Both the position numbers and the translations under genes were made by a program. Below the pieces are notes generated by a model. It was not told the DNA's origin. It made no database searches and saw only the letters and a program-made list of their open reading frames with translations. This document shows positions 1 through 64,000 of a stretch of DNA of 64,000 nucleotides, one piece after another. This DNA comes from an uncultured Aquimarina sp. (GTDB taxonomy: Bacteria; Bacteroidota; Bacteroidia; Flavobacteriales; Flavobacteriaceae). Location of the stretch: positions 124,001 through 188,000 of the forward strand of contig NZ_CANLMP010000004.1 of NCBI RefSeq assembly GCF_947492405.1. The letters run 5' to 3'. Each line of letters begins with the position of its first letter. The stretch's first letter is position 1.

Positions 1-522
1 AATCAGCTACTTGTTTCTCATAACATAAGTAATAAAGGTTCAGAAACCATGTTTTTTTCAGTTGGAGGGCATCCCGCTTTTAATTGTCCTTTAGATTCTT
101 CTGAAGCGTATGAAGATTATTATATCAAGCTAGAAAATGTTGATGATACTCAAAGTTACCAATTAAGCGATAAAGGACTTATATCTAATAATACTGTTTC
201 TGTAATAGATAATCATAAAATTTGGCTTACTGATACTCTTTTTGATAAGGATGCTTTAATTTTCAAGAATATCGATGCAAAAAAAGCAACCCTTATTCAC
301 AAAACCAATGGACCAATATTATCGATGGATTTTAATGACTTTCCGGATCTTGGTATTTGGGCAAAACACAAATCACCATATGTCTGTATAGAACCTTGGT
401 TAGGATATGCAGATCTAGAAGAAACATCACAAAACATCGAAGAAAAAGAAGGGATCCAAAAACTTGATGAAGGAAAAACACATAACAGCAGCTACACAAT
501 CACCATAACCGATTGTAGATGA
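1..522 (+). CDS. Aldose 1-epimerase family protein, 3' part
   Basis: The frame is open from the first base, so the gene starts upstream and only the C-terminal 174 or so residues are here. The stretch FFSVGGHPAFNCP and the later IEPWLGYAD are typical of the LacX/GalM branch of aldose epimerases (beta-sandwich sugar mutarotases acting in the cytoplasm). The internal ATG at 49 is not a credible start because conserved family sequence (an NKGSET-like segment) precedes it in frame. The exact sugar substrate cannot be told. No terminator is obvious before the convergent gene that ends at 585. Confidence 0.8.
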   Translation, partial: NQLLVSHNISNKGSETMFFSVGGHPAFNCPLDSSEAYEDYYIKLENVDDTQSYQLSDKGLISNNTVSVIDNHKIWLTDTLFDKDALIFKNIDAKKATLIHKTNGPILSMDFNDFPDLGIWAKHKSPYVCIEPWLGYADLEETSQNIEEKEGIQKLDEGKTHNSSYTITITDCR

Positions 523-584
523 TATGAAGCCAATATTGCTATTTTATAATCCAGACTTCAATACAACTAAAGATAGCTACACAC

Positions 585-1733
585 CTAACGATTGCGCTGT
601 TGTATTCTTCTGTAGGGAAGATCTTCTTTAGATTGAGCCGCATTTGTCTTTTCATTTTTCATATAACTTTTATGGATCCATCTTTTTTTATCCGCATCTT
701 CAGTAGTAAAAACGATATTTCCTTTGTTATTCTCAACTGTTCTGAAATTGGTTGTTTTATTAATGTTTTTAACCACACCTTTATTTTCCGTTTTAACCGC
801 ATCCATAAATGTTGTTACATCCGTTACTGTACAAGCCTCATAATCTTTATCATTTTGTTCGCTAATAGCTTCAACTATAACTGATTCTAATATTTTATCC
901 CACAAACTCTTAAAAAGACGTTGATTATTATAGATCTCTACTCCGTAAACTTCTCCATTAATTACGTATGCATATCCAATTGTATTGTCCTTGGTTATTA
1001 AGCTCTTAAGTTTATTATAATATTCTTTTTTTGCACTATCCAATTCATCACTCTCTAGTGCTAATTGCAAGCTCGTATTAGATGCGTTATTGGCTACATT
1101 TACTGTTTTTCCATTTTTTCTGGAAAGGTTATCGTTTAAACGATGTTGCTGTTCCGATACTTTTCCCCAAACCTTACTCTGATTTTTTTCGTGTCTTGCA
1201 GCAAGTTTTAATTCTCTCGATGATAACATTTTGGTATTAGAGGCAAAAGAAGAAAGCGTTTCGTTACCACGTTGTCTCCATCTGCCTTGTTCTACACAAA
1301 AACTTTGTAATGCTACATTCTTAGCTTTTGGAGGAATAATTACATCATAACTTATTGTTCTATCCTGTTTCCCTCCTTTTACAATATCTCCAGAATGAAT
1401 AAATATATAATCATCGCTATTATTATCCAATAGCAATTGATTTACATTTCCCGTTTCTTTTACTGTCACTTCTCTTGTGTTCATTGCTTCAGATAAGGTT
1501 TTATAAATATCACCAGCTATTTTTTCTTCACCTGTAATCATAAATAGCGTTAGATTCTGAACACGTATTCCTTCCTTAATTTTAATTCCGTCTGTAATCT
1601 GTTCATTACCTGAATCATCAGTAATCTTTTGGTTTTCTGAAACTTGGATCTTTTTGAAACCAAATAATAGAATACAAATACTAAAAACGGGTAAAATAAT
1701 TGAGTATGCCTTCATGACTGTTTTTTTTTTCAA
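585..1733 (-). CDS. ARPP-1 (DUF6569)-like secreted or membrane-anchored protein
   Basis: 382 residues with an N-terminal hydrophobic segment (about residues 10-25), a likely signal peptide or anchor, so the protein probably acts in the periplasm. The core motif GDIVKGGKQDRTI, followed by a segment with FCVEQGRW, resembles the ARPP-1 domain family, whose biochemical role is not established as far as I know. The start at 1733 is preceded by no clear ribosome site; a second in-frame Met (residue 7) is equally plausible. It converges on the epimerase gene and is divergent from the DUF2064 gene. Family assignment is from motif recall. Confidence 0.6.
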   Translation of the reverse strand: MKKKTVMKAYSIILPVFSICILLFGFKKIQVSENQKITDDSGNEQITDGIKIKEGIRVQNLTLFMITGEEKIAGDIYKTLSEAMNTREVTVKETGNVNQLLLDNNSDDYIFIHSGDIVKGGKQDRTISYDVIIPPKAKNVALQSFCVEQGRWRQRGNETLSSFASNTKMLSSRELKLAARHEKNQSKVWGKVSEQQHRLNDNLSRKNGKTVNVANNASNTSLQLALESDELDSAKKEYYNKLKSLITKDNTIGYAYVINGEVYGVEIYNNQRLFKSLWDKILESVIVEAISEQNDKDYEACTVTDVTTFMDAVKTENKGVVKNINKTTNFRTVENNKGNIVFTTEDADKKRWIHKSYMKNEKTNAAQSKEDLPYRRIQQRNR

Positions 1734-1918
1734 AAGTATCTAGTTGAATGACAATCCTCAATACGTATCGAGTGAGATGACCTTTTCATTTAGGGAATCA
1801 CTTTTACGGTTGAGGCAACTCCTAAAAGAAACGCATTAAAAAAATAATCCACATTCTTTTGTAAGTTTTATTTCTTTATCTTGACTGAGTATGACGATTA
1901 ATACCTTAAAGAACATCT

Positions 1919-2608
1919 TTGATCTGTAATAAAAAAAATATTGCAATTCTAGTTTTTGCACTTTCGCGAGAAGAAGAAATTAAGAGAAAACCTTTTCTAA
2001 AAAACAGTTCATTACAATCAGATCTTACTGCTCAAGCACTTTCTATAGTTGAAAAAACAGGATTAGATTACTTTGTATATAATGAGCAACAACAATCAGG
2101 AACTGGTTTTGGAGAACGTTTTTCTAATGCGATTAATGATATTTATAAGAAAGGGTATCACGCGGTAATCACGGTAGGAAATGATACTCCAAACCTGAAT
2201 AATATACATTTACTAAAAGCAGTTGAAACTTTACAAAAAGGACACTCCGTAATTGGCCCTTCTTATGATGGAGGGTTCTATCTTTTAGGAATTCATAAAG
2301 AGGCTTTTCATAAAAAAGAGTTTGCCAAATTTTCCTGGAACACTGCTAACGTAAGAAAGGATCTTTACACCTATCTCGAATCTTATAATAAATCTTTTTC
2401 TCAATTAGATTTTTTATACGATTTGGATCATTTTTCGGATATCATAAACATATACAAGACACTTCCATTTTTATTAAAAAAACTACGAAGTGTATTACAA
2501 AGAATACTTCGTACAGAAGATAAAACAACTGATGCAACACAAGTGTTTTTATCAAGTATTTTCTCAAGAATATATTACAACAAAGGATCTCCTAGTCTTA
2601 CACAATAG
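1919..2608 (+). CDS. DUF2064 family glycosyltransferase-like protein
   Basis: About 229 residues. The N-terminus (AILVFALSREEEIKRKP) and the central GNDTPNL plus GPSYDGGFYLLG motifs match the DUF2064/TIGR04282 family, which has a GT-A-like nucleotide-diphosphosugar transferase fold. The segment YDGGFYLLG is the diagnostic one. The first in-frame start is TTG at 1919 with no ATG near it, so the start is uncertain by some codons. The C-terminal 50 residues are less conserved in character. It lies 250 bases upstream of the TonB receptor on the same strand. Substrate unknown. Confidence 0.7.
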   Translation: MICNKKNIAILVFALSREEEIKRKPFLKNSSLQSDLTAQALSIVEKTGLDYFVYNEQQQSGTGFGERFSNAINDIYKKGYHAVITVGNDTPNLNNIHLLKAVETLQKGHSVIGPSYDGGFYLLGIHKEAFHKKEFAKFSWNTANVRKDLYTYLESYNKSFSQLDFLYDLDHFSDIINIYKTLPFLLKKLRSVLQRILRTEDKTTDATQVFLSSIFSRIYYNKGSPSLTQ

Positions 2609-2708
2609 TATATAACAGGATATTCATTACATATCCAATACTCCTATTTAATTAACAACAATACGAATTATCCTATGGAAATTGTGCATTGATGCGCTTA
2701 CATCATTT

Positions 2709-2756
2709 TTGAGCGTTTCGATAAACGGTTTCTTATATGGTTAATGATACGCTCAA
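2709..2756 (+). promoter_or_regulatory. Inverted repeat upstream of the TonB receptor
   Basis: TTGAGCGT (2709-2716) and ACGCTCAA (2749-2756) form a perfect 8-bp stem, and an inner CGTTT/AAACG pair can form within it. The element lies about 100 bases before the chosen receptor start, so it would be in the 5' leader or promoter region. Function unknown; it could be an operator or an mRNA structure. Confidence 0.35.
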
Positions 2757-2859
2757 CTATATTTTAATTTATGAAATGAGCCATAAAAACTTGTTGGTAC
2801 CAACCGAGAAGATTATTGGCGAATTCCATCTGACAATTAAAAACAATACATACAAACAG

Positions 2860-5800
2860 ATGAAACTATTTCTTAAAATCATTTTTATTTTTTTTACTCC
2901 CTATTTCATCATTTCTCAAGAAACTACAGGAACGCTTCAGGGTACACTTACAGATGCCGAGAATAACCCGATTCCCTTCGCAACTATTCAATGTATCGAT
3001 GTTTCTACTAACTATAAATACGGAACTATCTCTGAAGAAAATGGTTTTTACAATATCACCAATCTATCTCCTTCTAATACCTATAGATTACAAATTTCAT
3101 ATGTTGGTTTTCAGACCATCATCGAAGAAAATGTTACCATTCAACTAGGAAATACAACCATTAAAAATTTTGTGTTGTCAGAAGATAGTGTATCCCTAGA
3201 CGCGGTTGTAGTGACGGGGTCTTCTAAAAATCAAAAAAATGGTAATGAAACCTTACTAGGAAAACGAGAACTTAGAACTACTCCAACTATCAACAGAAGT
3301 ATTCAGGATCTCACTAAAAATCTAACAGAAAACAACCTTAATTCTTTTGGAGGTGCCAGTAATCGGTTTAACAATCTTAATATTGATGGTATTGCTAATA
3401 ATGATGTTATTGGTTTTCAGGAACCTGCAAGTGGAGCTGCCGGATCCTCTGCTAATGGAACTCCCGGAAGTCTATCTAGAACACAACCTATTGGATTAGG
3501 TGCTATAAAAGAACTCTCTGTAAAATTAGCTCCTTTTGATGTAAGTATTGGTAATTTTAGTGGAGCTAGTATCAATTTGGTAACTAAAAACGGAACCAAT
3601 ACCACAAAAGCGGAAGTATATGGCTATGGAAACAATCAGCTTTTATTAGGTAACTATGCAGATGGAATCAAACAAGAAAGTGCTAATTTTTATGATGTTC
3701 AGTTTGGAGGCGGAATCGGTGGTCCAATTATAAAAGATAAATTGTTTTATTATGTTAATGTAGAACAGGCACTTTCTGATAATCCAGTATTAAATGCTCC
3801 TGGTAGTGCCACCTCTAATATTTCCTCAGAAGATGTACAATTAATTGCGGATCGCTTAATCTCAGCATATAACTATAACCCTGGTTCTTTTACCGACGCT
3901 TCCATTAAAACTGCCAGTACCAAAATATTTGCTCGACTGGATTATAATCTATCAGATCAGCATAAAATTACATTGCGTAATAATTATGTAAACAGTTTTG
4001 CAGATAATTTAGAATGGAGTTCTTCTATATTTAATTTTGGAAATCAGGGATATCGTCATAACAGTATAGCCAATAGCTTAGCTTTGGAATTAAAATCTAA
4101 TCTTACTAATGGAATTACCAACCAACTTACGTTAGGATACAACACTGTAAAAGAAGATAGAGACTTTGATGGTCGGGTGTTTCCGCATATCCAAATAGCA
4201 TCTAATTCTAGTAATCGCATATTCGCGGGAACCTACCGAGAAGCTTCTGTATATAGTACCGATTTCTCTACACTGCAATTAGCAGATAAAATATCATACA
4301 CTTCTCAAAAACATACAATTACCGCAGGTGGATTAGCACAATTTCATGATGTGGATTATGGATTTTTATCCGCTTGGAACGGGCGATGGGAGTATCGATC
4401 TGTACAAGACTTTTTAGATGATAGACCGAGTCGTGTACGCGGAGTTTATAATATTAATAATAATGATTTTGATTTTGTGACTAGTCAACCATCTGCAACT
4501 GTTTCTGTTATAGAAACTGCGTTATACATACAAGATCAATTTAGAATTAACAATCGATTTTCTCTTACTGCGGGTATTCGGCTTGATGCTCAATTTCTAC
4601 CAAGTGATTTACCCATTAGTCAAGAAGTATTAAATACACCCGAATTTAGTCAGTTTGATAATAAAATTTCTAATGCGCCACAATTTAATCCTAGAATAGG
4701 TTTTAATTACTCACTAGATGCGGCTAACAAATATAAATTACGTGGAGGTACTGGATTATTTTCTGGTAGAATTCCATATTTATGGTTTGCCTATGTGGAA
4801 TATATATCTGGAACAGAATATTTTAATATTGATTTACGACCTACGGATGCAACTCCACTTACCGAAAATCTGGCCGATTTAAGAAGTGTACAACCCAATC
4901 TTACTGAAATTAATCTAATTGATAATGACTTTACGTTACCACGAGAATGGAAAACGAATATAGCTTTTGAAGCAAAACTACCTCATCAATGGACAGTACA
5001 TGTAGAAGGAACTTATACCGAGGTATTAAATGGGTTATTTTTTCAATCCATCAATCGAAGAAATGAACTTGGAAATTTTGCTGGCGCAGACAATCGCCCC
5101 TACTTTTTGCAAACTGGTCAGGATATAAAAATCAATCCAAACTTTACCAATGTATTTCTATTAACGAATACAGATAAAGGGTATCGCTATAATATTACTA
5201 CAAACATCGCTAAAACTATAGGGAATTATAGAGGAACTGTAGGATACACATATGGTAAAAGTAAAGATATCTCCAGTACGGTGAGAAGTTCTCCTGCCGC
5301 CAATTTCGAGTGGAATCAGGCTGTTTTTGGAAATGAACCTGCTATTTCTTTTTCTAATTTTGATCTGAGACATAAAATTGTATCTACCCATTCTTATGAT
5401 ATTAATTTTGGAAAAACCAATACCGCATCAATTTCATTTTTATACAATGGTCGTTCCGGAAGTCCATATTCATTTGTATATCAAGGAGATCCTAATCGTG
5501 ATGGTTCCTCTAGAAATGATCTAATATATGTACCCAGAGACCAATCAGAAATACAGCTAGTAGATATTGTAGACAGTAATGGTATTGTCACTAGCACAGC
5601 AAACGAGCAATGGCAACAATTAAATAATTATATCGAAAACAATTCTTATTTAAGAAGCAGAAGAGGTAATTACGTAGAAAGAAATGGAGCAAAAACTCCT
5701 TGGAATCACGAATTAGATATGAAGCTACAATATGGAAAACAACTAAGAAATGGACATAGTATCACACTTTCTTTAGATATGCTCAATGTATTTAATTTTA

Positions 5801-5994
5801 TTAATCGTGATTGGGGACGCTTAGTATTCGTGCCTAATGTAGTGAATTCTAGTTTTAGTTTACTCAATTTTGTCGGGATAGAAAATGAACAACCGCAATA
5901 TCAATTTAATGTCGATCCAGATGAACAACCCTGGAATATAGATTTACAAAATTCAAGGTGGAGAGCACAAATTGGTATTAAATATGGGTTTTAA
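2860..5994 (+). CDS. TonB-dependent receptor, Oar-like, with carboxypeptidase-regulatory domain
   Basis: I start the gene at ATG 2860, giving 1044 residues, because MKLFLKIIFIFFTPYFIIS is a clean signal peptide ending at SQ; an in-frame upstream ATG would put 41 hydrophilic residues before it. Residues about 25-110 form a CarboxypepD_reg beta-sandwich (GTLTDAENNPIPFATI). A plug domain follows (DAVVVTG, LNIDGIANNDVIGFQ) and then a long 22-strand-type barrel ending in the aromatic terminus IGIKYGF. The length and the plug with SVKLAPFDVSIGNFSGASIN are typical of Oar-like outer-membrane transporters of Bacteroidetes, powered by TonB-ExbBD. The substrate is unknown and no SusD partner is adjacent. 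Confidence 0.9.
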   Translation: MKLFLKIIFIFFTPYFIISQETTGTLQGTLTDAENNPIPFATIQCIDVSTNYKYGTISEENGFYNITNLSPSNTYRLQISYVGFQTIIEENVTIQLGNTTIKNFVLSEDSVSLDAVVVTGSSKNQKNGNETLLGKRELRTTPTINRSIQDLTKNLTENNLNSFGGASNRFNNLNIDGIANNDVIGFQEPASGAAGSSANGTPGSLSRTQPIGLGAIKELSVKLAPFDVSIGNFSGASINLVTKNGTNTTKAEVYGYGNNQLLLGNYADGIKQESANFYDVQFGGGIGGPIIKDKLFYYVNVEQALSDNPVLNAPGSATSNISSEDVQLIADRLISAYNYNPGSFTDASIKTASTKIFARLDYNLSDQHKITLRNNYVNSFADNLEWSSSIFNFGNQGYRHNSIANSLALELKSNLTNGITNQLTLGYNTVKEDRDFDGRVFPHIQIASNSSNRIFAGTYREASVYSTDFSTLQLADKISYTSQKHTITAGGLAQFHDVDYGFLSAWNGRWEYRSVQDFLDDRPSRVRGVYNINNNDFDFVTSQPSATVSVIETALYIQDQFRINNRFSLTAGIRLDAQFLPSDLPISQEVLNTPEFSQFDNKISNAPQFNPRIGFNYSLDAANKYKLRGGTGLFSGRIPYLWFAYVEYISGTEYFNIDLRPTDATPLTENLADLRSVQPNLTEINLIDNDFTLPREWKTNIAFEAKLPHQWTVHVEGTYTEVLNGLFFQSINRRNELGNFAGADNRPYFLQTGQDIKINPNFTNVFLLTNTDKGYRYNITTNIAKTIGNYRGTVGYTYGKSKDISSTVRSSPAANFEWNQAVFGNEPAISFSNFDLRHKIVSTHSYDINFGKTNTASISFLYNGRSGSPYSFVYQGDPNRDGSSRNDLIYVPRDQSEIQLVDIVDSNGIVTSTANEQWQQLNNYIENNSYLRSRRGNYVERNGAKTPWNHELDMKLQYGKQLRNGHSITLSLDMLNVFNFINRDWGRLVFVPNVVNSSFSLLNFVGIENEQPQYQFNVDPDEQPWNIDLQNSRWRAQIGIKYGF

Positions 5995-6061
5995 AAATCA
6001 TATCTTAAATGAATTCCAATAATGTAATCTTATTCAGAATCGAAATGAATTATTCCTGAAA

Positions 6062-6094
6062 TTTGGAACTTTATACTTAATAATCCCATATTTG
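6062..6094 (+). promoter_or_regulatory. Promoter of leader unit A
   Basis: TTTG at 6062-6065, a 21-base spacer and CATATTTG at 6087-6094 match the Bacteroidetes primary sigma consensus (TTTG, 17-23 bases, TAnnTTTG) at all but one base. The short ORF at 6134 begins about 35 bases after the expected transcription start. Confidence 0.65.
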
Positions 6095-6133
6095 CATCTA
6101 AATTGAGAACAAAAAAACAAGTTTAAAACATCT

Positions 6134-6196
6134 ATGAATCTATTTTGTACACATAAAAAAGGACGCTATAAAGCTATTTTCGAATCGAAAGCATAG
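6134..6196 (+). CDS. Leader ORF A, 20 codons, upstream of rtcB
   Basis: ATG 6134 to TAG 6194-6196 encodes a 20-residue peptide (MNLFCTHKKGRYKAIFESKA) with 15 different amino acids. It has its own promoter upstream and an intrinsic terminator 30 bases downstream. Codons 10-12 contain GGACGCT (6161-6167), identical to the 3' arm of that terminator. The same heptamer sits in leader ORF C near 31.86 kb but in a different reading frame, so the nucleotides rather than the residues are conserved. I infer a ribosome-read attenuator leader; no homologous protein is recognised. Confidence 0.6.
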   Translation: MNLFCTHKKGRYKAIFESKA

Positions 6197-6226
6197 ATAA
6201 AAACTAGAAAAAGATATATTCTAAAG

Positions 6227-6255
6227 AGCGTCCAAAAAAATTGGACGCTTTTTTT
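6227..6255 (+). terminator. Intrinsic terminator of leader unit A
   Basis: AGCGTCC (6227-6233), a 9-base loop and GGACGCT (6243-6249) form a perfect 7-bp stem followed by a run of T. The 5' arm can pair instead with GGACGCT at 6161-6167 inside leader ORF A, which would be an antiterminator. Confidence 0.8.
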
Positions 6256-6429
6256 ATGGAATTATTTTCAGAAACTATGAACACCAAATACAATGTTGTT
6301 TGAGCGATACTCATAAGAGCTACAGTTAGTTACCCAATTGGTCAATATCCGTTCATAAACGGACAGGGCTTTTTTTGCCTAAAAACAAACTCAACTAATT
6401 GATAATCAATTAAATAAATTGAAAAATAA

Positions 6430-6461
6430 TTTGCATACTTAAAAAATAGATTTCATATTTG
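6430..6461 (+). promoter_or_regulatory. Promoter of leader unit B with conserved AT-rich upstream element
   Basis: TTTG 6430-6433, 20 bases, CATATTTG 6454-6461, then CACCGCAAT. The 50 bases upstream (about 6382-6430) are nearly identical to those before leader D at 32.09-32.14 kb, so the two promoters are duplicates. Between the terminator of unit A and this promoter lie a small hairpin, CCGTT/AACGG near 6350, and the shared string AACGGACAGGG. Confidence 0.65.
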
Positions 6462-6477
6462 CACCGCAATACAGCAA

Positions 6478-6530
6478 TGTCACACTGAGCCCTTCAACAA
6501 GCTCAGGACAGGCATTGTCGAAGTGTTGCA
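6478..6530 (+). repeat. Palindromic interspersed repeat in the leader of unit B
   Basis: The sequence contains CACTGAGCCCTTCAACAAGC and TGTCGAAGTGTTG. Variants recur at 6825-6885, 25860-25918, 51465-51495, 61590-61620 and 63855-63890. It sits in the 5' untranslated part of leader B, about 40 bases before its start codon. Confidence 0.65.
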
Positions 6531-6567
6531 AAACATAAAATTATAAATCATTAATAACCGAAGTACT

Positions 6568-6651
6568 ATGACCTTTACAGACATATACACAGATACATCA
6601 AGAGAACGAGGTTCTTTTATGTATATGCTTCGAGACTTCTATAACTCATAA
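6568..6651 (+). CDS. Leader ORF B, 27 codons, upstream of rtcB
   Basis: ATG 6568 to TAA 6649-6651 encodes a 27-residue peptide beginning MTFTDIYTDTSRERGS, rich in Thr, Tyr, Phe, Arg and Asp. It follows promoter B and precedes a terminator by 22 bases. Codons 21-24 contain TTCGAGACTT (6629-6638), which matches the terminator 3' arm TTCGGACTT apart from one extra A, so it can pair with the 5' arm AAGTCCGAA. This is the same logic as leaders A, C and D although the terminator sequence is different. I infer an attenuator leader peptide. Confidence 0.6.
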   Translation: MTFTDIYTDTSRERGSFMYMLRDFYNS

Positions 6652-6673
6652 ACTGCTTACAACAGTTTGATAT

Positions 6674-6709
6674 AAAGTCCGAAGCCAGAATAAAGTTTCG
6701 GACTTTTTA
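6674..6709 (+). terminator. Intrinsic terminator of leader unit B
   Basis: AAAGTCCGAA (6674-6683) pairs perfectly with TTCGGACTTT (6697-6706), followed by T residues. It lies between leader ORF B and rtcB, so transcription from promoters A and B must read through it to reach the repair operon. Confidence 0.8.
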
Positions 6710-6824
6710 TTTCTAATAACTCTTTGCCTAATTAATTTGGTTTAAAATGAGAGTTAACCATTCCGAAATATTTTATCGAATTATTATTATGTATCGTGTT
6801 AGGGATAGAGCGGTTACCCCACAG

Positions 6825-6932
6825 ATGTCACACTGAGCTGCTACACTGAGCTGCTACACTGAGCTTATCGAAGTGCTGTCGAAGTGTTGTCATCGAGGAG
6901 TATGAGCGAAAGCCCGATCCGCCGCGGCGGAA
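6825..6932 (+). repeat. Cluster of interspersed repeats just before rtcB
   Basis: Three tandem partial copies of a CACTGAGCTGCTA/CACTGAGCTTATCGAAGTG unit lie at 6825-6890, followed by a GC-rich palindrome CCGCCGCGGCGG at 6919-6930. A related GC palindrome occurs after rtcB at 8363-8375. No promoter could be recognised between terminator B and rtcB. Confidence 0.6.
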
Positions 6933-6953
6933 AACACCCAAAATTCCAATATC

Positions 6954-8345
6954 ATGGGAAAGAAATTAAGCGGAAAAGACTTAATCAAATTAGGCTTTCC
7001 AAAAAACAATAGTATTAATGTGACATTAGGTCAGATTAATCGATATCAAAAAAGAGTAAAAAAAGAACAAATATTAATAGAAGCAAAAAAGGTATTATTA
7101 AATCCCGAAGCTTATCAAGGTGATGGCATATGGGGTAAGATTGCTGAAAGTTTACTAAAGCCAGTGGAAATAAAAAAACATGCTTTAAAAACTACTAGGT
7201 CATCATTTCAGATCTATGGCGAAAATGAAATCGATGACCAGGCAAAATATCAATTGTATGATGCACTTAAATTACCGGTAGCAGTTGCTGGAGCTTTAAT
7301 GCCCGATGCACATAGTGGATATGGTTTGCCTATTGGCGGTGTATTAGCTACCAAAAATGCAGTGATTCCTTATGGAGTTGGAGTAGATATCGGATGTAGA
7401 ATGTGTTTAACGATTTATCCAATTGCTATCTCTTATTTAAAAGGAAAAAAACATCAATTGGAAAATATATTGTCTGAGCACACCAAATTCGGTATGTATG
7501 AAACCCATAAAATAAAGCATGATCACGAGATCTTTGAAAGAGAAGAATTTAAGAACATTCCTCTAGTAAAGAGATTAAAAGACAAAGCTTATAAACAATT
7601 GGGAACCTCTGGTGGAGGAAATCATTTTGTAGAATTTGGAACTGTAGCTATTACAGATACAGCAAATGAATGGGGACTGGATGTAGGTACTTATATAGGT
7701 GTATTATCACATAGTGGATCTCGAGGATTGGGAGCCAATATTGCAAAACACTATACCTATTTAGCAACCAAACAATGTCCATTACCAAAGCATGTGCAGC
7801 AATTAGCTTGGTTAGATCTTAGTACGCACGATGGTCAGGAATACTGGTTGGCAATGAATCTTGCCGGAGATTATGCACAAGCATGTCACGATAATATTCA
7901 CGCTAGAATTGGAAAATTATTAGGATCAAGACCAGTTGCCAAAATTGAAAACCATCACAATTTTGCCTGGAAACAGGAAGTAAACGGCGAGGAGTGTATC
8001 GTGCATAGAAAAGGAACAACTCCTGCTGCTAAAGGTGAGTTAGGAATTATTCCGGGATCTATGACAGCTCCAGGATTTATAGTGAGAGGATTAGGAAACC
8101 CAGAAAGTTTGCAATCTGCATCCCACGGAGCAGGAAGATTACATTCCAGAAGAAAGTGTAAAGAGAAATTTACTAAGAGTGATATCAAAAAACAATTAAA
8201 AGCAAATGATGTTACCTTAATTGGAGGAGGAATTGATGAAGCACCTATGGCGTACAAAGATATTACTAAAGTCATGGCAAATCAGAAAGAACTCGTAGAA
8301 GTAGTAGGAACATTTACACCAAAAATTGTACGAATGGATAAGTAA
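6954..8345 (+). CDS. rtcB: RtcB-type RNA ligase
   Basis: 463 residues. RtcB joins RNA 2',3'-cyclic phosphate or 3'-phosphate ends to 5'-OH ends using GTP and manganese. The family motifs are all present: DAHSGYGLPIGG near residue 118, GVDIGCRMC near 143, GTSGGGNHFVE near 218, SHSGSRGLG near 254, NHHNFAW near 330, and SASHGAGR near 390 whose His is the guanylylated residue in the family. ATG 6954 fits the family N-terminus only loosely; the first 90 residues are the divergent region seen in PrfH-linked RtcB2 proteins. It is followed by prfH and a TPR gene. Two leader-ORF/terminator units upstream suggest control by attenuation. Confidence 0.95.
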   Translation: MGKKLSGKDLIKLGFPKNNSINVTLGQINRYQKRVKKEQILIEAKKVLLNPEAYQGDGIWGKIAESLLKPVEIKKHALKTTRSSFQIYGENEIDDQAKYQLYDALKLPVAVAGALMPDAHSGYGLPIGGVLATKNAVIPYGVGVDIGCRMCLTIYPIAISYLKGKKHQLENILSEHTKFGMYETHKIKHDHEIFEREEFKNIPLVKRLKDKAYKQLGTSGGGNHFVEFGTVAITDTANEWGLDVGTYIGVLSHSGSRGLGANIAKHYTYLATKQCPLPKHVQQLAWLDLSTHDGQEYWLAMNLAGDYAQACHDNIHARIGKLLGSRPVAKIENHHNFAWKQEVNGEECIVHRKGTTPAAKGELGIIPGSMTAPGFIVRGLGNPESLQSASHGAGRLHSRRKCKEKFTKSDIKKQLKANDVTLIGGGIDEAPMAYKDITKVMANQKELVEVVGTFTPKIVRMDK

Positions 8346-8695
8346 TACAATTTGGGCGTTTCCCGCCGCGGCGGGTCGGGCTTTCGGCTATATCTTTTCT
8401 GTCATACTTCTCGACTCCGCTCGAAGTGACAGAAAAGGATGCCGCCTCAATCCCTAACGTGAAAAGGAAAAAATGAAATCTAAAAATTAAAAAATAGTGA
8501 ATGATGGCCTATCGAAAGTTTAACGTAAAATTTGAAGTGAAAATACCGTGAAATTTTAGACTGTTTGAGCGTAGCGAGTTTCTAAAATTTAGGTGTTGAA
8601 CAATAAATTTATTCAAACCTTCGTAAGCCTAGATTTTTTTGGTTCGTTTTTTCATCGATGGAAAAAATGAACAGAAACTGATAAGAATATTCAAA
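8346..8695 (+). other. rtcB-prfH spacer with two palindromic repeats
   Basis: This 350-base gap holds a GC palindrome near 8363, a repeat with CTTCTCGACTCCGCTCGAAG (8408-8427) that recurs at 49.97 kb and inside a coding gene at 58.88 kb, and a long hairpin whose arms AAATTTTAGA (8551-8560) and TCTAAAATTT (8581-8590) match perfectly. No gene is seen. The upstream extension of the prfH frame to a GTG or TTG at 8639 is not credible. Confidence 0.6.
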
Positions 8696-9391
8696 ATGAA
8701 AACTAAAATAATTCAAATAACCGCTGGACGAGGACCTGCAGAATGTTGCTGGGTTGTTGCGCAAGTACTGAAACTATTTCTAGAAGAAATTAAAAATAGT
8801 GGATTTACATATAGCATCCTGCAGAGAGACAAAGGTTCCGAAAATGGAACCGTACAATCCGCAACCATACAACTAAAAGGAAAAGAAGTAGACACCTTTT
8901 TAGCATTGTGGCTAGGAACCATTCAATGGATTGGAACGTCTAAATATAGAAAACACCATAAAAGAAAAAACTGGTTTATCGGAATGTATGAAATCAAACA
9001 GACTGAACTGATTACTCTAAATGAAAAAGACATTTCTTTTCAGGCAATGCGCAGTTCTGGTCCTGGCGGTCAAAACGTAAACAAAGTAAATTCTGCCGTT
9101 CGTGCTACCTATCATCCTACAGGAGACCAGGTAGTGGTTATGGACAGTAGATCACAACATCAAAATAAAAAAATCGCAATAGAACGATTAAAAGAAAAAG
9201 TATATCAAAGTCAACTTACCAAACTACAAAAATCACTAGATGACCAATGGGAAAATCATCTAAGCGTAGAACGAGGTAATCCCATTAAAGTATTTAAGGG
9301 AACTGACTTTAAAAAAAACTATAAAAAACAATCGTATGCGTCGGATCGTCAACAATTAAAAAAAGATTTACGCAACGAATTAAAAAACTAG
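8696..9391 (+). CDS. prfH: Peptide chain release factor homologue PrfH (RF-H)
   Basis: 231 residues from ATG 8696, where MKTKIIQITAGRGPAECCWV matches the family start; the open frame extends 19 codons upstream without support. It carries the catalytic GGQ motif (SGPGGQNVNKV, near residues 118-128) that hydrolyses peptidyl-tRNA, but no codon-recognition domain of RF1/RF2. Published work on PrfH and its partner RtcB2 shows that PrfH releases ribosomes whose 16S rRNA decoding centre has been cut so RtcB can reseal it. The basic C-terminus (KNYKKQSYASDRQQLKKDLR) fits binding in the mRNA channel. It lies 4 bases before the TPR gene, in one operon. Confidence 0.93.
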   Translation: MKTKIIQITAGRGPAECCWVVAQVLKLFLEEIKNSGFTYSILQRDKGSENGTVQSATIQLKGKEVDTFLALWLGTIQWIGTSKYRKHHKRKNWFIGMYEIKQTELITLNEKDISFQAMRSSGPGGQNVNKVNSAVRATYHPTGDQVVVMDSRSQHQNKKIAIERLKEKVYQSQLTKLQKSLDDQWENHLSVERGNPIKVFKGTDFKKNYKKQSYASDRQQLKKDLRNELKN

Positions 9392-9395
9392 CATC

Positions 9396-9941
9396 ATGGG
9401 AAATTTATTAGATAAATATTTATTTCAGGCATTGGATGCATATCCATATAATTTAGAAGAAGCTGTAGAATCTCTAAACTATGCATTGTCTTACGATGAT
9501 AAAAATCCAATAGCACTTTGCTTAATGGGACAGATCTATGCAGAAAATCTTAGGAATTATGAAACGGCAAAAGAGTATTACCAACAAGCACTAGCAGAAG
9601 ATATGTATGCATTGGATGTATATCCTAAATACATCAATGTGCTGCTTTGGAATGAAGATTATGACGAAGCTGAAAAGCTGATTGATTTTGCCTTGACGCT
9701 AAAAGGAACCGATAAAGCTGTATTATATTTAAAAAAGGGAATCCTTTTCGAACAGAAAAAGGAGTACAAAAAAGCACTTAAGGTTCTAAAAATCGCCAAA
9801 GTAAACACTTACAATAATTATTTTATTAGTGATATCGAAGGAGATGAAAAAAGAATCAAAGACAAAATGCCTAAAAAGAAGAACAAGAAAAAAGGAAACA
9901 AAAATTCTTCTAAAAAAGCAAAGAAGAAAAAGAAGAATTAA
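9396..9941 (+). CDS. TPR protein with lysine-rich tail
   Basis: 181 residues. About four TPR-like helical pairs (NPIALCLMGQIYAE, YETAKEYYQQALAED, YDEAEKLIDFAL, EYKKALKVLKIAK) span residues 15-145, followed by a highly basic tail of Lys and Asn from about 158 that could bind RNA. No signal peptide. It starts 4 bases after prfH, so it is translationally coupled and very probably works with RtcB/PrfH, perhaps as a scaffold. That role is inferred from position only. Confidence 0.75.
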   Translation: MGNLLDKYLFQALDAYPYNLEEAVESLNYALSYDDKNPIALCLMGQIYAENLRNYETAKEYYQQALAEDMYALDVYPKYINVLLWNEDYDEAEKLIDFALTLKGTDKAVLYLKKGILFEQKKEYKKALKVLKIAKVNTYNNYFISDIEGDEKRIKDKMPKKKNKKKGNKNSSKKAKKKKKN

Positions 9942-9948
9942 TCAATTC

Positions 9949-9984
9949 AGACCTACCAATCTGCTGGGACAGACTGGTAGGTCT
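9949..9984 (+). repeat. 15-bp inverted repeat after the rtcB operon
   Basis: AGACCTACCAATCTG (9949-9963) and CAGACTGGTAGGTCT (9970-9984) pair with one mismatch around a 6-base loop. No T-run follows on either strand, so it is not a standard intrinsic terminator; it may stabilise the 3' end of the operon mRNA. It is followed almost at once by the start of the next gene. Confidence 0.6.
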
Positions 9985-9998
9985 AAAAAAATAATAAT

Positions 9999-11024
9999 GT
10001 GAAAGAATGTATAGTAAATTTAGATTTACCCCCAGAAAAAAGATGGGTATTTCTCAAAACATATAAAAAAGAAGTAAACGAACTTCTTCGATATTACATC
10101 AATGATTTTGTTGAAGCAGATATTTTATTTGATTCAGTAAATGAATATAAAGAACAATTGGTATCTGAAGAGTACCTAAAAGAAATAGATGGTATAGCAA
10201 CCATCTGTGATTTCTCTCCTGATCAAATATTGATAGCAAACTTATACTATGACCTATTAAAATTTTATTTAGGTTGTACAGCATTTGCGGTTTATAATGG
10301 AACCGAAATATTACATTCCAGAAACCTAGATTGGCACACAAAAAATGACTTATTAAGTAAATATTCCAGAGTTTTTGATTTTCAAAAAAATGGAAAAACA
10401 GTGTTTAAATCGATTGGATGGCCAGGTTTTATTGGAGTTCTATCTGGAACAAAGCCTGGAAAATTTTCGTCTACGTTAAATGCAGTTTCCAGTAATGATT
10501 CTCCAGAAATCGCAGCCCCTATCTCCTTTTTACTGAGAGACATTTTATGTAGTTGTAATACATTCGAAGAAGCTAAGAATAAAATAGAGCATACCGTTAT
10601 AATGAGTGATTGTTTGATCCTTCTTTCTGGTATAAAAAAAGAAGATAAAGCGGTCATTGAAAGAACTCCCAAAAGGTTCGCAACGAGAACAACAGAAGAA
10701 GATTATATCATTGTTACTAATGACTATAAACTTCTTCAGAATAGTTCTTCAACCGGAAATATGCTACAAGATACTTCTTGTGGAAGATATAATAACACTC
10801 AGGAATTACTATTAAAGAAGATTCCGCTTAATGATCGGGAATGTTTAAAAATATTGCAAGATGATAACATAATGATGGGAATTACTGTCCAGCAAATGGT
10901 ATTTCATAATCACTCTGGAAATATTAAATTAATAAAACCTGTGAGTCTATTAGGAAATAAAATTCAATTTAGAATTACATTATACCTATCAGTCTACAAC
11001 CATAGGTTGATAGGTATAAAATGA
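9999..11024 (+). CDS. Ntn-hydrolase, acid ceramidase / NAAA-like amide hydrolase
   Basis: 341 residues from GTG 9999. The GCTAFAV segment near residue 90, followed by LHSRNLDWH, matches the linear amide C-N hydrolase (choloylglycine hydrolase/acid amidase) superfamily, in which the Cys is exposed by autocleavage and becomes the N-terminal nucleophile. LNAVSSNDSPEIAAP and the later NDYKLLQ/DTSCGRY segments fit the same fold. No signal peptide, so apparently cytoplasmic. It lies on the same strand as the RNA repair operon and 14 bases before the exonuclease gene. Substrate unknown; a role in RNA repair is not suggested by the domain. Confidence 0.7.
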   Translation: MKECIVNLDLPPEKRWVFLKTYKKEVNELLRYYINDFVEADILFDSVNEYKEQLVSEEYLKEIDGIATICDFSPDQILIANLYYDLLKFYLGCTAFAVYNGTEILHSRNLDWHTKNDLLSKYSRVFDFQKNGKTVFKSIGWPGFIGVLSGTKPGKFSSTLNAVSSNDSPEIAAPISFLLRDILCSCNTFEEAKNKIEHTVIMSDCLILLSGIKKEDKAVIERTPKRFATRTTEEDYIIVTNDYKLLQNSSSTGNMLQDTSCGRYNNTQELLLKKIPLNDRECLKILQDDNIMMGITVQQMVFHNHSGNIKLIKPVSLLGNKIQFRITLYLSVYNHRLIGIK

Positions 11025-11037
11025 TAAAAACAACAAT

Positions 11038-11583
11038 ATGAGTACAAATACAATTATAATTATAGACCTGGAGGCTACTTGCTGGAATGGTCCTGTACCA
11101 CAAGGACAAATAAATGAAATCATAGAAATAGGTATCTGTTTATTAAATACAGAAACTGGAGAAATTTCTGAAAACCAAGGGATTTTGATCAAACCAGAAC
11201 GCTCAGAAGTAAGTCCTTTTTGTACAGAATTGACGACAATAACTCAAGATTTATTAAATCAAGAAGGAATATCATTTATTGAAGCCTGTGAAATTATAAG
11301 AACTAAATATCAAGGACACCAACATACATGGGCAAGTTATGGCCTATACGATCTAAATATGATGAAAAAACAATGTAGTTTTAGAGAAATAGAATACCCG
11401 TTATCACAAAATCATATTAATGTAAAAGAACTTTTTACTAAGGTAAAAGGATTACAAAAAAAAGTTGGAATGAAAGGAGCTTTAGGGATTTTAAATATTC
11501 CTTTAGAAGGAACACATCATAGAGGTGTTGATGATGCTAAAAACATTGCCAAAATTTTAAATTGGTCATTACTCCAAAAGTAG
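11038..11583 (+). CDS. DEDDh 3'-5' exonuclease, ERI-1/KapD-like
   Basis: 181 residues. The acidic residues of the DEDDh exonuclease fold are visible: IIDLEATCW (residues 8-16), NEIIEIGI (near 27), YGLYDLNMM (near 105) and the final HHRGVDDAKNIA (near 160). This branch resembles ERI-1/KapD enzymes that trim RNA 3' ends in eukaryotes; bacterial substrates are not settled. It follows the Ntn-hydrolase gene by 13 bases and the RtcB/PrfH cassette by 1.1 kb, so a role in processing RNA ends is plausible but unproven. Confidence 0.85.
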   Translation: MSTNTIIIIDLEATCWNGPVPQGQINEIIEIGICLLNTETGEISENQGILIKPERSEVSPFCTELTTITQDLLNQEGISFIEACEIIRTKYQGHQHTWASYGLYDLNMMKKQCSFREIEYPLSQNHINVKELFTKVKGLQKKVGMKGALGILNIPLEGTHHRGVDDAKNIAKILNWSLLQK

Positions 11584-12279
11584 GTTTAAAACTTATAAAT
11601 TAGTATACTATTTACTTACATAAATGATAGAATAATTTCTTAATAATTTCATAACAAAAATAATATTAAATACACCTTGTTTTTTCATAACCGCTACTCT
11701 TTTCCGCAATATTATACTACCTAGAGGGCTTCTAGCTAAGTAAAAACGCATAGATATGTTTACTCGAAACCCGTATATAAAAGTTAATTTTTAGTTAAAA
11801 TTAACTTTTTTTGTAAGGTTTCATGTTTTTAATGATTTTTCGTGTTTTTTTCAAAAAAAAATACGGTTGCACCATTATTTTTCACTACAAATCATTAACA
11901 TAATTTGATCAATACGATGTGAAATTTCACCAAAAAAAAATAAAAATTTACGTTTCAATAAAAATTTTGATCATCCACTACATTAAGGGCTTAGAGGTTT
12001 TGGGTATTATTAAAAAAAGAACAAATTACAGGCTTATTTTATCCAAGACCAAGTATAGAACTTCCCAACAAATAGAAAAATACCGTTAAACTGGAACAAC
12101 CGTAATTTGCAAAAAGGTTTAACAGTAAATGAATTACAAGTTAATTTCAAAAACCTGTAAGAATAGTATTTCTTTCATTTTCTAGCTAACAGCAACAACC
12201 TGTCTTACGTCTCTTTTTTTATTAATTTAGACTTTCAATATTGAAAAACATATTGAATAACCCCAAAAAAACTAACAAA
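11584..12279 (+). other. 700-base intergenic region with one terminator-like hairpin
   Basis: An AT-rich hairpin at 11780-11812, AAAGTTAATTTT and AAAATTAACTTT around a short loop with a T-run, is a plausible terminator for the exonuclease unit. I see no ORF, tRNA or repeat worth calling in the rest. Confidence 0.5.
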
Positions 12280-13026
12280 ATGAAATCTCTTAAAATCTAT
12301 TCCTTTATTTTAATTTCTCTATTATTTTTCAAAGCGCAGACTCAGGAAATTGTAGATCATTCAGCCTGGGATCAAATATTGGTTCTTAATGTAACTGATA
12401 ATGGTCTGGTTGATTATGACGGAGTCACAAATGATGTGATAGTTTTCTATAAATACTTTAGATATTTACAAAATATATCTCCTGAAGATCATTGGAGTAA
12501 AGATGAAAAAATAGCATATTGGCTTAATGTATATAACGCTACAGTTATGAAAATGATCATTGATGAATATCCAATAGAATCTATCAACAAAATAGAAAAC
12601 CCCTGGAAACGAAAAGCATTCAAATCAAAAGGGGTCCGATATAGCTTAGATGATATTGAACACAATATCTTAAGAAAATTCTCTGACCCTAGAATTCACT
12701 TTCTGCTAAATTGTGGGTCCATGTCATCTCCTCGATTATGGAATAGAGCTTATACTAGTTCTAATATTGAACTTGCCCTTGAGGAAAGAACCCGTGAATT
12801 TATTAATGACCCACAGCGAAATCAAATAAATTCTAAAACCGTTAGAATTTCGCAATTATTCGAATGGTATGAAGAGGATTTTACCAGTAACCATAGTAAT
12901 GTGATCGATTTTATTAACGACTACTCAACTGTCAAAATTAATAATTCGATAAGTAAAAAATATATTACTTACGACTGGAATCTGAACAAAAATGACAAAA
13001 AAACTCCAATAACAAGCAATAACTGA
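12280..13026 (+). CDS. DUF547 family exported protein
   Basis: 248 residues from ATG 12280; the signal peptide MKSLKIYSFILISLLFF...AQTQ supports this start over a TTG 39 bases upstream. The body has the DUF547 signature WLNVYNATVMKMI, then HFLLNCGSMSSPRLWN with the Cys seen in the family, and ISQLFEWYEEDF. DUF547 proteins are papain-like-fold relatives with no settled activity. Periplasmic or exported. It lies before an outer-membrane barrel gene and a cytochrome peroxidase gene on the same strand. Confidence 0.8.
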   Translation: MKSLKIYSFILISLLFFKAQTQEIVDHSAWDQILVLNVTDNGLVDYDGVTNDVIVFYKYFRYLQNISPEDHWSKDEKIAYWLNVYNATVMKMIIDEYPIESINKIENPWKRKAFKSKGVRYSLDDIEHNILRKFSDPRIHFLLNCGSMSSPRLWNRAYTSSNIELALEERTREFINDPQRNQINSKTVRISQLFEWYEEDFTSNHSNVIDFINDYSTVKINNSISKKYITYDWNLNKNDKKTPITSNN

Positions 13027-13238
13027 ACCTTGATTTTTGGTTACAGTTCCGTTAATTATACATTCTAATTAACATTAAACAAGCGCAAAGTTTTCTAATC
13101 TATAGAATAACTAAGTTGTGATGAATTTCTATTCATTAACAAGCTTATCCTTGTATGCTATTTGATTAAGAAATTTTTAGAATTTATTATTTCATATAAC
13201 CACGTACATAAACACTTTTAAAACCTAAATACCTTATT

Positions 13239-14144
13239 ATGACTAACACAATCAACCCAAAAAAAGCATTAACCATATTATGTCTGGTATGTATTTCATC
13301 CATATCGGCTCAAACCATTATCAACGGTTTTTTTCCAAAAAAGAAGGATCTTACTGTGGCTACTTCTTATTCTTATAAAAGTTATGACAACTTTTTTAGA
13401 GGTAGCACAGAAACCAAATCTAACCCTATGAATATGGGCGAAATCTCTTCAACTATCGTAAGTATATATGGTGAGTATGGTATCCTGAACTGGCTATCGA
13501 CAGCGGTTACTTTACCCTATATTTCTACCCAAAACGAAACAGGAGTTTTGGATCCTGTATCTCAAACAAGCGAAGTGAGCGGTGTACAAGATTTAAGCAT
13601 GTTTCTAAAAGCTAAAGTGTTGGAAAAAGACTTTAGCAATTCGTCAAAAGTAGCTATCGGCGGCGCTGCAGGAGTGTCTTTACCAGTAGGAGGATATGAA
13701 GAAGCTGGGATACTTTCTTTAGGTAATGGAGCAACTGCATTTGATGGATGTGGTTTCATACAATTTAAAACCGCTTCTAATCTGTTTATAGAATTACAAG
13801 CTGCTTATAGTTTAAGAAATAATTCGGATTTCGAAATTCCTAATGCTACATTATTTAGTGCCAAACTTGGGTATTATAACAAGTGGTTTTATGCACACGC
13901 AAAAATAGGCACTCAGAATTCATTAGATGGATTTGATATTGGATCTCCAGAATTTGCTGAAGCTGGAGGCGCACAAGCACTACCAGAAACCGAAGTAGAT
14001 TACACCAATTTCTATTTTGATCTATATGTTCCTATATATAAACAGAGTGTCGGAATTTCCTCTGGATACACCACCAATATGAGTGGAAAAAACTTTGATA
14101 GAGCCTCTGGTTTTTCTTTAGGCTTAGTATACAAAATAGAATAA
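13239..14144 (+). CDS. Outer-membrane beta-barrel protein
   Basis: 301 residues with a signal peptide (about residues 1-24, ending ISAQ). The remainder is rich in alternating amphipathic strands (TVATSYSYKSYDNFF, IVSIYGEYGILNWLSTAVTLPYIS) and ends SLGLVYKIE, as expected of a barrel. It resembles the transporter-like outer-membrane proteins that often sit beside di-heme peroxidases. A pair of Asn/Gly-rich loops follows VSLPVGGYEEAG. Specific family not recognised. Confidence 0.65.
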   Translation: MTNTINPKKALTILCLVCISSISAQTIINGFFPKKKDLTVATSYSYKSYDNFFRGSTETKSNPMNMGEISSTIVSIYGEYGILNWLSTAVTLPYISTQNETGVLDPVSQTSEVSGVQDLSMFLKAKVLEKDFSNSSKVAIGGAAGVSLPVGGYEEAGILSLGNGATAFDGCGFIQFKTASNLFIELQAAYSLRNNSDFEIPNATLFSAKLGYYNKWFYAHAKIGTQNSLDGFDIGSPEFAEAGGAQALPETEVDYTNFYFDLYVPIYKQSVGISSGYTTNMSGKNFDRASGFSLGLVYKIE

Positions 14145-14211
14145 CTTCTAATTCATCTATAATTTCTAACCTAACCAATAAAAAACAAAAAACCACCAAA
14201 AAATTATTCTC

Positions 14212-15603
14212 ATGAAAAAGATACTCTTTTTTGTTATGATTTTCGCCCTGTTCTCATGCGAAAATGATGATTATATAGTACTAAACCCTGAAACAAGTGA
14301 AAATCAAACGTATTCCTTAAAAACAACTATAGAGCCTTCTGAGTTAGATTCAAAACTTTTAGCGAAATTGGATAGTGTAACTGATGGTGTCGGCGTTTCT
14401 TTTTTTACATTGCCAAATAGCGATGACTATGCTAATATACCTCAAGACCCATTAAATCCAATAACAACGGAAAAAGTAGCCTTAGGAAAACTACTTTTTC
14501 ATGAAACCGCTACAGGAGGAAATCCTACTACAGCATCAAACTTATTTACTTATTCTTGTGCATCCTGTCATCATGCAGCGGCAGGATTTAGTGCCGGAAT
14601 AAGACAAGGAATTGGAGAAGGAGGCATAGGATTTGGCGTAAAGGGTGAAAGTAGAATTTTTAATAATACAATTGCTATCGCCGATATTGATATACAACCT
14701 ATTCGTTCTCCTACTATTTTAAATGTTGCTTACCAAGATGTAATGCTATGGAATGGACAATTTGGTGGTACAGGAACAAATGAAGGTACCGAAGCCAATT
14801 GGACTAATATCCCGGAAAATTCACTGGGGTTTCAAGGAGTAGAAGTTCAAGCTTTAAAAGGACAAGACGTGCATCGATTATTAATTAACAAAAAATTCGC
14901 TAAAGATTTTAACTATAAAAAGTTATTTAATAAAGCTTTTCCGGATGTTCCAAAAGAAGAAAGGTACGTTAGGGAAACTGCTGGACTAGCCATAGCAGCC
15001 TATGAAAGAACCGTACTACCAAACCAATCTCCTTGGCAACAATGGCTTAAAGGAGACTATACAGCCCTGACGAATAAAGAAAAAAGAGGAGCAAAAATGT
15101 TTTTTGGCAAAGCAAAATGTTTTAAATGTCATACAGGGCCTGCTCTAAATGATAAAAAATTCTATGCTCTTGGAATGGGTGATTTTGATGATTCTAATAA
15201 TGCTGTTGTACAGGATGACACTAACTTCCCCGATGTAAAAAGAGGAAGAGGTGGATTTACCAACAAACCAAGAGATTACTATAAATTCAAAACTCCTACA
15301 TTATATAATCTTATAGACAACGGTGTTTTTGGTCATGGAGGCACCTTTACCTCTGTCAGAGATATAGTCGAATATAAACTTAACGGAATTCCGGAAAATA
15401 ATGAGGTTCCACAAGAGAGATTGCATAGATTATTTACAGATGTTCAGGATCTCACTGAGAATCAGATTAACAATCTGGTCTTATTTATCGAAAATGGCTT
15501 AAGAGATCCTAATTTATCAAGATATGTACCACAAACTATTAATTCGGAGAATTGTTTTCCTAATAGTGATGCACAATCAAGTATCGATCTGGGATGTAGT
15601 TAA
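14212..15603 (+). CDS. Di-heme cytochrome c peroxidase (CCP/MauG family) lipoprotein
   Basis: 463 residues. The N-terminus has a lipobox (ALFSC, Cys 17), so it is lipid-anchored. Two c-type heme motifs are present: CASCHHA near residue 117 and CFKCHTG near residue 303. The conserved RSPTILNVAYQ and KTPTLYNL segments of the family follow each heme. Such enzymes reduce peroxide or oxidise substrates in the periplasm with electrons from cytochrome c. It follows the barrel gene by 67 bases. Physiological substrate unknown. Confidence 0.88.
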   Translation: MKKILFFVMIFALFSCENDDYIVLNPETSENQTYSLKTTIEPSELDSKLLAKLDSVTDGVGVSFFTLPNSDDYANIPQDPLNPITTEKVALGKLLFHETATGGNPTTASNLFTYSCASCHHAAAGFSAGIRQGIGEGGIGFGVKGESRIFNNTIAIADIDIQPIRSPTILNVAYQDVMLWNGQFGGTGTNEGTEANWTNIPENSLGFQGVEVQALKGQDVHRLLINKKFAKDFNYKKLFNKAFPDVPKEERYVRETAGLAIAAYERTVLPNQSPWQQWLKGDYTALTNKEKRGAKMFFGKAKCFKCHTGPALNDKKFYALGMGDFDDSNNAVVQDDTNFPDVKRGRGGFTNKPRDYYKFKTPTLYNLIDNGVFGHGGTFTSVRDIVEYKLNGIPENNEVPQERLHRLFTDVQDLTENQINNLVLFIENGLRDPNLSRYVPQTINSENCFPNSDAQSSIDLGCS

Positions 15604-15654
15604 GCAAACTTGTTGTACTAAACTTAAATAGTAAGAATAACACAATCAGTAAAA

Positions 15655-15725
15655 AACCCTACTAGACTCATTAAAAAACTATTCCCCCAAATAGGATACT
15701 CATATTCGATGAGTTTAGCAGGGTT
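15655..15725 (+). terminator. Long stem-loop after the peroxidase gene
   Basis: AACCCTACTAGACTCAT and ATGAGTTTAGCAGGGTT form a stem of about 17 bp with two mismatches. The loop contains ACTATTCCCCCAAATAG, which can form an inner hairpin. The T-run is weak. A second hairpin of like architecture lies at 15918-15994 for the convergent gene. Confidence 0.5.
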
Positions 15726-15917
15726 ATTTATTCTAATTAACCAAGAGAAAATATCTTTTTTAATAATAAGTGTCTCTCTTATTTATTCCTAAATGATGAG
15801 AAAACGAAACCATTATAAATCCGAAAATCACTTTTGCACTAATCAGGTATAAGACGGATTAAGTTGAACATTTTTATCCTACCAACCTAAGATTACCCAT
15901 ATTACATTATCAGCAAA

Positions 15918-15994
15918 ATCATGCTACGGCTCATTGAAAACTATTTCCCAAATAAAATAGTTTAACACAAATTCGTCAATGAGCTCAGCATGAT
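15918..15994 (-). terminator. Long stem-loop after the T9SS protein gene
   Basis: Read on the minus strand, ATCATGCTGAGCTCATTGA pairs with TCAATGAGCCGTAGCATGAT and is followed by TTTGC. The loop holds AACTATTT/AAATAGTT. It resembles the 15655-15725 element in size and in the ACTATTNCCCAAAT core, so the two may be one repeat family. Confidence 0.5.
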
Positions 15995-16014
15995 ACTTAT
16001 TCTACGAATAAAAT

Positions 16015-17316
16015 TTACTTTACAATTAATTTTACAATATCCGAATACTGATCACCAATAATTTTTAGAAAAAACGTCCCTTTTTTATCTAAATTAAACT
16101 TCGTTGATTGATGATCAGTAATGGAAACAGCATCGATCACTTGACCGATCATATTTATAACCTTTACTTCTACCGGAAAAATTGTCGAATTTGGTAGCTC
16201 AAGATTAAAAATACCGTTTCCAGGATTCGGATATAGTATTGGTTTTAGGGTATGTATTGATAGGTCATCTACTGATAATACTTGGTTTGACAAAAACACT
16301 CTGCTTTCGCCATTATCAAAAGTATATCCTTGTAAACTATTCCATATAAAATTTACAATGGTTGTATAGTTATTTTTTACCATATCCGGAATGCGAATCG
16401 GAGCCGCTAAATCCGCATCCGGAAATTGAAAATTTGCTGGAGGTCGTTCTCCATATAACACCGAATAGTGAATTAATGCTGTTAAGAAATATAACACTGG
16501 AAATCCATGTGGCGCAGCATCTTCATATAAGGTTGTTGCTCGTATATCTGCTAATATTCCGTTATCTGAAAATAAATCTGCTAGAATGGGTCCAACCGGA
16601 ATTAATTTCACATTGGCATCTGGTCTTTCTACCAATACCTCATCCTGAAGTGTTATCCACCAATCATGGAATTCTTCTCTGGTATAATCATAAAATGCTC
16701 CGAATTCTAAATCTTCTTCAGCCTGAGAAACCGGTGGAAACGTTCCGTTAAATTCCGGCCAGTTTTCATAAATATAAAAATCTATCCCTGGTTCTTCCTG
16801 TCTTACGTAGTCCAAAATACGTAATACTGCTTCTACAGAACTCAGTGCATTAGGATCTTGATTGCAGTCTTCTATATATTGTTGATCACAAAATGCATTC
16901 TGTGAAGGGGTTGCTGTTTGCTGAATAAAATTCGCCAGTGTAACGATCGTATTATCATAATCCCAGCTACCAAAATCATTATTGGATTCGTTTGTTCTTG
17001 TATTAGGTGCATCAATAAAACCCCATTGAAAAATCGGAGGCACTGCTTGTAATGGTAAAAACCCAAATTGACCATCTACAGAATACTCATTATCTGCCTG
17101 TTGCGCTAATAAATACATCCAATCAGGAATATTACTTCGATTCTGTGTTGATTGATCTGCGCTATGATTCACCAAACTATGTCCGAAAATATATGACGTA
17201 TTATTGTTCTGAGAAAAACTGATATTACCCGAAATAACAAATAGTACAAGAAGAATACCGCTATATATATTATTGGCCTTTAATTTGATAATTTTCAGTT
17301 TCATAGAAATGCGCAT
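16015..17316 (-). CDS. SGNH-hydrolase-like protein secreted by type IX secretion
   Basis: 433 residues. A signal peptide (hydrophobic segment about residues 18-35, ending SFSQ) precedes a domain starting IFGHSLVNHS, like block I of SGNH/GDSL-type hydrolases; a later DAAPHGFP could supply the catalytic Asp/His, although a clean GDS is absent. The last 80 residues (LKPILYPNPGNGIFNLEL... FFLKIIGDQYSDIVKLIVK) form a T9SS type A sorting domain, so the protein is exported and processed at the cell surface. An ATG a few codons downstream of 17316 could be the real start. Confidence 0.7.
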   Translation of the reverse strand: MRISMKLKIIKLKANNIYSGILLVLFVISGNISFSQNNNTSYIFGHSLVNHSADQSTQNRSNIPDWMYLLAQQADNEYSVDGQFGFLPLQAVPPIFQWGFIDAPNTRTNESNNDFGSWDYDNTIVTLANFIQQTATPSQNAFCDQQYIEDCNQDPNALSSVEAVLRILDYVRQEEPGIDFYIYENWPEFNGTFPPVSQAEEDLEFGAFYDYTREEFHDWWITLQDEVLVERPDANVKLIPVGPILADLFSDNGILADIRATTLYEDAAPHGFPVLYFLTALIHYSVLYGERPPANFQFPDADLAAPIRIPDMVKNNYTTIVNFIWNSLQGYTFDNGESRVFLSNQVLSVDDLSIHTLKPILYPNPGNGIFNLELPNSTIFPVEVKVINMIGQVIDAVSITDHQSTKFNLDKKGTFFLKIIGDQYSDIVKLIVK

Positions 17317-17477
17317 TAGGTCTGGTTTTATAGCTTCCTTTAGTAAAACGCATTACTTTAAAAACACCCTACCCTTTTATTTCAACTTTCAACAAAATTT
17401 TTTCACTTTTAAGTTTCTCTCTTCTTGATATTTTTAAAATTCATAATGATTATATTTACTAAAACAATCATAGAGGA

Positions 17478-18362
17478 ATGAAAGACAAATTATTTGAGGA
17501 AGTCATTGACAATTACGATGCACTAAAATATAGTTTACTAAAAGCGCAAACATTCGATGAGTCTCATTTTGGTTTTCCGGAAATCTATTATAAGATTATG
17601 GAAACTGATAAACAACGTGTGGATGCTTTTCATAGAGCATTTAAACTCAATAATAATTTTAAGGGTGCTACTGTCTGCGAAATTGGTGTGGGTACACTCC
17701 CATTGACCAAATTATATATGCCACATGTAAAAAAAGCATACTTAATAGAGAATAATCCTGACTTGATTCCTTTTATAAATAAAGAGATTGCCAAGTATCC
17801 ATGGGCAGATAAAGTAGAAGTAATATATGCAGATGCTTTAACCGTAGATTTACCGGAAAAAGTAGATTTTGTAGTTGGGGAACTAATGAGTATTTATTGT
17901 GCTAATGAGTTTCAGGTACAGATTTTTCAGCATATGCGAGAATTCTTAAAACCTGGTGGAAAATTATTCCCTAATCGTATTGTAAATTTTGCTCGACTAT
18001 GCGAAGCCGAAATTGACGCTGATGTTCATCATTATCCAGTTAATTTCACAAGACATCAGCCGATGTTCTTAACCCAACAGTTTTTAGTAAACGAAATCGA
18101 ATTATTAAAAGAAAAAAAACAAGGTGTAAAACTTAGTTTTTCAGTTCCTGTGTTGTTCTCTGGAACGGTAAATGCACTGTATTTAGAATCTTATGTAGAA
18201 GTGACAGAAGGATCTAATTTTACAGGCACCGATAGTTTGATGCCACCGACTGTTTTAAAAACTACCAATACACAAGAGGTAAAAGCGGGAGATCTGGTAC
18301 ATATTGACTTTAGTTTTGACTATGGTTCTTCTCTAGATGATATCAGCTGTGTCTTATCCTAA
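17478..18362 (+). CDS. Class I SAM-dependent methyltransferase, PRMT-like
   Basis: 294 residues. Motif I, VCEIGVGTLPLTKLYM (near residue 68), motif post-I ending in LIEN, and GELMSIYCANE near residue 136, which resembles the double-E loop of protein arginine methyltransferases, place it in that branch. The C-terminal 120 residues look like a beta-barrel dimer or substrate domain. Cytoplasmic; no signal peptide. It is followed 30 bases later by an orphan gene on the same strand. Substrate unknown; other small-molecule methyltransferases share this layout. Confidence 0.7.
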   Translation: MKDKLFEEVIDNYDALKYSLLKAQTFDESHFGFPEIYYKIMETDKQRVDAFHRAFKLNNNFKGATVCEIGVGTLPLTKLYMPHVKKAYLIENNPDLIPFINKEIAKYPWADKVEVIYADALTVDLPEKVDFVVGELMSIYCANEFQVQIFQHMREFLKPGGKLFPNRIVNFARLCEAEIDADVHHYPVNFTRHQPMFLTQQFLVNEIELLKEKKQGVKLSFSVPVLFSGTVNALYLESYVEVTEGSNFTGTDSLMPPTVLKTTNTQEVKAGDLVHIDFSFDYGSSLDDISCVLS

Positions 18363-18392
18363 TTTATTAGTGCTTTATTAACTGTTTAGACA

Positions 18393-19715
18393 ATGCTAAT
18401 AGACAAAATTCTTTCGTTTCTTTTTGGTGTCAAGAAATCTAAACTAAAAATTAATCAAAAAGAACAAGAACACGTAAATAGTGGATATGTAAATATATCA
18501 AAAAGGGAAATCGTTGATGTTGACAAAACATCATTAGATCAGGCGTTATGGGACAAAAAAAATAATCATTCAGAATTACTTTTAGAAATTTTTAATGAGG
18601 CTAAGTCAAAATCCGATTATGAGCACCATAATTTATGGGCTATTACTTTTAATACTTTGGATTCTTATAGTTTCTTATTTGAACAACATCCAAGTTTTAA
18701 AAAATCATTTTTATTTTATCTCATCAAATATATTATTGAAGAAAACGAAAGTAAGTATTCAGAAAAAAAACCTCCAGTTCGTTTTGTAATTGAATTATTC
18801 AATTTAATCTTAAAATCAAAATTAACGCTAAATGAAGAAGATTTTATTAAAATATTAGAACTAGTTAGGACTCCGTTAAAATATCAATTCAGTATTTCTT
18901 TTACAACAATTTTTAACAAACTAAAAAAGTTTTGTCATAACAAACAAATTAGCAATGTTCTTGTTACTTACTTGAAAACTTTTATGAAATCCGACGGTTT
19001 CAGAGAAGTAGGCAATTATTCTGAAAATGATTTTACAAGTATTGTCGAAAGAATTGTATTAAATAATTCTCTTAAAAGCCAAGGAGAATACCCTGTCTTC
19101 GTTTTATTATCTGATTATTTTGGCACCAAAGTGAATAAACATATTCAAAGTTTAGAAGTTCCAATAAATAGCTATTTATCACAGATACTTAACATATACA
19201 ACACTCATAGCCAATTAAATCACCCAAATGAAATAAGTAGTGCTATAGAAAATCAAATATCCCAAAATGGTATTCTAATCTATAGAAAGAAAATTCACAA
19301 AATGATAGAAATAGCAGCAAACTTTAAACCAAAAACTATCCGAATTATTGGAGAAAAGATTGAATGGAACCCTGGATATAGATCTTATTGTGTATATACA
19401 CATATGAGAAAAGAGAATATAAAAATCGTCAAAGGTATAGTATTATCCGCAGCCTATTATAATGACAAAAAAAGCATTCAACATATTCTAAAAATAGTAG
19501 AGCGTTGTTATACAACTTCCGATATTAGAAGGCTCGGTTCCTCTTCAAGATCATTAGGAAAAACTTGTATCTATGTGTTAGCACATTGCTTTGAAGAAAA
19601 AGGTCAAAAAGAATTAAAAATGTTATATAATCAAACTAAATTCAAATCTATCAAAAAACAAATAGAAAAAGAATCCAAAGTATTAGAAGAAACTACTGGA
19701 ACACCATTACTCTAA
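18393..19715 (+). CDS. Hypothetical helical protein, 440 residues
   Basis: I do not recognise this protein. It is rich in Lys, Asn, Ile and Leu with many predicted amphipathic helices and no membrane segment or signal peptide; HEAT-like repeats are possible. A short hydrophobic start (MLIDKILSFLFGVKK) could be a membrane-peripheral helix. Its GC is lower than that of its neighbours and its 3' end overlaps the convergent 2OG-oxygenase gene by 9 bases. It may be co-transcribed with the methyltransferase upstream. Confidence 0.6.
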   Translation: MLIDKILSFLFGVKKSKLKINQKEQEHVNSGYVNISKREIVDVDKTSLDQALWDKKNNHSELLLEIFNEAKSKSDYEHHNLWAITFNTLDSYSFLFEQHPSFKKSFLFYLIKYIIEENESKYSEKKPPVRFVIELFNLILKSKLTLNEEDFIKILELVRTPLKYQFSISFTTIFNKLKKFCHNKQISNVLVTYLKTFMKSDGFREVGNYSENDFTSIVERIVLNNSLKSQGEYPVFVLLSDYFGTKVNKHIQSLEVPINSYLSQILNIYNTHSQLNHPNEISSAIENQISQNGILIYRKKIHKMIEIAANFKPKTIRIIGEKIEWNPGYRSYCVYTHMRKENIKIVKGIVLSAAYYNDKKSIQHILKIVERCYTTSDIRRLGSSSRSLGKTCIYVLAHCFEEKGQKELKMLYNQTKFKSIKKQIEKESKVLEETTGTPLL

Positions 19716-20615
19716 AATATCCATATCAAATCCGATGATATCCCGTATTCCAGGTTTTGTAATATCTTCTGGCTCGATGGGCGTCACATAATGCCAAAGG
19801 TCATTCCCAAAAGTGAACTCCTCGCCTGTATCAGCCTGAAAAATAAATTCTCCTGGTTCTAATACTTTTTTATAGATGAGTTCATTGCTATCTAAGGTTG
19901 TTTTTTCATAAATCTGACTTTCGGCACCAATGATATTTTGTCGGTTTACTACCAATGCAGACATAATATATTGTGCCCCATCTTCATGAACTCCTTCTGG
20001 AGAATTTTCCCCTTTTATTTTTTCCTTAGAAATAGTTCTCATAAAATGACTGGTGATTTGGATCTTACGTACTTCTGGATGTATCTTTTTGACTAAACCA
20101 GCCATTTTTTTAAGTAACTCAAAAAACAATTCGTTCTCTACTGCTTCTCTAGCGGCTTGTTTAAAAACTCGCTTCCATACTCTAAAATCATCCACATCTT
20201 GCTCAAATCCTTGTGATACTATTCTTTCTGCAAAATACTGATCATCCCAAATTTCAATCAAAAAAGTAGCAATATTGCGTTGTCTTGTAATTGTAGATAA
20301 CTGATCAAATTCTTGTTTTTGATTCTCATCTAATTGCTGTATCCAATATGCTAAAGCATCTATTGATTGTGTGCCTTCAAAATAGGGTTTATGAAGCTTC
20401 TCAATAGCATCCAAATCCGAAGAAAAACTAGTCTTCAAAAAGGTGATTTGTTTGCTTCTTACTAAATATACATCATCCTGTAATGCAGAAAAAAAAGGTT
20501 TAAAAAAGTGAAGAAAAGAACTTACATTTATTCTTAAATCTGCAACACTACCAACCCGAATGGGTGATTTAATAGTTCTGCCTATTTGCTTTGATATTTC
20601 TTTTTCAGTAATCAT
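19707..20615 (-). CDS. 2OG-Fe(II) dioxygenase family protein (BsmA/IDO-like)
   Basis: 302 residues. The iron ligands appear as HED in GVHEDGAQY (near residue 216) and a distal His in LWHYVTPIEP (near 276), followed by an Arg in GIRDIIGFD that would bind 2-oxoglutarate. This layout matches the 2OG-Fe dioxygenase family that includes bacterial isoleucine hydroxylase and BsmA. Its start overlaps the stop of the helicase gene by 4 bases (ATGA), so the two are translationally coupled. Substrate unknown; the helicase link suggests it is not a free-amino-acid enzyme, but that is conjecture. Confidence 0.75.
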   Translation of the reverse strand: MITEKEISKQIGRTIKSPIRVGSVADLRINVSSFLHFFKPFFSALQDDVYLVRSKQITFLKTSFSSDLDAIEKLHKPYFEGTQSIDALAYWIQQLDENQKQEFDQLSTITRQRNIATFLIEIWDDQYFAERIVSQGFEQDVDDFRVWKRVFKQAAREAVENELFFELLKKMAGLVKKIHPEVRKIQITSHFMRTISKEKIKGENSPEGVHEDGAQYIMSALVVNRQNIIGAESQIYEKTTLDSNELIYKKVLEPGEFIFQADTGEEFTFGNDLWHYVTPIEPEDITKPGIRDIIGFDMDILE

Positions 20616-23329
20616 TTCTTAATTCTAACTTTCTTTGCAATATGATCCAAACATGCCTCCTTATTATGCAACCAGTAAGCGTACGGTATCGTTATAATAG
20701 GTATTTGTGTTCTAAAGAGTGTTTTGTATTGTTCTATAGAAAATGTTTTTTCCAATGTTCCTGGGTATCCAACCAAATCAATACATACCGTTCTTTGGTT
20801 AAAAGTTACTAAAATATCCATTATATATCCAGCTAATGAATAATTGACAATAATATCTTCTTCTTGGATTCCTAATTGAATTAATTCTTCGTGTACTTCT
20901 GTTGCAAAATTATCAATATATTCTTCCGCTCGATTATGTTGATGATGTATTCTAGTCTCTGATAGGTAATCAATTAATAAATGTTTATTCTTAAAATTCT
21001 TAGGATCAAAAGAATAATACAAAAACTGTTTTTGTTTAGCACGAGTTATACTTACATTAAATACATCTTCTCTATCTAAATATTGAAAAACAGAACTGCT
21101 TATGTTGTTATCAATGGTAAATGTGATATACATTTGATCACGTTCCTCTCCTTGAAATTCGAAAGGTGTTCCAACGGCTATTTTGTGTTTCTTTATCGCG
21201 GCAAGATCATATTCTTCTATCTTATTCTTTAGGTAATTTACCTGATCTCTAAAAGGAGAAAGAATACCTATTGTCGTTGCTACGCCAGCCGCAATCTGAA
21301 TTTCCTGATCAATTATTTGTTGTACATCTTCTAAAATTTTGTTAGCCTCACTAAGATTAGTCCCATCTTTTAGTTTTTCGCCTTCACAAAATATCCAATG
21401 TACCGCAGAAGATTTATGATGAATTTGTAAATCTGACATCACCTTTAACTTATCAAAATAAAATTTCTGATTACTATATCGGATAATACTAGGAACACTG
21501 CGATAATGTTCATCAAGAAAATGAATATTACTGTTAGAAGGAAGTCGTTCCATCGCATAATCCAAGAAACTCGTTTCCTTGTAATTCATTACATCCTCTC
21601 CCTTTATCAGACCGTAATTATTGGCAGTAATTTCCATTACCTGTCTAGATAAAAAAGAAACGTGTCTTAGTTGTTTTGGATCACCAACGACGACCACTTT
21701 TTTTGCTCTGGCCAATACAGGAATCATGGTCGTAATATCACATTGGGAAGCTTCATCTATAATAGCTACATCAAAAATATCGTTTTCTAAAGGAAACACA
21801 TTACTAACATCTGTTGACTTTGTAATCCAAATAGGTAGGCATTGTAATACTGATATAAAATTGATATCCTGAAATAAACGATCTCTTTCTACAACATCTT
21901 TAGTTTTTACAAGCTTCAATAGTTGAGAAAAAGTTCGATCTTTCTGTAATAAATTAGAAATTTTATCTTGATATTTTAAAGAAATGATCTCTTTAATCAG
22001 CTTATTTCTTTGATGAATATAATGATCTAACAATTCTATTAACTGCCAAAAAGGATATTCTTCTAATACTTTTTTAGAGACATATTTTCGTTTTAATCTT
22101 TTAAAAAAAGAAGGTTTGTGATCCAAAAATAGCTCAGCATTTTTAATTTCTCTACCTTCTCTTTCCTGTATTTCTTCGCTTATCTCCTTTATTTTATTTT
22201 TAGCATAATCAATTTCAGCTTGCTTTTTAGGAATAAAATAATCCCCTCCAGATTTTCTAAACCTGGTAATTGATTCTATTTTCTTTCTTAAGGTAGCACG
22301 ATGACTTCTACCAGAACCTGCTCTAATAGACAGCCCTTTTACTCCTAAATCTTGTATAATTTTATCTTGGAGTACGTCTATTGCTTGATCGGATTTAGAA
22401 CAGATCAATACACTTTTATTATGGTATACTTGATCTAGAGCTAGCGAAGCAATGGTGTACGATTTACCGGTTCCCGGAGGACCAATTACAACGGTAATAT
22501 CATTTGATTTTACGGCCTGAATAATATCTAATTGTGACTCACTAAGATTAGAAGGTACATATATAGCTTCTCTCGATTTAGTTTCTTTATCAACATCTAC
22601 TTTTCTTCTGGAAAAGAAACCTCTAAGTGTATCATTAAATAAATGTCTTTCTTTTATCTCATCAATTTCATGTAAAACATTTCTGCTAGATTTTGATTTC
22701 TCGATAATACCCAAAGCAATTGCGGGAAGTAATTTTAGAGAGGTAGATTTTAAATGACTTCTTAGTTTCTCTCCCGAGATAAGCTCAGGCAAATCTTCTA
22801 GGGCAATAGTATCTATTTTTATATTTTCTTTGAGCTTTCTGGCAATTGCTCTTATATCTTGTTTACCAGGCTCCTGATCATTAATCAATGATTTTATCTC
22901 CAAAACAAACGAATCATCAAGGTTATAATTAGATTTCAGCACATTCAATAAAGCATCATTCGTTCTATTTTCTTCAAAATTATAATTGATATGATATAAT
23001 GCTTCATTATTAATTTCTAATGAAGCAGGAGTAATAATTAAGGGAGCACATATTGTTCTCTTTTTACCTAAAAAAGTAAGCTTGCCAGTGATAAAAAAAC
23101 TACAGGCTATAAATGTTTTCTCTTTTCGGTGAATCTCAAGATACTTATACAACTCTTCGCCAAAATTGGTTTTCATAAAGGTTGTATCCTCCTCACGATA
23201 GAGTTGATCAATAGTATTTAGAAAGAATCGTTTATGAACTTTTGTTCCTAAAAAATTTAATATATCATTATCTCTAAATTCTTGTTTATAACAATCCTGA
23301 TAGTACGATAAGACTTTTTCTATGTGCAT
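20612..23329 (-). CDS. SF1 (UPF1/DNA2-type) helicase with C-terminal nuclease-like domain
   Basis: 905 residues. After about 260 N-terminal residues of unknown fold come Walker A GPPGTGKSYT (near 281), a coiled-coil insertion (about 330-440), Walker B DEASQCD (near 525), GDPKQL (near 550), and motifs V-VI FQGEERD and SITRAKQ (near 720 and 755). The last 100 residues (MDILVTF...VCIDLVGYPG) resemble a PD-(D/E)xK nuclease of the DUF559/Vsr type, with the acidic pair in two strands. Such helicases unwind RNA or DNA; together with the clustered oxygenase and AAA+ genes this looks like a nucleic-acid-related stress or defence module. Confidence 0.85.
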   Translation of the reverse strand: MHIEKVLSYYQDCYKQEFRDNDILNFLGTKVHKRFFLNTIDQLYREEDTTFMKTNFGEELYKYLEIHRKEKTFIACSFFITGKLTFLGKKRTICAPLIITPASLEINNEALYHINYNFEENRTNDALLNVLKSNYNLDDSFVLEIKSLINDQEPGKQDIRAIARKLKENIKIDTIALEDLPELISGEKLRSHLKSTSLKLLPAIALGIIEKSKSSRNVLHEIDEIKERHLFNDTLRGFFSRRKVDVDKETKSREAIYVPSNLSESQLDIIQAVKSNDITVVIGPPGTGKSYTIASLALDQVYHNKSVLICSKSDQAIDVLQDKIIQDLGVKGLSIRAGSGRSHRATLRKKIESITRFRKSGGDYFIPKKQAEIDYAKNKIKEISEEIQEREGREIKNAELFLDHKPSFFKRLKRKYVSKKVLEEYPFWQLIELLDHYIHQRNKLIKEIISLKYQDKISNLLQKDRTFSQLLKLVKTKDVVERDRLFQDINFISVLQCLPIWITKSTDVSNVFPLENDIFDVAIIDEASQCDITTMIPVLARAKKVVVVGDPKQLRHVSFLSRQVMEITANNYGLIKGEDVMNYKETSFLDYAMERLPSNSNIHFLDEHYRSVPSIIRYSNQKFYFDKLKVMSDLQIHHKSSAVHWIFCEGEKLKDGTNLSEANKILEDVQQIIDQEIQIAAGVATTIGILSPFRDQVNYLKNKIEEYDLAAIKKHKIAVGTPFEFQGEERDQMYITFTIDNNISSSVFQYLDREDVFNVSITRAKQKQFLYYSFDPKNFKNKHLLIDYLSETRIHHQHNRAEEYIDNFATEVHEELIQLGIQEEDIIVNYSLAGYIMDILVTFNQRTVCIDLVGYPGTLEKTFSIEQYKTLFRTQIPIITIPYAYWLHNKEACLDHIAKKVRIKK

Positions 23330-23358
23330 AGAAGGCTATTTTTGATCATAAAACATTT

Positions 23359-23916
23359 CTAGATTTGAAACAAGTGTCTATTTAATCCCATTATAATTCC
23401 TAAAGAAAACATATTGAAACCAAAAACAGCAGCTAAGATCATTAAAAAATAATCTTGATTTTTCATTCCTTCTTTAATTAAAATATTCAATTTTTCAGTT
23501 TGAAATTTTCGGTTACTTAAAATTTTTTCAGATTTCAAAATGGGGTGTTTTGACATAAACTCCTCCAAATTTTCAAATCTAAGTTCATATATTCCATTCT
23601 TATCTACCGAAAAATACCACTGACTAAAACATCTTTTTCTTTTCCTTAGAAAAGAAGGTTTAAAAAAAAATTCATGTAAAACCAAATTGCTGCTTTCTGA
23701 TGAGGATAATTTAAGGTTAAGATTCTTTACATTAAAATCAGGTGTTAATCCAACAAAAGAAATTGCATACATTCCAGATTTATTGATATTAAACTTCAAT
23801 GGGAATTCTAATATACTACTTTCTACGATTTCTTTTAGACGACTTTTTTTAACAAAAAGCTTAACAGCTATTATTAAAAGTATAAACCCAACGACTGTTA
23901 AAAAAATAAATATCAT
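23359..23916 (-). CDS. Hypothetical membrane protein, 185 residues
   Basis: Not recognised. A transmembrane segment at residues 2-22 and another near the C-terminus (about 155-175, FLMILAAVFGFNMFSLGIIM) flank a soluble part rich in beta strands and Lys. It sits between the helicase and AAA+ genes with spacers of 8 to 29 bases on the same strand, so it belongs to this cluster. It could anchor the cluster proteins to the membrane. No signal for another family. Confidence 0.6.
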   Translation of the reverse strand: MIFIFLTVVGFILLIIAVKLFVKKSRLKEIVESSILEFPLKFNINKSGMYAISFVGLTPDFNVKNLNLKLSSSESSNLVLHEFFFKPSFLRKRKRCFSQWYFSVDKNGIYELRFENLEEFMSKHPILKSEKILSNRKFQTEKLNILIKEGMKNQDYFLMILAAVFGFNMFSLGIIMGLNRHLFQI

Positions 23917-23924
23917 AGGCCTAG

Positions 23925-25862
23925 TTAAGCTTCTTCCTCGTCTTTCTGAAACCTTAAATAATCATCAACGGTTTGATTGATAGGCGGAATATCATCCTCA
24001 ACGATTGTTTTTAGTAATTCTTCTGTGAGTGGTGTAATAGATACAATACGATTCGCTTGATACTCTATGATTTTTTCGAACAAGTTTCTAGCAACTCTTG
24101 CATTACCGAAACTCTTGTGTCTTTTTTCGTATAACTTATCAAAGATAAACTCTAGCTTTTCTTTTGCTTCGTCTGCCAATACAAAATCATTTTTCAAACA
24201 AAACAATTCAAAGATTCCGATTAGCTCTTTTGGTTTATAATGATCAAAAGTAAAGTATCTATTAAATCGTGATTGTAGTCCAGGATTCGATTCTATAAAC
24301 TCCTCCATCTCATCAGGATATCCCGCAACGATCACCACTAATTGATCTCGGTGATCTTCCATCTTTTTTAGTAATACCTCTACGGCTTCATTACCAAAGT
24401 CTTTTTTATTATCCTTAGCCAGAGAATATGCTTCATCAATAAACAATACTCCATCCAACGAAGTCTTTATAACTTCTTCTACTTTTAGAGCAGTTTGACC
24501 TACATAACCTGCTACCATTCCGGTTCTGTCGGTTTCCACCAGATGTCCTTTTTCTAAATACCCTAAGTGCTTATATATTTTAGACACTAAACGAGCTACA
24601 GTTGTTTTACCTGTACCTGGAGGTCCCATAAAAACTGAATGCAATGAATTGTTCACATTCTTCAGTCCTTTTTCTTCTCTTAGCTTTTGAACCTTCAAAA
24701 AGTTAGACAATTCTTTTACGGAAGTTTTGATATTATCTAAACCAATCAATTCATTCAACTCATCCATCACATCATCCAAGGTCTCATTCTCATCGATCTC
24801 TGTTTGCTTTACTCCTTCTAATTTTTCTTTAGGATGTTGTAATTTACTATTGATCTTCTTCAGTAAGGCTGTCTCTTCCTCAGAGATTGTCCCATCCGCT
24901 TTAGTTATCAAAGAAGCTATTCTATATAAAAATGATGCTGAATTAGCAAAATGCTGGCTGTCTAATCGTTTTAAAAGTGATGGTAATAAAAATTCATTCT
25001 TATATTCATTGCCTAAATCAAAAAGACTAGCTGTTTTAATTACTTCTATGTTTTCATCAAACTTTTCTGATTGAACAAATTTGTTAATCCGTTCTATAGA
25101 CAAAGAAGCTATAATATCATTTCCCTGAAGTTTCTCGAACATAAATGCTAATAAAAATTTCACCTTAGCATCTGCAACCGTATTCTTGTTATCACTCAAT
25201 GGATAAATCATGTTGAATACTCTAATGATATCCTGAAGAATTACATGTTCTGCCTTAAACTCTAGCGCATCATCAGTCTTATGAACAATAGCATTGATTG
25301 TATTAGAAAACCGTTTGTTATTATTTAAATCTTCTGCCAGATTCTGAATCTTTTCGCCTTCATTTTTTAGAATTTGTAGAAACTCATAATCGATATCAAA
25401 CTCTTGAGTGGTGTCTTCTTTTTGGTTTACAAAATCCTTAAACTTATTGGTAAAATCGGATAAATTCTTTTTCTCATCTTTTTTGGTTAATAAAAAATCA
25501 TCTACTAAATCATTTAATAAGGCGACATGCTCTTTTGGGAAGGCACTAAACTTTACATCCTGAAATACATCTTTATCTAATGGAATACTGGTTTCTGCAA
25601 TATGGATATTCTGATTAGTAATTATAAGATCTAATTCATCAATAGATTCTTTTAAGGAATACAATACCAACAAATCTTCATCTTTAATTCTCAAGGTGGG
25701 AAACGCAGATGAGATAGACAGAATTTTTAACGGATTAACTGATTTTCCTTTAAAAAAAGAAGCTTTATCTTCTTGAGTTAATTTTGAAAAAAACTGATCT
25801 GTGGCTTTATGGTATTTTCTGTTGGTCATACGTAGTAAATTCTCTATAAGTTTTGATGTCAC
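23925..25862 (-). CDS. AAA+ ATPase, CbbX/SpoVK type, with TerB-like domain
   Basis: 645 residues. The N-terminal 280 residues are helical and unrecognised. Residues about 310-345 (RIASLITKADGTISEEE) match the TerB-like calcium/metal-stress helical domain with its acidic turn. The AAA+ module begins near 400: Walker A GPPGTGKTT, pore-loop/VGQTALKVEE, Walker B GVLFIDEAYSL, sensor 1 VIVAGYPDEME, arginine finger NPGLQSRFNRY. SpoVK/CbbX proteins remodel protein complexes. TerB plus AAA+ ATPase in one chain beside PspA- and ABC-like genes recalls the Ter-type stress systems described by comparative genomics. Confidence 0.85.
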   Translation of the reverse strand: MTSKLIENLLRMTNRKYHKATDQFFSKLTQEDKASFFKGKSVNPLKILSISSAFPTLRIKDEDLLVLYSLKESIDELDLIITNQNIHIAETSIPLDKDVFQDVKFSAFPKEHVALLNDLVDDFLLTKKDEKKNLSDFTNKFKDFVNQKEDTTQEFDIDYEFLQILKNEGEKIQNLAEDLNNNKRFSNTINAIVHKTDDALEFKAEHVILQDIIRVFNMIYPLSDNKNTVADAKVKFLLAFMFEKLQGNDIIASLSIERINKFVQSEKFDENIEVIKTASLFDLGNEYKNEFLLPSLLKRLDSQHFANSASFLYRIASLITKADGTISEEETALLKKINSKLQHPKEKLEGVKQTEIDENETLDDVMDELNELIGLDNIKTSVKELSNFLKVQKLREEKGLKNVNNSLHSVFMGPPGTGKTTVARLVSKIYKHLGYLEKGHLVETDRTGMVAGYVGQTALKVEEVIKTSLDGVLFIDEAYSLAKDNKKDFGNEAVEVLLKKMEDHRDQLVVIVAGYPDEMEEFIESNPGLQSRFNRYFTFDHYKPKELIGIFELFCLKNDFVLADEAKEKLEFIFDKLYEKRHKSFGNARVARNLFEKIIEYQANRIVSITPLTEELLKTIVEDDIPPINQTVDDYLRFQKDEEEA

Positions 25863-25918
25863 ACTGAGCTTGTCGAAGTGTTACGATCGCAATAGTCTTC
25901 GAAAGGCTCAGACTGACA
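25860..25918 (+). repeat. Interspersed palindromic repeat between the AAA+ and ABC genes
   Basis: CACACTGAGCTTGTCGAAGT is followed by GTCTTCGAAAGGCTCAGACTGACAT, two inverted half-copies of the repeat seen at 6478 and 51465. It slightly overlaps the start of the AAA+ gene. Confidence 0.6.
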
Positions 25919-25944
25919 TTCAATATATCTGAAAAAACTCTCTT

Positions 25945-26754
25945 TTAACTCCCAGCATCAATCTGCATCATTGCATCTTCTACTTCATGTACTAATTCAT
26001 CAAAGTGCGCTAATCTCTTTGTTTCTCTCGTTCTATTAAATGGTAAATCGATATCGATATGTTTTACAAAATGTGAAGGCGCATGCTTCATAATATAAAT
26101 ATCATCTGCTAAATACACTGCTTCCTGAATATCGTGAGTAACAAATAAAATCGTAGGACTAAACTTTTCCCAAATACCAATTAGTAAATCCTGCATCTGT
26201 AAACGGGTTTTAATATCTAATGCCCCAAAAGGTTCATCCATCAATAAGATTTCTGGATTAGACATTAAACTTCTGGCAATCGCTACACGTTGTAATTGTC
26301 CTCCAGAAAGTGTAGGATATTGCGCATACTTCTTTTGGTGGCCATCCAATCCAACCAATTGGATCATCTCCATCGCTTTTTCGTCTCTTTCTTTCTTAGA
26401 AATCCCTTTAAAACGTAGGCCTAAACCAACATTATCTAATACGGTCATCCAAGGCAACGATGAATATTGCTGAAACACCATACTCACCCTATTCTCCTTA
26501 CTAACAGGTTTCCCCTTTACCAACACAGTTCCTGCAGTTGGTTCTTGTAACCCTGCTATATATCGTAACAAAGTAGATTTACCACATCCTGACATCCCTA
26601 ATATGACAGAAAACTGTCCTTGCATTGGTTTATCCTCTACTAATAAATCTAGGTTTTCTATAATTTTGGTTTTCCCTCCATCGTAGGATTGAGAAATCCC
26701 TCTAAGTTCTATAACATTAGGAGCCTGAGGAGTATCTGTAAACTGTAATGCCAT
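25945..26754 (-). CDS. ABC transporter ATP-binding protein, nitrate/taurine (SsuB/TauB) type
   Basis: 269 residues. Walker A GMSGCGKST (near residue 54), Q-loop VFQQYSSLPW, signature LSGGQLQRVAIARSL (near 148) and Walker B ILLMDEPFGALD are complete. The short length and context fit the NitD/SsuB branch that imports small anions or sulfonates. The stop-to-start spacing to the permease gene is 1 base. Together with the permease and the OmpA-fused binding protein it forms a full importer, but the passenger is not predictable. Confidence 0.85.
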   Translation of the reverse strand: MALQFTDTPQAPNVIELRGISQSYDGGKTKIIENLDLLVEDKPMQGQFSVILGMSGCGKSTLLRYIAGLQEPTAGTVLVKGKPVSKENRVSMVFQQYSSLPWMTVLDNVGLGLRFKGISKKERDEKAMEMIQLVGLDGHQKKYAQYPTLSGGQLQRVAIARSLMSNPEILLMDEPFGALDIKTRLQMQDLLIGIWEKFSPTILFVTHDIQEAVYLADDIYIMKHAPSHFVKHIDIDLPFNRTRETKRLAHFDELVHEVEDAMMQIDAGS

Positions 26755-26755
26755 A

Positions 26756-27724
26756 TTAGTGTTTGTTTCCTTTATTTATGTGTTTATATGGAAATAATAT
26801 TCTATCAATCATTACAAAAAGTCGATCTTGTAATATCCCTATAACCACTATGATAATTAGTATAGCAAAAGCTTTATCGATTCTACTTTGTCGTTTCGCA
26901 GTCCAGATTAATTCTCCTATTCCACCTCCTTTATTCAACATTTCTACAATGGTGATATACGTCCAGGAAATTGCTGTTAAAACCCGGATATCATCAATAA
27001 TTTTAGAAAAAACGTATGGCATATAAACGGTTCTTATCGTTTGCCATGATGTTGCTCCTAAGGTAAAAACGGTATTGAGATATACATTCTGGACCTCATC
27101 GATCCGCTGGATGACGACCGGTATTAAATACACAATAATACCAAATGCTAAAAAAGATACTTTCATATCACTCCCTAATCCCAACCACATAATAAAAATA
27201 CCTGTTACCGCGGTTAAAGGAATAAAACGATAGGAGTTTATAATCTGACTAAACAACCCTCTAAACAAAGGGATTAATCCTAATAAAAAACCAATAGGTA
27301 TCGATACAAGAATCGCTACTAGGTATCCCAAAAAATTTAATTTGATAGAATAAAAAGTATTTCCTATTACATCATCATTTTGATTCAGATCAGGAAAAGC
27401 TTTGATTACTTTAATTGGTGAAGGTAGTAAAGGATACACCTTGTTTTTCTTAAGTCCGAATGCCGTTAGCTCGTCAAGACTCATTTGTTCCAGAGCATCA
27501 TAACTAGCTACTAAAAGAGAATCATTTTCGTAATATTTCCGTTCACTTTGTGCGATCTTAGAAATGTCAATAGATTCATCTTGTGTAATCACGGAGGTAG
27601 ATAAAACTTCGGCTAATAAAAACCACAACCCAATTAGAATCAAAGCACCAATCACCGTAAGAATGGCTTTATCCTTTGATTCTAAATTTCCTCTAAGTTC
27701 AAACAGTTTTTTGATCCCTACCAT
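26756..27724 (-). CDS. ABC transporter permease with periplasmic insertion
   Basis: 322 residues, a BPD_transp_1 type permease with 6 or more membrane helices. The coupling motif is visible as GATSWQTIRTVYMP (the EAA loop, near residue 224). A roughly 70-residue hydrophilic stretch lies between the first helix (about 22-40) and the second, much longer than in SsuC-type permeases. It overlaps the binding-protein gene by one base, as in tight operons. Confidence 0.8.
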   Translation of the reverse strand: MVGIKKLFELRGNLESKDKAILTVIGALILIGLWFLLAEVLSTSVITQDESIDISKIAQSERKYYENDSLLVASYDALEQMSLDELTAFGLKKNKVYPLLPSPIKVIKAFPDLNQNDDVIGNTFYSIKLNFLGYLVAILVSIPIGFLLGLIPLFRGLFSQIINSYRFIPLTAVTGIFIMWLGLGSDMKVSFLAFGIIVYLIPVVIQRIDEVQNVYLNTVFTLGATSWQTIRTVYMPYVFSKIIDDIRVLTAISWTYITIVEMLNKGGGIGELIWTAKRQSRIDKAFAILIIIVVIGILQDRLFVMIDRILFPYKHINKGNKH

Positions 27725-29271
27725 TAGTCTACAACCAGTTCAAAATCTGTTCTTCTGTTCTTAGACTTACAATCTGCATTTTGATTTCTCTCACATCCAG
27801 GAACTGGTTTATCTGGACCATTTCCTAGGATAATAAATCGGTTTGTTGGCATACTATGCTGCTGGATTAAATAATCTGCAACTGATTGCGCTCTTTTCTT
27901 AGATAATGCTACATTAGGGCCTCTGGATCCAACATTATCTGTATTCCCTTCAATTCGGATACGTGCGTTCGCAAATGCTTTTGCAATTGGTGTAAACTGA
28001 AGATCTATTAATTGCTTGGAGTTTTCATCTAACTGAAACTCTCCTGTTCTAAAGCTAATACTTACTTTTTTAGAAGAAAGTGATTCTTTTTTCTCTAATG
28101 TTTTATCAACTGCAGTAAACTGTTTTTGTTGTTCTGCATTATGAGAATTACCAGATAGCGATGTTTTATTCACCAAGTCTTTTGTAGAAAGTAACCTCCA
28201 GCTTTTTGCACCAGCAGTGCTATATCCAAGAGCATTATATTTCACTTTCATTTTATTATAAAGATCCTCTCCTGTAACACCTGTATAATTTGAATTCAAC
28301 CCAAAGAAATCTTTATTATCTCCGTGAGTAGCTAATCGCACATTGTTTATAGCATCATAACAGAAATCTTCTGGTTGCGACAATCCTTCTGCCAGAATCT
28401 TCGCTGCTTTTCTTTTATTGCTATCAGAATTGTTTAATTCTGAAGCTCCAATCATCCATCCTTCATACAAATCTTGTAATTGTTCCTTATGAGTTTCAAT
28501 AAACTCTTTTTTCGAAACAAATACATCAGCAATAATATGTGTTGCATTTTTAGTACTTTCTAAGACTTTAGACCCTGCTACTTTGGCAACACAATCTGCG
28601 TCATCCGGACTCCAAACTACAGCAGCGTCTACCGTATTACTCTTAAATGAATCTGCTGCATCAATTGCACTTGGCACTTCTACCAATTGAACATCTTTGG
28701 TAGTCATATCACTGGCTTCTAATAACCAAATCAAGAAAGAATGCGATGGCGTCATTGGCGCAACGGCTATTTTCTTTCCTCTAAGATCACTTACTTTATT
28801 GATTCCTCTAGCTGCTACGATCGCATCTCCTCCACGACTCCAATCTGCCTGAAATACCACTTGTGGCTGATATTGAGATAACCCTTCTACTTCTGTCGGG
28901 AATGCATCAATTGTTGCCCACATTAAATCGATAGAACCATTCTTAAAAGCATCTCTAGAAGCATCAAAATCATCAATAACTTCGAAGTTTACCTTAAATC
29001 CATAATCTTTATAGAATCTCGATGCTGTATTCGCTTTGAAGCCTTCATTGAAATACTGCCCTCCAGCATATCCACCCCAAGTTACTACTCCTACATTAAT
29101 GACATCTTTATATCCTTCTTTTGTTTCTCCTTTATCAGAAGAAGAAGTAACTTCTTCTATCTTATCTTTTACAGCTGGATCTCTTAGTTTATTTAATAAA
29201 AAGTATAGTCCTCCAATAATAAGTACTACAATTAAAATTTTTGAAAACGGTGTTAATCTTCCTTTTGCCAT
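27724..29271 (-). CDS. Substrate-binding protein fused to an OmpA-like domain
   Basis: 515 residues. An N-terminal membrane anchor (about residues 8-24) is followed by an NMT1/ABC periplasmic binding domain (GVVTWGGYAGG near residue 60, VVWSPDDADCV near 220) spanning about 55-340. The last 115 residues form an OmpA-family peptidoglycan-binding domain (RIEGNTDNVGSRGPNVALSK with the NTDN/Arg motif). The fusion would tether the binding protein to the cell wall. It is the first transporter gene of the cluster and lies 22 bases downstream of the PspA-like gene. Substrate unknown. Confidence 0.85.
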   Translation of the reverse strand: MAKGRLTPFSKILIVVLIIGGLYFLLNKLRDPAVKDKIEEVTSSSDKGETKEGYKDVINVGVVTWGGYAGGQYFNEGFKANTASRFYKDYGFKVNFEVIDDFDASRDAFKNGSIDLMWATIDAFPTEVEGLSQYQPQVVFQADWSRGGDAIVAARGINKVSDLRGKKIAVAPMTPSHSFLIWLLEASDMTTKDVQLVEVPSAIDAADSFKSNTVDAAVVWSPDDADCVAKVAGSKVLESTKNATHIIADVFVSKKEFIETHKEQLQDLYEGWMIGASELNNSDSNKRKAAKILAEGLSQPEDFCYDAINNVRLATHGDNKDFFGLNSNYTGVTGEDLYNKMKVKYNALGYSTAGAKSWRLLSTKDLVNKTSLSGNSHNAEQQKQFTAVDKTLEKKESLSSKKVSISFRTGEFQLDENSKQLIDLQFTPIAKAFANARIRIEGNTDNVGSRGPNVALSKKRAQSVADYLIQQHSMPTNRFIILGNGPDKPVPGCERNQNADCKSKNRRTDFELVVD

Positions 29272-29293
29272 GATTTTTGATTAGTGTTATTTT

Positions 29294-30307
29294 TTAATCC
29301 TCAAAATTAAATAAGTCTGAGTACTGATTATTTTGGGTTTTAGTTTTAACTATAGGTGCGTCCAGATCTACACTATGCTGATCGTGAACTAACAAGTCTT
29401 TTTGATTTCCGAGGATAAGAGAAACTCCTTCATTCTCCCATTTCTCAAGCAATTCTAATCCTTCTTCCTCGAATATTCCATTCTGTAAGTCAATAGAATC
29501 CATAAAGTTGTTAGACATTTCCATAAAACGTTCCATCTCTCCTATTTTCATACTTACATCGTCAGCGATTGCTTCTAATGCGCGATCAAACATTTCTTTC
29601 TTGTCATTATTTCCGGCTATAATATTCATAGCAGATTTCATTGCAGAATGCCCAGCTCTTACCGCTTTTCTTTCTTGCTCCTTAACCATTACCTGATCTT
29701 CTATATCCTCTAATAAAATCTCGGAATTCTCATACATTTTGACTAAAACTCTATATAGAATTTCCATTTTCTTATAAAGCTCATCTAACTTTATATTAGA
29801 TTCTTTTAGTCTACCAGCTTTTCTGGATTTAAGAATCATAATTCCTTTCTTATCTCTTTCCTTAGCGGCGCTAGCAAGTTTTAGATTATTATTTATGTTC
29901 TTCTTGTTATCATATATAATAGTCTGCAAACGTTTCATCTGTCCTTTTAAAACAGCTATTTGCTTATTCATCTTCTTTAAATTACTATGAAGATCATCAA
30001 TATAACTTTTAAGAATTCCTATAGGGTCAATTTGTATAAAAAGACCTGTTAACCAACGCATAAAAGATTTATACATATAGAAAATAAGGTTTCTCATCTT
30101 AGGATCTAATACGATATATATTAATGCTCCTAACACAGCTAATAAAACTCCTAGGTATAGTGTATTTTCTACAATATTAATTAGAAAAGGAAGTACTTTA
30201 TACAATCCGTATAATCCACCAGCTCCTAAAAGTCCCATAAATAACATCCCGGTTTTACCTTCGGGTCTTTTCCAAAATGTTTTTGGTTTCAATGAGTTGT
30301 TGTCCAT
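29294..30307 (-). CDS. Coiled-coil membrane protein, PspA-related in look
   Basis: 337 residues. Two hydrophobic segments (about 20-40 and 48-68) precede a long helical region (about 100-270; KSYIDDLHSNLKKMNKQIAVL...) with the heptad pattern and rich Lys/Glu content of PspA/IM30 or Vipp1 proteins, but unlike those it is anchored by the two N-terminal helices. The rest is acidic. It precedes the binding-protein gene and follows the 226-residue coiled-coil gene directly (1-base gap). I infer an envelope-stress role; homology to PspA is not proved. Confidence 0.65.
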   Translation of the reverse strand: MDNNSLKPKTFWKRPEGKTGMLFMGLLGAGGLYGLYKVLPFLINIVENTLYLGVLLAVLGALIYIVLDPKMRNLIFYMYKSFMRWLTGLFIQIDPIGILKSYIDDLHSNLKKMNKQIAVLKGQMKRLQTIIYDNKKNINNNLKLASAAKERDKKGIMILKSRKAGRLKESNIKLDELYKKMEILYRVLVKMYENSEILLEDIEDQVMVKEQERKAVRAGHSAMKSAMNIIAGNNDKKEMFDRALEAIADDVSMKIGEMERFMEMSNNFMDSIDLQNGIFEEEGLELLEKWENEGVSLILGNQKDLLVHDQHSVDLDAPIVKTKTQNNQYSDLFNFED

Positions 30308-30988
30308 TTATTTTAAGTATTTCTGCATTTTAACAATATCTTCTTCGAACTGAGCTTTTAGATGACTATAAGATATTTTAAAATCATTTTGTGTTTTATT
30401 AATCTTACTATTACTCTCTTCTACTTTAGCTTTTAAATCACTGATCTGATTTTGGTGTTTTGCAATTTCTTCCGTTAGCTTTTTAATTTGCTCCGATTTT
30501 TCTTTTATGATTGATTCAAACTGAGCAATTTCTCTTTCTCTACCTGATACTTTACTATCAAATTGATTCTTAAAAGCACCTATAAACTGCTCATTTTCTT
30601 TGTCTAAAACTCCAATATAGAAATTAGTTGTTTGTAAAAGCTTATCTAAAGTCACTCCCATTGTTGAAGCTGTCGCAAATGCAGAACGATATTTGGTCGC
30701 TTCATCCATTGGCATTTTCTCCAATGCTTTTAGAGATTTTTTATATTCTAAATAATCAAAACCATCTAGATTATTTTTCTCTATCGCTTGTAATAATTTT
30801 TCAACAATTTTAGTATCCAACACTCCTTCTGAGGAAGAACTTATTGGATTATTAGGAAGCGGTGGTGGTGTCGAAGCAGTTGGCTTTTTATCCGAACTTA
30901 CATCAGCTTTTTCAGTAGATTCAGAAGTCTCTTTATTTTCTTCTTCAGAATCATCTACTATAAATAAGGACTTTAAATTTTTTAGCAT
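30308..30988 (-). CDS. Coiled-coil cytoplasmic protein, 226 residues
   Basis: Not recognised. An acidic, low-complexity N-terminus (DDSEEENKETSESTEKAD, then TPPPLPNNP) is followed by a helical domain (about 65-140) and a long coiled coil (about 150-220, REREIAQFESIIKEKSEQIK). No membrane segment. It is the first gene of the minus-strand cluster with the PspA-like protein next and may be its partner. Confidence 0.6.
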   Translation of the reverse strand: MLKNLKSLFIVDDSEEENKETSESTEKADVSSDKKPTASTPPPLPNNPISSSSEGVLDTKIVEKLLQAIEKNNLDGFDYLEYKKSLKALEKMPMDEATKYRSAFATASTMGVTLDKLLQTTNFYIGVLDKENEQFIGAFKNQFDSKVSGREREIAQFESIIKEKSEQIKKLTEEIAKHQNQISDLKAKVEESNSKINKTQNDFKISYSHLKAQFEEDIVKMQKYLK

Positions 30989-31116
30989 GGTTAGTGAATT
31001 TAAACAAATTTAAAAAAATAAGTGTTTTTAGAAGGACCTAAGATAAGTATTTCCTTATATACCTCTATAATATAGGTATCATCTAGCATCAAAATGTTAC
31101 AATTATTATTTTTCAA

Positions 31117-31620
31117 TCATTTTACTATGCGATCCCAAGCAATTTTAAGTCCAAACAATAAAGCCAAGAAAAACAATAGTAAATATTGAAATCTTCCTAC
31201 GAAGAATACACCAAAAAACATTCGCTGTAAAATATATGTAATTATGAATGTTATCATAATAATTATGAAAAGTCCTGATAATTTTCCAAAACCCGGAATT
31301 CTGGACATCGGGATCGTTTTATTTATAATCACTAAGGTTAAAATCATAGACAACAAAGGAACAAAGTATGTTATTAAGTCTAATTGTAATAGATTAATTT
31401 TAAGAAAGAAAAAACTATATAGTAGTAAAACCAAAGCTAATAAACCCGGTATCGTAACCGTATAAATTAAAATTCCGTAGAAATAATTAATAGGTGGTTT
31501 AAAGTTTGACGGTTTTATAAAAAGTAAACCTATTAATGAAAATGCTATTATTACTGCAAAGTAACCCAATACTAAATTAGGATTATTGCCAAACCAATTG
31601 ATAAAATCTTGTACTGTCAT
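31117..31620 (-). CDS. Hypothetical polytopic membrane protein, 167 residues
   Basis: Not recognised. Five hydrophobic segments make up most of the protein (about residues 15-37, 45-70, 77-97, 108-128, 138-158). It lies 130 bases upstream of the coiled-coil gene on the same strand and its own start is 110 bases downstream (on the opposite side) of the leader C promoter that drives the tRNA array. A part in the stress cluster is possible. Confidence 0.55.
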   Translation of the reverse strand: MTVQDFINWFGNNPNLVLGYFAVIIAFSLIGLLFIKPSNFKPPINYFYGILIYTVTIPGLLALVLLLYSFFFLKINLLQLDLITYFVPLLSMILTLVIINKTIPMSRIPGFGKLSGLFIIIMITFIITYILQRMFFGVFFVGRFQYLLLFFLALLFGLKIAWDRIVK

Positions 31621-31730
31621 TGTAGATAAAAGTACAAATATAGTTTTATATAATGCTATATACTATTGATAGAAAAATCACCTAAAACGATTCTAAACTA
31701 GCTTTATAACCCTAAAAAACACATTCAAAA

Positions 31731-31763
31731 TTTGGATTATACCATCAGATTATCCAATATTTG
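31731..31763 (+). promoter_or_regulatory. Promoter of leader unit C
   Basis: TTTG 31731-31734, 21 bases, AATATTTG 31756-31763, the same geometry as promoter A (TTTG, 21 bases, CATATTTG). Transcription would begin near 31770, just upstream of the possible first ATG at 31772. Confidence 0.65.
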
Positions 31764-31771
31764 TATTAGAA

Positions 31772-31882
31772 ATGACAAAAAATAGATTACATATTATGCC
31801 GAAACCACTGTTTAGTCAGTGTGATTACCGATGGATAGAAGTATCTAATGCCGGTAAAAGGACGCTTTGTAACTATTTTTGA
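31772..31882 (+). CDS. Leader ORF C, 36 (or 28) codons, upstream of the tRNA array
   Basis: In frame from ATG 31772 (or ATG 31796) to TGA 31880-31882. Read from 31772 the 36 codons use all 20 amino acids, including single or double copies of Trp, Cys, His and Met; from 31796 only His is missing. Almost no codon is repeated and many are rare in this AT-rich genome (CCG, CTG, CGA, AGG, ACG, GCC, ATA). GGACGCTTT (31860-31868) near the ORF end equals the 3' arm of the following terminator. It looks like a general tRNA sensor peptide for attenuation. Start choice unresolved because the 5' leader is very short for 31772. Confidence 0.6.
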   Translation: MTKNRLHIMPKPLFSQCDYRWIEVSNAGKRTLCNYF

Positions 31883-31927
31883 CTATTATTTTGATATGAT
31901 TTAAAGATAAAAAAACAGATATAGTAC

Positions 31928-31957
31928 AAGCGTTCAAGAAATTGGACGCTTTTTTTA
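31928..31957 (+). terminator. Intrinsic terminator of leader unit C
   Basis: AAGCGTTC (31928-31935) pairs with GGACGCTT (31944-31951) through one G-U pair, followed by seven T. The same stem sequence is used by terminator A. GGACGCTT inside leader ORF C offers an alternative partner for the 5' arm. Confidence 0.78.
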
Positions 31958-32141
31958 TTAATTTTTTTTGAAAAAATGTTTAAAAGTTAATTAGTACATA
32001 AAAAGTAGTTTTTGGAAAGTAAGCATCAGGGAGACAGACGATTGCAAAAAAATCCAATATTCGTTGAAAAACGGACAGGGATTCCTATATCAAAAAAACA
32101 AACATAACTAATTGATTATCAATAAAATAAATTGAAAAAAA

Positions 32142-32172
32142 TTTGGAGATTAAAAAAATGTTTTGATCTTTG
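32142..32172 (+). promoter_or_regulatory. Promoter of leader unit D
   Basis: TTTG 32142-32145, 19 bases, GATCTTTG 32165-32172, then CATCGCAAT. The AT-rich sequence just upstream is nearly identical to that before promoter B. The frame that opens with a TTG at 32170 lies within the promoter itself and is not the start. Confidence 0.65.
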
Positions 32173-32238
32173 CATCGCAATCACAACGAAACAAAAATAA
32201 ATAGTGATTACGTTATTTACAACAATAAAAAATTAAGA

Positions 32239-32358
32239 ATGATACCGAATAGTTTACAACATAGTTTAACCCGCCTCTTTAGCAAACAAGGAGAATATTG
32301 TTCCGATTGGAATATACATGGTGTCTATTATATAGAAAGGAAACGTATGCGATTATAA
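32239..32358 (+). CDS. Leader ORF D, 39 codons, immediately upstream of the tRNA array
   Basis: ATG 32239 to TAA 32356-32358. The 39-residue peptide starts MIPNSLQHSLTRLFSKQGEY and uses 19 of 20 amino acids (no Ala), with Trp and Cys present and the rare codons CGC, CTC, CGA, AGG and CGT. Within codons 12-15, CGCCTCTTT (32272-32280) can pair with the terminator 5' arm AAAGGCG with a single bulged base. A terminator follows 25 bases after the stop, and the first tRNA of the array begins 170 bases further on. Same architecture as leader B. Confidence 0.6.
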   Translation: MIPNSLQHSLTRLFSKQGEYCSDWNIHGVYYIERKRMRL

Positions 32359-32383
32359 ACCGACATACAACCACAAGATATAT

Positions 32384-32412
32384 AAAGGCGCCCGAATAAG
32401 GCGCCTTTTTTT
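32384..32412 (+). terminator. Intrinsic terminator of leader unit D
   Basis: AAAGGCGCC (32384-32392) and GGCGCCTTT (32400-32408) form a 9-bp stem around CGAATAA with a T-run. It is the last barrier before the tRNA array. Confidence 0.85.
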
Positions 32413-32584
32413 ATGAGTAAAACTTTGCTTTGAAAATCCACTTTTGTGGATTACACAAAGAAAATAGTTGAACTCATCCTGCTGAAAAGTGGGATCCCAA
32501 AAACTAACATTCTGATTTCTAAAACTTTTTATGTTTTAATTAAAGATGATAGTATTAGTTCATTGACATACTGAAAACCAAAAT

Positions 32585-32657
32585 TGACACGTAGCTTAAC
32601 TGGAAAAGCACTCGACTTTTAATCGAGATGATGTGGGTTCAAATCCCTCTGTGTCAA
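32585..32657 (+). tRNA. tRNA-Lys (TTT)
   Basis: Full cloverleaf: acceptor TGACACG/TGTGTCA, D-stem GCTT/AAGC, anticodon arm CTCGA-CTTTTAA-TCGAG giving anticodon TTT, T-arm GTGGG-TTCAAAT-CCCTC with one mismatch, discriminator A, no encoded CCA. First gene of the array and of normal form. Confidence 0.85.
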
Positions 32658-32663
32658 CTTTAA

Positions 32664-32750
32664 GGAAGAGCAAGCCAATTGGCGGTGGCCGCAGTCTTGA
32701 AAACTGTTAGGAGCTAATGACTCGTGTGGGTTCGACTCCCACTTCTTCCG
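32664..32750 (+). tRNA. tRNA-Ser (TGA)
   Basis: Acceptor GGAAGAG/TTCTTCC, anticodon arm GCAGT-CTTGAAA-ACTGT (TGA), long variable arm GGAG/CTC, T-arm GTGGG-TTCGACT-CCCAC, discriminator G as usual for serine. Normal class II tRNA. Confidence 0.88.
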
Positions 32751-32754
32751 CTTC

Positions 32755-32882
32755 GGAGGATAGGCAAATATTGGTTTGTTGCGCTTGTCTGCTAAACAGG
32801 TCTGCATAACAGCAGTGAAGGTTCCCTGCCCGACACAGTTTTTAGAAAATAGGTTGGCAGGCGGGAAGTCCTTTGTCCTCCG
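32755..32882 (+). tRNA. tRNA-Ser (GCT) with a 41-base insertion in the T-loop
   Basis: Acceptor GGAGGAT/GTCCTCC, discriminator G, anticodon arm CTTGT-CTGCTAA-ACAGG (GCT) and a variable stem CTGC/GCAG identify tRNA-Ser. The T-stem 5' strand GAAGG (32817-32821) and 3' strand CCTTT (32870-32874) are separated by TTC, 41 extra bases (32825-32865) and AAGT. Removing the 41 bases restores the canonical 7-base T-loop TTCAAGT. The insertion has complementary ends (CCTGCC and GGCAGG), so it forms a hairpin; it also resembles a genomic palindromic repeat. Without removal the tRNA should be inactive. Confidence 0.7.
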
Positions 32883-32926
32883 CTTTCCAATTCAGAATTA
32901 TGAATTCATAATTCTGAATTAATAAA

Positions 32927-32999
32927 GACAAGATGGCTGAATGGCAAAGGCAACGGAATGCAAATCCGTCTTTTATGAGTTCGAATCTCATTCTTGTCT
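32927..32999 (+). tRNA. tRNA-Cys (GCA)
   Basis: Acceptor GACAAGA/TCTTGTC, anticodon arm ACGGA-ATGCAAA-TCCGT, T-arm ATGAG-TTCGAAT-CTCAT, discriminator T. The spacer before it carries the palindrome TTCAGAATTATGAATTC...AATTCTGAA. Confidence 0.85.
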
Positions 33000-33012
33000 C
33001 AATCCCGAAAAA

Positions 33013-33094
33013 GGGAATTCGTTGGAGTTGGAGAGCCAGGGCAGTCTGTAAAACTGTTGCGAAAGCTGAATAGGTTCGAATCCTATAATTCCCA
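33013..33094 (+). tRNA. tRNA-Tyr (GTA)
   Basis: Acceptor GGGAATT/AATTCCC, D-stem TTGG/CCAG, anticodon arm GCAGT-CTGTAAA-ACTGT (GTA), class II variable arm, T-arm ATAGG-TTCGAAT-CCTAT, discriminator A. Normal form. Confidence 0.88.
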
Positions 33095-33107
33095 CTAAAA
33101 TTATAAA

Positions 33108-33178
33108 GCGTTTGTAGTGTAAAGGTAGCACGCAGGTCTCCAAAACCTTTAGTCTGGGTTCAAATCCTGGTAAACGCG
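33108..33178 (+). tRNA. tRNA-Trp (CCA)
   Basis: Acceptor GCGTTTG/TAAACGC, D-stem GTGT/GCAC, anticodon loop CTCCAAA (CCA), T-arm CTGGG-TTCAAAT-CCTGG with two wobble pairs, discriminator G. The anticodon stem has one terminal mismatch. Confidence 0.82.
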
Positions 33179-33230
33179 CAAAATTAAATACTGATTATGT
33201 ATTAAAAGATTCCCGTCTTCACGGGAATAT

Positions 33231-33303
33231 AGTATCGTAGCACAGTGGCTAGTGCACCCGACTGTCTCTCGGAAGGTCGCGGGTTCGAATCCCGTCGGTA
33301 CTG
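33231..33303 (+). tRNA. tRNA-Asp (GTC)-like
   Basis: Acceptor AGTATCG/CGGTACT, D-arm GCAC/GTGC, anticodon arm CCCGA-CTGTCTC-TCGGA (GTC), T-arm GCGGG-TTCGAAT-CCCGT, discriminator G. The A1-T72 pair is unusual for tRNA-Asp, position 37 is T instead of a purine, and the outer anticodon-stem pair is mismatched, so it is divergent. A palindromic repeat (TTCCCGTCTTCACGGGAA) lies just upstream. Confidence 0.72.
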
Positions 33304-33368
33304 CAAAGCAGGACTCGGGATGAGAAGTTTATCCTGAGCTAGGTCGAAGGGAATCCCGTCGGTACTGC
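33287..33368 (+). repeat. 18-base direct repeat flanking a 46-base insert after tRNA-Asp
   Basis: GAATCCCGTCGGTACTGC occurs at 33287-33304 (the 3' end of tRNA-Asp) and again at 33351-33368. Between them lie 46 bases with the interspersed repeat core TATCCTGAGCTAGGTCGAAG. This looks like a repeat insertion accompanied by duplication of the tRNA end. Confidence 0.65.
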
Positions 33369-33373
33369 TATAT

Positions 33374-33448
33374 CTGAGAAGATAACGGTGGTTTTGTTTA
33401 CTCGCCTTGGACGCGAGAGGTCGTCCCGCCATAGCGGGACTTCTCAGA
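33374..33448 (+). tRNA. tRNA-Pro (TGG)-like with replaced T-arm
   Basis: Acceptor CTGAGAA/TTCTCAG (7 perfect pairs), anticodon arm CTCGC-CTTGGAC-GCGAG (TGG) and discriminator A support a proline tRNA. In the T-arm position stands GTCCCGCCATAGCGGGAC, a palindrome of the genome's interspersed repeat type with no TTC loop, and the D-stem is only AAC/GTT. Such a molecule may not fold or be charged normally. Confidence 0.6.
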
Positions 33449-33454
33449 CAAATT

Positions 33455-33526
33455 GCTCTATTAGCATAGTGGTTAGTGCTCCCGGCTTTCTACCGGAAGA
33501 CAAGGGTTCGATTCCCTTATAGAGTA
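33455..33526 (+). tRNA. tRNA-Glu (TTC)
   Basis: Acceptor GCTCTAT/ATAGAGT with a G-T first pair, D-arm GCAT/GTGC, anticodon arm CCCGG-CTTTCTA-CCGGA (TTC) with a mismatched outer pair, T-arm AAGGG-TTCGATT-CCCTT, discriminator A. Confidence 0.78.
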
Positions 33527-33536
33527 CAATTTTAAT

Positions 33537-33609
33537 GCAGGAATGGCGGAACGGCATACGCGCTTGACTTAGAATCAAGATCTTGAGAGTTCGAATCTCT
33601 CTTCCTGTA
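33537..33609 (+). tRNA. tRNA with Leu anticodon TAG and short variable loop
   Basis: Acceptor GCAGGAA/TTCCTGT, anticodon arm CTTGA-CTTAGAA-TCAAG (TAG), T-arm GAGAG-TTCGAAT-CTCTC, discriminator A. The variable region is only ATCTT. Bacterial tRNA-Leu is class II with a long variable arm, so this gene is atypical and may not be charged with leucine by the host enzyme. Confidence 0.72.
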
Positions 33610-33698
33610 CTAATACCATTTACATTTTGAATTTACCGCAATAAAATACTCTTTTTTGCCAATGCTTTAGAATAAATTCAAAGTGCAAAAGGTATAAT

Positions 33699-33772
33699 GC
33701 TCCGCTAGCCCAAATGGCAGAGGCATCCGGTTTAAGCCCGGTTCAGTCTAAGTTCGAATCTTAGGTGGAGTA
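33699..33772 (+). tRNA. tRNA with Leu anticodon TAA and short variable loop
   Basis: Acceptor GCTCCGC/GTGGAGT, D-arm GCCC/GGC, anticodon arm TCCGG-TTTAAGC-CCGGT (TAA), variable TCAGT, T-arm CTAAG-TTCGAAT-CTTAG, discriminator A. As with the TAG gene 90 bases upstream, the long variable arm of tRNA-Leu is missing. Confidence 0.75.
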
Positions 33773-33778
33773 CAAAAC

Positions 33779-33850
33779 AAGCTCATGGTGTAAATGGAAG
33801 CACCCAAGGTTACGACCCTTGAAGTATAGGTTCAAATCCTATTGAGTTTA
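33779..33850 (+). tRNA. tRNA-Arg (ACG)
   Basis: Acceptor AAGCTCA/TGAGTTT with one G-T pair, D-arm GTGT/GCAC, anticodon arm CAAGG-TTACGAC-CCTTG (ACG, needing A-to-I editing to read CGN), T-arm ATAGG-TTCAAAT-CCTAT, discriminator A, four-base variable loop. Confidence 0.75.
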
Positions 33851-33860
33851 CAAACTGATC

Positions 33861-33929
33861 TGTGATGTAACGGCAGCATCCAAGACTTTGACTCTTGGTG
33901 CAAAGGTTCGAAATGCTGTGCATTCACAA
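33861..33929 (+). tRNA. Degenerate tRNA-Gln (TTG)-like gene
   Basis: The anticodon arm CAAGA-CTTTGAC-TCTTG (TTG) is intact and is followed by GCAAAGGTTCGAAA as in glutamine tRNAs, but the T-stem 3' strand expected as CCTTT is replaced by TGCTG. TGTGATG can pair with CATTCACA only with a bulge, and the D-arm is shortened. Discriminator unclear. Probably a decayed or non-standard tRNA. Confidence 0.5.
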
Positions 33930-33982
33930 ATACAAAATTATCAAATATTGACCTAATGAGTAATCCTTTCGGGTCATCAAAC

Positions 33983-34054
33983 TAAGGTATAACTCAGTGG
34001 AAGAGTGCCGTGGTTATATCGCGGAAGTCTTGGGTTCGATTCCCAATGCCTTAG
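33983..34054 (+). tRNA. tRNA-Ile (TAT)
   Basis: Acceptor TAAGGTA/TGCCTTA, D-stem ACTC/GAGT, anticodon arm CCGTG-GTTATAT-CGCGG giving anticodon TAT, T-arm TTGGG-TTCGATT-CCCAA. Most bacteria read ATA codons with a lysidine-modified CAT anticodon, so a TAT gene is unusual. ATA codons occur in leader ORFs B, C and D. Confidence 0.72.
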
Positions 34055-34096
34055 CTATTATCTATTCACAAAAAAATAAGGTCAATATATAGTATT

Positions 34097-34954
34097 TTAT
34101 TTTTTACTGTTTCGAATACTCAAAAATATTGCGATCCCTCCTGTAAAAAACATTAATAAACTATATACAGCGGGAGCAATTGCAAAAGAAGTATTATGAA
34201 GTATCGCGATAGCAACGGTTATAGCTAAAGTACCATTTTGAATACCGGATTCTATTCCAATAGATATGGCGCCTTTTTGATGAACACGAAATAGTTTTGC
34301 AGAATAATAACCGATAGCCATTGTCAAAACATTCAATAATAAAGCAACAAGACCAGCTTCTTTAAAATAAAAAATGAAGTTGTCTTTTTCTTTAATTAGA
34401 ATACCTACAATAACTAAAGCAAGTACTAACGCTGAAGCTATTTTTACCGGTTTAGCCATCTTTAATGCAAAAGACTCATTATACTTTCTTATTATCATAC
34501 CAATAGCAACAGGTATAATAATTATAACTAAGATCTGAATGATAGTTTCAATTACATTTAATTGAATAGTTTGATCTTCGGATAAAAAGTAAAGTAACGA
34601 AAAATTAACTATGAACGGTATGGTGATTATAGTTATCAAACTACTAAAAGCTGTAAGTGTTACAGATAATGCAATATCTCCCTTAGCTAAATGAGAAATC
34701 AAATTAGAAGTCGCTCCACCTGGACAGGCTGCTAATATCATAATTCCAATAGCTATTTCCGGTTTTAGCGACAGCGCAGAAGCTAACAGAAAACCTACAA
34801 GTGGTAAGATTATAAGTTGATTCACTAAACCAACCAAAATTGCTTTAGGATAAATAAGTATTCTCTTAAAATCAGCCACTACGAGGGACAACCCCATCCC
34901 TAACATGATAATGAATAAGGATGCGGCTAAAATAATCGTCGAAATATTATCCAT
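34097..34954 (-). CDS. Bile acid:sodium symporter (BASS/SBF) family transporter
   Basis: 285 residues with about nine membrane segments. LAACPGGATSNLISHLAKGDIALSV (quoted here only in part: CPGGATSN near residue 81) is the hallmark of the SBF family, and GIESGIQNGTLAITVA near residue 235 is the second crossover-helix motif. Such proteins import organic anions with sodium. It lies inside the tRNA array, on the opposite strand, between tRNA-Ile and tRNA-His, so array transcription would run antisense to it. Substrate unknown. Confidence 0.82.
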   Translation of the reverse strand: MDNISTIILAASLFIIMLGMGLSLVVADFKRILIYPKAILVGLVNQLIILPLVGFLLASALSLKPEIAIGIMILAACPGGATSNLISHLAKGDIALSVTLTAFSSLITIITIPFIVNFSLLYFLSEDQTIQLNVIETIIQILVIIIIPVAIGMIIRKYNESFALKMAKPVKIASALVLALVIVGILIKEKDNFIFYFKEAGLVALLLNVLTMAIGYYSAKLFRVHQKGAISIGIESGIQNGTLAITVAIAILHNTSFAIAPAVYSLLMFFTGGIAIFLSIRNSKK

Positions 34955-35037
34955 AAACTTTGTTTTCTAATATATGGACTAATATAAAGATTTATTTATC
35001 AAAACTCTGAAAATCAAAACCTACAAAACCATAAAAT

Positions 35038-35110
35038 GGTGTCTCTAGCTTATCTGGTAAAGCATCTCACTGTGAATGAGAAGAACAGGGTTCAAGTCCC
35101 GGAGTACACC
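35038..35110 (+). tRNA. tRNA-His (GTG)
   Basis: G-1 at 35038 faces C73, the identity pair of tRNA-His; D-arm GCTT/AAGC; anticodon arm TCTCA-CTGTGAA-TGAGA (GTG); T-arm CAGGG-TTCAAGT-CCCGG with one mismatch. The inner half of the acceptor stem (GTGTCTC with AGTACAC) has two mismatches, so the gene is somewhat decayed. Confidence 0.7.
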
Positions 35111-35117
35111 CAAAAAA

Positions 35118-35190
35118 GGAATAGTAGCAAAGTTGGTCAATGCGTTGGATTGAAGATCCGAAGATATAGGTTCAAATCCTATCTGTTCCA
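35118..35190 (+). tRNA. tRNA-Phe (GAA)
   Basis: Acceptor GGAATAG/CTGTTCC, anticodon arm TTGGA-TTGAAGA-TCCGA (GAA), T-arm ATAGG-TTCAAAT-CCTAT, discriminator A. Normal form. Confidence 0.85.
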
Positions 35191-35212
35191 CTAACAATTA
35201 AAATTTAAAACT

Positions 35213-35533
35213 ATGAGAAACAATTTACTACAAAGGTTTTTATGTAAAACTGAAGACACAGGAAGGTTCATAGTTCAATCCAAAATTACTGGTATTACCT
35301 ATTTCGTAGAACCAATCGATAATGGCAAACCAGATAAGCTTTGGGGTGATCTAGATCCTGCTACTAAAAAGCTTACTGGTGATTACGGAAATTCTAGAAG
35401 AGGAGCTGTTAAAAAAGAAGATTCATTAATTCTGAAAGAAAATGGTTTTAAGAACATCTCCATTTTTAAAGGAAGTCCACTAGGAGAAATCGACAGACGC
35501 GATCACGAATATGAGCTATTAAATAATCCATAA
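35213..35533 (+). CDS. Small protein encoded inside the tRNA array, 106 residues
   Basis: Not recognised. ATG 35213 lies 22 bases after tRNA-Phe, and codon use looks like that of normal genes. The sequence is soluble and charged with strand-like segments (GRFIVQSKITGITYFVEPID) and a Gly/Arg-rich middle (GDYGNSRRGAVKKED), no membrane helix, no cysteine pair beyond one N-terminal Cys. Its location between tRNA genes suggests a tRNA- or array-linked role. A small RNA-binding or modification-related protein is possible but unproven. Confidence 0.6.
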   Translation: MRNNLLQRFLCKTEDTGRFIVQSKITGITYFVEPIDNGKPDKLWGDLDPATKKLTGDYGNSRRGAVKKEDSLILKENGFKNISIFKGSPLGEIDRRDHEYELLNNP

Positions 35534-35560
35534 TTAAAATATGATTTAAAAACTAATATC

Positions 35561-35725
35561 ATGAAAACACAACCAACAATTACAAAGCAAAAAACAAAAA
35601 ATGGTTTACAACATTTACTTTTAAAATGGGCTACTATCTATATCAATAGTATGACCAAAGCTCTGTATCCTGATACAGATACTCCCAATAGTAAAAATGA
35701 TCAAAATCGCATTTTTTACAAATAA
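35561..35725 (+). CDS. Small basic ORF inside the tRNA array, 54 codons
   Basis: ATG 35561 to TAA 35723-35725, beginning MKTQPTITKQKTKNGLQHLL, 27 bases after the 106-residue gene. It is basic and may form an amphipathic helix in the middle. No family recognised. Short length leaves coding status uncertain, although the spacing and start codon context favour co-translation with the previous gene. Confidence 0.4.
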   Translation: MKTQPTITKQKTKNGLQHLLLKWATIYINSMTKALYPDTDTPNSKNDQNRIFYK

Positions 35726-35727
35726 AT

Positions 35728-35779
35728 AATTACTACGCAAATACATTGCGTTCATTTATTAAATATTTGCATAGTAATT
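35728..35779 (+). repeat. 16-bp inverted repeat after the small ORFs
   Basis: AATTACTACGCAAATA (35728-35743) and TATTTGCATAGTAATT (35764-35779) pair with one mismatch around a 20-base loop. No T-run, so it may be an RNA processing or protein-binding structure. Confidence 0.6.
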
Positions 35780-35828
35780 AAACAAGCCTTCTTTTATAAG
35801 GGGTAAACAAATGAAGGTTTGTAGTAGC

Positions 35829-35863
35829 GCCCTGCTATAGGTGAGGAATGTAGCAGGGCTTTT
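35829..35863 (+). terminator. Terminator-like hairpin within the array
   Basis: GCCCTGCTA (35829-35837) and TAGCAGGGC (35851-35859) form a 9-bp stem followed by TTTT. The T-run is short. It lies directly before the next tRNA-like gene at 35871. Confidence 0.5.
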
Positions 35864-35870
35864 GATAAAA

Positions 35871-36073
35871 ACCTCTTTAGCACAAAAGGAAGTGCTGCGG
35901 AAAAAGACCTTTACGTAACCGTGGAGTGATTGGATGATGTTGTTAATGACTTGCTCGTTAATGAATAGATTTTGCAGAAGCACCGAAATGAACAAGAATC
36001 AAAGTAGGGAAGCGCATTTAGAGCCAATCTGTTCGCTTAGGCGAAAGTACCAGTTCGAATCTGGTAAGAGGTA
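35871..36073 (+). tRNA. tRNA-like gene with about 150 bases between D-arm and T-arm
   Basis: ACCTCTT (35871-35877) then TA and a D-arm GCAC-AAAAGGAA-GTGC (35880-35895) match, at the far end, T-arm ACCAG-TTCGAAT-CTGGT (36049-36065), AAGAGGT (36066-36072) and A73: 7 of 7 acceptor pairs. No normal anticodon arm follows the D-arm; 153 bases intervene, ending with a possible class II variable stem TCGC/GCGA. GCGGA (35897-) could pair weakly with TCTGT near 36028. It is either an intron-bearing class II tRNA or a tRNA-derived RNA with a new central domain; the amino acid is unknown. Confidence 0.5.
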
Positions 36074-36082
36074 CAGTGAGAC

Positions 36083-36140
36083 TCCGACTTAGGTCGGGAT
36101 AATAAAAAAATAAGATTCCTGTCTACACAGGAACAAGATA
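36083..36140 (+). repeat. Two interspersed palindromes between tRNA-like genes
   Basis: TCCGACTTAGGTCGGGA and ATTCCTGTCTACACAGGAA are short palindromes of the same type found in paa intergenic regions (52.1, 52.46 and 62.4 kb). Further downstream TATGAAGT/ACTTCATA (near 36181-36214) and GACTATT/AATAGTC (near 36237-36257) make two more hairpins. Confidence 0.6.
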
Positions 36141-36260
36141 TCAAGCAAGTCTTGTTGGGTGTTTCTGTATAGCACTATTGTATGAAGTATTGCAGTTTTG
36201 TATGATCACTTCATATTCAACTTGATTTGAAGGTTTGACTATTCACCAAAAATAGTCGCA

Positions 36261-36350
36261 ACTCTATGTGTCATGGGTTCGAATCCCATCGGGACCGCTA
36301 TAAAAGTAAAAAATGGTCCCGTAGCTCAGTGGTTAGAGCAATAGATTCTG
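36261..36350 (+). tRNA. Permuted tRNA gene 1 (3' half before 5' half)
   Basis: Upstream half: anticodon stem TCTAT (36263-36267), variable GTGTC, T-arm ATGGG-TTCGAAT-CCCAT, acceptor CGGGACC (36290-36296), G73. A 17-base linker follows. Downstream half: acceptor GGTCCCG (36315-36321), TA, D-arm GCTC-AGTGGTTA-GAGC, A26, anticodon stem ATAGA (36341-36345), then TTCTG. Acceptor (7/7) and anticodon stem (5/5) pair perfectly across the inverted order. Read as an ordinary gene the downstream half has no matching 3' acceptor. The loop would read TTCTG plus bases from the other half, so the anticodon (CTG for Gln is one option) is undecided. Confidence 0.7.
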
Positions 36351-36430
36351 GTTGTCGCGGGTTCGATTCCCGTCAAAGCACCACTTGCTTTGTAGCTCAG
36401 TAGGTAGAGCACTACACTTTTAATGTAGCC
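36351..36430 (+). tRNA. Permuted tRNA gene 2, Lys (TTT) anticodon
   Basis: Upstream half: T-arm GCGGG-TTCGATT-CCCGT (36357-36373), acceptor CAAAGCA (36374-36380), then CCA (36381-36383). Two bases later the downstream half: acceptor TGCTTTG (36386-36392), TA, D-arm GCTC-AGTAGGTA-GAGC, anticodon arm CTACA-CTTTTAA-TGTAG (36412-36428), anticodon TTT. Acceptor strands match 7 of 7. The join would be in the variable region. The CCA after the acceptor is the only one encoded in the array. The gene abuts permuted gene 1, so the two share a boundary near 36350. Confidence 0.68.
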
Positions 36431-36453
36431 AAAATGGACTCAAAATCCGTTTT
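36431..36453 (+). ncRNA. Isolated anticodon-arm-like hairpin, CAA
   Basis: AAAATGGA-CTCAAAA-TCCGTTTT is an 8-bp stem (one G-T pair) with a 7-base loop of the form CT-CAA-AA, identical in layout to the anticodon arm of tRNA-Leu(CAA). It has no D-arm, T-arm or acceptor around it and follows directly on the 5' half of permuted gene 2. Confidence 0.4.
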
Positions 36454-36477
36454 CAAGAAGTTTAGATCATCTTCTAA

Positions 36478-36562
36478 AACTGATCTACAGCTGGTCTAGC
36501 TGTAAAAAAGACAAAAACGTTGACTAGTAGATCAGTTCTTATGCTACTCTTGGGATAAGAAC
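36478..36562 (+). ncRNA. tRNA-like hairpins in the slipin leader
   Basis: AACTGATCTAC (36478-36488) and GTAGATCAGTT (36527-36537) pair perfectly over 11 bp, enclosing CAGCT-GGTCT-AGCTG, a D-arm-like hairpin, and A-rich sequence. A second stem, GTTCTTAT/ATAAGAAC (36535-36562), abuts it. No T-loop is seen. Published comparative work on RNA repair proposed that SPFH/Band-7 proteins act with a cognate tRNA-like RNA; this element, 320 bases upstream of the slipin gene, is a candidate for it. Confidence 0.45.
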
Positions 36563-36880
36563 AGTCTTGAAGGTTCTTTGAGAAACTAAGAATGTTGGTA
36601 CTAAGAAGTAATTACTTTTTTGTGTTCAGATTTTAGAATTAACTATCTTTTTTTGATAGATATTCTTTCTTCTCGATACTAAAAACTAATTGTAGAAGAT
36701 ATCACAAGCTATAATTTCCGTACTGAAAAGATGATTTGCTTTCACCGTTTTTAACAAAAAAACTTTTAAATATCCTTAATACGGATAAAAGGAAATAGAT
36801 AATACCTCCGTTACGGGATTATCATCCAATTAATGTTGAATCTGTCTTTTTCAAATAAAAAGGCTTAAAAATGAAAAAAA
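36563..36880 (+). other. Long untranslated leader of the slipin gene
   Basis: AT-rich sequence without an ORF. It holds weak hairpins (AAGTAATTACTT followed by T at about 36605-36622, and GATAAT...ATTATC enclosing CCG/CGG at about 36799-36825). No convincing promoter or strong terminator is seen, so the slipin may be transcribed with the array. Confidence 0.4.
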
Positions 36881-37981
36881 ATGAAAAGAGTAAGAATCAA
36901 TGCTGGCAAAGTAGGCTTGGTTTTCAGAAAAGGAGATTACAATCGTGTTATAACACAAGGAACCCATTGGTTAGGATTTAATGAGCGTGTTATTCAGTAT
37001 GATTTATCTAAACCCTTTGCAGCTCCAATAGCACTGGAACTCTTACTAAAAGATACAGTGTTGGAAGATATGTTACACCTAATTGAGGTAAAGGATAATG
37101 AAATTGTATTGGTCTATGAGAATGGTAACTTTAAAAGTGTATTTTCTGCAGGAAGATACACACTTTGGAAAGGATTGTACGAATATGAATTTACAACAGT
37201 AGATCTTAGTAAAATCTATATTACAGAGAAAATTGATAAATCTTTATTCAGCAATCATGCACTCAATAAATATATCCGAGTTTTTGAAGTTGCTGCATAT
37301 GAAAAAGCTGTACTTATTGTAGATGATGTATATGCTAAAACTTTGGGTAGTGGTACATATCGTTTCTGGAGAAATGACACAACTATCAAAATTGCTAAAG
37401 CAGATTTACGTCAACTACAGCTTGAAATTTCAGGTCAAGAATTATTGACAAAGGATAAAGCTGCTATTCGTATCAATTTCTACATACAATATAAAGTAGT
37501 AGATATCGAAAAAGCTTTACTTGAAAATAAAGAATATGAAAAACAATTATACATCGCGATGCAATTAGCTCTTAGAGCTTTCGTAGGAAATTACACCTTA
37601 GATGAACTTTTAGAGCGTAAAGAAGATATGGCAAATGCTATTCTGGACGCTACTAAAAGTCAGACAATCAAGTTAGGTGCGAAAGTATTGAATTGTGGTA
37701 TCAGGGATATTATCCTTACCGGTGAAATGAAAGAAATCATGAACCAGGTGTTGGTAGCACAAAAGAGAGCTCAAGCTAATATCATTACCAGGCGTGAGGA
37801 AACTGCATCTACCAGAAGTTTGCTAAATACAGCTAAACTGATGGAAGATAATGAAATGCTCTACAAATTGAAAGAAATGGAATATGTAGAGAAAATTGCC
37901 GATAAAATCGGCGAGATTACGGTTTCTGGAAATGGTGGGATGGTAAAACAACTGAAGGACATATTCTCTGTGAATAGGTAA
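36881..37981 (+). CDS. Slipin / SPFH (Band-7) domain protein
   Basis: 366 residues. ATG 36881 is chosen over an out-of-frame ATG ten bases upstream. Two N-terminal repeats of a small beta module (VRINAGKVGLVFRKGDYNRV and later NEIVLVYENGNFKSVFSAG) precede the SPFH core (about 125-300; FEVAAYEKAVLIVDD, KDKAAIRINFYIQYKVVD, GAKVLNCGIRDIILTGEMKEIM) and a helical tail with AQKRAQANIITRREETASTR. It lacks the membrane hairpin of classical slipins, so it may form a soluble ring. Slipins of this kind recur in predicted RNA repair loci; here it closes the tRNA array. Confidence 0.88.
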   Translation: MKRVRINAGKVGLVFRKGDYNRVITQGTHWLGFNERVIQYDLSKPFAAPIALELLLKDTVLEDMLHLIEVKDNEIVLVYENGNFKSVFSAGRYTLWKGLYEYEFTTVDLSKIYITEKIDKSLFSNHALNKYIRVFEVAAYEKAVLIVDDVYAKTLGSGTYRFWRNDTTIKIAKADLRQLQLEISGQELLTKDKAAIRINFYIQYKVVDIEKALLENKEYEKQLYIAMQLALRAFVGNYTLDELLERKEDMANAILDATKSQTIKLGAKVLNCGIRDIILTGEMKEIMNQVLVAQKRAQANIITRREETASTRSLLNTAKLMEDNEMLYKLKEMEYVEKIADKIGEITVSGNGGMVKQLKDIFSVNR

Positions 37982-38091
37982 GTGTGAAAAAATGTACTGA
38001 TTGTTATGATCAGTGCATTTTTGTATTTAATGTAATAGCTGGAAAATAGTAACCTATTTTTACCAATTGTTCTTATAAAAATATCTGAAAA

Positions 38092-38224
38092 CAAAAAAGA
38101 GCGTCTCCACGCTCTTTTTCTTCACACAAATCATCTTAATTTAGGGGCTTATTCTAAAATTAAAACTCACTTTTTATAAAATGCTTCCACCTTGGGGAGG
38201 ATGAAAGCGCTAACTCATTAACTC
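38092..38224 (-). ncRNA. Small RNA gene, copy 1 of 3
   Basis: Read on the minus strand: promoter TTTG (38257-38260 in complement), 19 bases, TATCTTTA (38230-38237), about 130 bases without ORF, and the terminator AAGAGCGTGGAGACGCTCTT with a T-run at 38093-38118. Copies 2 and 3 at 45.94-46.07 and 46.32-46.45 kb are nearly identical. A conserved internal hairpin CTTTCAT...ATGAAAG region varies between copies in a way that keeps pairing. Confidence 0.7.
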
Positions 38225-38442
38225 TGGTGTAAAGATACAGCTATTTTTCAATCCACCAAACTTTTTGTGTATTTTATCTAAAAAAAACGCATTTAATCTT
38301 TCTTAACTGATCAAAAAATCTAATTTTGTAGTATTTTTCTTTCAAATACTTTTTACTAAAGAATAATTTCATTTTTAGGTAGGGTATATTCTTACTTTTT
38401 TGTTTTAGGAATGTAATTTTTAAAACAAAAAACGAAAAATTA

Positions 38443-39036
38443 ATGAAAAAAATAATTTTAACTCTAACCTTTATCGTATCATTACTAGGTACTGGATACT
38501 CACAAGAAACAAATACTAATAATGAACAAGAAACAGTAGGTACTACTTATAAAAGCAGCATCCGAATGCTACCCTTATCACTTCTAATTGGAGAAATAAG
38601 TTTTGAATACGAGCACATTCTCAAAAATAACTTCACCTTATTACTTCAAGGGTATGGAGATTTTTCTAATTCAGATATTATTGAGAATGGATCTCTAGTT
38701 ACTCAAAGGAGTACCTCTGGATATGAAATAGGACTGGAAATTGGAGCTAGATATTATTTCTCCAAACGTAAAAAAGCTCCAAAAGGATGGTTCATAGGTA
38801 CTGGAATTATTGGAGGCTATAAAAATATAGATTATAACACCGTATCTATATTTAATCTTAGAGATTATGACACTGCTGTCATAGGAGCTACTATAAAAGG
38901 AGGTTATCAATGGGTTTTTAAATCTGGATTTACAATCGGAGCAGCGAACCGCTTACGATTTGTACAAGAACTTTCGGGACCAAGGAATGGATACCTGGAT
39001 GCGTTGCCAGAAATTTCTATAGGTTATTCTTGGTAA
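38443..39036 (+). CDS. Outer-membrane beta-barrel protein, 197 residues
   Basis: Signal peptide MKKIILTLTFIVSLLGTGYS, then alternating strands (FEYEHILKNNFTLLLQGYGDF, GLEIGARYYFSKRKKAPKGWF, GATIKGGYQWVFKSGFTIGAANRLRF) ending in ISIGYSW. It resembles DUF3575-type 8-strand barrels. It lies 70 bases before the sigma factor gene and may be under its control or may be independent. Function unknown. Confidence 0.65.
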   Translation: MKKIILTLTFIVSLLGTGYSQETNTNNEQETVGTTYKSSIRMLPLSLLIGEISFEYEHILKNNFTLLLQGYGDFSNSDIIENGSLVTQRSTSGYEIGLEIGARYYFSKRKKAPKGWFIGTGIIGGYKNIDYNTVSIFNLRDYDTAVIGATIKGGYQWVFKSGFTIGAANRLRFVQELSGPRNGYLDALPEISIGYSW

Positions 39037-39103
39037 TATTATTAAATTAACAAAATTATATACGACACTACGGTATAGTAATGACTGACCAAAATTTTTA
39101 AAA

Positions 39104-39616
39104 ATGCCCGAAAATGTAATTAGTGTCTGCGATGAGAAAGTATATGAACAACTATATCGAGAGCACGCAGAAAAAATATGTTATTATCTATATTATAAAT
39201 ATGGTGATATGGAAAAAGCACAAGATATTGTACAAGACAGTTTTGCTAAACTTTGGACTAATTGTTCTAAAATCATTTTTGGAGCAGCCAAAAGTTTTCT
39301 TTACAAAATAGCTAATAATTCTTCGATCAATGATTATAAGCATCAGAAAACGGTATTAAAATATAAATCAACGGAACAAAAAACGTATACCAATGAGTCT
39401 CCTGAGTTTCAGATGGAAGAAAAAGAATTTATGGAACGATTAAATATTGCAATAAATAATTTAAGAGAAGGTCAAAGAGAAGTATTTCTTTTAAATCGTA
39501 TCGAAAAGAAAACCTATAAAGAGATTGCGGAAATGCTTGGTATTTCGGTAAAAGCAGTAGAAAAAAGAATGCATTTGGCATTGATTATTTTAAGGAAAAA
39601 AATAGGCAACATATAA
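39104..39616 (+). CDS. ECF-type RNA polymerase sigma factor, FecI-like
   Basis: 170 residues. Region 2 is seen as YYKYGDMEKAQDIVQDSFAKLW and region 4 as LREGQREVFLLNRIEKKTYKEIAEMLGIS...AVEKRMHLAL (each quoted in short pieces; the region 4 helix-turn-helix lies near residues 125-160). Such factors are held by a FecR anti-sigma factor and released by an outer-membrane receptor signal. The gene order sigma, FecR, TonB receptor with an STN domain matches this, so it probably drives transcription of the receptor genes downstream. Confidence 0.88.
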   Translation: MPENVISVCDEKVYEQLYREHAEKICYYLYYKYGDMEKAQDIVQDSFAKLWTNCSKIIFGAAKSFLYKIANNSSINDYKHQKTVLKYKSTEQKTYTNESPEFQMEEKEFMERLNIAINNLREGQREVFLLNRIEKKTYKEIAEMLGISVKAVEKRMHLALIILRKKIGNI

Positions 39617-39632
39617 AGTAATTTAACTTATT

Positions 39633-40574
39633 ATGAAGCCAGATAGCAGTAATAAAAACAATATGGACAAAGATAATTTTCTAGGAAGATGGTTGGCGGG
39701 TGATATTTCTGATGAAGAGAAGAAAGAGTTCGAAAATTCGAGCGATTATCTGGCTTACAAGGACATTCTACGCAATGCCGAAAAATTTGAACGCCCCGTT
39801 TTTGATGTCGAAAAAGGGCTTAAAGATCAAAAAGAATTTAATAAAACATATAAAAACTCCCCCGAAAAAAAAGTACTTAAATTACGTCCTTGGTGGTACG
39901 CAGCTGCTGCAGCTATTCTGGTTTTGTTCGGTCTAAGAACGGTATTCTTTTCATCTACAGAGTTACATACTGAAATAGCTGAAACTAAAACCTTAACATT
40001 ACCGGACAACTCATTGGTTACCTTAAATGCTGATTCCTCTATAAAATATAATAAAAAATCATTTACAGAAAATAGGAGTATTCATCTAAAAGGAGAAGCC
40101 TTTTTTGATGTAGCCAAAGGATCCAGTTTTATAGTAAAAACCAAGAATGGAGATGTAACTGTATTAGGAACACAATTCAATGTGTATTCGAGAAATAAAC
40201 TTATGGAGGTTGATTGTTTTGAAGGTAAAGTACAAGTAACCAACTCGCAACAGACAGTTATACTAACTCCTGGAAAAGGTGTTAAATCTACTATTGAAGG
40301 TACCTTAGAACCAGAGGAAGTTAATGAATCTAAACCTGGTTGGATGAGCGGTAAAAGTACTTTTAGTCAAGTTACGCTTCAGCGACTTATTGGAGAGTTA
40401 GAAAGACAATATGATATTCAAATTACAACTAACCCTAATGTTGATTTAAATCGTGTATTCTCTGGTTTCTTTGTACATAATGATCTTGACAAAGCATTGC
40501 AAACCTGTTTTGACCCCATGAATATTAGTTATATATTTAAAAATTCAAAAAATATAGAATTAAAAACTAAGTGA
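39633..40574 (+). CDS. FecR-type anti-sigma factor
   Basis: 313 residues. A cytoplasmic N-terminus (DNFLGRWLAGDISDEEKKEFE), one membrane helix near residues 88-108 (WWYAAAAAILVLFG), and a periplasmic FecR domain (TLTLPDNSLVTLNADSSIKYN, GEAFFDVAKGSSFIVKTKNG, GTQFNVYSR) followed by a C-terminal STN-contacting domain. It would transmit the receptor's signal to the sigma factor encoded 16 bases upstream. Its stop overlaps the start of the decayed receptor gene (GTGA). Confidence 0.88.
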   Translation: MKPDSSNKNNMDKDNFLGRWLAGDISDEEKKEFENSSDYLAYKDILRNAEKFERPVFDVEKGLKDQKEFNKTYKNSPEKKVLKLRPWWYAAAAAILVLFGLRTVFFSSTELHTEIAETKTLTLPDNSLVTLNADSSIKYNKKSFTENRSIHLKGEAFFDVAKGSSFIVKTKNGDVTVLGTQFNVYSRNKLMEVDCFEGKVQVTNSQQTVILTPGKGVKSTIEGTLEPEEVNESKPGWMSGKSTFSQVTLQRLIGELERQYDIQITTNPNVDLNRVFSGFFVHNDLDKALQTCFDPMNISYIFKNSKNIELKTK

Positions 40575-41851
40575 TATTATTTAAACCAACTACATTTTTA
40601 TTACTTTTTTGCACCATTTTTGGGTATTCAAAAGAGATAAATTTATCACAAAAATCGGATAATCAATCACTAATACATATTCTAAAAACCTTCGAGAATG
40701 AGCATCAATTTAATTTCTCATATGATGTCGAAGCTATCAAAAATGTATTACTGAACATTCCAAGGGCGGATCTATCTATTAGCTCATTGCAAGGAATAAT
40801 AGAATTTCAAACTTCTTTTCTGTTGGAAAAAGTAAGTGAAACAGATTACATCGGAACCAATCATACTATCTATTCTGAATATAAATATAAAACTCCTAAA
40901 ACCTATATAAATATTGGAGTAAGAGGTTCTCAAGTAAGTAATACCAATTCTTTTTTTGTAGAGCCCAGAATGTTTTCTTCTTATGAGTTATGGGATAACT
41001 TTACTTTAAACAGTTCTGCTGAATTAAAAAATCAGTAACTTAATAATTATAGTACCAATAACAGTCCGTTTGGAGATTTTCCGGCATTACCTGTTTCCGA
41101 TAACATTTGGATTCTTTCTAATAATTCTTTTGATGGAGAAGGCCTCGAAAATACTCCTATACGTTTTGTAAAAAGTATGCAATTTACGCTGGGAGCATTG
41201 TACACCTATAAAGGTTGGAATTTTGATATAGAAGGTTATTATAAAAAAATAACAGATATATCTTCCATAAGCGATTTTATACTAACCTTAGCATTACCTG
41301 ATAACGATGAGACCCTTATATATTACGGTGAAGAAGAACGAATAGGTGTTGATTTTTTATTAAAAAGGAGAATTCGTAATTATAGATTTCGGGCTGGGTA
41401 TTCACTAAGTAAAACTATCGCTTCTTTTCCTTTAGTTCAAGACAACTATTACAATGGAAGTTTTGATCAGCCTCATGTATTTAATCTTTCACAGACGCTA
41501 AAAGTTAATCAATTTGAGTTTTCATTAGGTTGGAATTATGCGACAGGTAGGCCTTTTACTAGAATATTTCCAGATGATAATGACCTTGATGGTGGAGTTA
41601 TAGATCCTAGAGGGATTAATTCCAGTAGATTTAAATCGTATCACAGACTAGATGCATCTGTTACCTTCAGATTTAAGATCTACAAATCAAAAGAAACAAA
41701 CGGAATGATTGGTTTTTCATTAAGAAACATTTACAATGGAGAAAACATCATTAGTCAAGGAATTGGTCAAGATGCAAATTTTCTATTACAAAGTTTTGAA
41801 AATAAATCGTTACGCTTTACTCCAGATTTTGTAGTTCGTTTTAATTTTTAA
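40571..41851 (+). pseudogene. Decayed FecA-type TonB receptor, deleted and interrupted
   Basis: From GTG 40571 the frame encodes a signal peptide and STN domain that closely parallel the full receptor at 42511, but after SETDYI it jumps straight to the barrel segment NHTIYSEYKYKTPK: roughly 1.3 kb containing the carboxypeptidase-like and plug domains is absent. A TAA at 41036-41038 stands where the paralogue has CAA (Gln), and the rest of the barrel continues in frame from 41039 to 41851. The product would lack plug and part of the barrel, so it is non-functional as a receptor. The free STN part might still signal to FecR. Confidence 0.85.
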
Positions 41852-41906
41852 TCAAAAAAAGGCAACAACTATAAATAAGTCATTACCTTTTTACCTATTT
41901 TGTAAT

Positions 41907-42329
41907 TTACACTCTGGTTAATACCTCTCTGAATTCCCCAAGTTGGTCATTCGTTACTATGGTCATAGTATTTCCTGAAAATGTAAAAGTTCCCTCTGTT
42001 GGATCAGCTAGTGAATTATCCCGAGTTATTTTATATCTACCATTACCAAGATTCTCCCACATACCCGTATTTATATACTCTTCTCCGCAATTTCCATCTT
42101 CTATCTCATAGGCAGAACGCATAAATTTCCCATCATCAGTAAAAACAATAGTCTCTTCTAAATAGCAAGGTCCTAGTATTGCTTCTTCTCCATTTCGGAA
42201 TGCTTGTGTTGTTTTCCAAGTTGCAATAATTGGATCTTCCATATCTATTGGTCTTGCCCCATCATCATCTGATGTACAAGAAGTGATCAATGTAGAAATA
42301 AGGACGAATAATAAAATGATTTTTTTCAT
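41907..42329 (-). CDS. Lipocalin-like lipoprotein, copy 1
   Basis: 140 residues with lipobox ITSC (Cys 18), then a single small beta-barrel-like domain starting IIATWKTTQAF and containing CYLEETIVFTDDGKFM. Three further Cys may form a disulfide. The second copy at 45237 has the same layout, so a unit of receptor plus lipoprotein gene has been duplicated. Probably periplasm- or surface-facing and co-regulated with the receptor, though it lies on the opposite strand. Confidence 0.72.
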   Translation of the reverse strand: MKKIILLFVLISTLITSCTSDDDGARPIDMEDPIIATWKTTQAFRNGEEAILGPCYLEETIVFTDDGKFMRSAYEIEDGNCGEEYINTGMWENLGNGRYKITRDNSLADPTEGTFTFSGNTMTIVTNDQLGEFREVLTRV

Positions 42330-42510
42330 GTCGTTTTTATCTTTTTACGTTTATGTTTTACTACCCCTAAAACATACGGAAATCAAAATACCCTACTTTT
42401 TTTTAAAAATATTATTTAATCTCTTTTGTTTTCATACAGAGTAATGATTCCTTTGAGAATCATTTATAATAGTTATCTTTAAAAATTTTAAAACATAGCT
42501 TAAAAATTAG

Positions 42511-45177
42511 GTGAAATTATCCAGATTTATTCCAGTTCTACTACTCTTTTGTACTATTATTTCATATTCTCAAGAAATAAATTTACCAACTACAACCGAA
42601 AGACAATCTTTAGTTTTTATACTGAAAACTTTTGAGGATCAATTAGAGTTTAATTTTTCATATGATGTAAAAGCTATTGAAGATATAGCATTGAAGCTTA
42701 CTAAAATAAATCTATCGATTACCAATCTTCAGAACATTATGGCACTTCAAACTCCTTACCTATTACAAAAAGTAAGTGAGACTGACTACATTTTAGTTAA
42801 GAATACTGAAAAAGTCACTATTTGTGGAGTTCTCATAGATGCCATTTCTAAATTTGAGTTACCACAAGCAGATATCATTCAAAATAAGAAAACCATTGAC
42901 CTTACAGATAACATGGGGAATTTCGAATTACAACTTCATCCATGGGATTCTATTTCGATAGCATATTTTGGCTATCAAAACAGAACGATTAAAGTTTCAG
43001 AACTAACTACAACATCTTGTGATACTATTAGTTTACGGCCAGAAATTCAGAGTTTAGGTCAGGTATTAGTAAAGGAATATCTAACTGGAGGAATTCAAAA
43101 AAATCAAGATGCTTCGGTAAATATATCTACTAAAAAACTTCGTGTGTTACCTGGACTTGTAGAACCTGATGTATTACAAAGTTTACAATTACTACCAGGT
43201 ATTAGCAGTCCTACCGAAGATCCAGCGGGACTGCACATCCGTGGAGGTACACCTGGACAAAATTTAGTGCTGTGGGATGGAATCAAAATGTATCAAAACG
43301 GGCATTTTTTCAATCAGATTTCATCATTCAACCCTTTTATCACCAATAATGTTACAGTATATAGAGGGGGAACTAGTGTACGTTACGGTGATAGAATCTC
43401 TGGTGTAATAGTTATAGAATCCGATGATGATCTTACAGAAAAATTACAAGTTGGGGGTGGTCTTAATCTTACTCATACTGATGCCTACCTGAAACTACCA
43501 TTGTCGAAAAAGTTAGGAATTATGTTAGCTGGCAGAAGATCTACAACAGATGTATATCAAACCCTAGCTTATAATAATTTAGTTAGAAAAGTATTTCAGA
43601 ATACACGAGCTAATATTCCTGATGCTAATGATGGGCAGACAGCAGAGGAACGTTCTAGAGAGGATGATTTTTCTTTTTCAGATACGAATTTCAAGATGTT
43701 ATGGAAACCTAATGATGATAATACGATAAAATTAAGCTCTATTTTTGCCGAAAACCGACTTGATAACAACAAAACAATAACAATACGAAATTCTCCGAAT
43801 ACATCCTCCGTTAAAGATGTTCTTAAAATTAGAAACCTGGGATTCAGTTTAAACTGGGATAAAAAATACCGCAATTACATACATCAAAACATAAATTTCT
43901 ACTTATCTTCTTATGATCAACGATATAATTTAATCGATGAGCGAGATAATTCTGGGAACATTGTTCTAGATGTCGAAACCACTACTAATACTGTAAAAGA
44001 TATTGGTGGTGAGTATTCATTACATATTCCTATTACCAAAAAACATGCTATTGATCTTGGATATCAATTTACCTATAATCAAACAGGGTATGAAGTCATC
44101 AATAGAACTATAGGTGATTTTGATAATTTTGACAATCGATTCACTATTAATGGAAATGGAACCAATCATACTATCTATTCTGAATATAAATATAAAACTC
44201 CTAAAACCTATATAAATATTGGAGTAAGAGGTTCTCAAGTAAGTAATACCAATTCTTTTTTTGTAGAGCCCAGAATGTTTTCTTCTTATGAGTTATGGGA
44301 TAACTTTACTTTAAACACTTCTGCTGAATTAAAAAATCAGCAACTTAATAATTATAGTACCAATAACAGTCCGTTTGGAGAGGTTCAACCCTTACCCGTT
44401 TCTGATAATATTTGGATTCTTTCTAACAACTCTTTTGAAGGTGACGATGTTGAGAATACTCCTATACGAGTTCTAAAAAGTATGCAATTCACTCTAGGAG
44501 CTTTGTATACGCATAGCGGCTGGAATTTTGATATAGAAGGGTATTATAAAAAAATAACAGACGTATCTTCATTGAGCGATTTTATATTAGATCTAGCACT
44601 CCCAGATGATGATGAAAGCATTATATTTTATGGAGAAGAAGAACGGATAGGAATAGATTTCTTAATAAAAAAAAGGATCAATAATTATAGATTTTGGGCA
44701 GGATATTCATTGAGTAAAACAATTAGCTCTTTTCCAATAGTACAAGATTCTTATTATCGGGGAAACTTTGATCAACGTCATGTATTTAATTTCTCACAAA
44801 CCCTAAAAGTTAATCATTTCGAGTTTGCTTTAGGATGGAATTATACGACAGGAAGGCCATTTACACAACTTATTAGGAATGATGATGATCTAGATGGAAC
44901 AGTCACAGACCCAAGAGGGCTTAATTCCAGCAGATTTAAAGATTATCATCGATTAGATGCTTCTGCTGTGTATCGATTTAAATGGGATAAAGAAAAAGAT
45001 TGGAATGGGATGATAGGAATTTCGATAAGAAATATCTACAATAGAAAAAACGTAATTAGTCAGAGTTACCAAGAAAATGTAGAAAATGTAGATAATAATT
45101 TTAATTTTTTTATTGAAAGTTTCGACAATCAATCGTTACGCTTCACTCCTGATGTCGTATTGCGCTTTAATTTTTAG
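42511..45177 (+). CDS. FecA-type TonB-dependent receptor with STN domain
   Basis: 888 residues from GTG 42511: signal peptide (FIPVLLLFCTIISYSQ), an STN domain (about 20-95, FILKTFEDQLEFNFSYDV), a carboxypeptidase-like segment (about 105-185), a plug (about 205-320; GIQKNQDASVNIS, HIRGGTPGQNLVLWDGI) and a barrel ending FTPDVVLRFNF. The STN domain signals to a FecR protein, so it pairs with the sigma/FecR genes at 39.1-40.6 kb, although a decayed copy and a lipoprotein gene lie between. The substrate is unknown. Confidence 0.9.
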   Translation: MKLSRFIPVLLLFCTIISYSQEINLPTTTERQSLVFILKTFEDQLEFNFSYDVKAIEDIALKLTKINLSITNLQNIMALQTPYLLQKVSETDYILVKNTEKVTICGVLIDAISKFELPQADIIQNKKTIDLTDNMGNFELQLHPWDSISIAYFGYQNRTIKVSELTTTSCDTISLRPEIQSLGQVLVKEYLTGGIQKNQDASVNISTKKLRVLPGLVEPDVLQSLQLLPGISSPTEDPAGLHIRGGTPGQNLVLWDGIKMYQNGHFFNQISSFNPFITNNVTVYRGGTSVRYGDRISGVIVIESDDDLTEKLQVGGGLNLTHTDAYLKLPLSKKLGIMLAGRRSTTDVYQTLAYNNLVRKVFQNTRANIPDANDGQTAEERSREDDFSFSDTNFKMLWKPNDDNTIKLSSIFAENRLDNNKTITIRNSPNTSSVKDVLKIRNLGFSLNWDKKYRNYIHQNINFYLSSYDQRYNLIDERDNSGNIVLDVETTTNTVKDIGGEYSLHIPITKKHAIDLGYQFTYNQTGYEVINRTIGDFDNFDNRFTINGNGTNHTIYSEYKYKTPKTYINIGVRGSQVSNTNSFFVEPRMFSSYELWDNFTLNTSAELKNQQLNNYSTNNSPFGEVQPLPVSDNIWILSNNSFEGDDVENTPIRVLKSMQFTLGALYTHSGWNFDIEGYYKKITDVSSLSDFILDLALPDDDESIIFYGEEERIGIDFLIKKRINNYRFWAGYSLSKTISSFPIVQDSYYRGNFDQRHVFNFSQTLKVNHFEFALGWNYTTGRPFTQLIRNDDDLDGTVTDPRGLNSSRFKDYHRLDASAVYRFKWDKEKDWNGMIGISIRNIYNRKNVISQSYQENVENVDNNFNFFIESFDNQSLRFTPDVVLRFNF

Positions 45178-45236
45178 TTTTCATAAAAAGAACAAAACTA
45201 TAATAGTATACAGCTTTGTTCTCTAATTGTACAATA

Positions 45237-45659
45237 TTAAATTCTAGTCAAGATTTGTATAAGCTCTCCAAATTCAGTATTGAAAACTAAAGTTGCTGTA
45301 TTTTCAGAAAATGTGATCGTAATTTCTCTTGATGCCGTAGGATTTGTATCAAAAGAAATTCTATATATATTGTCCCTTAAATTTTCCCAACTACCTATTC
45401 TGGTATCATACAACACACAGTTTCCATTTTCTATATCGAAAAGAACTGAGGTGAATTTCTGGTCAGCTGTTACCGTAAGTCTATCTTCTAAATTACAAAC
45501 AGGTATTGATACCTCAACCCCATTTTCAAATTCTTGTGTTATTTTCCAATTACCAATAAATTTGTCTTGTGTATCAGCTGGTCCTGCATCATCATCTGTT
45601 TGACAAGAGATCATAGATACTGAAATAATGACTGCGAATAATAAAATGATTTTTTTCAT
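45237..45659 (-). CDS. Lipocalin-like lipoprotein, copy 2
   Basis: 140 residues with lipobox MISC (Cys 19), IGNWKITQEF and CNLEDRLTVTADQKF, matching the layout of the copy at 41907 with perhaps 40 percent identity. It is convergent with the full receptor. Function unknown; probably binds a small hydrophobic molecule if the lipocalin comparison holds. Confidence 0.7.
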   Translation of the reverse strand: MKKIILLFAVIISVSMISCQTDDDAGPADTQDKFIGNWKITQEFENGVEVSIPVCNLEDRLTVTADQKFTSVLFDIENGNCVLYDTRIGSWENLRDNIYRISFDTNPTASREITITFSENTATLVFNTEFGELIQILTRI

Positions 45660-45938
45660 GAGTATTTGTGTTTTTCGTTTTTTACAACCCTAAAACACAT
45701 ATTCATCAAAACACCCTACCGTTTTTCAGAAAAAATTATCTCCATTAAATAAAAACAATGTAAAAACTGAATCCCATCATTTTATAGATATGAAAACTTA
45801 AAATAAGTACACTAACAAATGTTTATTCACACATCCTAAAAATTAATTACTTGGAAATTCTATTCGTAAGTATTTATAATACTATAAATTCGAATAATAG
45901 ATCGTTAATGACATATTCATATTAAAAATGATAAGAAA

Positions 45939-46071
45939 CAAAAAAGAGCGTCTCCACGCTCTTTTTCTTCACACAAATCATCTTAATTTAGGGGCTTATT
46001 CTAAAATTAAAACTCACTTTTTATAAAATGCTTTCACCTTGGGGAGGATGAAAGCGCTAACTCATTAACTC
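45939..46071 (-). ncRNA. Small RNA gene, copy 2 of 3
   Basis: Same promoter (CAAA at 46104-46107 and TAAAGATA at 46077-46084 on the plus strand), body and terminator as copy 1. The body contains the plus-strand strings TTAGGGGCTTATTCTAAAAT and GGGGAGGATGAAAGCGC shared with copy 1. No ORF of more than a few codons. Confidence 0.7.
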
Positions 46072-46318
46072 TGGTGTAAAGATACAACTATTTTTCAATC
46101 CACCAAATTTTTGTGTATTTTATCGAAAATAAATACTTTTTATAGTCTAAAAACACGTTAATACTATAAAATTGTAGTATTAATCTTACTTTTTTAAAAT
46201 AAATAGTCTATGTTACAAAAATAAAAAGCACTACTAAATTATCCATTCATCCTAAATGTGGAAAATCAGAAAATAGTATATAACAAAAAGAAATACGTAA
46301 CAAGGAAATACCGAAAAA

Positions 46319-46450
46319 CAAAAAAGAGCGTCTCCACGCTCTTTTTCTTCACACAAATCATCTTAATTTAGGGGCTTATTCTAAAATTAAAACTCACTTT
46401 TTATAAAAACTTTCATCTTGGGGGAAATGAAAGCACTAACTCATTAACTC
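46319..46450 (-). ncRNA. Small RNA gene, copy 3 of 3
   Basis: Same layout as copies 1 and 2, with TAAAGATA at 46456-46463. The internal hairpin reads CTTTCATCTTGGGGGAAATGAAAG instead of CTTTCACC...GGATGAAAG (both in short pieces), a change that keeps the stem if the extra A bulges. Copies 2 and 3 are 250 bases apart; the rest of 45.66-46.64 kb holds no other feature. Confidence 0.7.
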
Positions 46451-46644
46451 TGGTGTAAAGATACAACTATTCTTTAATCCACCAAACTTTTTGAGTATTT
46501 TATCTAAAAAAAATGCTTTTTAACGTAAAAACTTATAAAAAATATCATTTTTGTAAGTTTTATCTTACTTTTAAAATTATTTTAAAAAACAACCCCCATT
46601 TGTAGTGAAACAAATGAGGGTTACTTTATTTTCTACATATGTTC

Positions 46645-48744
46645 TTAATACCTCAATAGTTCTTCTATCTTAGTTCTTACTTTTTCTGTAGACGGAATCA
46701 TAGTTTGTTCTAATGTGCTATTTAGAGGAATAGCTGGCATATTCTCAGAACCTATTGTCATTACTGGTGCATCCAGATAACGGAAACACTCTTCCTGTAT
46801 CTTTCCAGACAAGGCTCTGGCAAAAGAATTATTAGTAGGTTCCTCTGTTACTACTAAACACTTCTTAGTTTTTTTTACAGATTCCATAATCGTTTCTTCA
46901 TCGAGCGGATACAACGTTCTCAAATCTATAATCTCTACAACATTTTTCAGATCTTTTGTTGCATTTAATGCCCAGTGTACTCCCATTCCGTATGTTACTA
47001 CCGTCATGGTCTCTTCTTCATCCTGTGGCCATATTTGTTGTACTATATTGGCTTTACCAAAAGGTAATACATAATCTTCTGAAGGTTCGACAGTTCTAGC
47101 CGCATCTGTTCCTTTTACCTTTGACCAATACAATCCTTTGTGTTCTAATATCACAACAGGATTAGGATCATAATAGGCAGCTTTCATTAACCCTTTTAGA
47201 TCTCCCCCATTGCTCGGATACGCAATTTTGATTCCTCTTATATTTGTCACTACAGATTCAACTGAGGAAGAATGATATGGACCTCCACTACCATATGCTC
47301 CAATAGGTACTCTTAAAATCATAGATACAGGCCATTTACCATTGGATAAATAACAAGATCTACTTACCTCGGTAAATAACTGATTCAGTCCTGGCCATAT
47401 ATAATCTGCAAATTGCACTTCTACAATAGGTTTTAGTCCTACGGCAGACATCCCAACGGTGGATCCTACAATAAAAGCTTCTTGTATTGGTGTATTGAAA
47501 ACTCTTTCGTCTCCAAATTTTTGTGCCAGTGTTGCAGCTTCTCTAAAAACTCCGCCTAATCTTCCTCCTACATCCTGACCATATAACAAACACTCTTTGT
47601 GTTTTTTCATTAATTCTTCTACCGCAAACAGTGCACAATCCACCATCACGACTTCCTCTTTGTCTTCTGGAGATCGTTCACCAGTTTCTTCTGTAATTGG
47701 TGTTGGAGCAAAATCATTTGTAAATAAATCTTCTGGTGTTGGATCTTCTGCTTTCATGGCTTCCTGAAGATCTTTTGCAACTATTTCCTTTGCTTCAGCT
47801 TCTATCGTATTTACCTCATCTTCAGTAAAACCAGCTTCTAATAATTGATTTCGTAATACTGGATACGGATCTCTGGAACGTGCTTCTTCCAGATCATCTC
47901 GATACCACTCCATTCGTACTCCAGATGTATGGTGATTTAGCAATGGTACTTTCGCATGAACTAAAACAGGTCTTCTTTCTTCTCTTATAACTCGAATCGC
48001 TTCTTGTACAGCTACATAACTTTCAGTAAAATTAGCTCCATCAATAGTAATCGCTTCTAATCCGTGGAAACCTGCTGCATACTCATAGGCATTTTGCGCT
48101 CTTGTTTCTGCTTCATTAGCAGAAATATCCCAACCATTATCCTGTACTAAATACAAAATTGGCAATTGTTTTAATGCCGCCATCTGAAATGCTTCGGCAA
48201 TCTCTCCTTCAGTAACCGATGCATCACCCAACGAACATACGACCAGAGGTGCAGCCATAGGCTGTTTATTTATCTCACTCTTGCTCAAATCGCTATTTGA
48301 AAAATGATCAATTCCTACCAGTTCCTTATACTGCATTCCTAAAGCTACACCTGTAGATGGAATTGCTTGCATTCCTGTAGCCGACGATTGATGCGGTATT
48401 TTTGGTTTGTCATCATCCCGTAAACTTGGATGAGAATAATAGGTTCTTCCTCCAGAAAAAGGATCATTCTTTTTAGCTAACAATTGCAGCATCAAATCGT
48501 AAGGCCTCATTCCGATCCCTAACAACATCGAATCATCTCTATAATATGGAAAAGCATAATCCTGAGGTAATAATTGCATAGCTACGGCAATCTGAATGGC
48601 TTCATGTCCTCTGGATGTTGCATGAACGTATTTTGAAACCGTCTTAAAATTTTCTTCATATAGTTCTGTCATGCTTTTAGCAGTACATAATGTACTAAAT
48701 GCTTTTTTTAGAACTTCTTTTGCTATTGTTTTTTCAGCTAACAT
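46645..48744 (-). CDS. 2-oxoisovalerate dehydrogenase E1, fused alpha and beta subunits
   Basis: 699 residues. Residues 1-335 are the alpha subunit with the thiamine diphosphate motif (GDASVTEGEIAEAF...QDNGWDIS near 160-200) and HHTSGVRMEWYR; residues about 365-699 are the beta subunit (GQDVGGRLGGVFREA, TPIQEAFIVGSTVGMSAVG, YPLDEETI). The enzyme decarboxylates branched-chain 2-oxo acids, feeding acyl groups to the E2 protein encoded at 50035. The fusion is common in Bacteroidetes. Its upstream neighbour is ilvE, 76 bases away on the same strand. Confidence 0.92.
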   Translation of the reverse strand: MLAEKTIAKEVLKKAFSTLCTAKSMTELYEENFKTVSKYVHATSRGHEAIQIAVAMQLLPQDYAFPYYRDDSMLLGIGMRPYDLMLQLLAKKNDPFSGGRTYYSHPSLRDDDKPKIPHQSSATGMQAIPSTGVALGMQYKELVGIDHFSNSDLSKSEINKQPMAAPLVVCSLGDASVTEGEIAEAFQMAALKQLPILYLVQDNGWDISANEAETRAQNAYEYAAGFHGLEAITIDGANFTESYVAVQEAIRVIREERRPVLVHAKVPLLNHHTSGVRMEWYRDDLEEARSRDPYPVLRNQLLEAGFTEDEVNTIEAEAKEIVAKDLQEAMKAEDPTPEDLFTNDFAPTPITEETGERSPEDKEEVVMVDCALFAVEELMKKHKECLLYGQDVGGRLGGVFREAATLAQKFGDERVFNTPIQEAFIVGSTVGMSAVGLKPIVEVQFADYIWPGLNQLFTEVSRSCYLSNGKWPVSMILRVPIGAYGSGGPYHSSSVESVVTNIRGIKIAYPSNGGDLKGLMKAAYYDPNPVVILEHKGLYWSKVKGTDAARTVEPSEDYVLPFGKANIVQQIWPQDEEETMTVVTYGMGVHWALNATKDLKNVVEIIDLRTLYPLDEETIMESVKKTKKCLVVTEEPTNNSFARALSGKIQEECFRYLDAPVMTIGSENMPAIPLNSTLEQTMIPSTEKVRTKIEELLRY

Positions 48745-48820
48745 CTCTCTTTAATTTTTGATGTGTGATTTGTGAATTACGAATAATCGTAATTCTACAT
48801 TCTTCCTTCGTAATTACTAC

Positions 48821-49894
48821 TTATCCTACTTTCTCTTCAATAGTTACAGGTACGATCCAACCAAATCTATCTTCTCTTTTTTGAGCCTTCATTTCATCCA
48901 ATGTATTTTTTACATCCTGGCTTACCGGATTATCATCAGACAAAGTGATTACTTCATCTTTATATCCTATTGCTTCGATCATCGCAATTGCCACTGCTGT
49001 ACCTGTTCCAAATGCCTCTTCTAAGGTTCCTTCTTCAGCGTATGCAATCACCTCATCAATAGTAATTGCCCGTTCTTCTACTTCAAAACCTTTGTCTTTT
49101 AATAATGTAATAACGCTATCCCTTGTAATTCCTTTTAGAATGGAACCTGTAGTTGCCGGCGTTATAAACTTACCTTTTACTTTAAAAAAGATATTCATAG
49201 TCCCAACTTCCTGAACATACTTATGTTCATTAGCATCTAACCACAATACTTGATCAAATCCTTTAGCTTTGGCTTTTTCTGTCGGCAAAATGGCCGCTGC
49301 ATAATTTCCAGCTGCTTTTGCTTCACCAGTTCCTCCATCAGCAGCTCTAATATATTCTGTCTCCGCATACAGCCTGATCTTTTTTGTGAAAAATGGCCCC
49401 GCCGGAGAACAGATTACAATAAACTTATAACTTGTGGCTGCTCGCATACCAATAAATGGCTCATCTGCATACATAAAAGGACGCAAGTATAAGGCACTTC
49501 CTTCTTGTGGTGGAATCCAATTATGCTCTACAGCAACAATTTGCTTTACAGCCTCCACAAAAAGATCTGTAGGAACTGATGGCATCCCCATTCTAGCAGC
49601 ACTATGATTAAAACGTTTTGCATTTTCTTCGGGTCTAAACAATAATGGCGTATTGTGATGACCAACAGTAGCTTTCATTCCCTCAAAAATAGCCTGACCA
49701 TAATGTAGCGCCATTGCCGCAGGATGCGTAGGAATCATTGCTAAAGGCTCAATTCTTGGGTTCTGCCATGCTCCATCTTCATATTCACATATAAACATAT
49801 GATCTGTAAAAGCCCTCCCTAAAGGGATATTCTCAAAATCAATATCCTTTAATTTAGACTCCGATGTTCTGGTAATTTTGATTTGTTGTTCCAT
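48821..49894 (-). CDS. ilvE: Branched-chain amino acid aminotransferase
   Basis: 357 residues, a fold-type IV PLP enzyme. Conserved segments: AMALHYGQAIFEGMKA near residue 60, YLRPFMYADEPFIGM near 130, the PLP-Lys in GGTGEAKAAGNYAA near 195 (Lys), and GTGTAVAIAMI near 305. It makes branched-chain 2-oxo acids, the substrate of the E1/E2 complex on either side. The order E1, ilvE, E2 on the minus strand is a catabolic or acyl-precursor set. Confidence 0.92.
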   Translation of the reverse strand: MEQQIKITRTSESKLKDIDFENIPLGRAFTDHMFICEYEDGAWQNPRIEPLAMIPTHPAAMALHYGQAIFEGMKATVGHHNTPLLFRPEENAKRFNHSAARMGMPSVPTDLFVEAVKQIVAVEHNWIPPQEGSALYLRPFMYADEPFIGMRAATSYKFIVICSPAGPFFTKKIRLYAETEYIRAADGGTGEAKAAGNYAAAILPTEKAKAKGFDQVLWLDANEHKYVQEVGTMNIFFKVKGKFITPATTGSILKGITRDSVITLLKDKGFEVEERAITIDEVIAYAEEGTLEEAFGTGTAVAIAMIEAIGYKDEVITLSDDNPVSQDVKNTLDEMKAQKREDRFGWIVPVTIEEKVG

Positions 49895-50034
49895 TCCGAT
49901 TTTATTTTGGGCGCATCCCGAATCGTACCTCTCGGAATCGGGCTATTCGCTATATCTTTTCTGTCTTACTTCTCGACTCCGCTCGAAGTGACAGAAAAGG
50001 ATGTCGCTGCTATCCCTTGCGCATTTATTATTAT

Positions 50035-51375
50035 TTAGATTTCTCTATTTATATCAAAAGCTTCTAATTCATCTCCTACTTTACGTAAAAAAGAGCCTCC
50101 TAAAAACCCGTCTACTACTCGATGATCAAAGGATAATGATAAATACATCATACTTCTGATTGCTATTTCATCTCCTTTTTCTGTGGTAATTACTTCCGGT
50201 CTTTTCTTGATTATTCCTAATGCAAGAATGGCAACTTCTGGTTGATTGATGATAGGTGTTCCCATTAAACTTCCAAAAGTTCCTACGTTAGAAATCGTAA
50301 ACGTACTGCCACCTATTTCATCCGGTTTCAATGCGTTATTTCTTGCGCTAGTTGCTAAATGATTTACATTTTTGGCTAAACCTAATAAGTTTTTTTCATC
50401 TGCATTTCTTACAACAGGCACTATCAAATTACCACTAGGTAATGCTGTTGCCATACCTATATTGATATTTTTATGAGCTATAATTTTTTTACCATCTACT
50501 GATACGTTAATCATTGGATACTCCTGAATTGCTTTTGCCACTGCTTCTACAAAAATTGGAGTGAATGTTAATTTCTCACCATGCTTTTCTAAAAATTCGT
50601 GCTTCGCTTTATTCCTCCAATTCACCATATTCGTAACATCTACCTCTATATAACTGGTAACATGTGGTGATGTCTGTTTAGAATAGACCATATGATCCGC
50701 AATCATGGTTCGCATACGATCCATTTCTACGATACGATCTTTTCCTTCTACATAAGAAATTGGAGGTGGATTATAGGACGGCCTAGGCGCAAGTGGTTGT
50801 GGTCTACTAGGTAATGGATACTTTCTATTTTTAAGATATAGCATTACATCGCTCTTACGAATTCTACATCCATCTCCGGTACCAGCTATACTCTGAACTT
50901 CTTCTATAGTCAAGTTTTCTTTTTGCGCAATACTGATTACTAAGGGAGAAAGGAACCCGTCATTGTCCCCAGAATTCTTAATCTTGAAATCAGAATTAGA
51001 TATTCCACGAGCAACACTTCTTGAGGCTGTTTGTTCTGTTTTAATATTCTCCTTTGCTAATCTCCCCCTCTGTGCGCCTTTGGTGGACATCTCCCCCTCC
51101 AGAAGGGGAGAATCTTCTTTCTTTATAGTTGGATTAGTTGCTTCAATAATAGCGATCACCCGGCCTATTTCAACTACTTCGTTCGGCTCAAAAAGTATTT
51201 CGGAAATAACTCCTGTACAAGGTGCAGGTACTTCAGAATCTACTTTATCCGTAGCTACTTCAAGAATGGTTTCATCCTCTTCCACGGTATCACCTACATT
51301 CTTTAACCAATTAAGAATGGTAGCTTCTGATATACTCTCGCCCATTTTGGGCATTTTTAATTCTATTCTAGACAT
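50035..51375 (-). CDS. Branched-chain 2-oxo acid dehydrogenase E2 with repeat-derived linker
   Basis: 446 residues. Lipoyl domain (residues 1-80, EVATDKVDSEV with the lipoyl Lys), a peripheral subunit-binding domain (about 140-180, LVISIAQKENLTIEEVQSIAGTG), and a CAT-like catalytic domain (about 215-446) ending in SLSFDHRVVDGFLGG with the catalytic His. The linker near residues 88-112 includes LEGEMSTKGAQRGRLAK, read from a palindromic repeat (CTCCCCCTC...GAGGGGGAG) lying in frame. The linker tolerates insertion, so the enzyme is probably functional. Confidence 0.9.
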   Translation of the reverse strand: MSRIELKMPKMGESISEATILNWLKNVGDTVEEDETILEVATDKVDSEVPAPCTGVISEILFEPNEVVEIGRVIAIIEATNPTIKKEDSPLLEGEMSTKGAQRGRLAKENIKTEQTASRSVARGISNSDFKIKNSGDNDGFLSPLVISIAQKENLTIEEVQSIAGTGDGCRIRKSDVMLYLKNRKYPLPSRPQPLAPRPSYNPPPISYVEGKDRIVEMDRMRTMIADHMVYSKQTSPHVTSYIEVDVTNMVNWRNKAKHEFLEKHGEKLTFTPIFVEAVAKAIQEYPMINVSVDGKKIIAHKNINIGMATALPSGNLIVPVVRNADEKNLLGLAKNVNHLATSARNNALKPDEIGGSTFTISNVGTFGSLMGTPIINQPEVAILALGIIKKRPEVITTEKGDEIAIRSMMYLSLSFDHRVVDGFLGGSFLRKVGDELEAFDINREI

Positions 51376-51464
51376 TTTGGTTAACTAATGTTCGTTAGTT
51401 TTTATTTTTTGACTTTTTTAATTTATAAACTCCTCCATAATGGATCTCAGATCAAGTCTGGGAT

Positions 51465-51495
51465 GACAACACTTCGACAAGCTCAGTGTGACATC
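51465..51495 (+). repeat. Interspersed repeat between E2 and paaY
   Basis: ACACTTCGACAAGCTCAGTGTGACA, a copy of the repeat seen at 25860, 61590 and 63855. Confidence 0.6.
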
Positions 51496-51508
51496 AAGGT
51501 AAATTATA

Positions 51509-52105
51509 TTACTTGTTTTTAAATTCTTCTAAAGTTTTATAAAACGCTTCTTGCGTTGGTCTATCTTTAGGTACTTCTCTTAATGGTTCTACTTCTTGTA
51601 ATGATTCAAAACAATCTGCAGGTAATTGCTTGTATAACTTTGTTCCTTTCGTTTTCCAGTTAATCATCTCATCGCTTACCTCTTTTATTGTCTTCGCTGG
51701 GTTTCCAACGATCAAACTTCGTTTCGGGAAAATGGTATTTGCTTTCACAAAAGACATGGCTCCAACAATACATTCATCTCCAATTTCTGCATCATCCATG
51801 ATAACGCTATTCATTCCAATCAGACAATTACGTCCTAGATTAGCTCCGTGAATTACAGCTCCGTGACCTACGTGTGCACTTTCTTTAAGCACCATAGATT
51901 TACCAGGAAACATATGTACGGTACAATTTTCTTGTACATTCACTCCATCTTCTAGGATGATTTCGCCCCAATCTCCGCGAATAGCTGCTCCAGGACCGAT
52001 GTAACAGTTCTTGCCAATAATAACATTACCTGTTACTGCGGCTAACGGATGTACGAAACTACTTTCGTGTACTACGGGTATATATCCTTTGAAGCTATAA
52101 ATCAT
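51509..52105 (-). CDS. paaY: PaaY-like gamma-carbonic anhydrase family protein
   Basis: 198 residues of left-handed beta-helix hexapeptide repeats (GNVIIGKNCYIGPGAAIRGDWGEIIL..., quoted in pieces) with three conserved His (VHESSFVHP, CTVHM, HVGHGAVIHGA). PaaY-type proteins accompany phenylacetate genes and are thought to act as thioesterases protecting CoA. It lies just downstream of the paa cluster and shares its strand. The symbol is by similarity and context. Confidence 0.75.
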   Translation of the reverse strand: MIYSFKGYIPVVHESSFVHPLAAVTGNVIIGKNCYIGPGAAIRGDWGEIILEDGVNVQENCTVHMFPGKSMVLKESAHVGHGAVIHGANLGRNCLIGMNSVIMDDAEIGDECIVGAMSFVKANTIFPKRSLIVGNPAKTIKEVSDEMINWKTKGTKLYKQLPADCFESLQEVEPLREVPKDRPTQEAFYKTLEEFKNK

Positions 52106-52108
52106 AAT

Positions 52109-52450
52109 TTATTCCTGCGTAGGCAGGGATCTTTTAATTTTATAAACTGAATTAACACTATTAGACCAATTTAAAGAAATGTCTATCCAAGTAGGGTTCA
52201 TATCATTTATTAAATTGTCCTTCCATTCTCTTTTCCATTTCTTCATTTGTTTTTCTCTTTTGGAAGCTTCAGACCCATTTTCTAATTCTTCAAAATATAC
52301 TAATTTGTTACAATTGTATCTTGCTGTCAATGACTTTTTATAAACTTTGTTTTTATGCTCTAATACCCTTGCTTCCAAATCATCAGTACATCCTATATAT
52401 ATAACTTTATTGGATTTATTTGCCATTATATAGATATACCAATGTTTCAT
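52109..52450 (-). CDS. GIY-YIG domain protein (UPF0213-like)
   Basis: 113 residues. WYIYIMANKSNKVIYIGCTDDL (in pieces: YIYIM and IYIGCTDDLEARV) is the GIY-YIG signature with a Tyr and an Arg at catalytic positions, followed by KWKREWKDNLI. Such small proteins are widespread and mobile-looking, often between unrelated genes. It is inserted between paaY and an enoyl-CoA hydratase gene and is flanked by palindromic repeats (52.11 and 52.46 kb). Function unknown; could be a nuclease remnant. Confidence 0.8.
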   Translation of the reverse strand: MKHWYIYIMANKSNKVIYIGCTDDLEARVLEHKNKVYKKSLTARYNCNKLVYFEELENGSEASKREKQMKKWKREWKDNLINDMNPTWIDISLNWSNSVNSVYKIKRSLPTQE

Positions 52451-52486
52451 TATTACTTCATTACAGATTCCTGCCTCCGCAGGAAT

Positions 52487-53239
52487 TTACCTAAACCGTT
52501 TTAATGTTTCTTTTGTAAAATCAGATAACACCAATCGTCCACTTATTACTGCTCTATCAGCTAACATCGTATCCCAATGCTCTGTTCCTTCCCAAAAGGC
52601 TTTCTTCATATCTCTCATGGCTTCAGGATTATAAGTACATAAATGTTCCGCAAATTCTTTCACTTCTGCATCCAATGTTTCTGTATCTTCAAAAACCTTC
52701 GTGAATAACCCTTTATCTTTAGCCCATTCAGCATCATAAAATGAATTGGCATCAATCGCTATTTGCGTCATTGCAGACAATCCAATTTTACGTTCTACTG
52801 CTGGTCCAACTACAAAGGGACCAATTCCTACATTCAACTCGCTTAGCTTAATGGAAGCAAATTTTGTAGCCATACAATAATCTGTGGCAGATGCAACTCC
52901 TACACCACCTCCAACAGTTTTACCCTGTACGCGTCCAATAATAAATTTTGGACAGGTACGCATGGCATTAATCACATTGGCAAAGCCTGAGAAAAAAACT
53001 TTACCTGATTCCGCATCATTAATGTTGATCAATTCTTTGAAACTTGCTCCCGCACAAAAGGTTCTATCTCCTCCACTTTTTAGTACAATAACTTTAATTT
53101 CATCATTGTTTCCTGCCTCCGTAATTGTTTGTGCTAGTTTTGCCAAAATATCTCCTGGTAATGAATTATGTGCTGGATGAAAGAACTCTATTGTTCCCAC
53201 TCCGTTTTCTATGTCTATGTTTACGTATGGTGCTGTCAT
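52487..53239 (-). CDS. Enoyl-CoA hydratase/isomerase family protein (PaaF-like)
   Basis: 250 residues from ATG 53239 (MTAPYVNIDIENG); a GTG three codons upstream is less likely. Crotonase motifs: AFCAGASFKEL near residue 65 and GGGVGVASATDYCMA near 115, with the conserved Glu region in SELNVGIGPFVVGPA. It is in line with PaaF (2,3-dehydroadipyl-CoA hydratase) by position, but the family is broad. A palindromic repeat (CCCTCTCCTTTTAAAGGAGAGGG) lies before its start at 53250-53272. Confidence 0.8.
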   Translation of the reverse strand: MTAPYVNIDIENGVGTIEFFHPAHNSLPGDILAKLAQTITEAGNNDEIKVIVLKSGGDRTFCAGASFKELININDAESGKVFFSGFANVINAMRTCPKFIIGRVQGKTVGGGVGVASATDYCMATKFASIKLSELNVGIGPFVVGPAVERKIGLSAMTQIAIDANSFYDAEWAKDKGLFTKVFEDTETLDAEVKEFAEHLCTYNPEAMRDMKKAFWEGTEHWDTMLADRAVISGRLVLSDFTKETLKRFR

Positions 53240-53325
53240 GAACCTCACCCCAACCCTCTCCTTTTAAAGGAGAGGGAGTTTTAGGGTCTTTTATTTAAAT
53301 TTTAAACTTCAATTCTTAATTCCAA

Positions 53326-55824
53326 TTAATCTAATAACCCAAATTGTTCAAAGTGATGATTCAAGTGTTTTACATTCAAAAGATCCCATTCGAACTTATT
53401 CATTTCTCCAAATACTGCATTCTTCGTAATTGCTTCAGGGTTTTCTCTGAAATAAGTTTCAAATTCATCCATTGCTTCTAACAATTTTATTTTGGCTGTT
53501 GCTAAATCTTCATGAGCCAAATCTTCTAATGTTCCTTCTTTCATTAAAGGGTGCTTATGTCCTTTTGGCATTGGTTTATGGTTGTATACCATTTCCTGAA
53601 CTTTCTCCATATACTTCTCTGGTGTTGCTATTTGAAAATCCTGAATCTCTCCTGCACCAATTCGTATCGTTTTCTCTATATGCTCTAACATATGCTGTGG
53701 AGTCATTGTTCCCCATTTAGGTTTAGCTTCTTCTGTTAGCTTTGCTAAATATCCCTCAATATTTGCTCTATCTACTTGTACAAATGGTGATTTCTTTTGT
53801 ACCATCGTCAAAATTGTAGCAATTGCTGCTAATTCGTCGTCTTGATCAAATACCTCAACAAACCATTTTGCAATTCCACTTGGTAATTCTTTACCTCGAT
53901 GATCGCGATCAATTTTTTGTTTACATGTTAATCTGACATACACTGTATCATTATGATAAATAGGTCTTAAAAATCTACATTCCTCTAACCCATAATTGGC
54001 TGCAACGGGTCCTTTATTAGGATATACAAACAACCCTGCAGCTGCTGCCAAGATAAAATATCCATGTGCAGTTCGTTTTTCGAAAATACTTCCTTCTAAA
54101 GAAGTAATATCTGTATGAGCGTAAAAATGATCCCATGTCAGATTTCCAAAGTTTATAATATCTGTATCGGTTATTGTGCGTTTATGTGTTTTGAGCGACA
54201 TTCCTGGCTGGATATCTTCCCAATGATATGCAAATGGATGTTTATCTGATTCTTTATACTTTGAATTTGCCTGATAAATTCCAGTTACTTCTGTTAAGGT
54301 TGTTGGTGTTCCTTGTATTGCACATCGCTGCATATAGTGCTTAATTCCGCGCATTCCACCCATTTCTTCTCCACCTCCTGCTCTTCCTGGTCCTCCATGC
54401 GTAAGCATTGGTAATGGTGAACCGTGCCCTGTACTTTGCTTTGCATTTTCTCTATTACCAACCAAAATACGACCGTGATGTGAAGCTGCTCCCACTACAT
54501 ATTTTTTAGCTATCTGATCATCATATGTAAATATAGAAGATACTAAAGATCCTTTTCCCATCTGGGATAAGGTAATTGCATTTTCTAACGTATCATAAGG
54601 CATTATGGTTGATACTGGACCAAAGGCTTCAATCTCATGAACATTAATATGCTGAAACGGATTGTCTTGTCTCATCAAAATCGGACTCACAAAGGCTCCT
54701 TTTTGTGCATCTGCTCCTACTGTTTCGATTTTATCGAGATCACCATATACAATTTGAGCAGTTTTAGCTATTTCGGAAACATTATTCCTAAAACTTTCTA
54801 CTTGTTGCTTACTTGCTAATGCTCCCATTCTGACTTCTTTCAATCGTGGATCACCAATGGTTACTTTGTCCAATTGTTTTCCTAAAGCTATTTGTACATC
54901 TTCAATAAGTTTTGATGGTACAATAATTCTGCGTATTGCGGTACATTTCTGACCAGTCTTCACGGTCATTTCTTTTCGAACTTCTTTAACAAATAAATCA
55001 AACTCCGGAGTTCCAGGCACAGCATCCTCTCCAAGAATACAAGCATTTAATGAATCTGCTTCCATAGTGAATGGAACTGATTCTTCTATCAATCTAGGAT
55101 GTGCTTTTAATATTCTTCCTGTATGAGCAGAACCTGTAAAGGTTACTACATCCTGAGAAGCAACTGTATCTAAAATGTTTTTAGTCATTCCACTTAACAA
55201 TTGCAAGGATCCTTCAGGTAAAATTCCAGAATCTACGATAACCCTTACGACTGCTTCAGTAAGATATGCCGTTTGTGGAGCTGGTAAAACCACTGCCGGC
55301 ATTCCTGCCATCCAATTCACTGCACATTTTTCAAGCATTCCCCAAATTGGGAAATTAAAGGCATTGATATGAACAGCCACACCTTGTTTTGGCACCAAAA
55401 TGTGATGTGCCATAAATCTTCCGCCTCTTGATAAATCAATTGGATCACCTTCTACATGATAGGATTGATTGGGGAATAATTTACGTAAAGATGCATTGGC
55501 AAAAAGATTACCAAAACCTCCTTCTATATCTATCCAGCTATCTACACGTGTAGCACCTGTCCTATAACTTAGTTCATAAAATTGTTCTTTTCTTTTGGTA
55601 AGATACAGTGCTAGTGATTTAAGCATGTTTCCTCGTTCCTGAAAAGTCATTTTTCTAAGAATCTCTCCTCCTTTGGTTCTACCATATTGTAACACCTCAG
55701 GAATATCTAATCCTTGTGTTGTAGATAACCCAATAGGATCTCCTGTAACAGCATCGTGCATTACTAATCCATCTCCTGAACCGGTTGTCCATTTTCCGTT
55801 TATGTAACTTTCTAATACATTCAT
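53326..55824 (-). CDS. paaZ: PaaZ bifunctional hydrolase/dehydrogenase with extra C-terminal domain
   Basis: 832 residues, longer than the usual 680 or so. Residues 1-530 are the aldehyde dehydrogenase part (catalytic Cys in GQKCTAIRR, near 292; Glu in TMEADSLN, near 255); about 545-680 form the MaoC-like hydratase that opens oxepin-CoA ([15 protein letters not shown]). From about 690 an added domain ([31 protein letters not shown]) resembles DUF1569/DinB-like four-helix proteins with His ligands. The enzyme acts in ring cleavage of phenylacetate. Role of the fusion unknown. Confidence 0.9.
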
Positions 55825-56200
55825 ATTAAAATATTTCTTTATTATCTAATGATTTCTTTTTTGCATTGCCCAAAAAAGAAACAAAAAAGTCTAGTCTTAA
55901 GAAATTTCAACTAAAAATTTCGTTCTCTTCACTAAATTAAATGAAGCCTTATTACTAGTTTGAACTTTCTTTTGATCAATTATGTTTTGAAGCAGCTTAT
56001 TCATTCTAACATTTTGCGAATTTAATTTTTACGTTCTATTCACTTCATTTTTTTACGTTGAAGTTTCTTAGGACGTTTTTATTCTATCCTTTAAAATTGC
56101 TCACGCTAATTTATTTTCAAAAACACTATCTTCAATTTTAACTACTTTATTTTGGATTCCAGTTTTCACTAGAATAACCAATGATGCATTATATATATCT
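55825..56200 (-). other. Intergenic region between paaZ and paaJ
   Basis: 376 bases without an ORF. It carries CATTGCCCAAAAAAGAAACA-type AT-rich sequence but no terminator, repeat or tRNA I can support. Confidence 0.4.
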
Positions 56201-57412
56201 TTAAAAATTGACATTCTCTATTACACAAGCATATCCTTGTCCAACTCCAACGCACATGGTGATTAGTGCATATCTTTTATTTTGTTCTTGTAATTCTAAG
56301 GCTGCAGAGTAGGCAATTCTAGTTCCTGTTACTCCCAACGGATGTCCAATCGCAATGGATCCTCCGTTAGGATTAATTCTCGGATCGTCATCTTTTAATC
56401 CCCATTCTCTGATGCAGGCTAATGCTTGTGAAGCAAAAGCTTCATTGAGTTCAATCACATCAATATCGGCCATTGTGATTCCAGCTTTTTCTAATGCTTT
56501 ATTAGAAGCCTGAACCGGACCAATACCCATAATTCTGGGTTCTACTCCTACCACTGCTGAACTTACAATTCGAGCGATTGGATTAAGATTGTATTTTTTA
56601 ACGGCTTCTTCGGAAGCTATTATTGTTGCTGCAGCTCCATCATTCAATCCTGATGCATTTCCTGCAGTTACACTTCCATCTTTTTTGAATGCCGGACGTA
56701 ACTTACCTAATACTTCCTTGGTAGTAGTTGGCTTGATAAATTCATCTTTAGAAAACTGAATTGGATCTTTTTTTCTTTGTGGAATCTCCACAGTTGTAAT
56801 TTCTTTTGCTAGTCTTCCGGATTCTTGCGCTTTAGTGGCTTTCATCTGGCTCCAATATGCAAAAGCATCTTGATCTTCTCTGGATATATTGTATTTTTCT
56901 ACCAAATTCTCTGCAGTAGTCCCCATCCCATCTGTTCCATATAGTTCGTGCATCTTCTTGTTTACAAAACGCCATCCGAAACTAGAGTCATACATTTTAG
57001 AATCATTACCAAATGCTGAAGAAGGTTTTGCTATTACATATGGTCCACGTGTCATATTTTCTACTCCACCTGAAATAAAAAGATCGCCATCTCCTGCTTT
57101 AATAGCTCTATTAGCTTGCACAATAGCTGATAAACCCGAACTACATAATCGATTAATCGTCTCACCAGGTACCGTAAAAGGAAGTCCTGCTAACAATAGT
57201 GACATTCTTGCTACATTACGATTATCTTCTCCTGCTTGGTTTGCACATCCCATAATCACATCATCATAAGCTTCCTTGGGGATATTAGGGTTTTTCTTAA
57301 CCAATTCTTTAATTACCAAAGCTCCTAAATCATCTGTTCTGACAGCTGACAAGGTTCCTTTATAGCTTCCTATCGGAGTTCTAACTCCATCTATTATATA
57401 TGCTTCTTTCAT
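56201..57412 (-). CDS. paaJ: Thiolase, 3-oxoadipyl-CoA/acetyl-CoA acyltransferase
   Basis: 403 residues. Catalytic Cys in NRLCSSGLSAI (near residue 90), His in GHPLGVTGTR (near 360), and CVGVGQGYACVIE with the second Cys (near 390), plus the substrate loop NEAFASQ. Its place in the paa cluster makes 3-oxoadipyl-CoA/3-oxo-5,6-dehydrosuberyl-CoA thiolase likely. It releases acetyl-CoA and succinyl-CoA in the last step. Confidence 0.88.
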   Translation of the reverse strand: MKEAYIIDGVRTPIGSYKGTLSAVRTDDLGALVIKELVKKNPNIPKEAYDDVIMGCANQAGEDNRNVARMSLLLAGLPFTVPGETINRLCSSGLSAIVQANRAIKAGDGDLFISGGVENMTRGPYVIAKPSSAFGNDSKMYDSSFGWRFVNKKMHELYGTDGMGTTAENLVEKYNISREDQDAFAYWSQMKATKAQESGRLAKEITTVEIPQRKKDPIQFSKDEFIKPTTTKEVLGKLRPAFKKDGSVTAGNASGLNDGAAATIIASEEAVKKYNLNPIARIVSSAVVGVEPRIMGIGPVQASNKALEKAGITMADIDVIELNEAFASQALACIREWGLKDDDPRINPNGGSIAIGHPLGVTGTRIAYSAALELQEQNKRYALITMCVGVGQGYACVIENVNF

Positions 57413-57454
57413 TTGTAGTCTTTGAGTATGTGAGTTTTTGAGCAGAAAAGTATA

Positions 57455-58000
57455 TTACTTCAACTTTGCTGTTATCACTGATTTTTCTATTAATGGTAAA
57501 TATTTAGATTCTTCCTTTCCCATGAAATAAGAAGATATCATTATTGTTTTTTCTCCTGCTGGTATTGCATACATCATCATGATCATTTTCTCTCCTGTTT
57601 GATCTAGCGTCATTGACTTCTGAACAAGTACTTTTTTGCCTCCTAATTCAACTTCTTTGATTCCTAAAGAAGTTACTCCATTTTGTTCTTCAGGTTCTTT
57701 CATCATTTTTGCTTTGAAAATATCATAAGGCTGGGGCGCTAACATTTTCATTATACCCGCAGACATATCTTCGTTTGCTCGATTTGTCCCGTTATCAATC
57801 ACAAAAACCGTTTCGTCTACCTCCATTACTATTTGATCACTAAAAAGATCTCCCATCGCATTTTGGACTTCCTCTGAAATTTCTTCTTTGGTTTCTGTTA
57901 CAATAGGTTCTGTTCCTTCTAATGTTTCGGTTTTTGATTTGGTTTCCTTTCCACAGGAAATAACCGATAAAAGTGATATTACTACTAAAAAAATTCTCAT
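57455..58000 (-). CDS. Putative lipoprotein between paaI and paaJ
   Basis: About 181 residues from the ATG at 58000: MRIFLVVISLLSVISC is a lipoprotein signal with Cys 16. The longer frame upstream overlaps paaI and is unlikely. The mature part is acidic at first, then a globular domain (TVFVIDNGTNRANEDMSAG, KVLVQKSMTLDQTGEKMIMMMY) not recognised. It shares the paa strand but nothing indicates a catabolic function. Confidence 0.65.
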   Translation of the reverse strand: MRIFLVVISLLSVISCGKETKSKTETLEGTEPIVTETKEEISEEVQNAMGDLFSDQIVMEVDETVFVIDNGTNRANEDMSAGIMKMLAPQPYDIFKAKMMKEPEEQNGVTSLGIKEVELGGKKVLVQKSMTLDQTGEKMIMMMYAIPAGEKTIMISSYFMGKEESKYLPLIEKSVITAKLK

Positions 58001-58032
58001 TAGTTTATGTTCTTTGGTTTTGTGATTACTAG

Positions 58033-58461
58033 TTATTCCCATTCTTTATTGGTTCTATAGACAACTCCTTTAAAAAGCGCCACAATTTGTTCTTCTCTCT
58101 TGACTTCTACGATATTAAATCCAATTTTAGTTTTTGCTATATCGGTCACCGCTTCAGCGGTTAAATAATCTCCTTCTTCTAATGCTTCAATATGATTAAT
58201 GGATGTCTCAATTGAAACTGCATACTTACCATGCGTATTTGCAGAAAAGCCAAAAGCAGTGTCTGCCAAGCTATACGAAATTCCTCCATGAGCTTTACCC
58301 ATACTATTAAGCATTTCCTTTCGGACTGTCATACCTACTTTACATCTTCCTTTTTCTACCTCTAGAACCTCAATCCCTAACCATTGACTAAAAGCATCCT
58401 GACTAAGCATTTTATCTGGAATGGTTTGTGAGTTTTTGAGTATGTGAGCTTTTGAGTTCAT
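58033..58461 (-). CDS. paaI: PaaI-type hydroxyphenylacetyl-CoA thioesterase
   Basis: 142 residues, hotdog fold. KEMLNSMGKAHGGISYSLADTAFGF (the N...HGG...D pattern near residues 48-70) and AKTKIGFNIVEVKREE are typical of PaaI. It frees CoA from dead-end thioesters. The first 17 residues (MNSKAHILKNSQ) come from an intergenic-repeat-like sequence (AAAACTCACATACTCAAAA-type); Met 18 (MLSQDAF) may be the real start. Confidence 0.85.
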   Translation of the reverse strand: MNSKAHILKNSQTIPDKMLSQDAFSQWLGIEVLEVEKGRCKVGMTVRKEMLNSMGKAHGGISYSLADTAFGFSANTHGKYAVSIETSINHIEALEEGDYLTAEAVTDIAKTKIGFNIVEVKREEQIVALFKGVVYRTNKEWE

Positions 58462-58582
58462 TTTTAGTTTTTGAGTATCTGAATTAAGAGTATTTTAAGT
58501 ATTCATTGAATTCTAAAAGTAATAGCTTTAAAATTTCTGTGATCATTTTTCTATATGTAACCTACAACCTCATTCCTCAACG

Positions 58583-59779
58583 CTATGAGAAAAATGTTAT
58601 GTTCTCCCGTTCCATTCTTCTTAAAAGTGGACTGCATCTGTATCTATCCTCGTGATATTCGTTATATAGTTTATCTAGTTTATTAACACACCAATCAATT
58701 CCTTTTTCATCTGCCCAAGACAGTAATCCTTTTGGGTAGTTTACTCCTTTGGTCATGGCATTATCAATATCCTCTGCTGAAGCTATATTCCAGAATAATG
58801 CATCTGCAGCTTCATTAATTAACATGACTAATACTCTATTATATATGTATTGTGAAAGTTCTTCTTTGGATAACTTCTCGACTCCGCTCGAAGTGACAGA
58901 ACTGATTACATTTTGAGATAACATCTTACCTTTCTCATCATAATTATAGTATCCTTTGCCGGATTTTCTTCCCAGATATCCAGCTTCAGATAATCTTTTT
59001 TGAGTAAAAGATGGTTTATACCTTGGGTCAAAATAAAAGGCTTTAAATACTGTTTCGGTCACGGTATAATTGACATCGTTTCCAATGAAATCCATCAGCT
59101 CAAAAGGTCCCATTCTAAAACCTCCTAATTCTTTTAAACTTTTATCAATAGTTTCTATATCGGCCAATCCTTCTTCATAAATACGAAGTGATTCTCCATA
59201 AAAAGGTCTTGCTACGCGATTAACAATAAAGCCTGGTGTATCTTTTGCAATTGCTACTACTTTTTTCCAATCTTTGATAATATTAACAACCTTATTTTTA
59301 ACCTCATCAGAAGTTTGTACAGCAGGAATAATCTCTACCAATTTCATTAGTGGAGCTGGGTTAAAGAAGTGAATTCCTATACATCTTTCTGGTTTTTGTA
59401 ATGAGGAAGCGATAGAAGCAATGGATAATGAAGAAGTATTGGATGCTATAATAGCATCCTCAGAAACATAACTTTCTAATTCTGAAAATACTTTTTTCTT
59501 AATATTTAAATCTTCAATGATCGCTTCAATGGTAAGATTGGTATCACTAAGTTCTTTTAGTGTATTTACATAAGAGATATTTAATTGAATACGCTTTTTT
59601 TCTGTTTCATCAATTCTCCCTTTTTCGATTAAACGAGAAAGAATTTTTTCTAAAGCAAGCTTACTTTTATCTAAAGCTTCCTGCTTAGTATCAAAAACTT
59701 TTACCTTACAGCCAGCAGTAGCTGCCACCTGTGCAATACCACTACCCATTGTCCCGGATCCTATTACGCCTATAATCAT
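58583..59779 (-). CDS. paaH: 3-hydroxyacyl-CoA dehydrogenase with in-frame repeat
   Basis: 398 residues. Rossmann domain (GVIGSGTMGSGIAQVAA at the N-terminus), the catalytic region IHFFNPAPLMKLVEII (near 135), and the C-terminal helical domain (GPFELMDFIGNDVN). PaaH oxidises 3-hydroxyadipyl-CoA. Residues about 295-306 (SSVTSSGVEKL) are encoded by a 29-base stretch identical to the intergenic repeat at 49.97 kb, so the repeat has inserted without breaking the frame. The position lies between domains or in the C-terminal extension, so activity may survive. Confidence 0.88.
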   Translation of the reverse strand: MIIGVIGSGTMGSGIAQVAATAGCKVKVFDTKQEALDKSKLALEKILSRLIEKGRIDETEKKRIQLNISYVNTLKELSDTNLTIEAIIEDLNIKKKVFSELESYVSEDAIIASNTSSLSIASIASSLQKPERCIGIHFFNPAPLMKLVEIIPAVQTSDEVKNKVVNIIKDWKKVVAIAKDTPGFIVNRVARPFYGESLRIYEEGLADIETIDKSLKELGGFRMGPFELMDFIGNDVNYTVTETVFKAFYFDPRYKPSFTQKRLSEAGYLGRKSGKGYYNYDEKGKMLSQNVISSVTSSGVEKLSKEELSQYIYNRVLVMLINEAADALFWNIASAEDIDNAMTKGVNYPKGLLSWADEKGIDWCVNKLDKLYNEYHEDRYRCSPLLRRMERENITFFS

Positions 59780-59838
59780 ATTTTTGATTTAAGAATTACG
59801 ATTTACAATTTTTACATTTATATTTTGTGAATCGTGTT

Positions 59839-60618
59839 TTACTTTCCTTTAAAAACTGGTTTTCTTTTTTCTATAAAAGCATTTACCCCTTCTGCATAGT
59901 CCTCACTTTCTGCTGCTTCTATTTGCATATCAGATTCTATAGCCAACTGCTGATCCAAAGTATTAACCATTGATTGGTTTAGCAATCTCTTAGTCAACCC
60001 TAGGGCTTTTGTTGGCATTTTAGCAACTTTGGAAGCTAGTTTAAGTACTTCTTCTTCAAAAGTTTCGGCAGGAAATACTTTGTATAACATTCCTAATTCT
60101 TCTGCTTCTTTTGCGGTTACTTTATCTCCTAACATCATCAATGCTGATGCTTTTTGAAAGCCAATTAATCTTGGTAGAAAAAAAGTTCCAGCACTATCGG
60201 GTATTAATCCAATTTTGCTAAATGCCTGAATGAAACTTACTACTTCTGATGCTACTACTATATCACAAGCTAAAGCGATATTTGCTCCAGCACCGGCTGC
60301 CACACCATTAACTGCCGCAATTATTGGTTTCTCAATACTTCGTATTCTCTTTACTATAGGGTTGTAATGTTCTTCCAGTATTTTTCTAAAACCAGGATTT
60401 AATTCTGGAGAAGTAACTTCTTTTAGATCTTGACCGGCACAAAATGCTTTGCCATTACCTGTTAAGATTATTGCTCTAACCTCATCATTTGTTTCACAAG
60501 CATCTAAAGTATCTTGTAATCTTAATGCCATTTCTCTATTAAAACTATTAAAAGTTTCAGGACGGTTTAAGGTGACTTTAGCAATTCTGTTTTCTATTGT
60601 TAATTCTATTGAGTTCAT
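59839..60618 (-). CDS. paaG: PaaG-type enoyl-CoA isomerase
   Basis: 259 residues, crotonase fold (KAFCAGQDLKEV near 62; NGVAAGAGANIALACDIVVA near 105). FIQAFSKIGLIPDSAGTFFLPRLIG near 130-155, with Asp in place of the hydratase Glu, is the PaaG hallmark: isomerisation of epoxy-phenylacetyl-CoA to oxepin-CoA. It lies between paaH and the VOC gene on the paa strand. A palindromic repeat (CCCTCTCCCAGAAGGAGAGGG) sits just upstream at about 60630-60655. Confidence 0.85.
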   Translation of the reverse strand: MNSIELTIENRIAKVTLNRPETFNSFNREMALRLQDTLDACETNDEVRAIILTGNGKAFCAGQDLKEVTSPELNPGFRKILEEHYNPIVKRIRSIEKPIIAAVNGVAAGAGANIALACDIVVASEVVSFIQAFSKIGLIPDSAGTFFLPRLIGFQKASALMMLGDKVTAKEAEELGMLYKVFPAETFEEEVLKLASKVAKMPTKALGLTKRLLNQSMVNTLDQQLAIESDMQIEAAESEDYAEGVNAFIEKRKPVFKGK

Positions 60619-60662
60619 AGGCTATCACCTCAACCCTCTCCCAGAAGGAGAGGGAGTATAGG

Positions 60663-61046
60663 TTATTCTTTTAAATCTGTTAAACTTTTTATTTTAAATT
60701 CTGGATTATATATGATTCCGATAATATTGTCCCAAGGATCTTTCACCGATGCTACCATCAATTCACCTCCGACATTAGTAGGTTTTTCGTGTTCTTTAGC
60801 TCCTAATTCAATGAGATTTTGATAGGTTTTATGAATATCATCTACTCCCCAATAGGAAAGTACACTATCTGCTTTATCTTTTACAATAGCTTCTTCTGGT
60901 AAAAGTCCAAGTTCATATCCACCGATATTAAAACCTACATAGAATGGTTCATCAAAATATTGTTTTGTAGCAAAAGCTTTTGCATACCATTCTTTGGCTT
61001 TTTTCAGATCACTAACTTTATATATTGTAGTTCTAAGTCCCAGCAT
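60663..61046 (-). CDS. VOC (glyoxalase-like) family protein
   Basis: 127 residues with the beta-alpha-beta-beta-beta repeats of the vicinal oxygen chelate fold: LRTTIYKVSDLKKAKEWYAKAF at the start and VASVKDPWDNIIGIIYN at the end with Asp/Glu metal-ligand candidates. It overlaps the context of paaD with a 1-base gap, so it is in the paa operon, but its substrate is unknown. Confidence 0.75.
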   Translation of the reverse strand: MLGLRTTIYKVSDLKKAKEWYAKAFATKQYFDEPFYVGFNIGGYELGLLPEEAIVKDKADSVLSYWGVDDIHKTYQNLIELGAKEHEKPTNVGGELMVASVKDPWDNIIGIIYNPEFKIKSLTDLKE

Positions 61047-61047
61047 A

Positions 61048-61551
61048 TTATTTCAAACATTTGAAGTAATCAAAAGGTTCAAGACAGTCTTCACATTGAA
61101 ACAATGCTTTGCAAGCTGTTGAACCAAATTGACTTATCATTTTTGTGTTGGTTGAGCCGCATTGAGGACATTTTACGATCTTCTTATTCCCTAGCAAAGC
61201 TTCTTTATCTGCATCTTCTTCTAATGGAGCTGCAATTCCATATTCTTCAAGTGCTTTTCTACCTCTTGGAGTGATCCAATCGGTTGTCCAGGCTGGGGAT
61301 AGCACTAAGGATACCTTTGCTTCTATATTTTCTTGACTAAAAGCATTGATGATATCATCACCGATCACGTCCATTGCCGGACATCCACTGTATGTTGGTG
61401 TGATTTTAATTTGAGCAATATTATTAACCATTTGAGCAAATCGAACAACTCCCATATCCATAATAGATAATACCGGAATTTCCGGATCACTAACTTTCTC
61501 AAGAATCGAGAATAGTTTAGGGTCAATATGTTGCTCTAGTTCAATTGTCAT
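61048..61551 (-). CDS. paaD: Phenylacetyl-CoA epoxidase assembly protein PaaD
   Basis: 167 residues. DPEIPVLSIMDMGVVRF and YSGCPAMDVIGDDI place it in the MIP18/PaaD family (DUF59), and the C-terminal CPQCGSTNTKM...CEDCLEPF provides two Cys pairs for zinc or Fe-S. It helps mature the epoxidase PaaABCE. Gene order paaA-B-C-D is conserved here. Confidence 0.9.
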   Translation of the reverse strand: MTIELEQHIDPKLFSILEKVSDPEIPVLSIMDMGVVRFAQMVNNIAQIKITPTYSGCPAMDVIGDDIINAFSQENIEAKVSLVLSPAWTTDWITPRGRKALEEYGIAAPLEEDADKEALLGNKKIVKCPQCGSTNTKMISQFGSTACKALFQCEDCLEPFDYFKCLK

Positions 61552-61589
61552 TTTTTTAATTCTTGATCTATTCCATTAAACAGATCCCA

Positions 61590-61625
61590 ACCTACACTTC
61601 TACAGGCTCAGTGTGACACGCTGGG
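61590..61625 (+). repeat. Interspersed repeat between paaD and paaC
   Basis: CTACACTTCTACAGGCTCAGTGTGACACG, a diverged copy of the repeat at 51465 and 63855. Confidence 0.55.
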
Positions 61626-61640
61626 ATGACAATTTAGTTG

Positions 61641-62396
61641 TCACCACTTCATATTAGGATATGTGCGTTGCATATATTGTAAATCCGAAAGCAAGTAGCC
61701 CATATGTTCACTGTGAATTCCTTCTTTACCACCTTTTCTAAACCACTTAAGTTCTGGAACAGATAAAGTAGCTTCTTCTAAAACTTCACCCACTATCTGA
61801 TAATACTTTTCTTTTAAAAGACTAACATCTACTCCAACCCCTAATTCAACAGCATTTTTATCTTCTTCTGTCAATTGAAATAATTCATCCGTAAATTTCC
61901 AAAGATCATTAACTGCTTCCTGAGTTTTTTGGTGACTTACTTCAGTTCCATCTCCTAGCCTTTTTATCCAATCTGAAGAAAAACGTTGATGATAACTTAC
62001 TTCTTTAATTCCTTTTTTGGCAATTGCAGCAAGTGTTTCATCTTTACTATTTTGTAATTCCTGCAATAACAATAAATGGAATACATCATAAAAAAACTGA
62101 CGTGTAATTATATACGCGAAATTCGTATTTGGTTGTTCTACCAGTAATACATTTTTGTATTGTCTTTCAGTCCTCAAGAAAGCTATATCATCTTCTGTAA
62201 CTTTTTCTCCAGACAGATGAGCTGCATATTGATAGTAGCTACGAGTTTGCCCTAATAAATCGAGTGCCATATTTGTACAGGCGATATCCGTTTCTAAATT
62301 AGGACCATGTCCACATAATTCAGAAAGACGTTGACCTAGTATTAAAGCATTATCGGCAATCCCGTAGATGTATTGTATAAGATTTTCTTTTTTCAT
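61641..62396 (-). CDS. paaC: Phenylacetyl-CoA epoxidase structural subunit PaaC
   Basis: 251 residues, ferritin-like four-helix fold (DIACTNMALDLLGQTRSYYQYAA near 40; NTNFAYIITRQFFYDVFHLLL near 90; YHQRFSSDWIKRLGDGTE near 130). PaaC is the non-catalytic partner that stabilises PaaA. Two palindromic repeats (CCCGCGAAAGCGGG, TTCCCGCCTTCACGGGAA) lie between it and paaB. Confidence 0.9.
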   Translation of the reverse strand: MKKENLIQYIYGIADNALILGQRLSELCGHGPNLETDIACTNMALDLLGQTRSYYQYAAHLSGEKVTEDDIAFLRTERQYKNVLLVEQPNTNFAYIITRQFFYDVFHLLLLQELQNSKDETLAAIAKKGIKEVSYHQRFSSDWIKRLGDGTEVSHQKTQEAVNDLWKFTDELFQLTEEDKNAVELGVGVDVSLLKEKYYQIVGEVLEEATLSVPELKWFRKGGKEGIHSEHMGYLLSDLQYMQRTYPNMKW

Positions 62397-62494
62397 TACA
62401 CTGCCCGCGAAAGCGGGTATCTTTTGATTAACTTTAGGTTCCCTTTATAAGTTTCCCGCCTTCACGGGAATTGTAATTATTGTAACAACAATAA

Positions 62495-62785
62495 TCACAT
62501 ATGTTTTACTTCATCTGGTAATGTATAGAATGTAGGATGCCTATACACTTTATCTTGAGCAGGTTCAAACAACTCCCCATTGTTTTCTGGATTAGAAGCA
62601 GTAATATGTTTAGATTCTACTACCCATATACTTACTCCTTCACTTCTACGCGTATACACGTCTCTGGCGTTTTCTAATGCCATTTCTTCATCGGCAGCAT
62701 GTAAACTTCCGAAATGGCGATGTTCTAAACCATTTTTACTTCTAACGAAGACTTCCCAAAGTGGCCAATTTTTTTTCATAATCAA
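62495..62785 (-). CDS. paaB: Phenylacetyl-CoA epoxidase subunit PaaB
   Basis: 96 residues, the usual PaaB size. WPLWEVFVRSKNGLEHRH and the middle ALENARDVYTRRSEGVSIWVV match the family. It bridges subunits in the epoxidase complex. Confidence 0.92.
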   Translation of the reverse strand: MIMKKNWPLWEVFVRSKNGLEHRHFGSLHAADEEMALENARDVYTRRSEGVSIWVVESKHITASNPENNGELFEPAQDKVYRHPTFYTLPDEVKHM

Positions 62786-62838
62786 TACGCCCTTATTGTA
62801 ACTTCTCTAATAGCGAGAAAATATCAACAAGGAATTTA

Positions 62839-63819
62839 TTAAATTGCTTTCTTAATTTTATTATCCTGTTGTTTTTCGGCATAAGCCATTGCAGCATCAC
62901 GAACCCATTCTCCTTCGTTCCAAGCGTCTACTCTTGCCGATAATCGTTCTTTATTACAAGGGCCATGGCCTTTAACTACCTGCCAGAATTCATCCCAATC
63001 GATGTCTCCAAAATCATAATGTTTTGTTTCCTCATTCCATTTTAAATCTGGATCTGGAACTGTCAAGCCAATAAGATCAGCCTGTGGCACGGTTTGATCT
63101 ATAAACTGTTGACGTAATTCATCATTGGTTTTACGTTTTAGTTTCCATTTCATTGATTGTTCTGTATGCACGGATTCTGCATCTGTTGGCCCAAGCATCA
63201 TTAAGGATGGCCACCACCAACGATTTAATGCATCCTGAGCTAGTTCTTTTTGTTCTGGAGTTCCGTTTGCCAAGGTCATCATGATCTCAAATCCTTGTCG
63301 CTGGTGAAAACTTTCTTCTTTACAAACACGAATCATAGCTCTGGCATATGGCCCATATGAAGTACTACAAAGCGGAACTTGATTAATGATTGCAGCGCCA
63401 TCTACTAACCAACCTATAGCTCCGATATCTGCCCAGGTTAATGTTGGATAATTAAAAATACTAGAATATTTAGCTTTTCCAGTATGTAACTGTTCGTATA
63501 GTTCTTCTCTAGAAATTCCCAGAGTTTCACAAGCACTATACAAATACAATCCGTGTCCGGCTTCATCTTGTACTTTAGCCAACAATGCTACTTTACGTCT
63601 CATTGATGGTGCTCTGGATATCCAGTTACCTTCTGGTAACATTCCCACAATTTCTGAATGTGCGTGTTGTGATATCTGCCTGATATGGGTCTTTCGATAC
63701 TTTTCTGGCATCCAATCTTTTGGTTCAATTTTTTCGTCTCTGGCAATTCTTTGATCAAAGAGTTCTTCCAGACTTCGACTAGGCTCAGCCCCAGTGTTTT
63801 TTATTTCTTTTTCACTCAT
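62839..63819 (-). CDS. paaA: Phenylacetyl-CoA epoxidase catalytic subunit PaaA
   Basis: 326 residues. Di-iron ligands of the ferritin-like fold appear as E and ExxH motifs: [14 protein letters not shown] (near 90) and [14 protein letters not shown] (near 175). [22 protein letters not shown] and the C-terminal [14 protein letters not shown] are typical. PaaA epoxidises the aromatic ring of phenylacetyl-CoA using reducing power from PaaE encoded upstream. Confidence 0.95.
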
Positions 63820-63854
63820 AATTCTAAGTTTTATAGTGACTTGAATTCCAGCCT

Positions 63855-63890
63855 ACACTTCGACAAGCTCAGTGTGACGCGCTGGAATGA
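63855..63890 (+). repeat. Interspersed repeat between paaE and paaA
   Basis: CTACACTTCGACAAGCTCAGTGTGACGCG, a copy of the repeat at 51465. Confidence 0.6.
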
Positions 63891-63897
63891 CAAAAAA

Positions 63898-64000
63898 TTA
63901 CACGTCAAAATCTACCACTACTTTCTCAGTGGTTGGTACTGCCTGACAAGACAATACTAATCCTTTTGCCACCTCATCTTCTTCTAATGCATAATTTATT
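63898..64000 (-). CDS. paaE: Phenylacetyl-CoA epoxidase reductase PaaE, 3' end
   Basis: The last 33 or so codons of a minus-strand gene cut by the window end. LSCQAVPTTEKVVVDFDV matches the C-terminus of a plant-type 2Fe-2S ferredoxin domain (the Cys being the last cluster ligand) as in PaaE. Position directly before paaA supports this. The stop TAA is at 63898-63900 in complement. Confidence 0.75.
   Translation of the reverse strand, partial: INYALEEDEVAKGLVLSCQAVPTTEKVVVDFDV

Follow-up and report, generated by a model that had tools for sequence, protein, structure and literature searches.

An uncultured Aquimarina genome carries, within one 64,000-nucleotide stretch of contig NZ_CANLMP010000004.1 (hereafter the window), an RNA-repair gene set and an accessory tRNA array, each preceded by two short leader units, which raises the question of what these leaders sense and whether they place both sets under one control. 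We consider it probable that the four units (A and B before rtcB–prfH, C and D before 13 tRNA genes and a slipin gene) are paired ribosome-mediated attenuators arranged in series with promoters of their own, in which the loss of almost any charged tRNA would act through C and D, and slow or damaged ribosomes through A and B.

The first island (6.9–11.6 kb, Pfam assignments) comprises an rtcB RNA ligase gene (6954–8345, forward strand; RtcB, 5e-83), a gene for a prfH-like release factor (8639–9391 as listed, forward; RF-1, 4.1e-25), a TPR gene, an acyltransferase-like gene and an RNase T-like 3′–5′ exonuclease gene (11038–11583, forward; RNase_T, 2e-15). Here rtcB is followed by prfH on a common strand, the arrangement of an RtcB–PrfH operon, and the true prfH start is likely the ATG at 8696, judging from the alignments of most homologues, which begin at about residues 11–22. 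Two matches to the Flavo-1 RNA (Rfam RF01705) lie on the reverse strand at 8370–8473, directly downstream of rtcB, and at 49932–50030. The second island holds the accessory array (32585–35191, forward; ARAGORN, Rfam and Pfam), with 13 tRNAs in the order Lys, Ser, Cys, Tyr, Trp, Asp, Glu, Leu, Leu, Arg, Ile, His and Phe and, within it, an SBF transporter gene on the opposite strand (34097–34954; Pfam). Two partial tRNA matches follow the 13 genes, and then the slipin (SPFH/Band 7) gene (36881–37981, forward; Band_7, 1e-29). This locus also contains small ORFs at 35213–35533 (106 amino acids) and 35561–35725 (54 amino acids) that found no Pfam match above the cut-off and that have relatives, identified by eye, at loci L273 and L225.

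Every unit follows one plan, a promoter leading to a short open reading frame (ORF) and then an intrinsic terminator, all on the forward strand. Unit A opens with a promoter that we take to be of the Bacteroidota type, TTTG-21-CATATTTG (6062–6094; TTTG at 6062–6065, 21 nt, CATATTTG at 6087–6094), and continues with a 20-codon ORF (MNLFCTHKKGRYKAIFESKA; 6134–6196) bearing the antiterminator GGACGCT at 6161–6167 and with terminator A (6224–6252). Unit B begins with a block that we call P2 and promoter B (6303–6470), including an inverted repeat with the palindrome AATTGATAATCAATT (6397–6411), followed by a 27-codon ORF with the C-terminus ..LRDFYNS (6568–6651; antiterminator GCTTCGAGACTT at 6627–6638) and terminator B (6674–6706). 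The counterpart of A before the array, unit C, has promoter TTTG-21-AATATTTG (31731–31763; TTTG at 31731–31734, 21 nt, AATATTTG at 31756–31763), which ends 8 nt before the ATG and leaves a very short 5′ untranslated region or none, then a 36-codon ORF (31772–31882; antiterminator GGACGCTTT at 31860–31868) and terminator C (31928–31951). Unit D again starts with a P2 block and promoter (32014–32181; near-palindrome at 32110–32124) and proceeds to a 39-codon ORF (32239–32358; antiterminator GGTGTCT at 32320–32326) and terminator D (32384–32408). An ORF predicted to be translated thus precedes an intrinsic terminator in all four units, the layout of an attenuator. Scanned on both strands, the window has 19 terminator-like sites, of which four, namely A, B, C and D, come with a short ORF and an antiterminator scoring 15 or more; the scan was designed with the units already known, and D scores exactly 15.0.

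Much of this anatomy had been claimed from the letters alone, and the common GGACGCT stem of terminators A and C, the TTTG-21-n spacing of promoters A and C and the presence of GGACGCTTT in leader C are all borne out by the sequence. The antiterminator originally assigned to D, CGCCTCTTT (32272–32280), fared otherwise: the sequence is present, pairs with terminator D only across a bulge and is ruled out in this role, relatives keeping GGTGTCT with AGGCGCC or AGACGCC. A separate hairpin lies inside ORF D (32275–32293, forward), in which CTCTTT of CGCCTCTTT pairs with AAGGAG (32288–32293).

Pairing between leader and terminator 5′ arm is retained across relatives: it is kept in 140/147 cells (95%) for A, 127/132 (96%) for B, 108/120 (90%) for C and 96/105 (91%) for D, as compared with 17–54% of cells after a slide of 1–3 columns. 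Unit A displays double changes (GGACGCT/AGCGTCC, GAGCGCT/AGCGCTC and GGATGCT/AGCATCC), and when its own leader/arm pairs were set against swapped pairs the observed score was reached in just 18 of 5,000 shuffles. The same test was weak for C (174/5,000) and uninformative for B (5,000/5,000) and D (2,544/5,000), the sequences of which vary too little. Together with the nascent folding described below, the kept pairing and the double changes point to antiterminators that would be mutually exclusive with the terminators. From the end of the antiterminator to the stop codon, A and D span about 26–31 nt in most sequences, which puts the antiterminator outside a terminating ribosome and counts against attenuation by this route.

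Other genera and families share the leader design. B-type units, with an antiterminator containing CTTCG and an arm containing CGAAG, stand before rtcB–prfH in other families of the order. In Gaetbulibacter, Hanstruepera, Winogradskyella and others they also precede tRNA arrays, as the second unit following a C-type leader, so that a single unit type guards both gene sets. At the distant slipin loci L185–L188, where no tRNAs were detected, a short leader ORF is followed by a terminator with a TCCCGG 5′ arm.

We postulate that the leader ORF is translated by a ribosome trailing RNA polymerase, that complete translation would sequester the antiterminator near the ORF end and allow the terminator to fold, and that a stall upstream would leave the antiterminator free to grab the terminator 5′ arm, so that transcription goes on. 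Folding predictions agree with this scheme to different degrees. In window units B and C, a ribosome midway through the sensing stretch is predicted to favour the antiterminator, and one at the stop codon the terminator. If the ribosome is absent, the terminator is favoured in all four window units, which counts against the scheme. A and D are predicted to adopt the terminator at equilibrium in all states tried, although in their nascent RNA, lacking the 3′ arm, pairing with the antiterminator is complete. Across loci, a stall led to predicted capture of the nascent 5′ arm in 71/71 B units (shuffled leaders, 83/355) and 25/27 A units (23/135) and, before arrays, in 59/65 first-place (71/195), 38/41 second-place (32/123) and 22/22 B-type units (22/66). 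Release of the 5′ arm with the ribosome at the stop codon was predicted in 50/71 B, 3/27 A, 10/65 first-place, 5/41 second-place and 17/22 B-type units, and clean equilibrium switching with the full terminator in 18/71, 0/27, 5/65, 0/41 and 3/22, respectively. An equilibrium switch in all units is not supported: full-length RNA prefers the terminator in most, so kinetic control would be needed. B may come close to a textbook attenuator in its behaviour, and the remaining types would require kinetic competition during transcription. We note that the folded units were preselected for antiterminator scores of 13 or more, which in part predetermines how they compare with shuffled leaders, and that units fitting fixed text patterns of coding-gene tails were removed from the A and B folding sets; the more independent supports are the kept pairing, pN/pS, the P2 profile, the terminator scan and a diversity test over 101 leaders.

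The original prediction held that RNA rather than peptide is conserved. The codon frame of the shared heptamer does differ between A and C, and it varies even within the A orthologues, and pN/pS is 2.3 in D codons 27–29 (the antiterminator), in keeping with that view; the peptide cores speak against it, with pN/pS of 0.23 in C codons 12–22 and 0.33 in D codons 12–24. Selection therefore appears, from these sequence comparisons, to act on codon content in the first stretches of C and D and on RNA in the antiterminator codons of D and in B codons 13–19, where pN/pS reaches 8.3. (These counts left out L081 and L100 from C and D, L095 additionally from D, and 14 of 21 A and 5 of 22 B sequences.)

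The content of the C and D peptides was overlooked in that prediction, and their near-complete amino-acid set is likely the sensor itself. The 36 residues of peptide C include every one of the 20 amino acids, and the 39 of peptide D include 19 (no Ala); leaders at the same place in other genera encode very unlike peptides of similar breadth (L178, 42 residues, all 20). Relative to composition-matched random codons, 101 distinct array leaders had a mean z of +1.62, with 94 above the null mean; all 20 amino acids occur in 17 of them and 19 in another 33 (together 50/101), and 16 or fewer in 11, among them L081, L100, L222 and L232. The median P over the 101 is 0.071, single leaders often being non-significant. 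When leaders were grouped into 16 clusters by single linkage at 50% identity (at 35% all form one cluster and the test is impossible), codons upstream of the antiterminator gave a mean z of +1.12 (13/16 positive, p 0.0038), although the 16 clusters may be distant homologues of each other; a slight excess was also seen in codons after the antiterminator (+0.33, p 0.034), and none in the other two frames of the same bases (−0.15 and −0.37, p 0.6 and 0.13).

This set, like a census of 60 distinct arrays with at least five tRNAs described below, admits gaps of up to 4,000 bases between last tRNA and slipin gene, and it excludes 7 units (coding-gene tails, over-long or shorter than 30 amino acids) and the 26 of 126 loci without a detected tRNA. 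A limit of 1,700 bases, which underlies the pN/pS counts, the B-type units described before arrays with their diversity score, and the A and B folding sets, retains 60 distinct leaders, loses arrays including L088–L092, L178, L179 and L182, and yields a z of +1.45 (p 0.00013, greedy clusters), the signal being weaker in the 101-leader set. No significant correlation was found between the amino acids enriched in leaders and the tRNAs that the arrays contain (rho 0.36, p 0.12; smaller set, rho 0.25, p 0.30). An earlier proteome null for diversity, computed on a loose set that included coding-gene tails and non-leaders, was superseded by the composition-matched nulls, and the Cys/His enrichment that it gave is equally expected from AT-rich random ORFs.

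These results bear most directly on whether the units are generic translation-speed attenuators that any slow-down, such as that caused by antibiotics, would open, with diversity incidental as proposed for the toiL upstream ORF (uORF). The RNA design is alike throughout and the 17 B-type leaders before arrays have little special diversity (mean z +0.57), as that reading expects, and toiL is reported to respond to at least five antibiotic classes (PMC12121999). For C and D, however, the diversity is confined to the coding frame, being highest before the antiterminator, and the cores are under peptide-level constraint, which leaves this explanation unlikely, if still one to reckon with. Under our preferred reading of paired attenuators in series, the codons ahead of the antiterminator in C and D call for nearly every amino acid, and loss of almost any charged tRNA, for example to an anticodon nuclease, would open the accessory array, and generally slow or damaged ribosomes would open rtcB–prfH through A and B. 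Its fuller form, in which the peptides have been selected for all amino acids as a universal tRNA-damage sensor and any lost tRNA would call up both diverged spare tRNAs and RtcB–PrfH, seems to us evenly poised between right and wrong.

The promoter blocks of B and D supply a second candidate layer of control. The likeness between these promoters had been described as a 50-base block, and it is real and longer: P2 spans about 170 bp (6303–6470 versus 32014–32181; 124/168 bases identical) and is alignable across the Aquimarina loci examined, the alignment of relatives leaving out L080, L083, L085, L086 and L100. Its 32-base core occurs twice in the 6,365,901-base genome, before B and before D (up to 3 mismatches). 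A profile built from 30 of 32 P2 stretches, including the window's own two copies, likewise has two strong matches in this genome (E 1.2e-34 and 3.8e-32; next 1.4e-4). Across 12 Aquimarina genomes, strong matches number two in seven, one in one, three in three and four in one. All five extra copies, from other Aquimarina, have a C-like leader in front. Four of them (L274–L277) precede genes for a 78–79-amino-acid protein, a protein of about 650 amino acids and a response-regulator-like protein (Pfam E 0.14 only), possibly a third member of the regulon; the single 78–79-amino-acid protein tested had no Pfam match. The fifth (L273) is followed by a D-like unit, and the 8 kb of this locus gave no tRNA. 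The weak matches inspected (E 2e-6 to 2e-3; L278–L284) all precede one identical, unrelated gene.

Such a block invites the view that a DNA-binding regulator acting at P2, comparable to TrcR at the Anabaena trn array, governs both sets and that the leaders are minor. The palindrome, an inverted repeat that covaries among relatives, the predominance of two strong copies per genome and the reported TrcR precedent (PMC10272220) are consistent with a P2 regulator. Against it, A and C lie upstream of P2 with their own promoters and the leader design reaches other genera and families, so we judge this account improbable. An exact palindrome as conserved operator is ruled out, exact copies occurring, among the loci scanned, only in the window, L089, L094 and L095; the conserved element is the wider block. 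In the attenuator model, P2 would instead be a second control common to both sets.

The B leaders carry terminal short basic motifs (..RLRG.., ..LRDF..), and RLR is a macrolide arrest motif, so these leaders might be drug-sensing arrest peptides that stall with macrolide-like drugs. RLR is found in many B leaders of family f5, but other B leaders are without it and the conserved LR codons fall on the antiterminator (CTTCG with CGAAG), which makes drug-sensing arrest quite improbable, somewhat more so than a P2 regulator. That the ORFs are functional small proteins and the terminators ordinary upstream ends, as the conserved peptide cores might suggest, is barely credible given the conserved pairing and position of the antiterminator and peptides that are very unlike between genera under a constant design.

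Position and sequence support the original proposal that the RNA-repair and tRNA sets form one regulon, of which the two-unit design and the two-copy P2 block are the first signs. Of 80 named loci found with a slipin profile, some of them short contigs, 28 have prfH and 23 have rtcB within about 10 kb, always on the strand of slipin, and in 6 a relative of the exonuclease of the rtcB set lies close to slipin. The survey of relatives retained the best 80 of 508 confirmed ones. Across a sample of 296 genomes of the order, PrfH was found in 21 of 34 with slipin versus 41 of 262 without (Fisher p 3e-8, with chosen cut-offs and uncorrected for kinship). We infer that the units, and with them the two gene sets, would be induced together.

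The array itself looks like a spare set. From the stretches fetched we read 34 distinct housekeeping tRNAs, which include a same-anticodon counterpart for 12 of the 13 array tRNAs; none was found among them for Ile(tat). Scored as matches minus gap penalties, array tRNAs reach only 0.44–0.69 per base against these counterparts (Phe, 0.82), close to the 0.50 averaged by housekeeping tRNAs of different amino acids. This is a divergent second tRNA set beside a housekeeping set, as in stress arrays of the Anabaena trn type. Among the 60 distinct arrays, Ala was never found, and few contain Thr (3), Gly (5), Met (7), Val (8) or Ile (11), as against 51 each for Asp and Leu, in a census made with ARAGORN alone, which misses degenerate genes. 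Bacterial tRNA-Leu usually has a long variable arm, for which the 74–75 nt of the two array tRNA-Leu genes (33537–33610 and 33699–33773) are too short, and these tRNAs may be charged or used unusually. Compared by eye (32585–34055), position 37 differs between array and housekeeping tRNAs for Asp, Glu, both Leu and Arg; this position of the anticodon loop matters for modification and for anticodon nucleases.

Attenuators of the trp, his and ilv type combine a short leader ORF, an intrinsic terminator and a competing antiterminator, and to our knowledge attenuators sense one or a few amino acids. Units A–D have all three parts but differ in carrying no run of a single codon: the leaders are diverse rather than repetitive and contain nearly all amino acids, each once or a few times. 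They also differ in standing two in series and in controlling spare tRNAs and RNA repair instead of amino-acid synthesis. A T-box was likewise sought, and Rfam returned no match at the gathering threshold within the window. Colicin E3 cleaves the ribosomal decoding centre. An RtcB2–PrfH operon, with rtcB adjoining prfH as here, is reported to protect E. coli against this colicin (PMC9223846); the main text of that report contains neither 'attenuat*' nor 'leader', whereas the present operon appears leader-controlled and tied to a tRNA array. The rtcBA operon is another RNA-repair ligase operon, reported to be induced by damaged tRNA through the protein activator RtcR (PMC7790460), where we predict ribosome stalling in a leader ORF.

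By analogy, the closest precedents would be the Anabaena trn array for gene content and the toiL uORF for sensing logic. The former is reported to unite an accessory tRNA array and rtcB under one control and to be induced by translation stress, and a slipin gene is tabulated there with the other affected genes; in that system control is by the protein repressor TrcR, here by predicted cis-acting leader attenuators and a promoter block (PMC10272220). In the latter, of E. coli topAI–yjhQ, one uORF likewise responds to many translation stresses through ribosome position, reportedly by way of translation repression and Rho, as opposed to intrinsic terminators, antiterminators and content-diverse peptides (PMC12121999). 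Signs of leader-peptide attenuation at amino-acid operons are described for Flavobacterium psychrophilum (PMC9723704). Titles and abstract openings, a scope mostly outside subscription journals, yielded no all-codon leader and no attenuator of rtcB or tRNA arrays. New here are cis-acting paired attenuators with leader peptides that span nearly all amino acids.

If this reading is true, a leader containing all amino acids would be a general detector of attack on tRNA, wired to the fitting remedy of replacement tRNAs and RNA-repair enzymes. It would also explain the off state of spare tRNA arrays and RtcB–PrfH in flavobacteria, and could make anticodon-nuclease toxins and phage defences easy to read out across a large group of marine bacteria.
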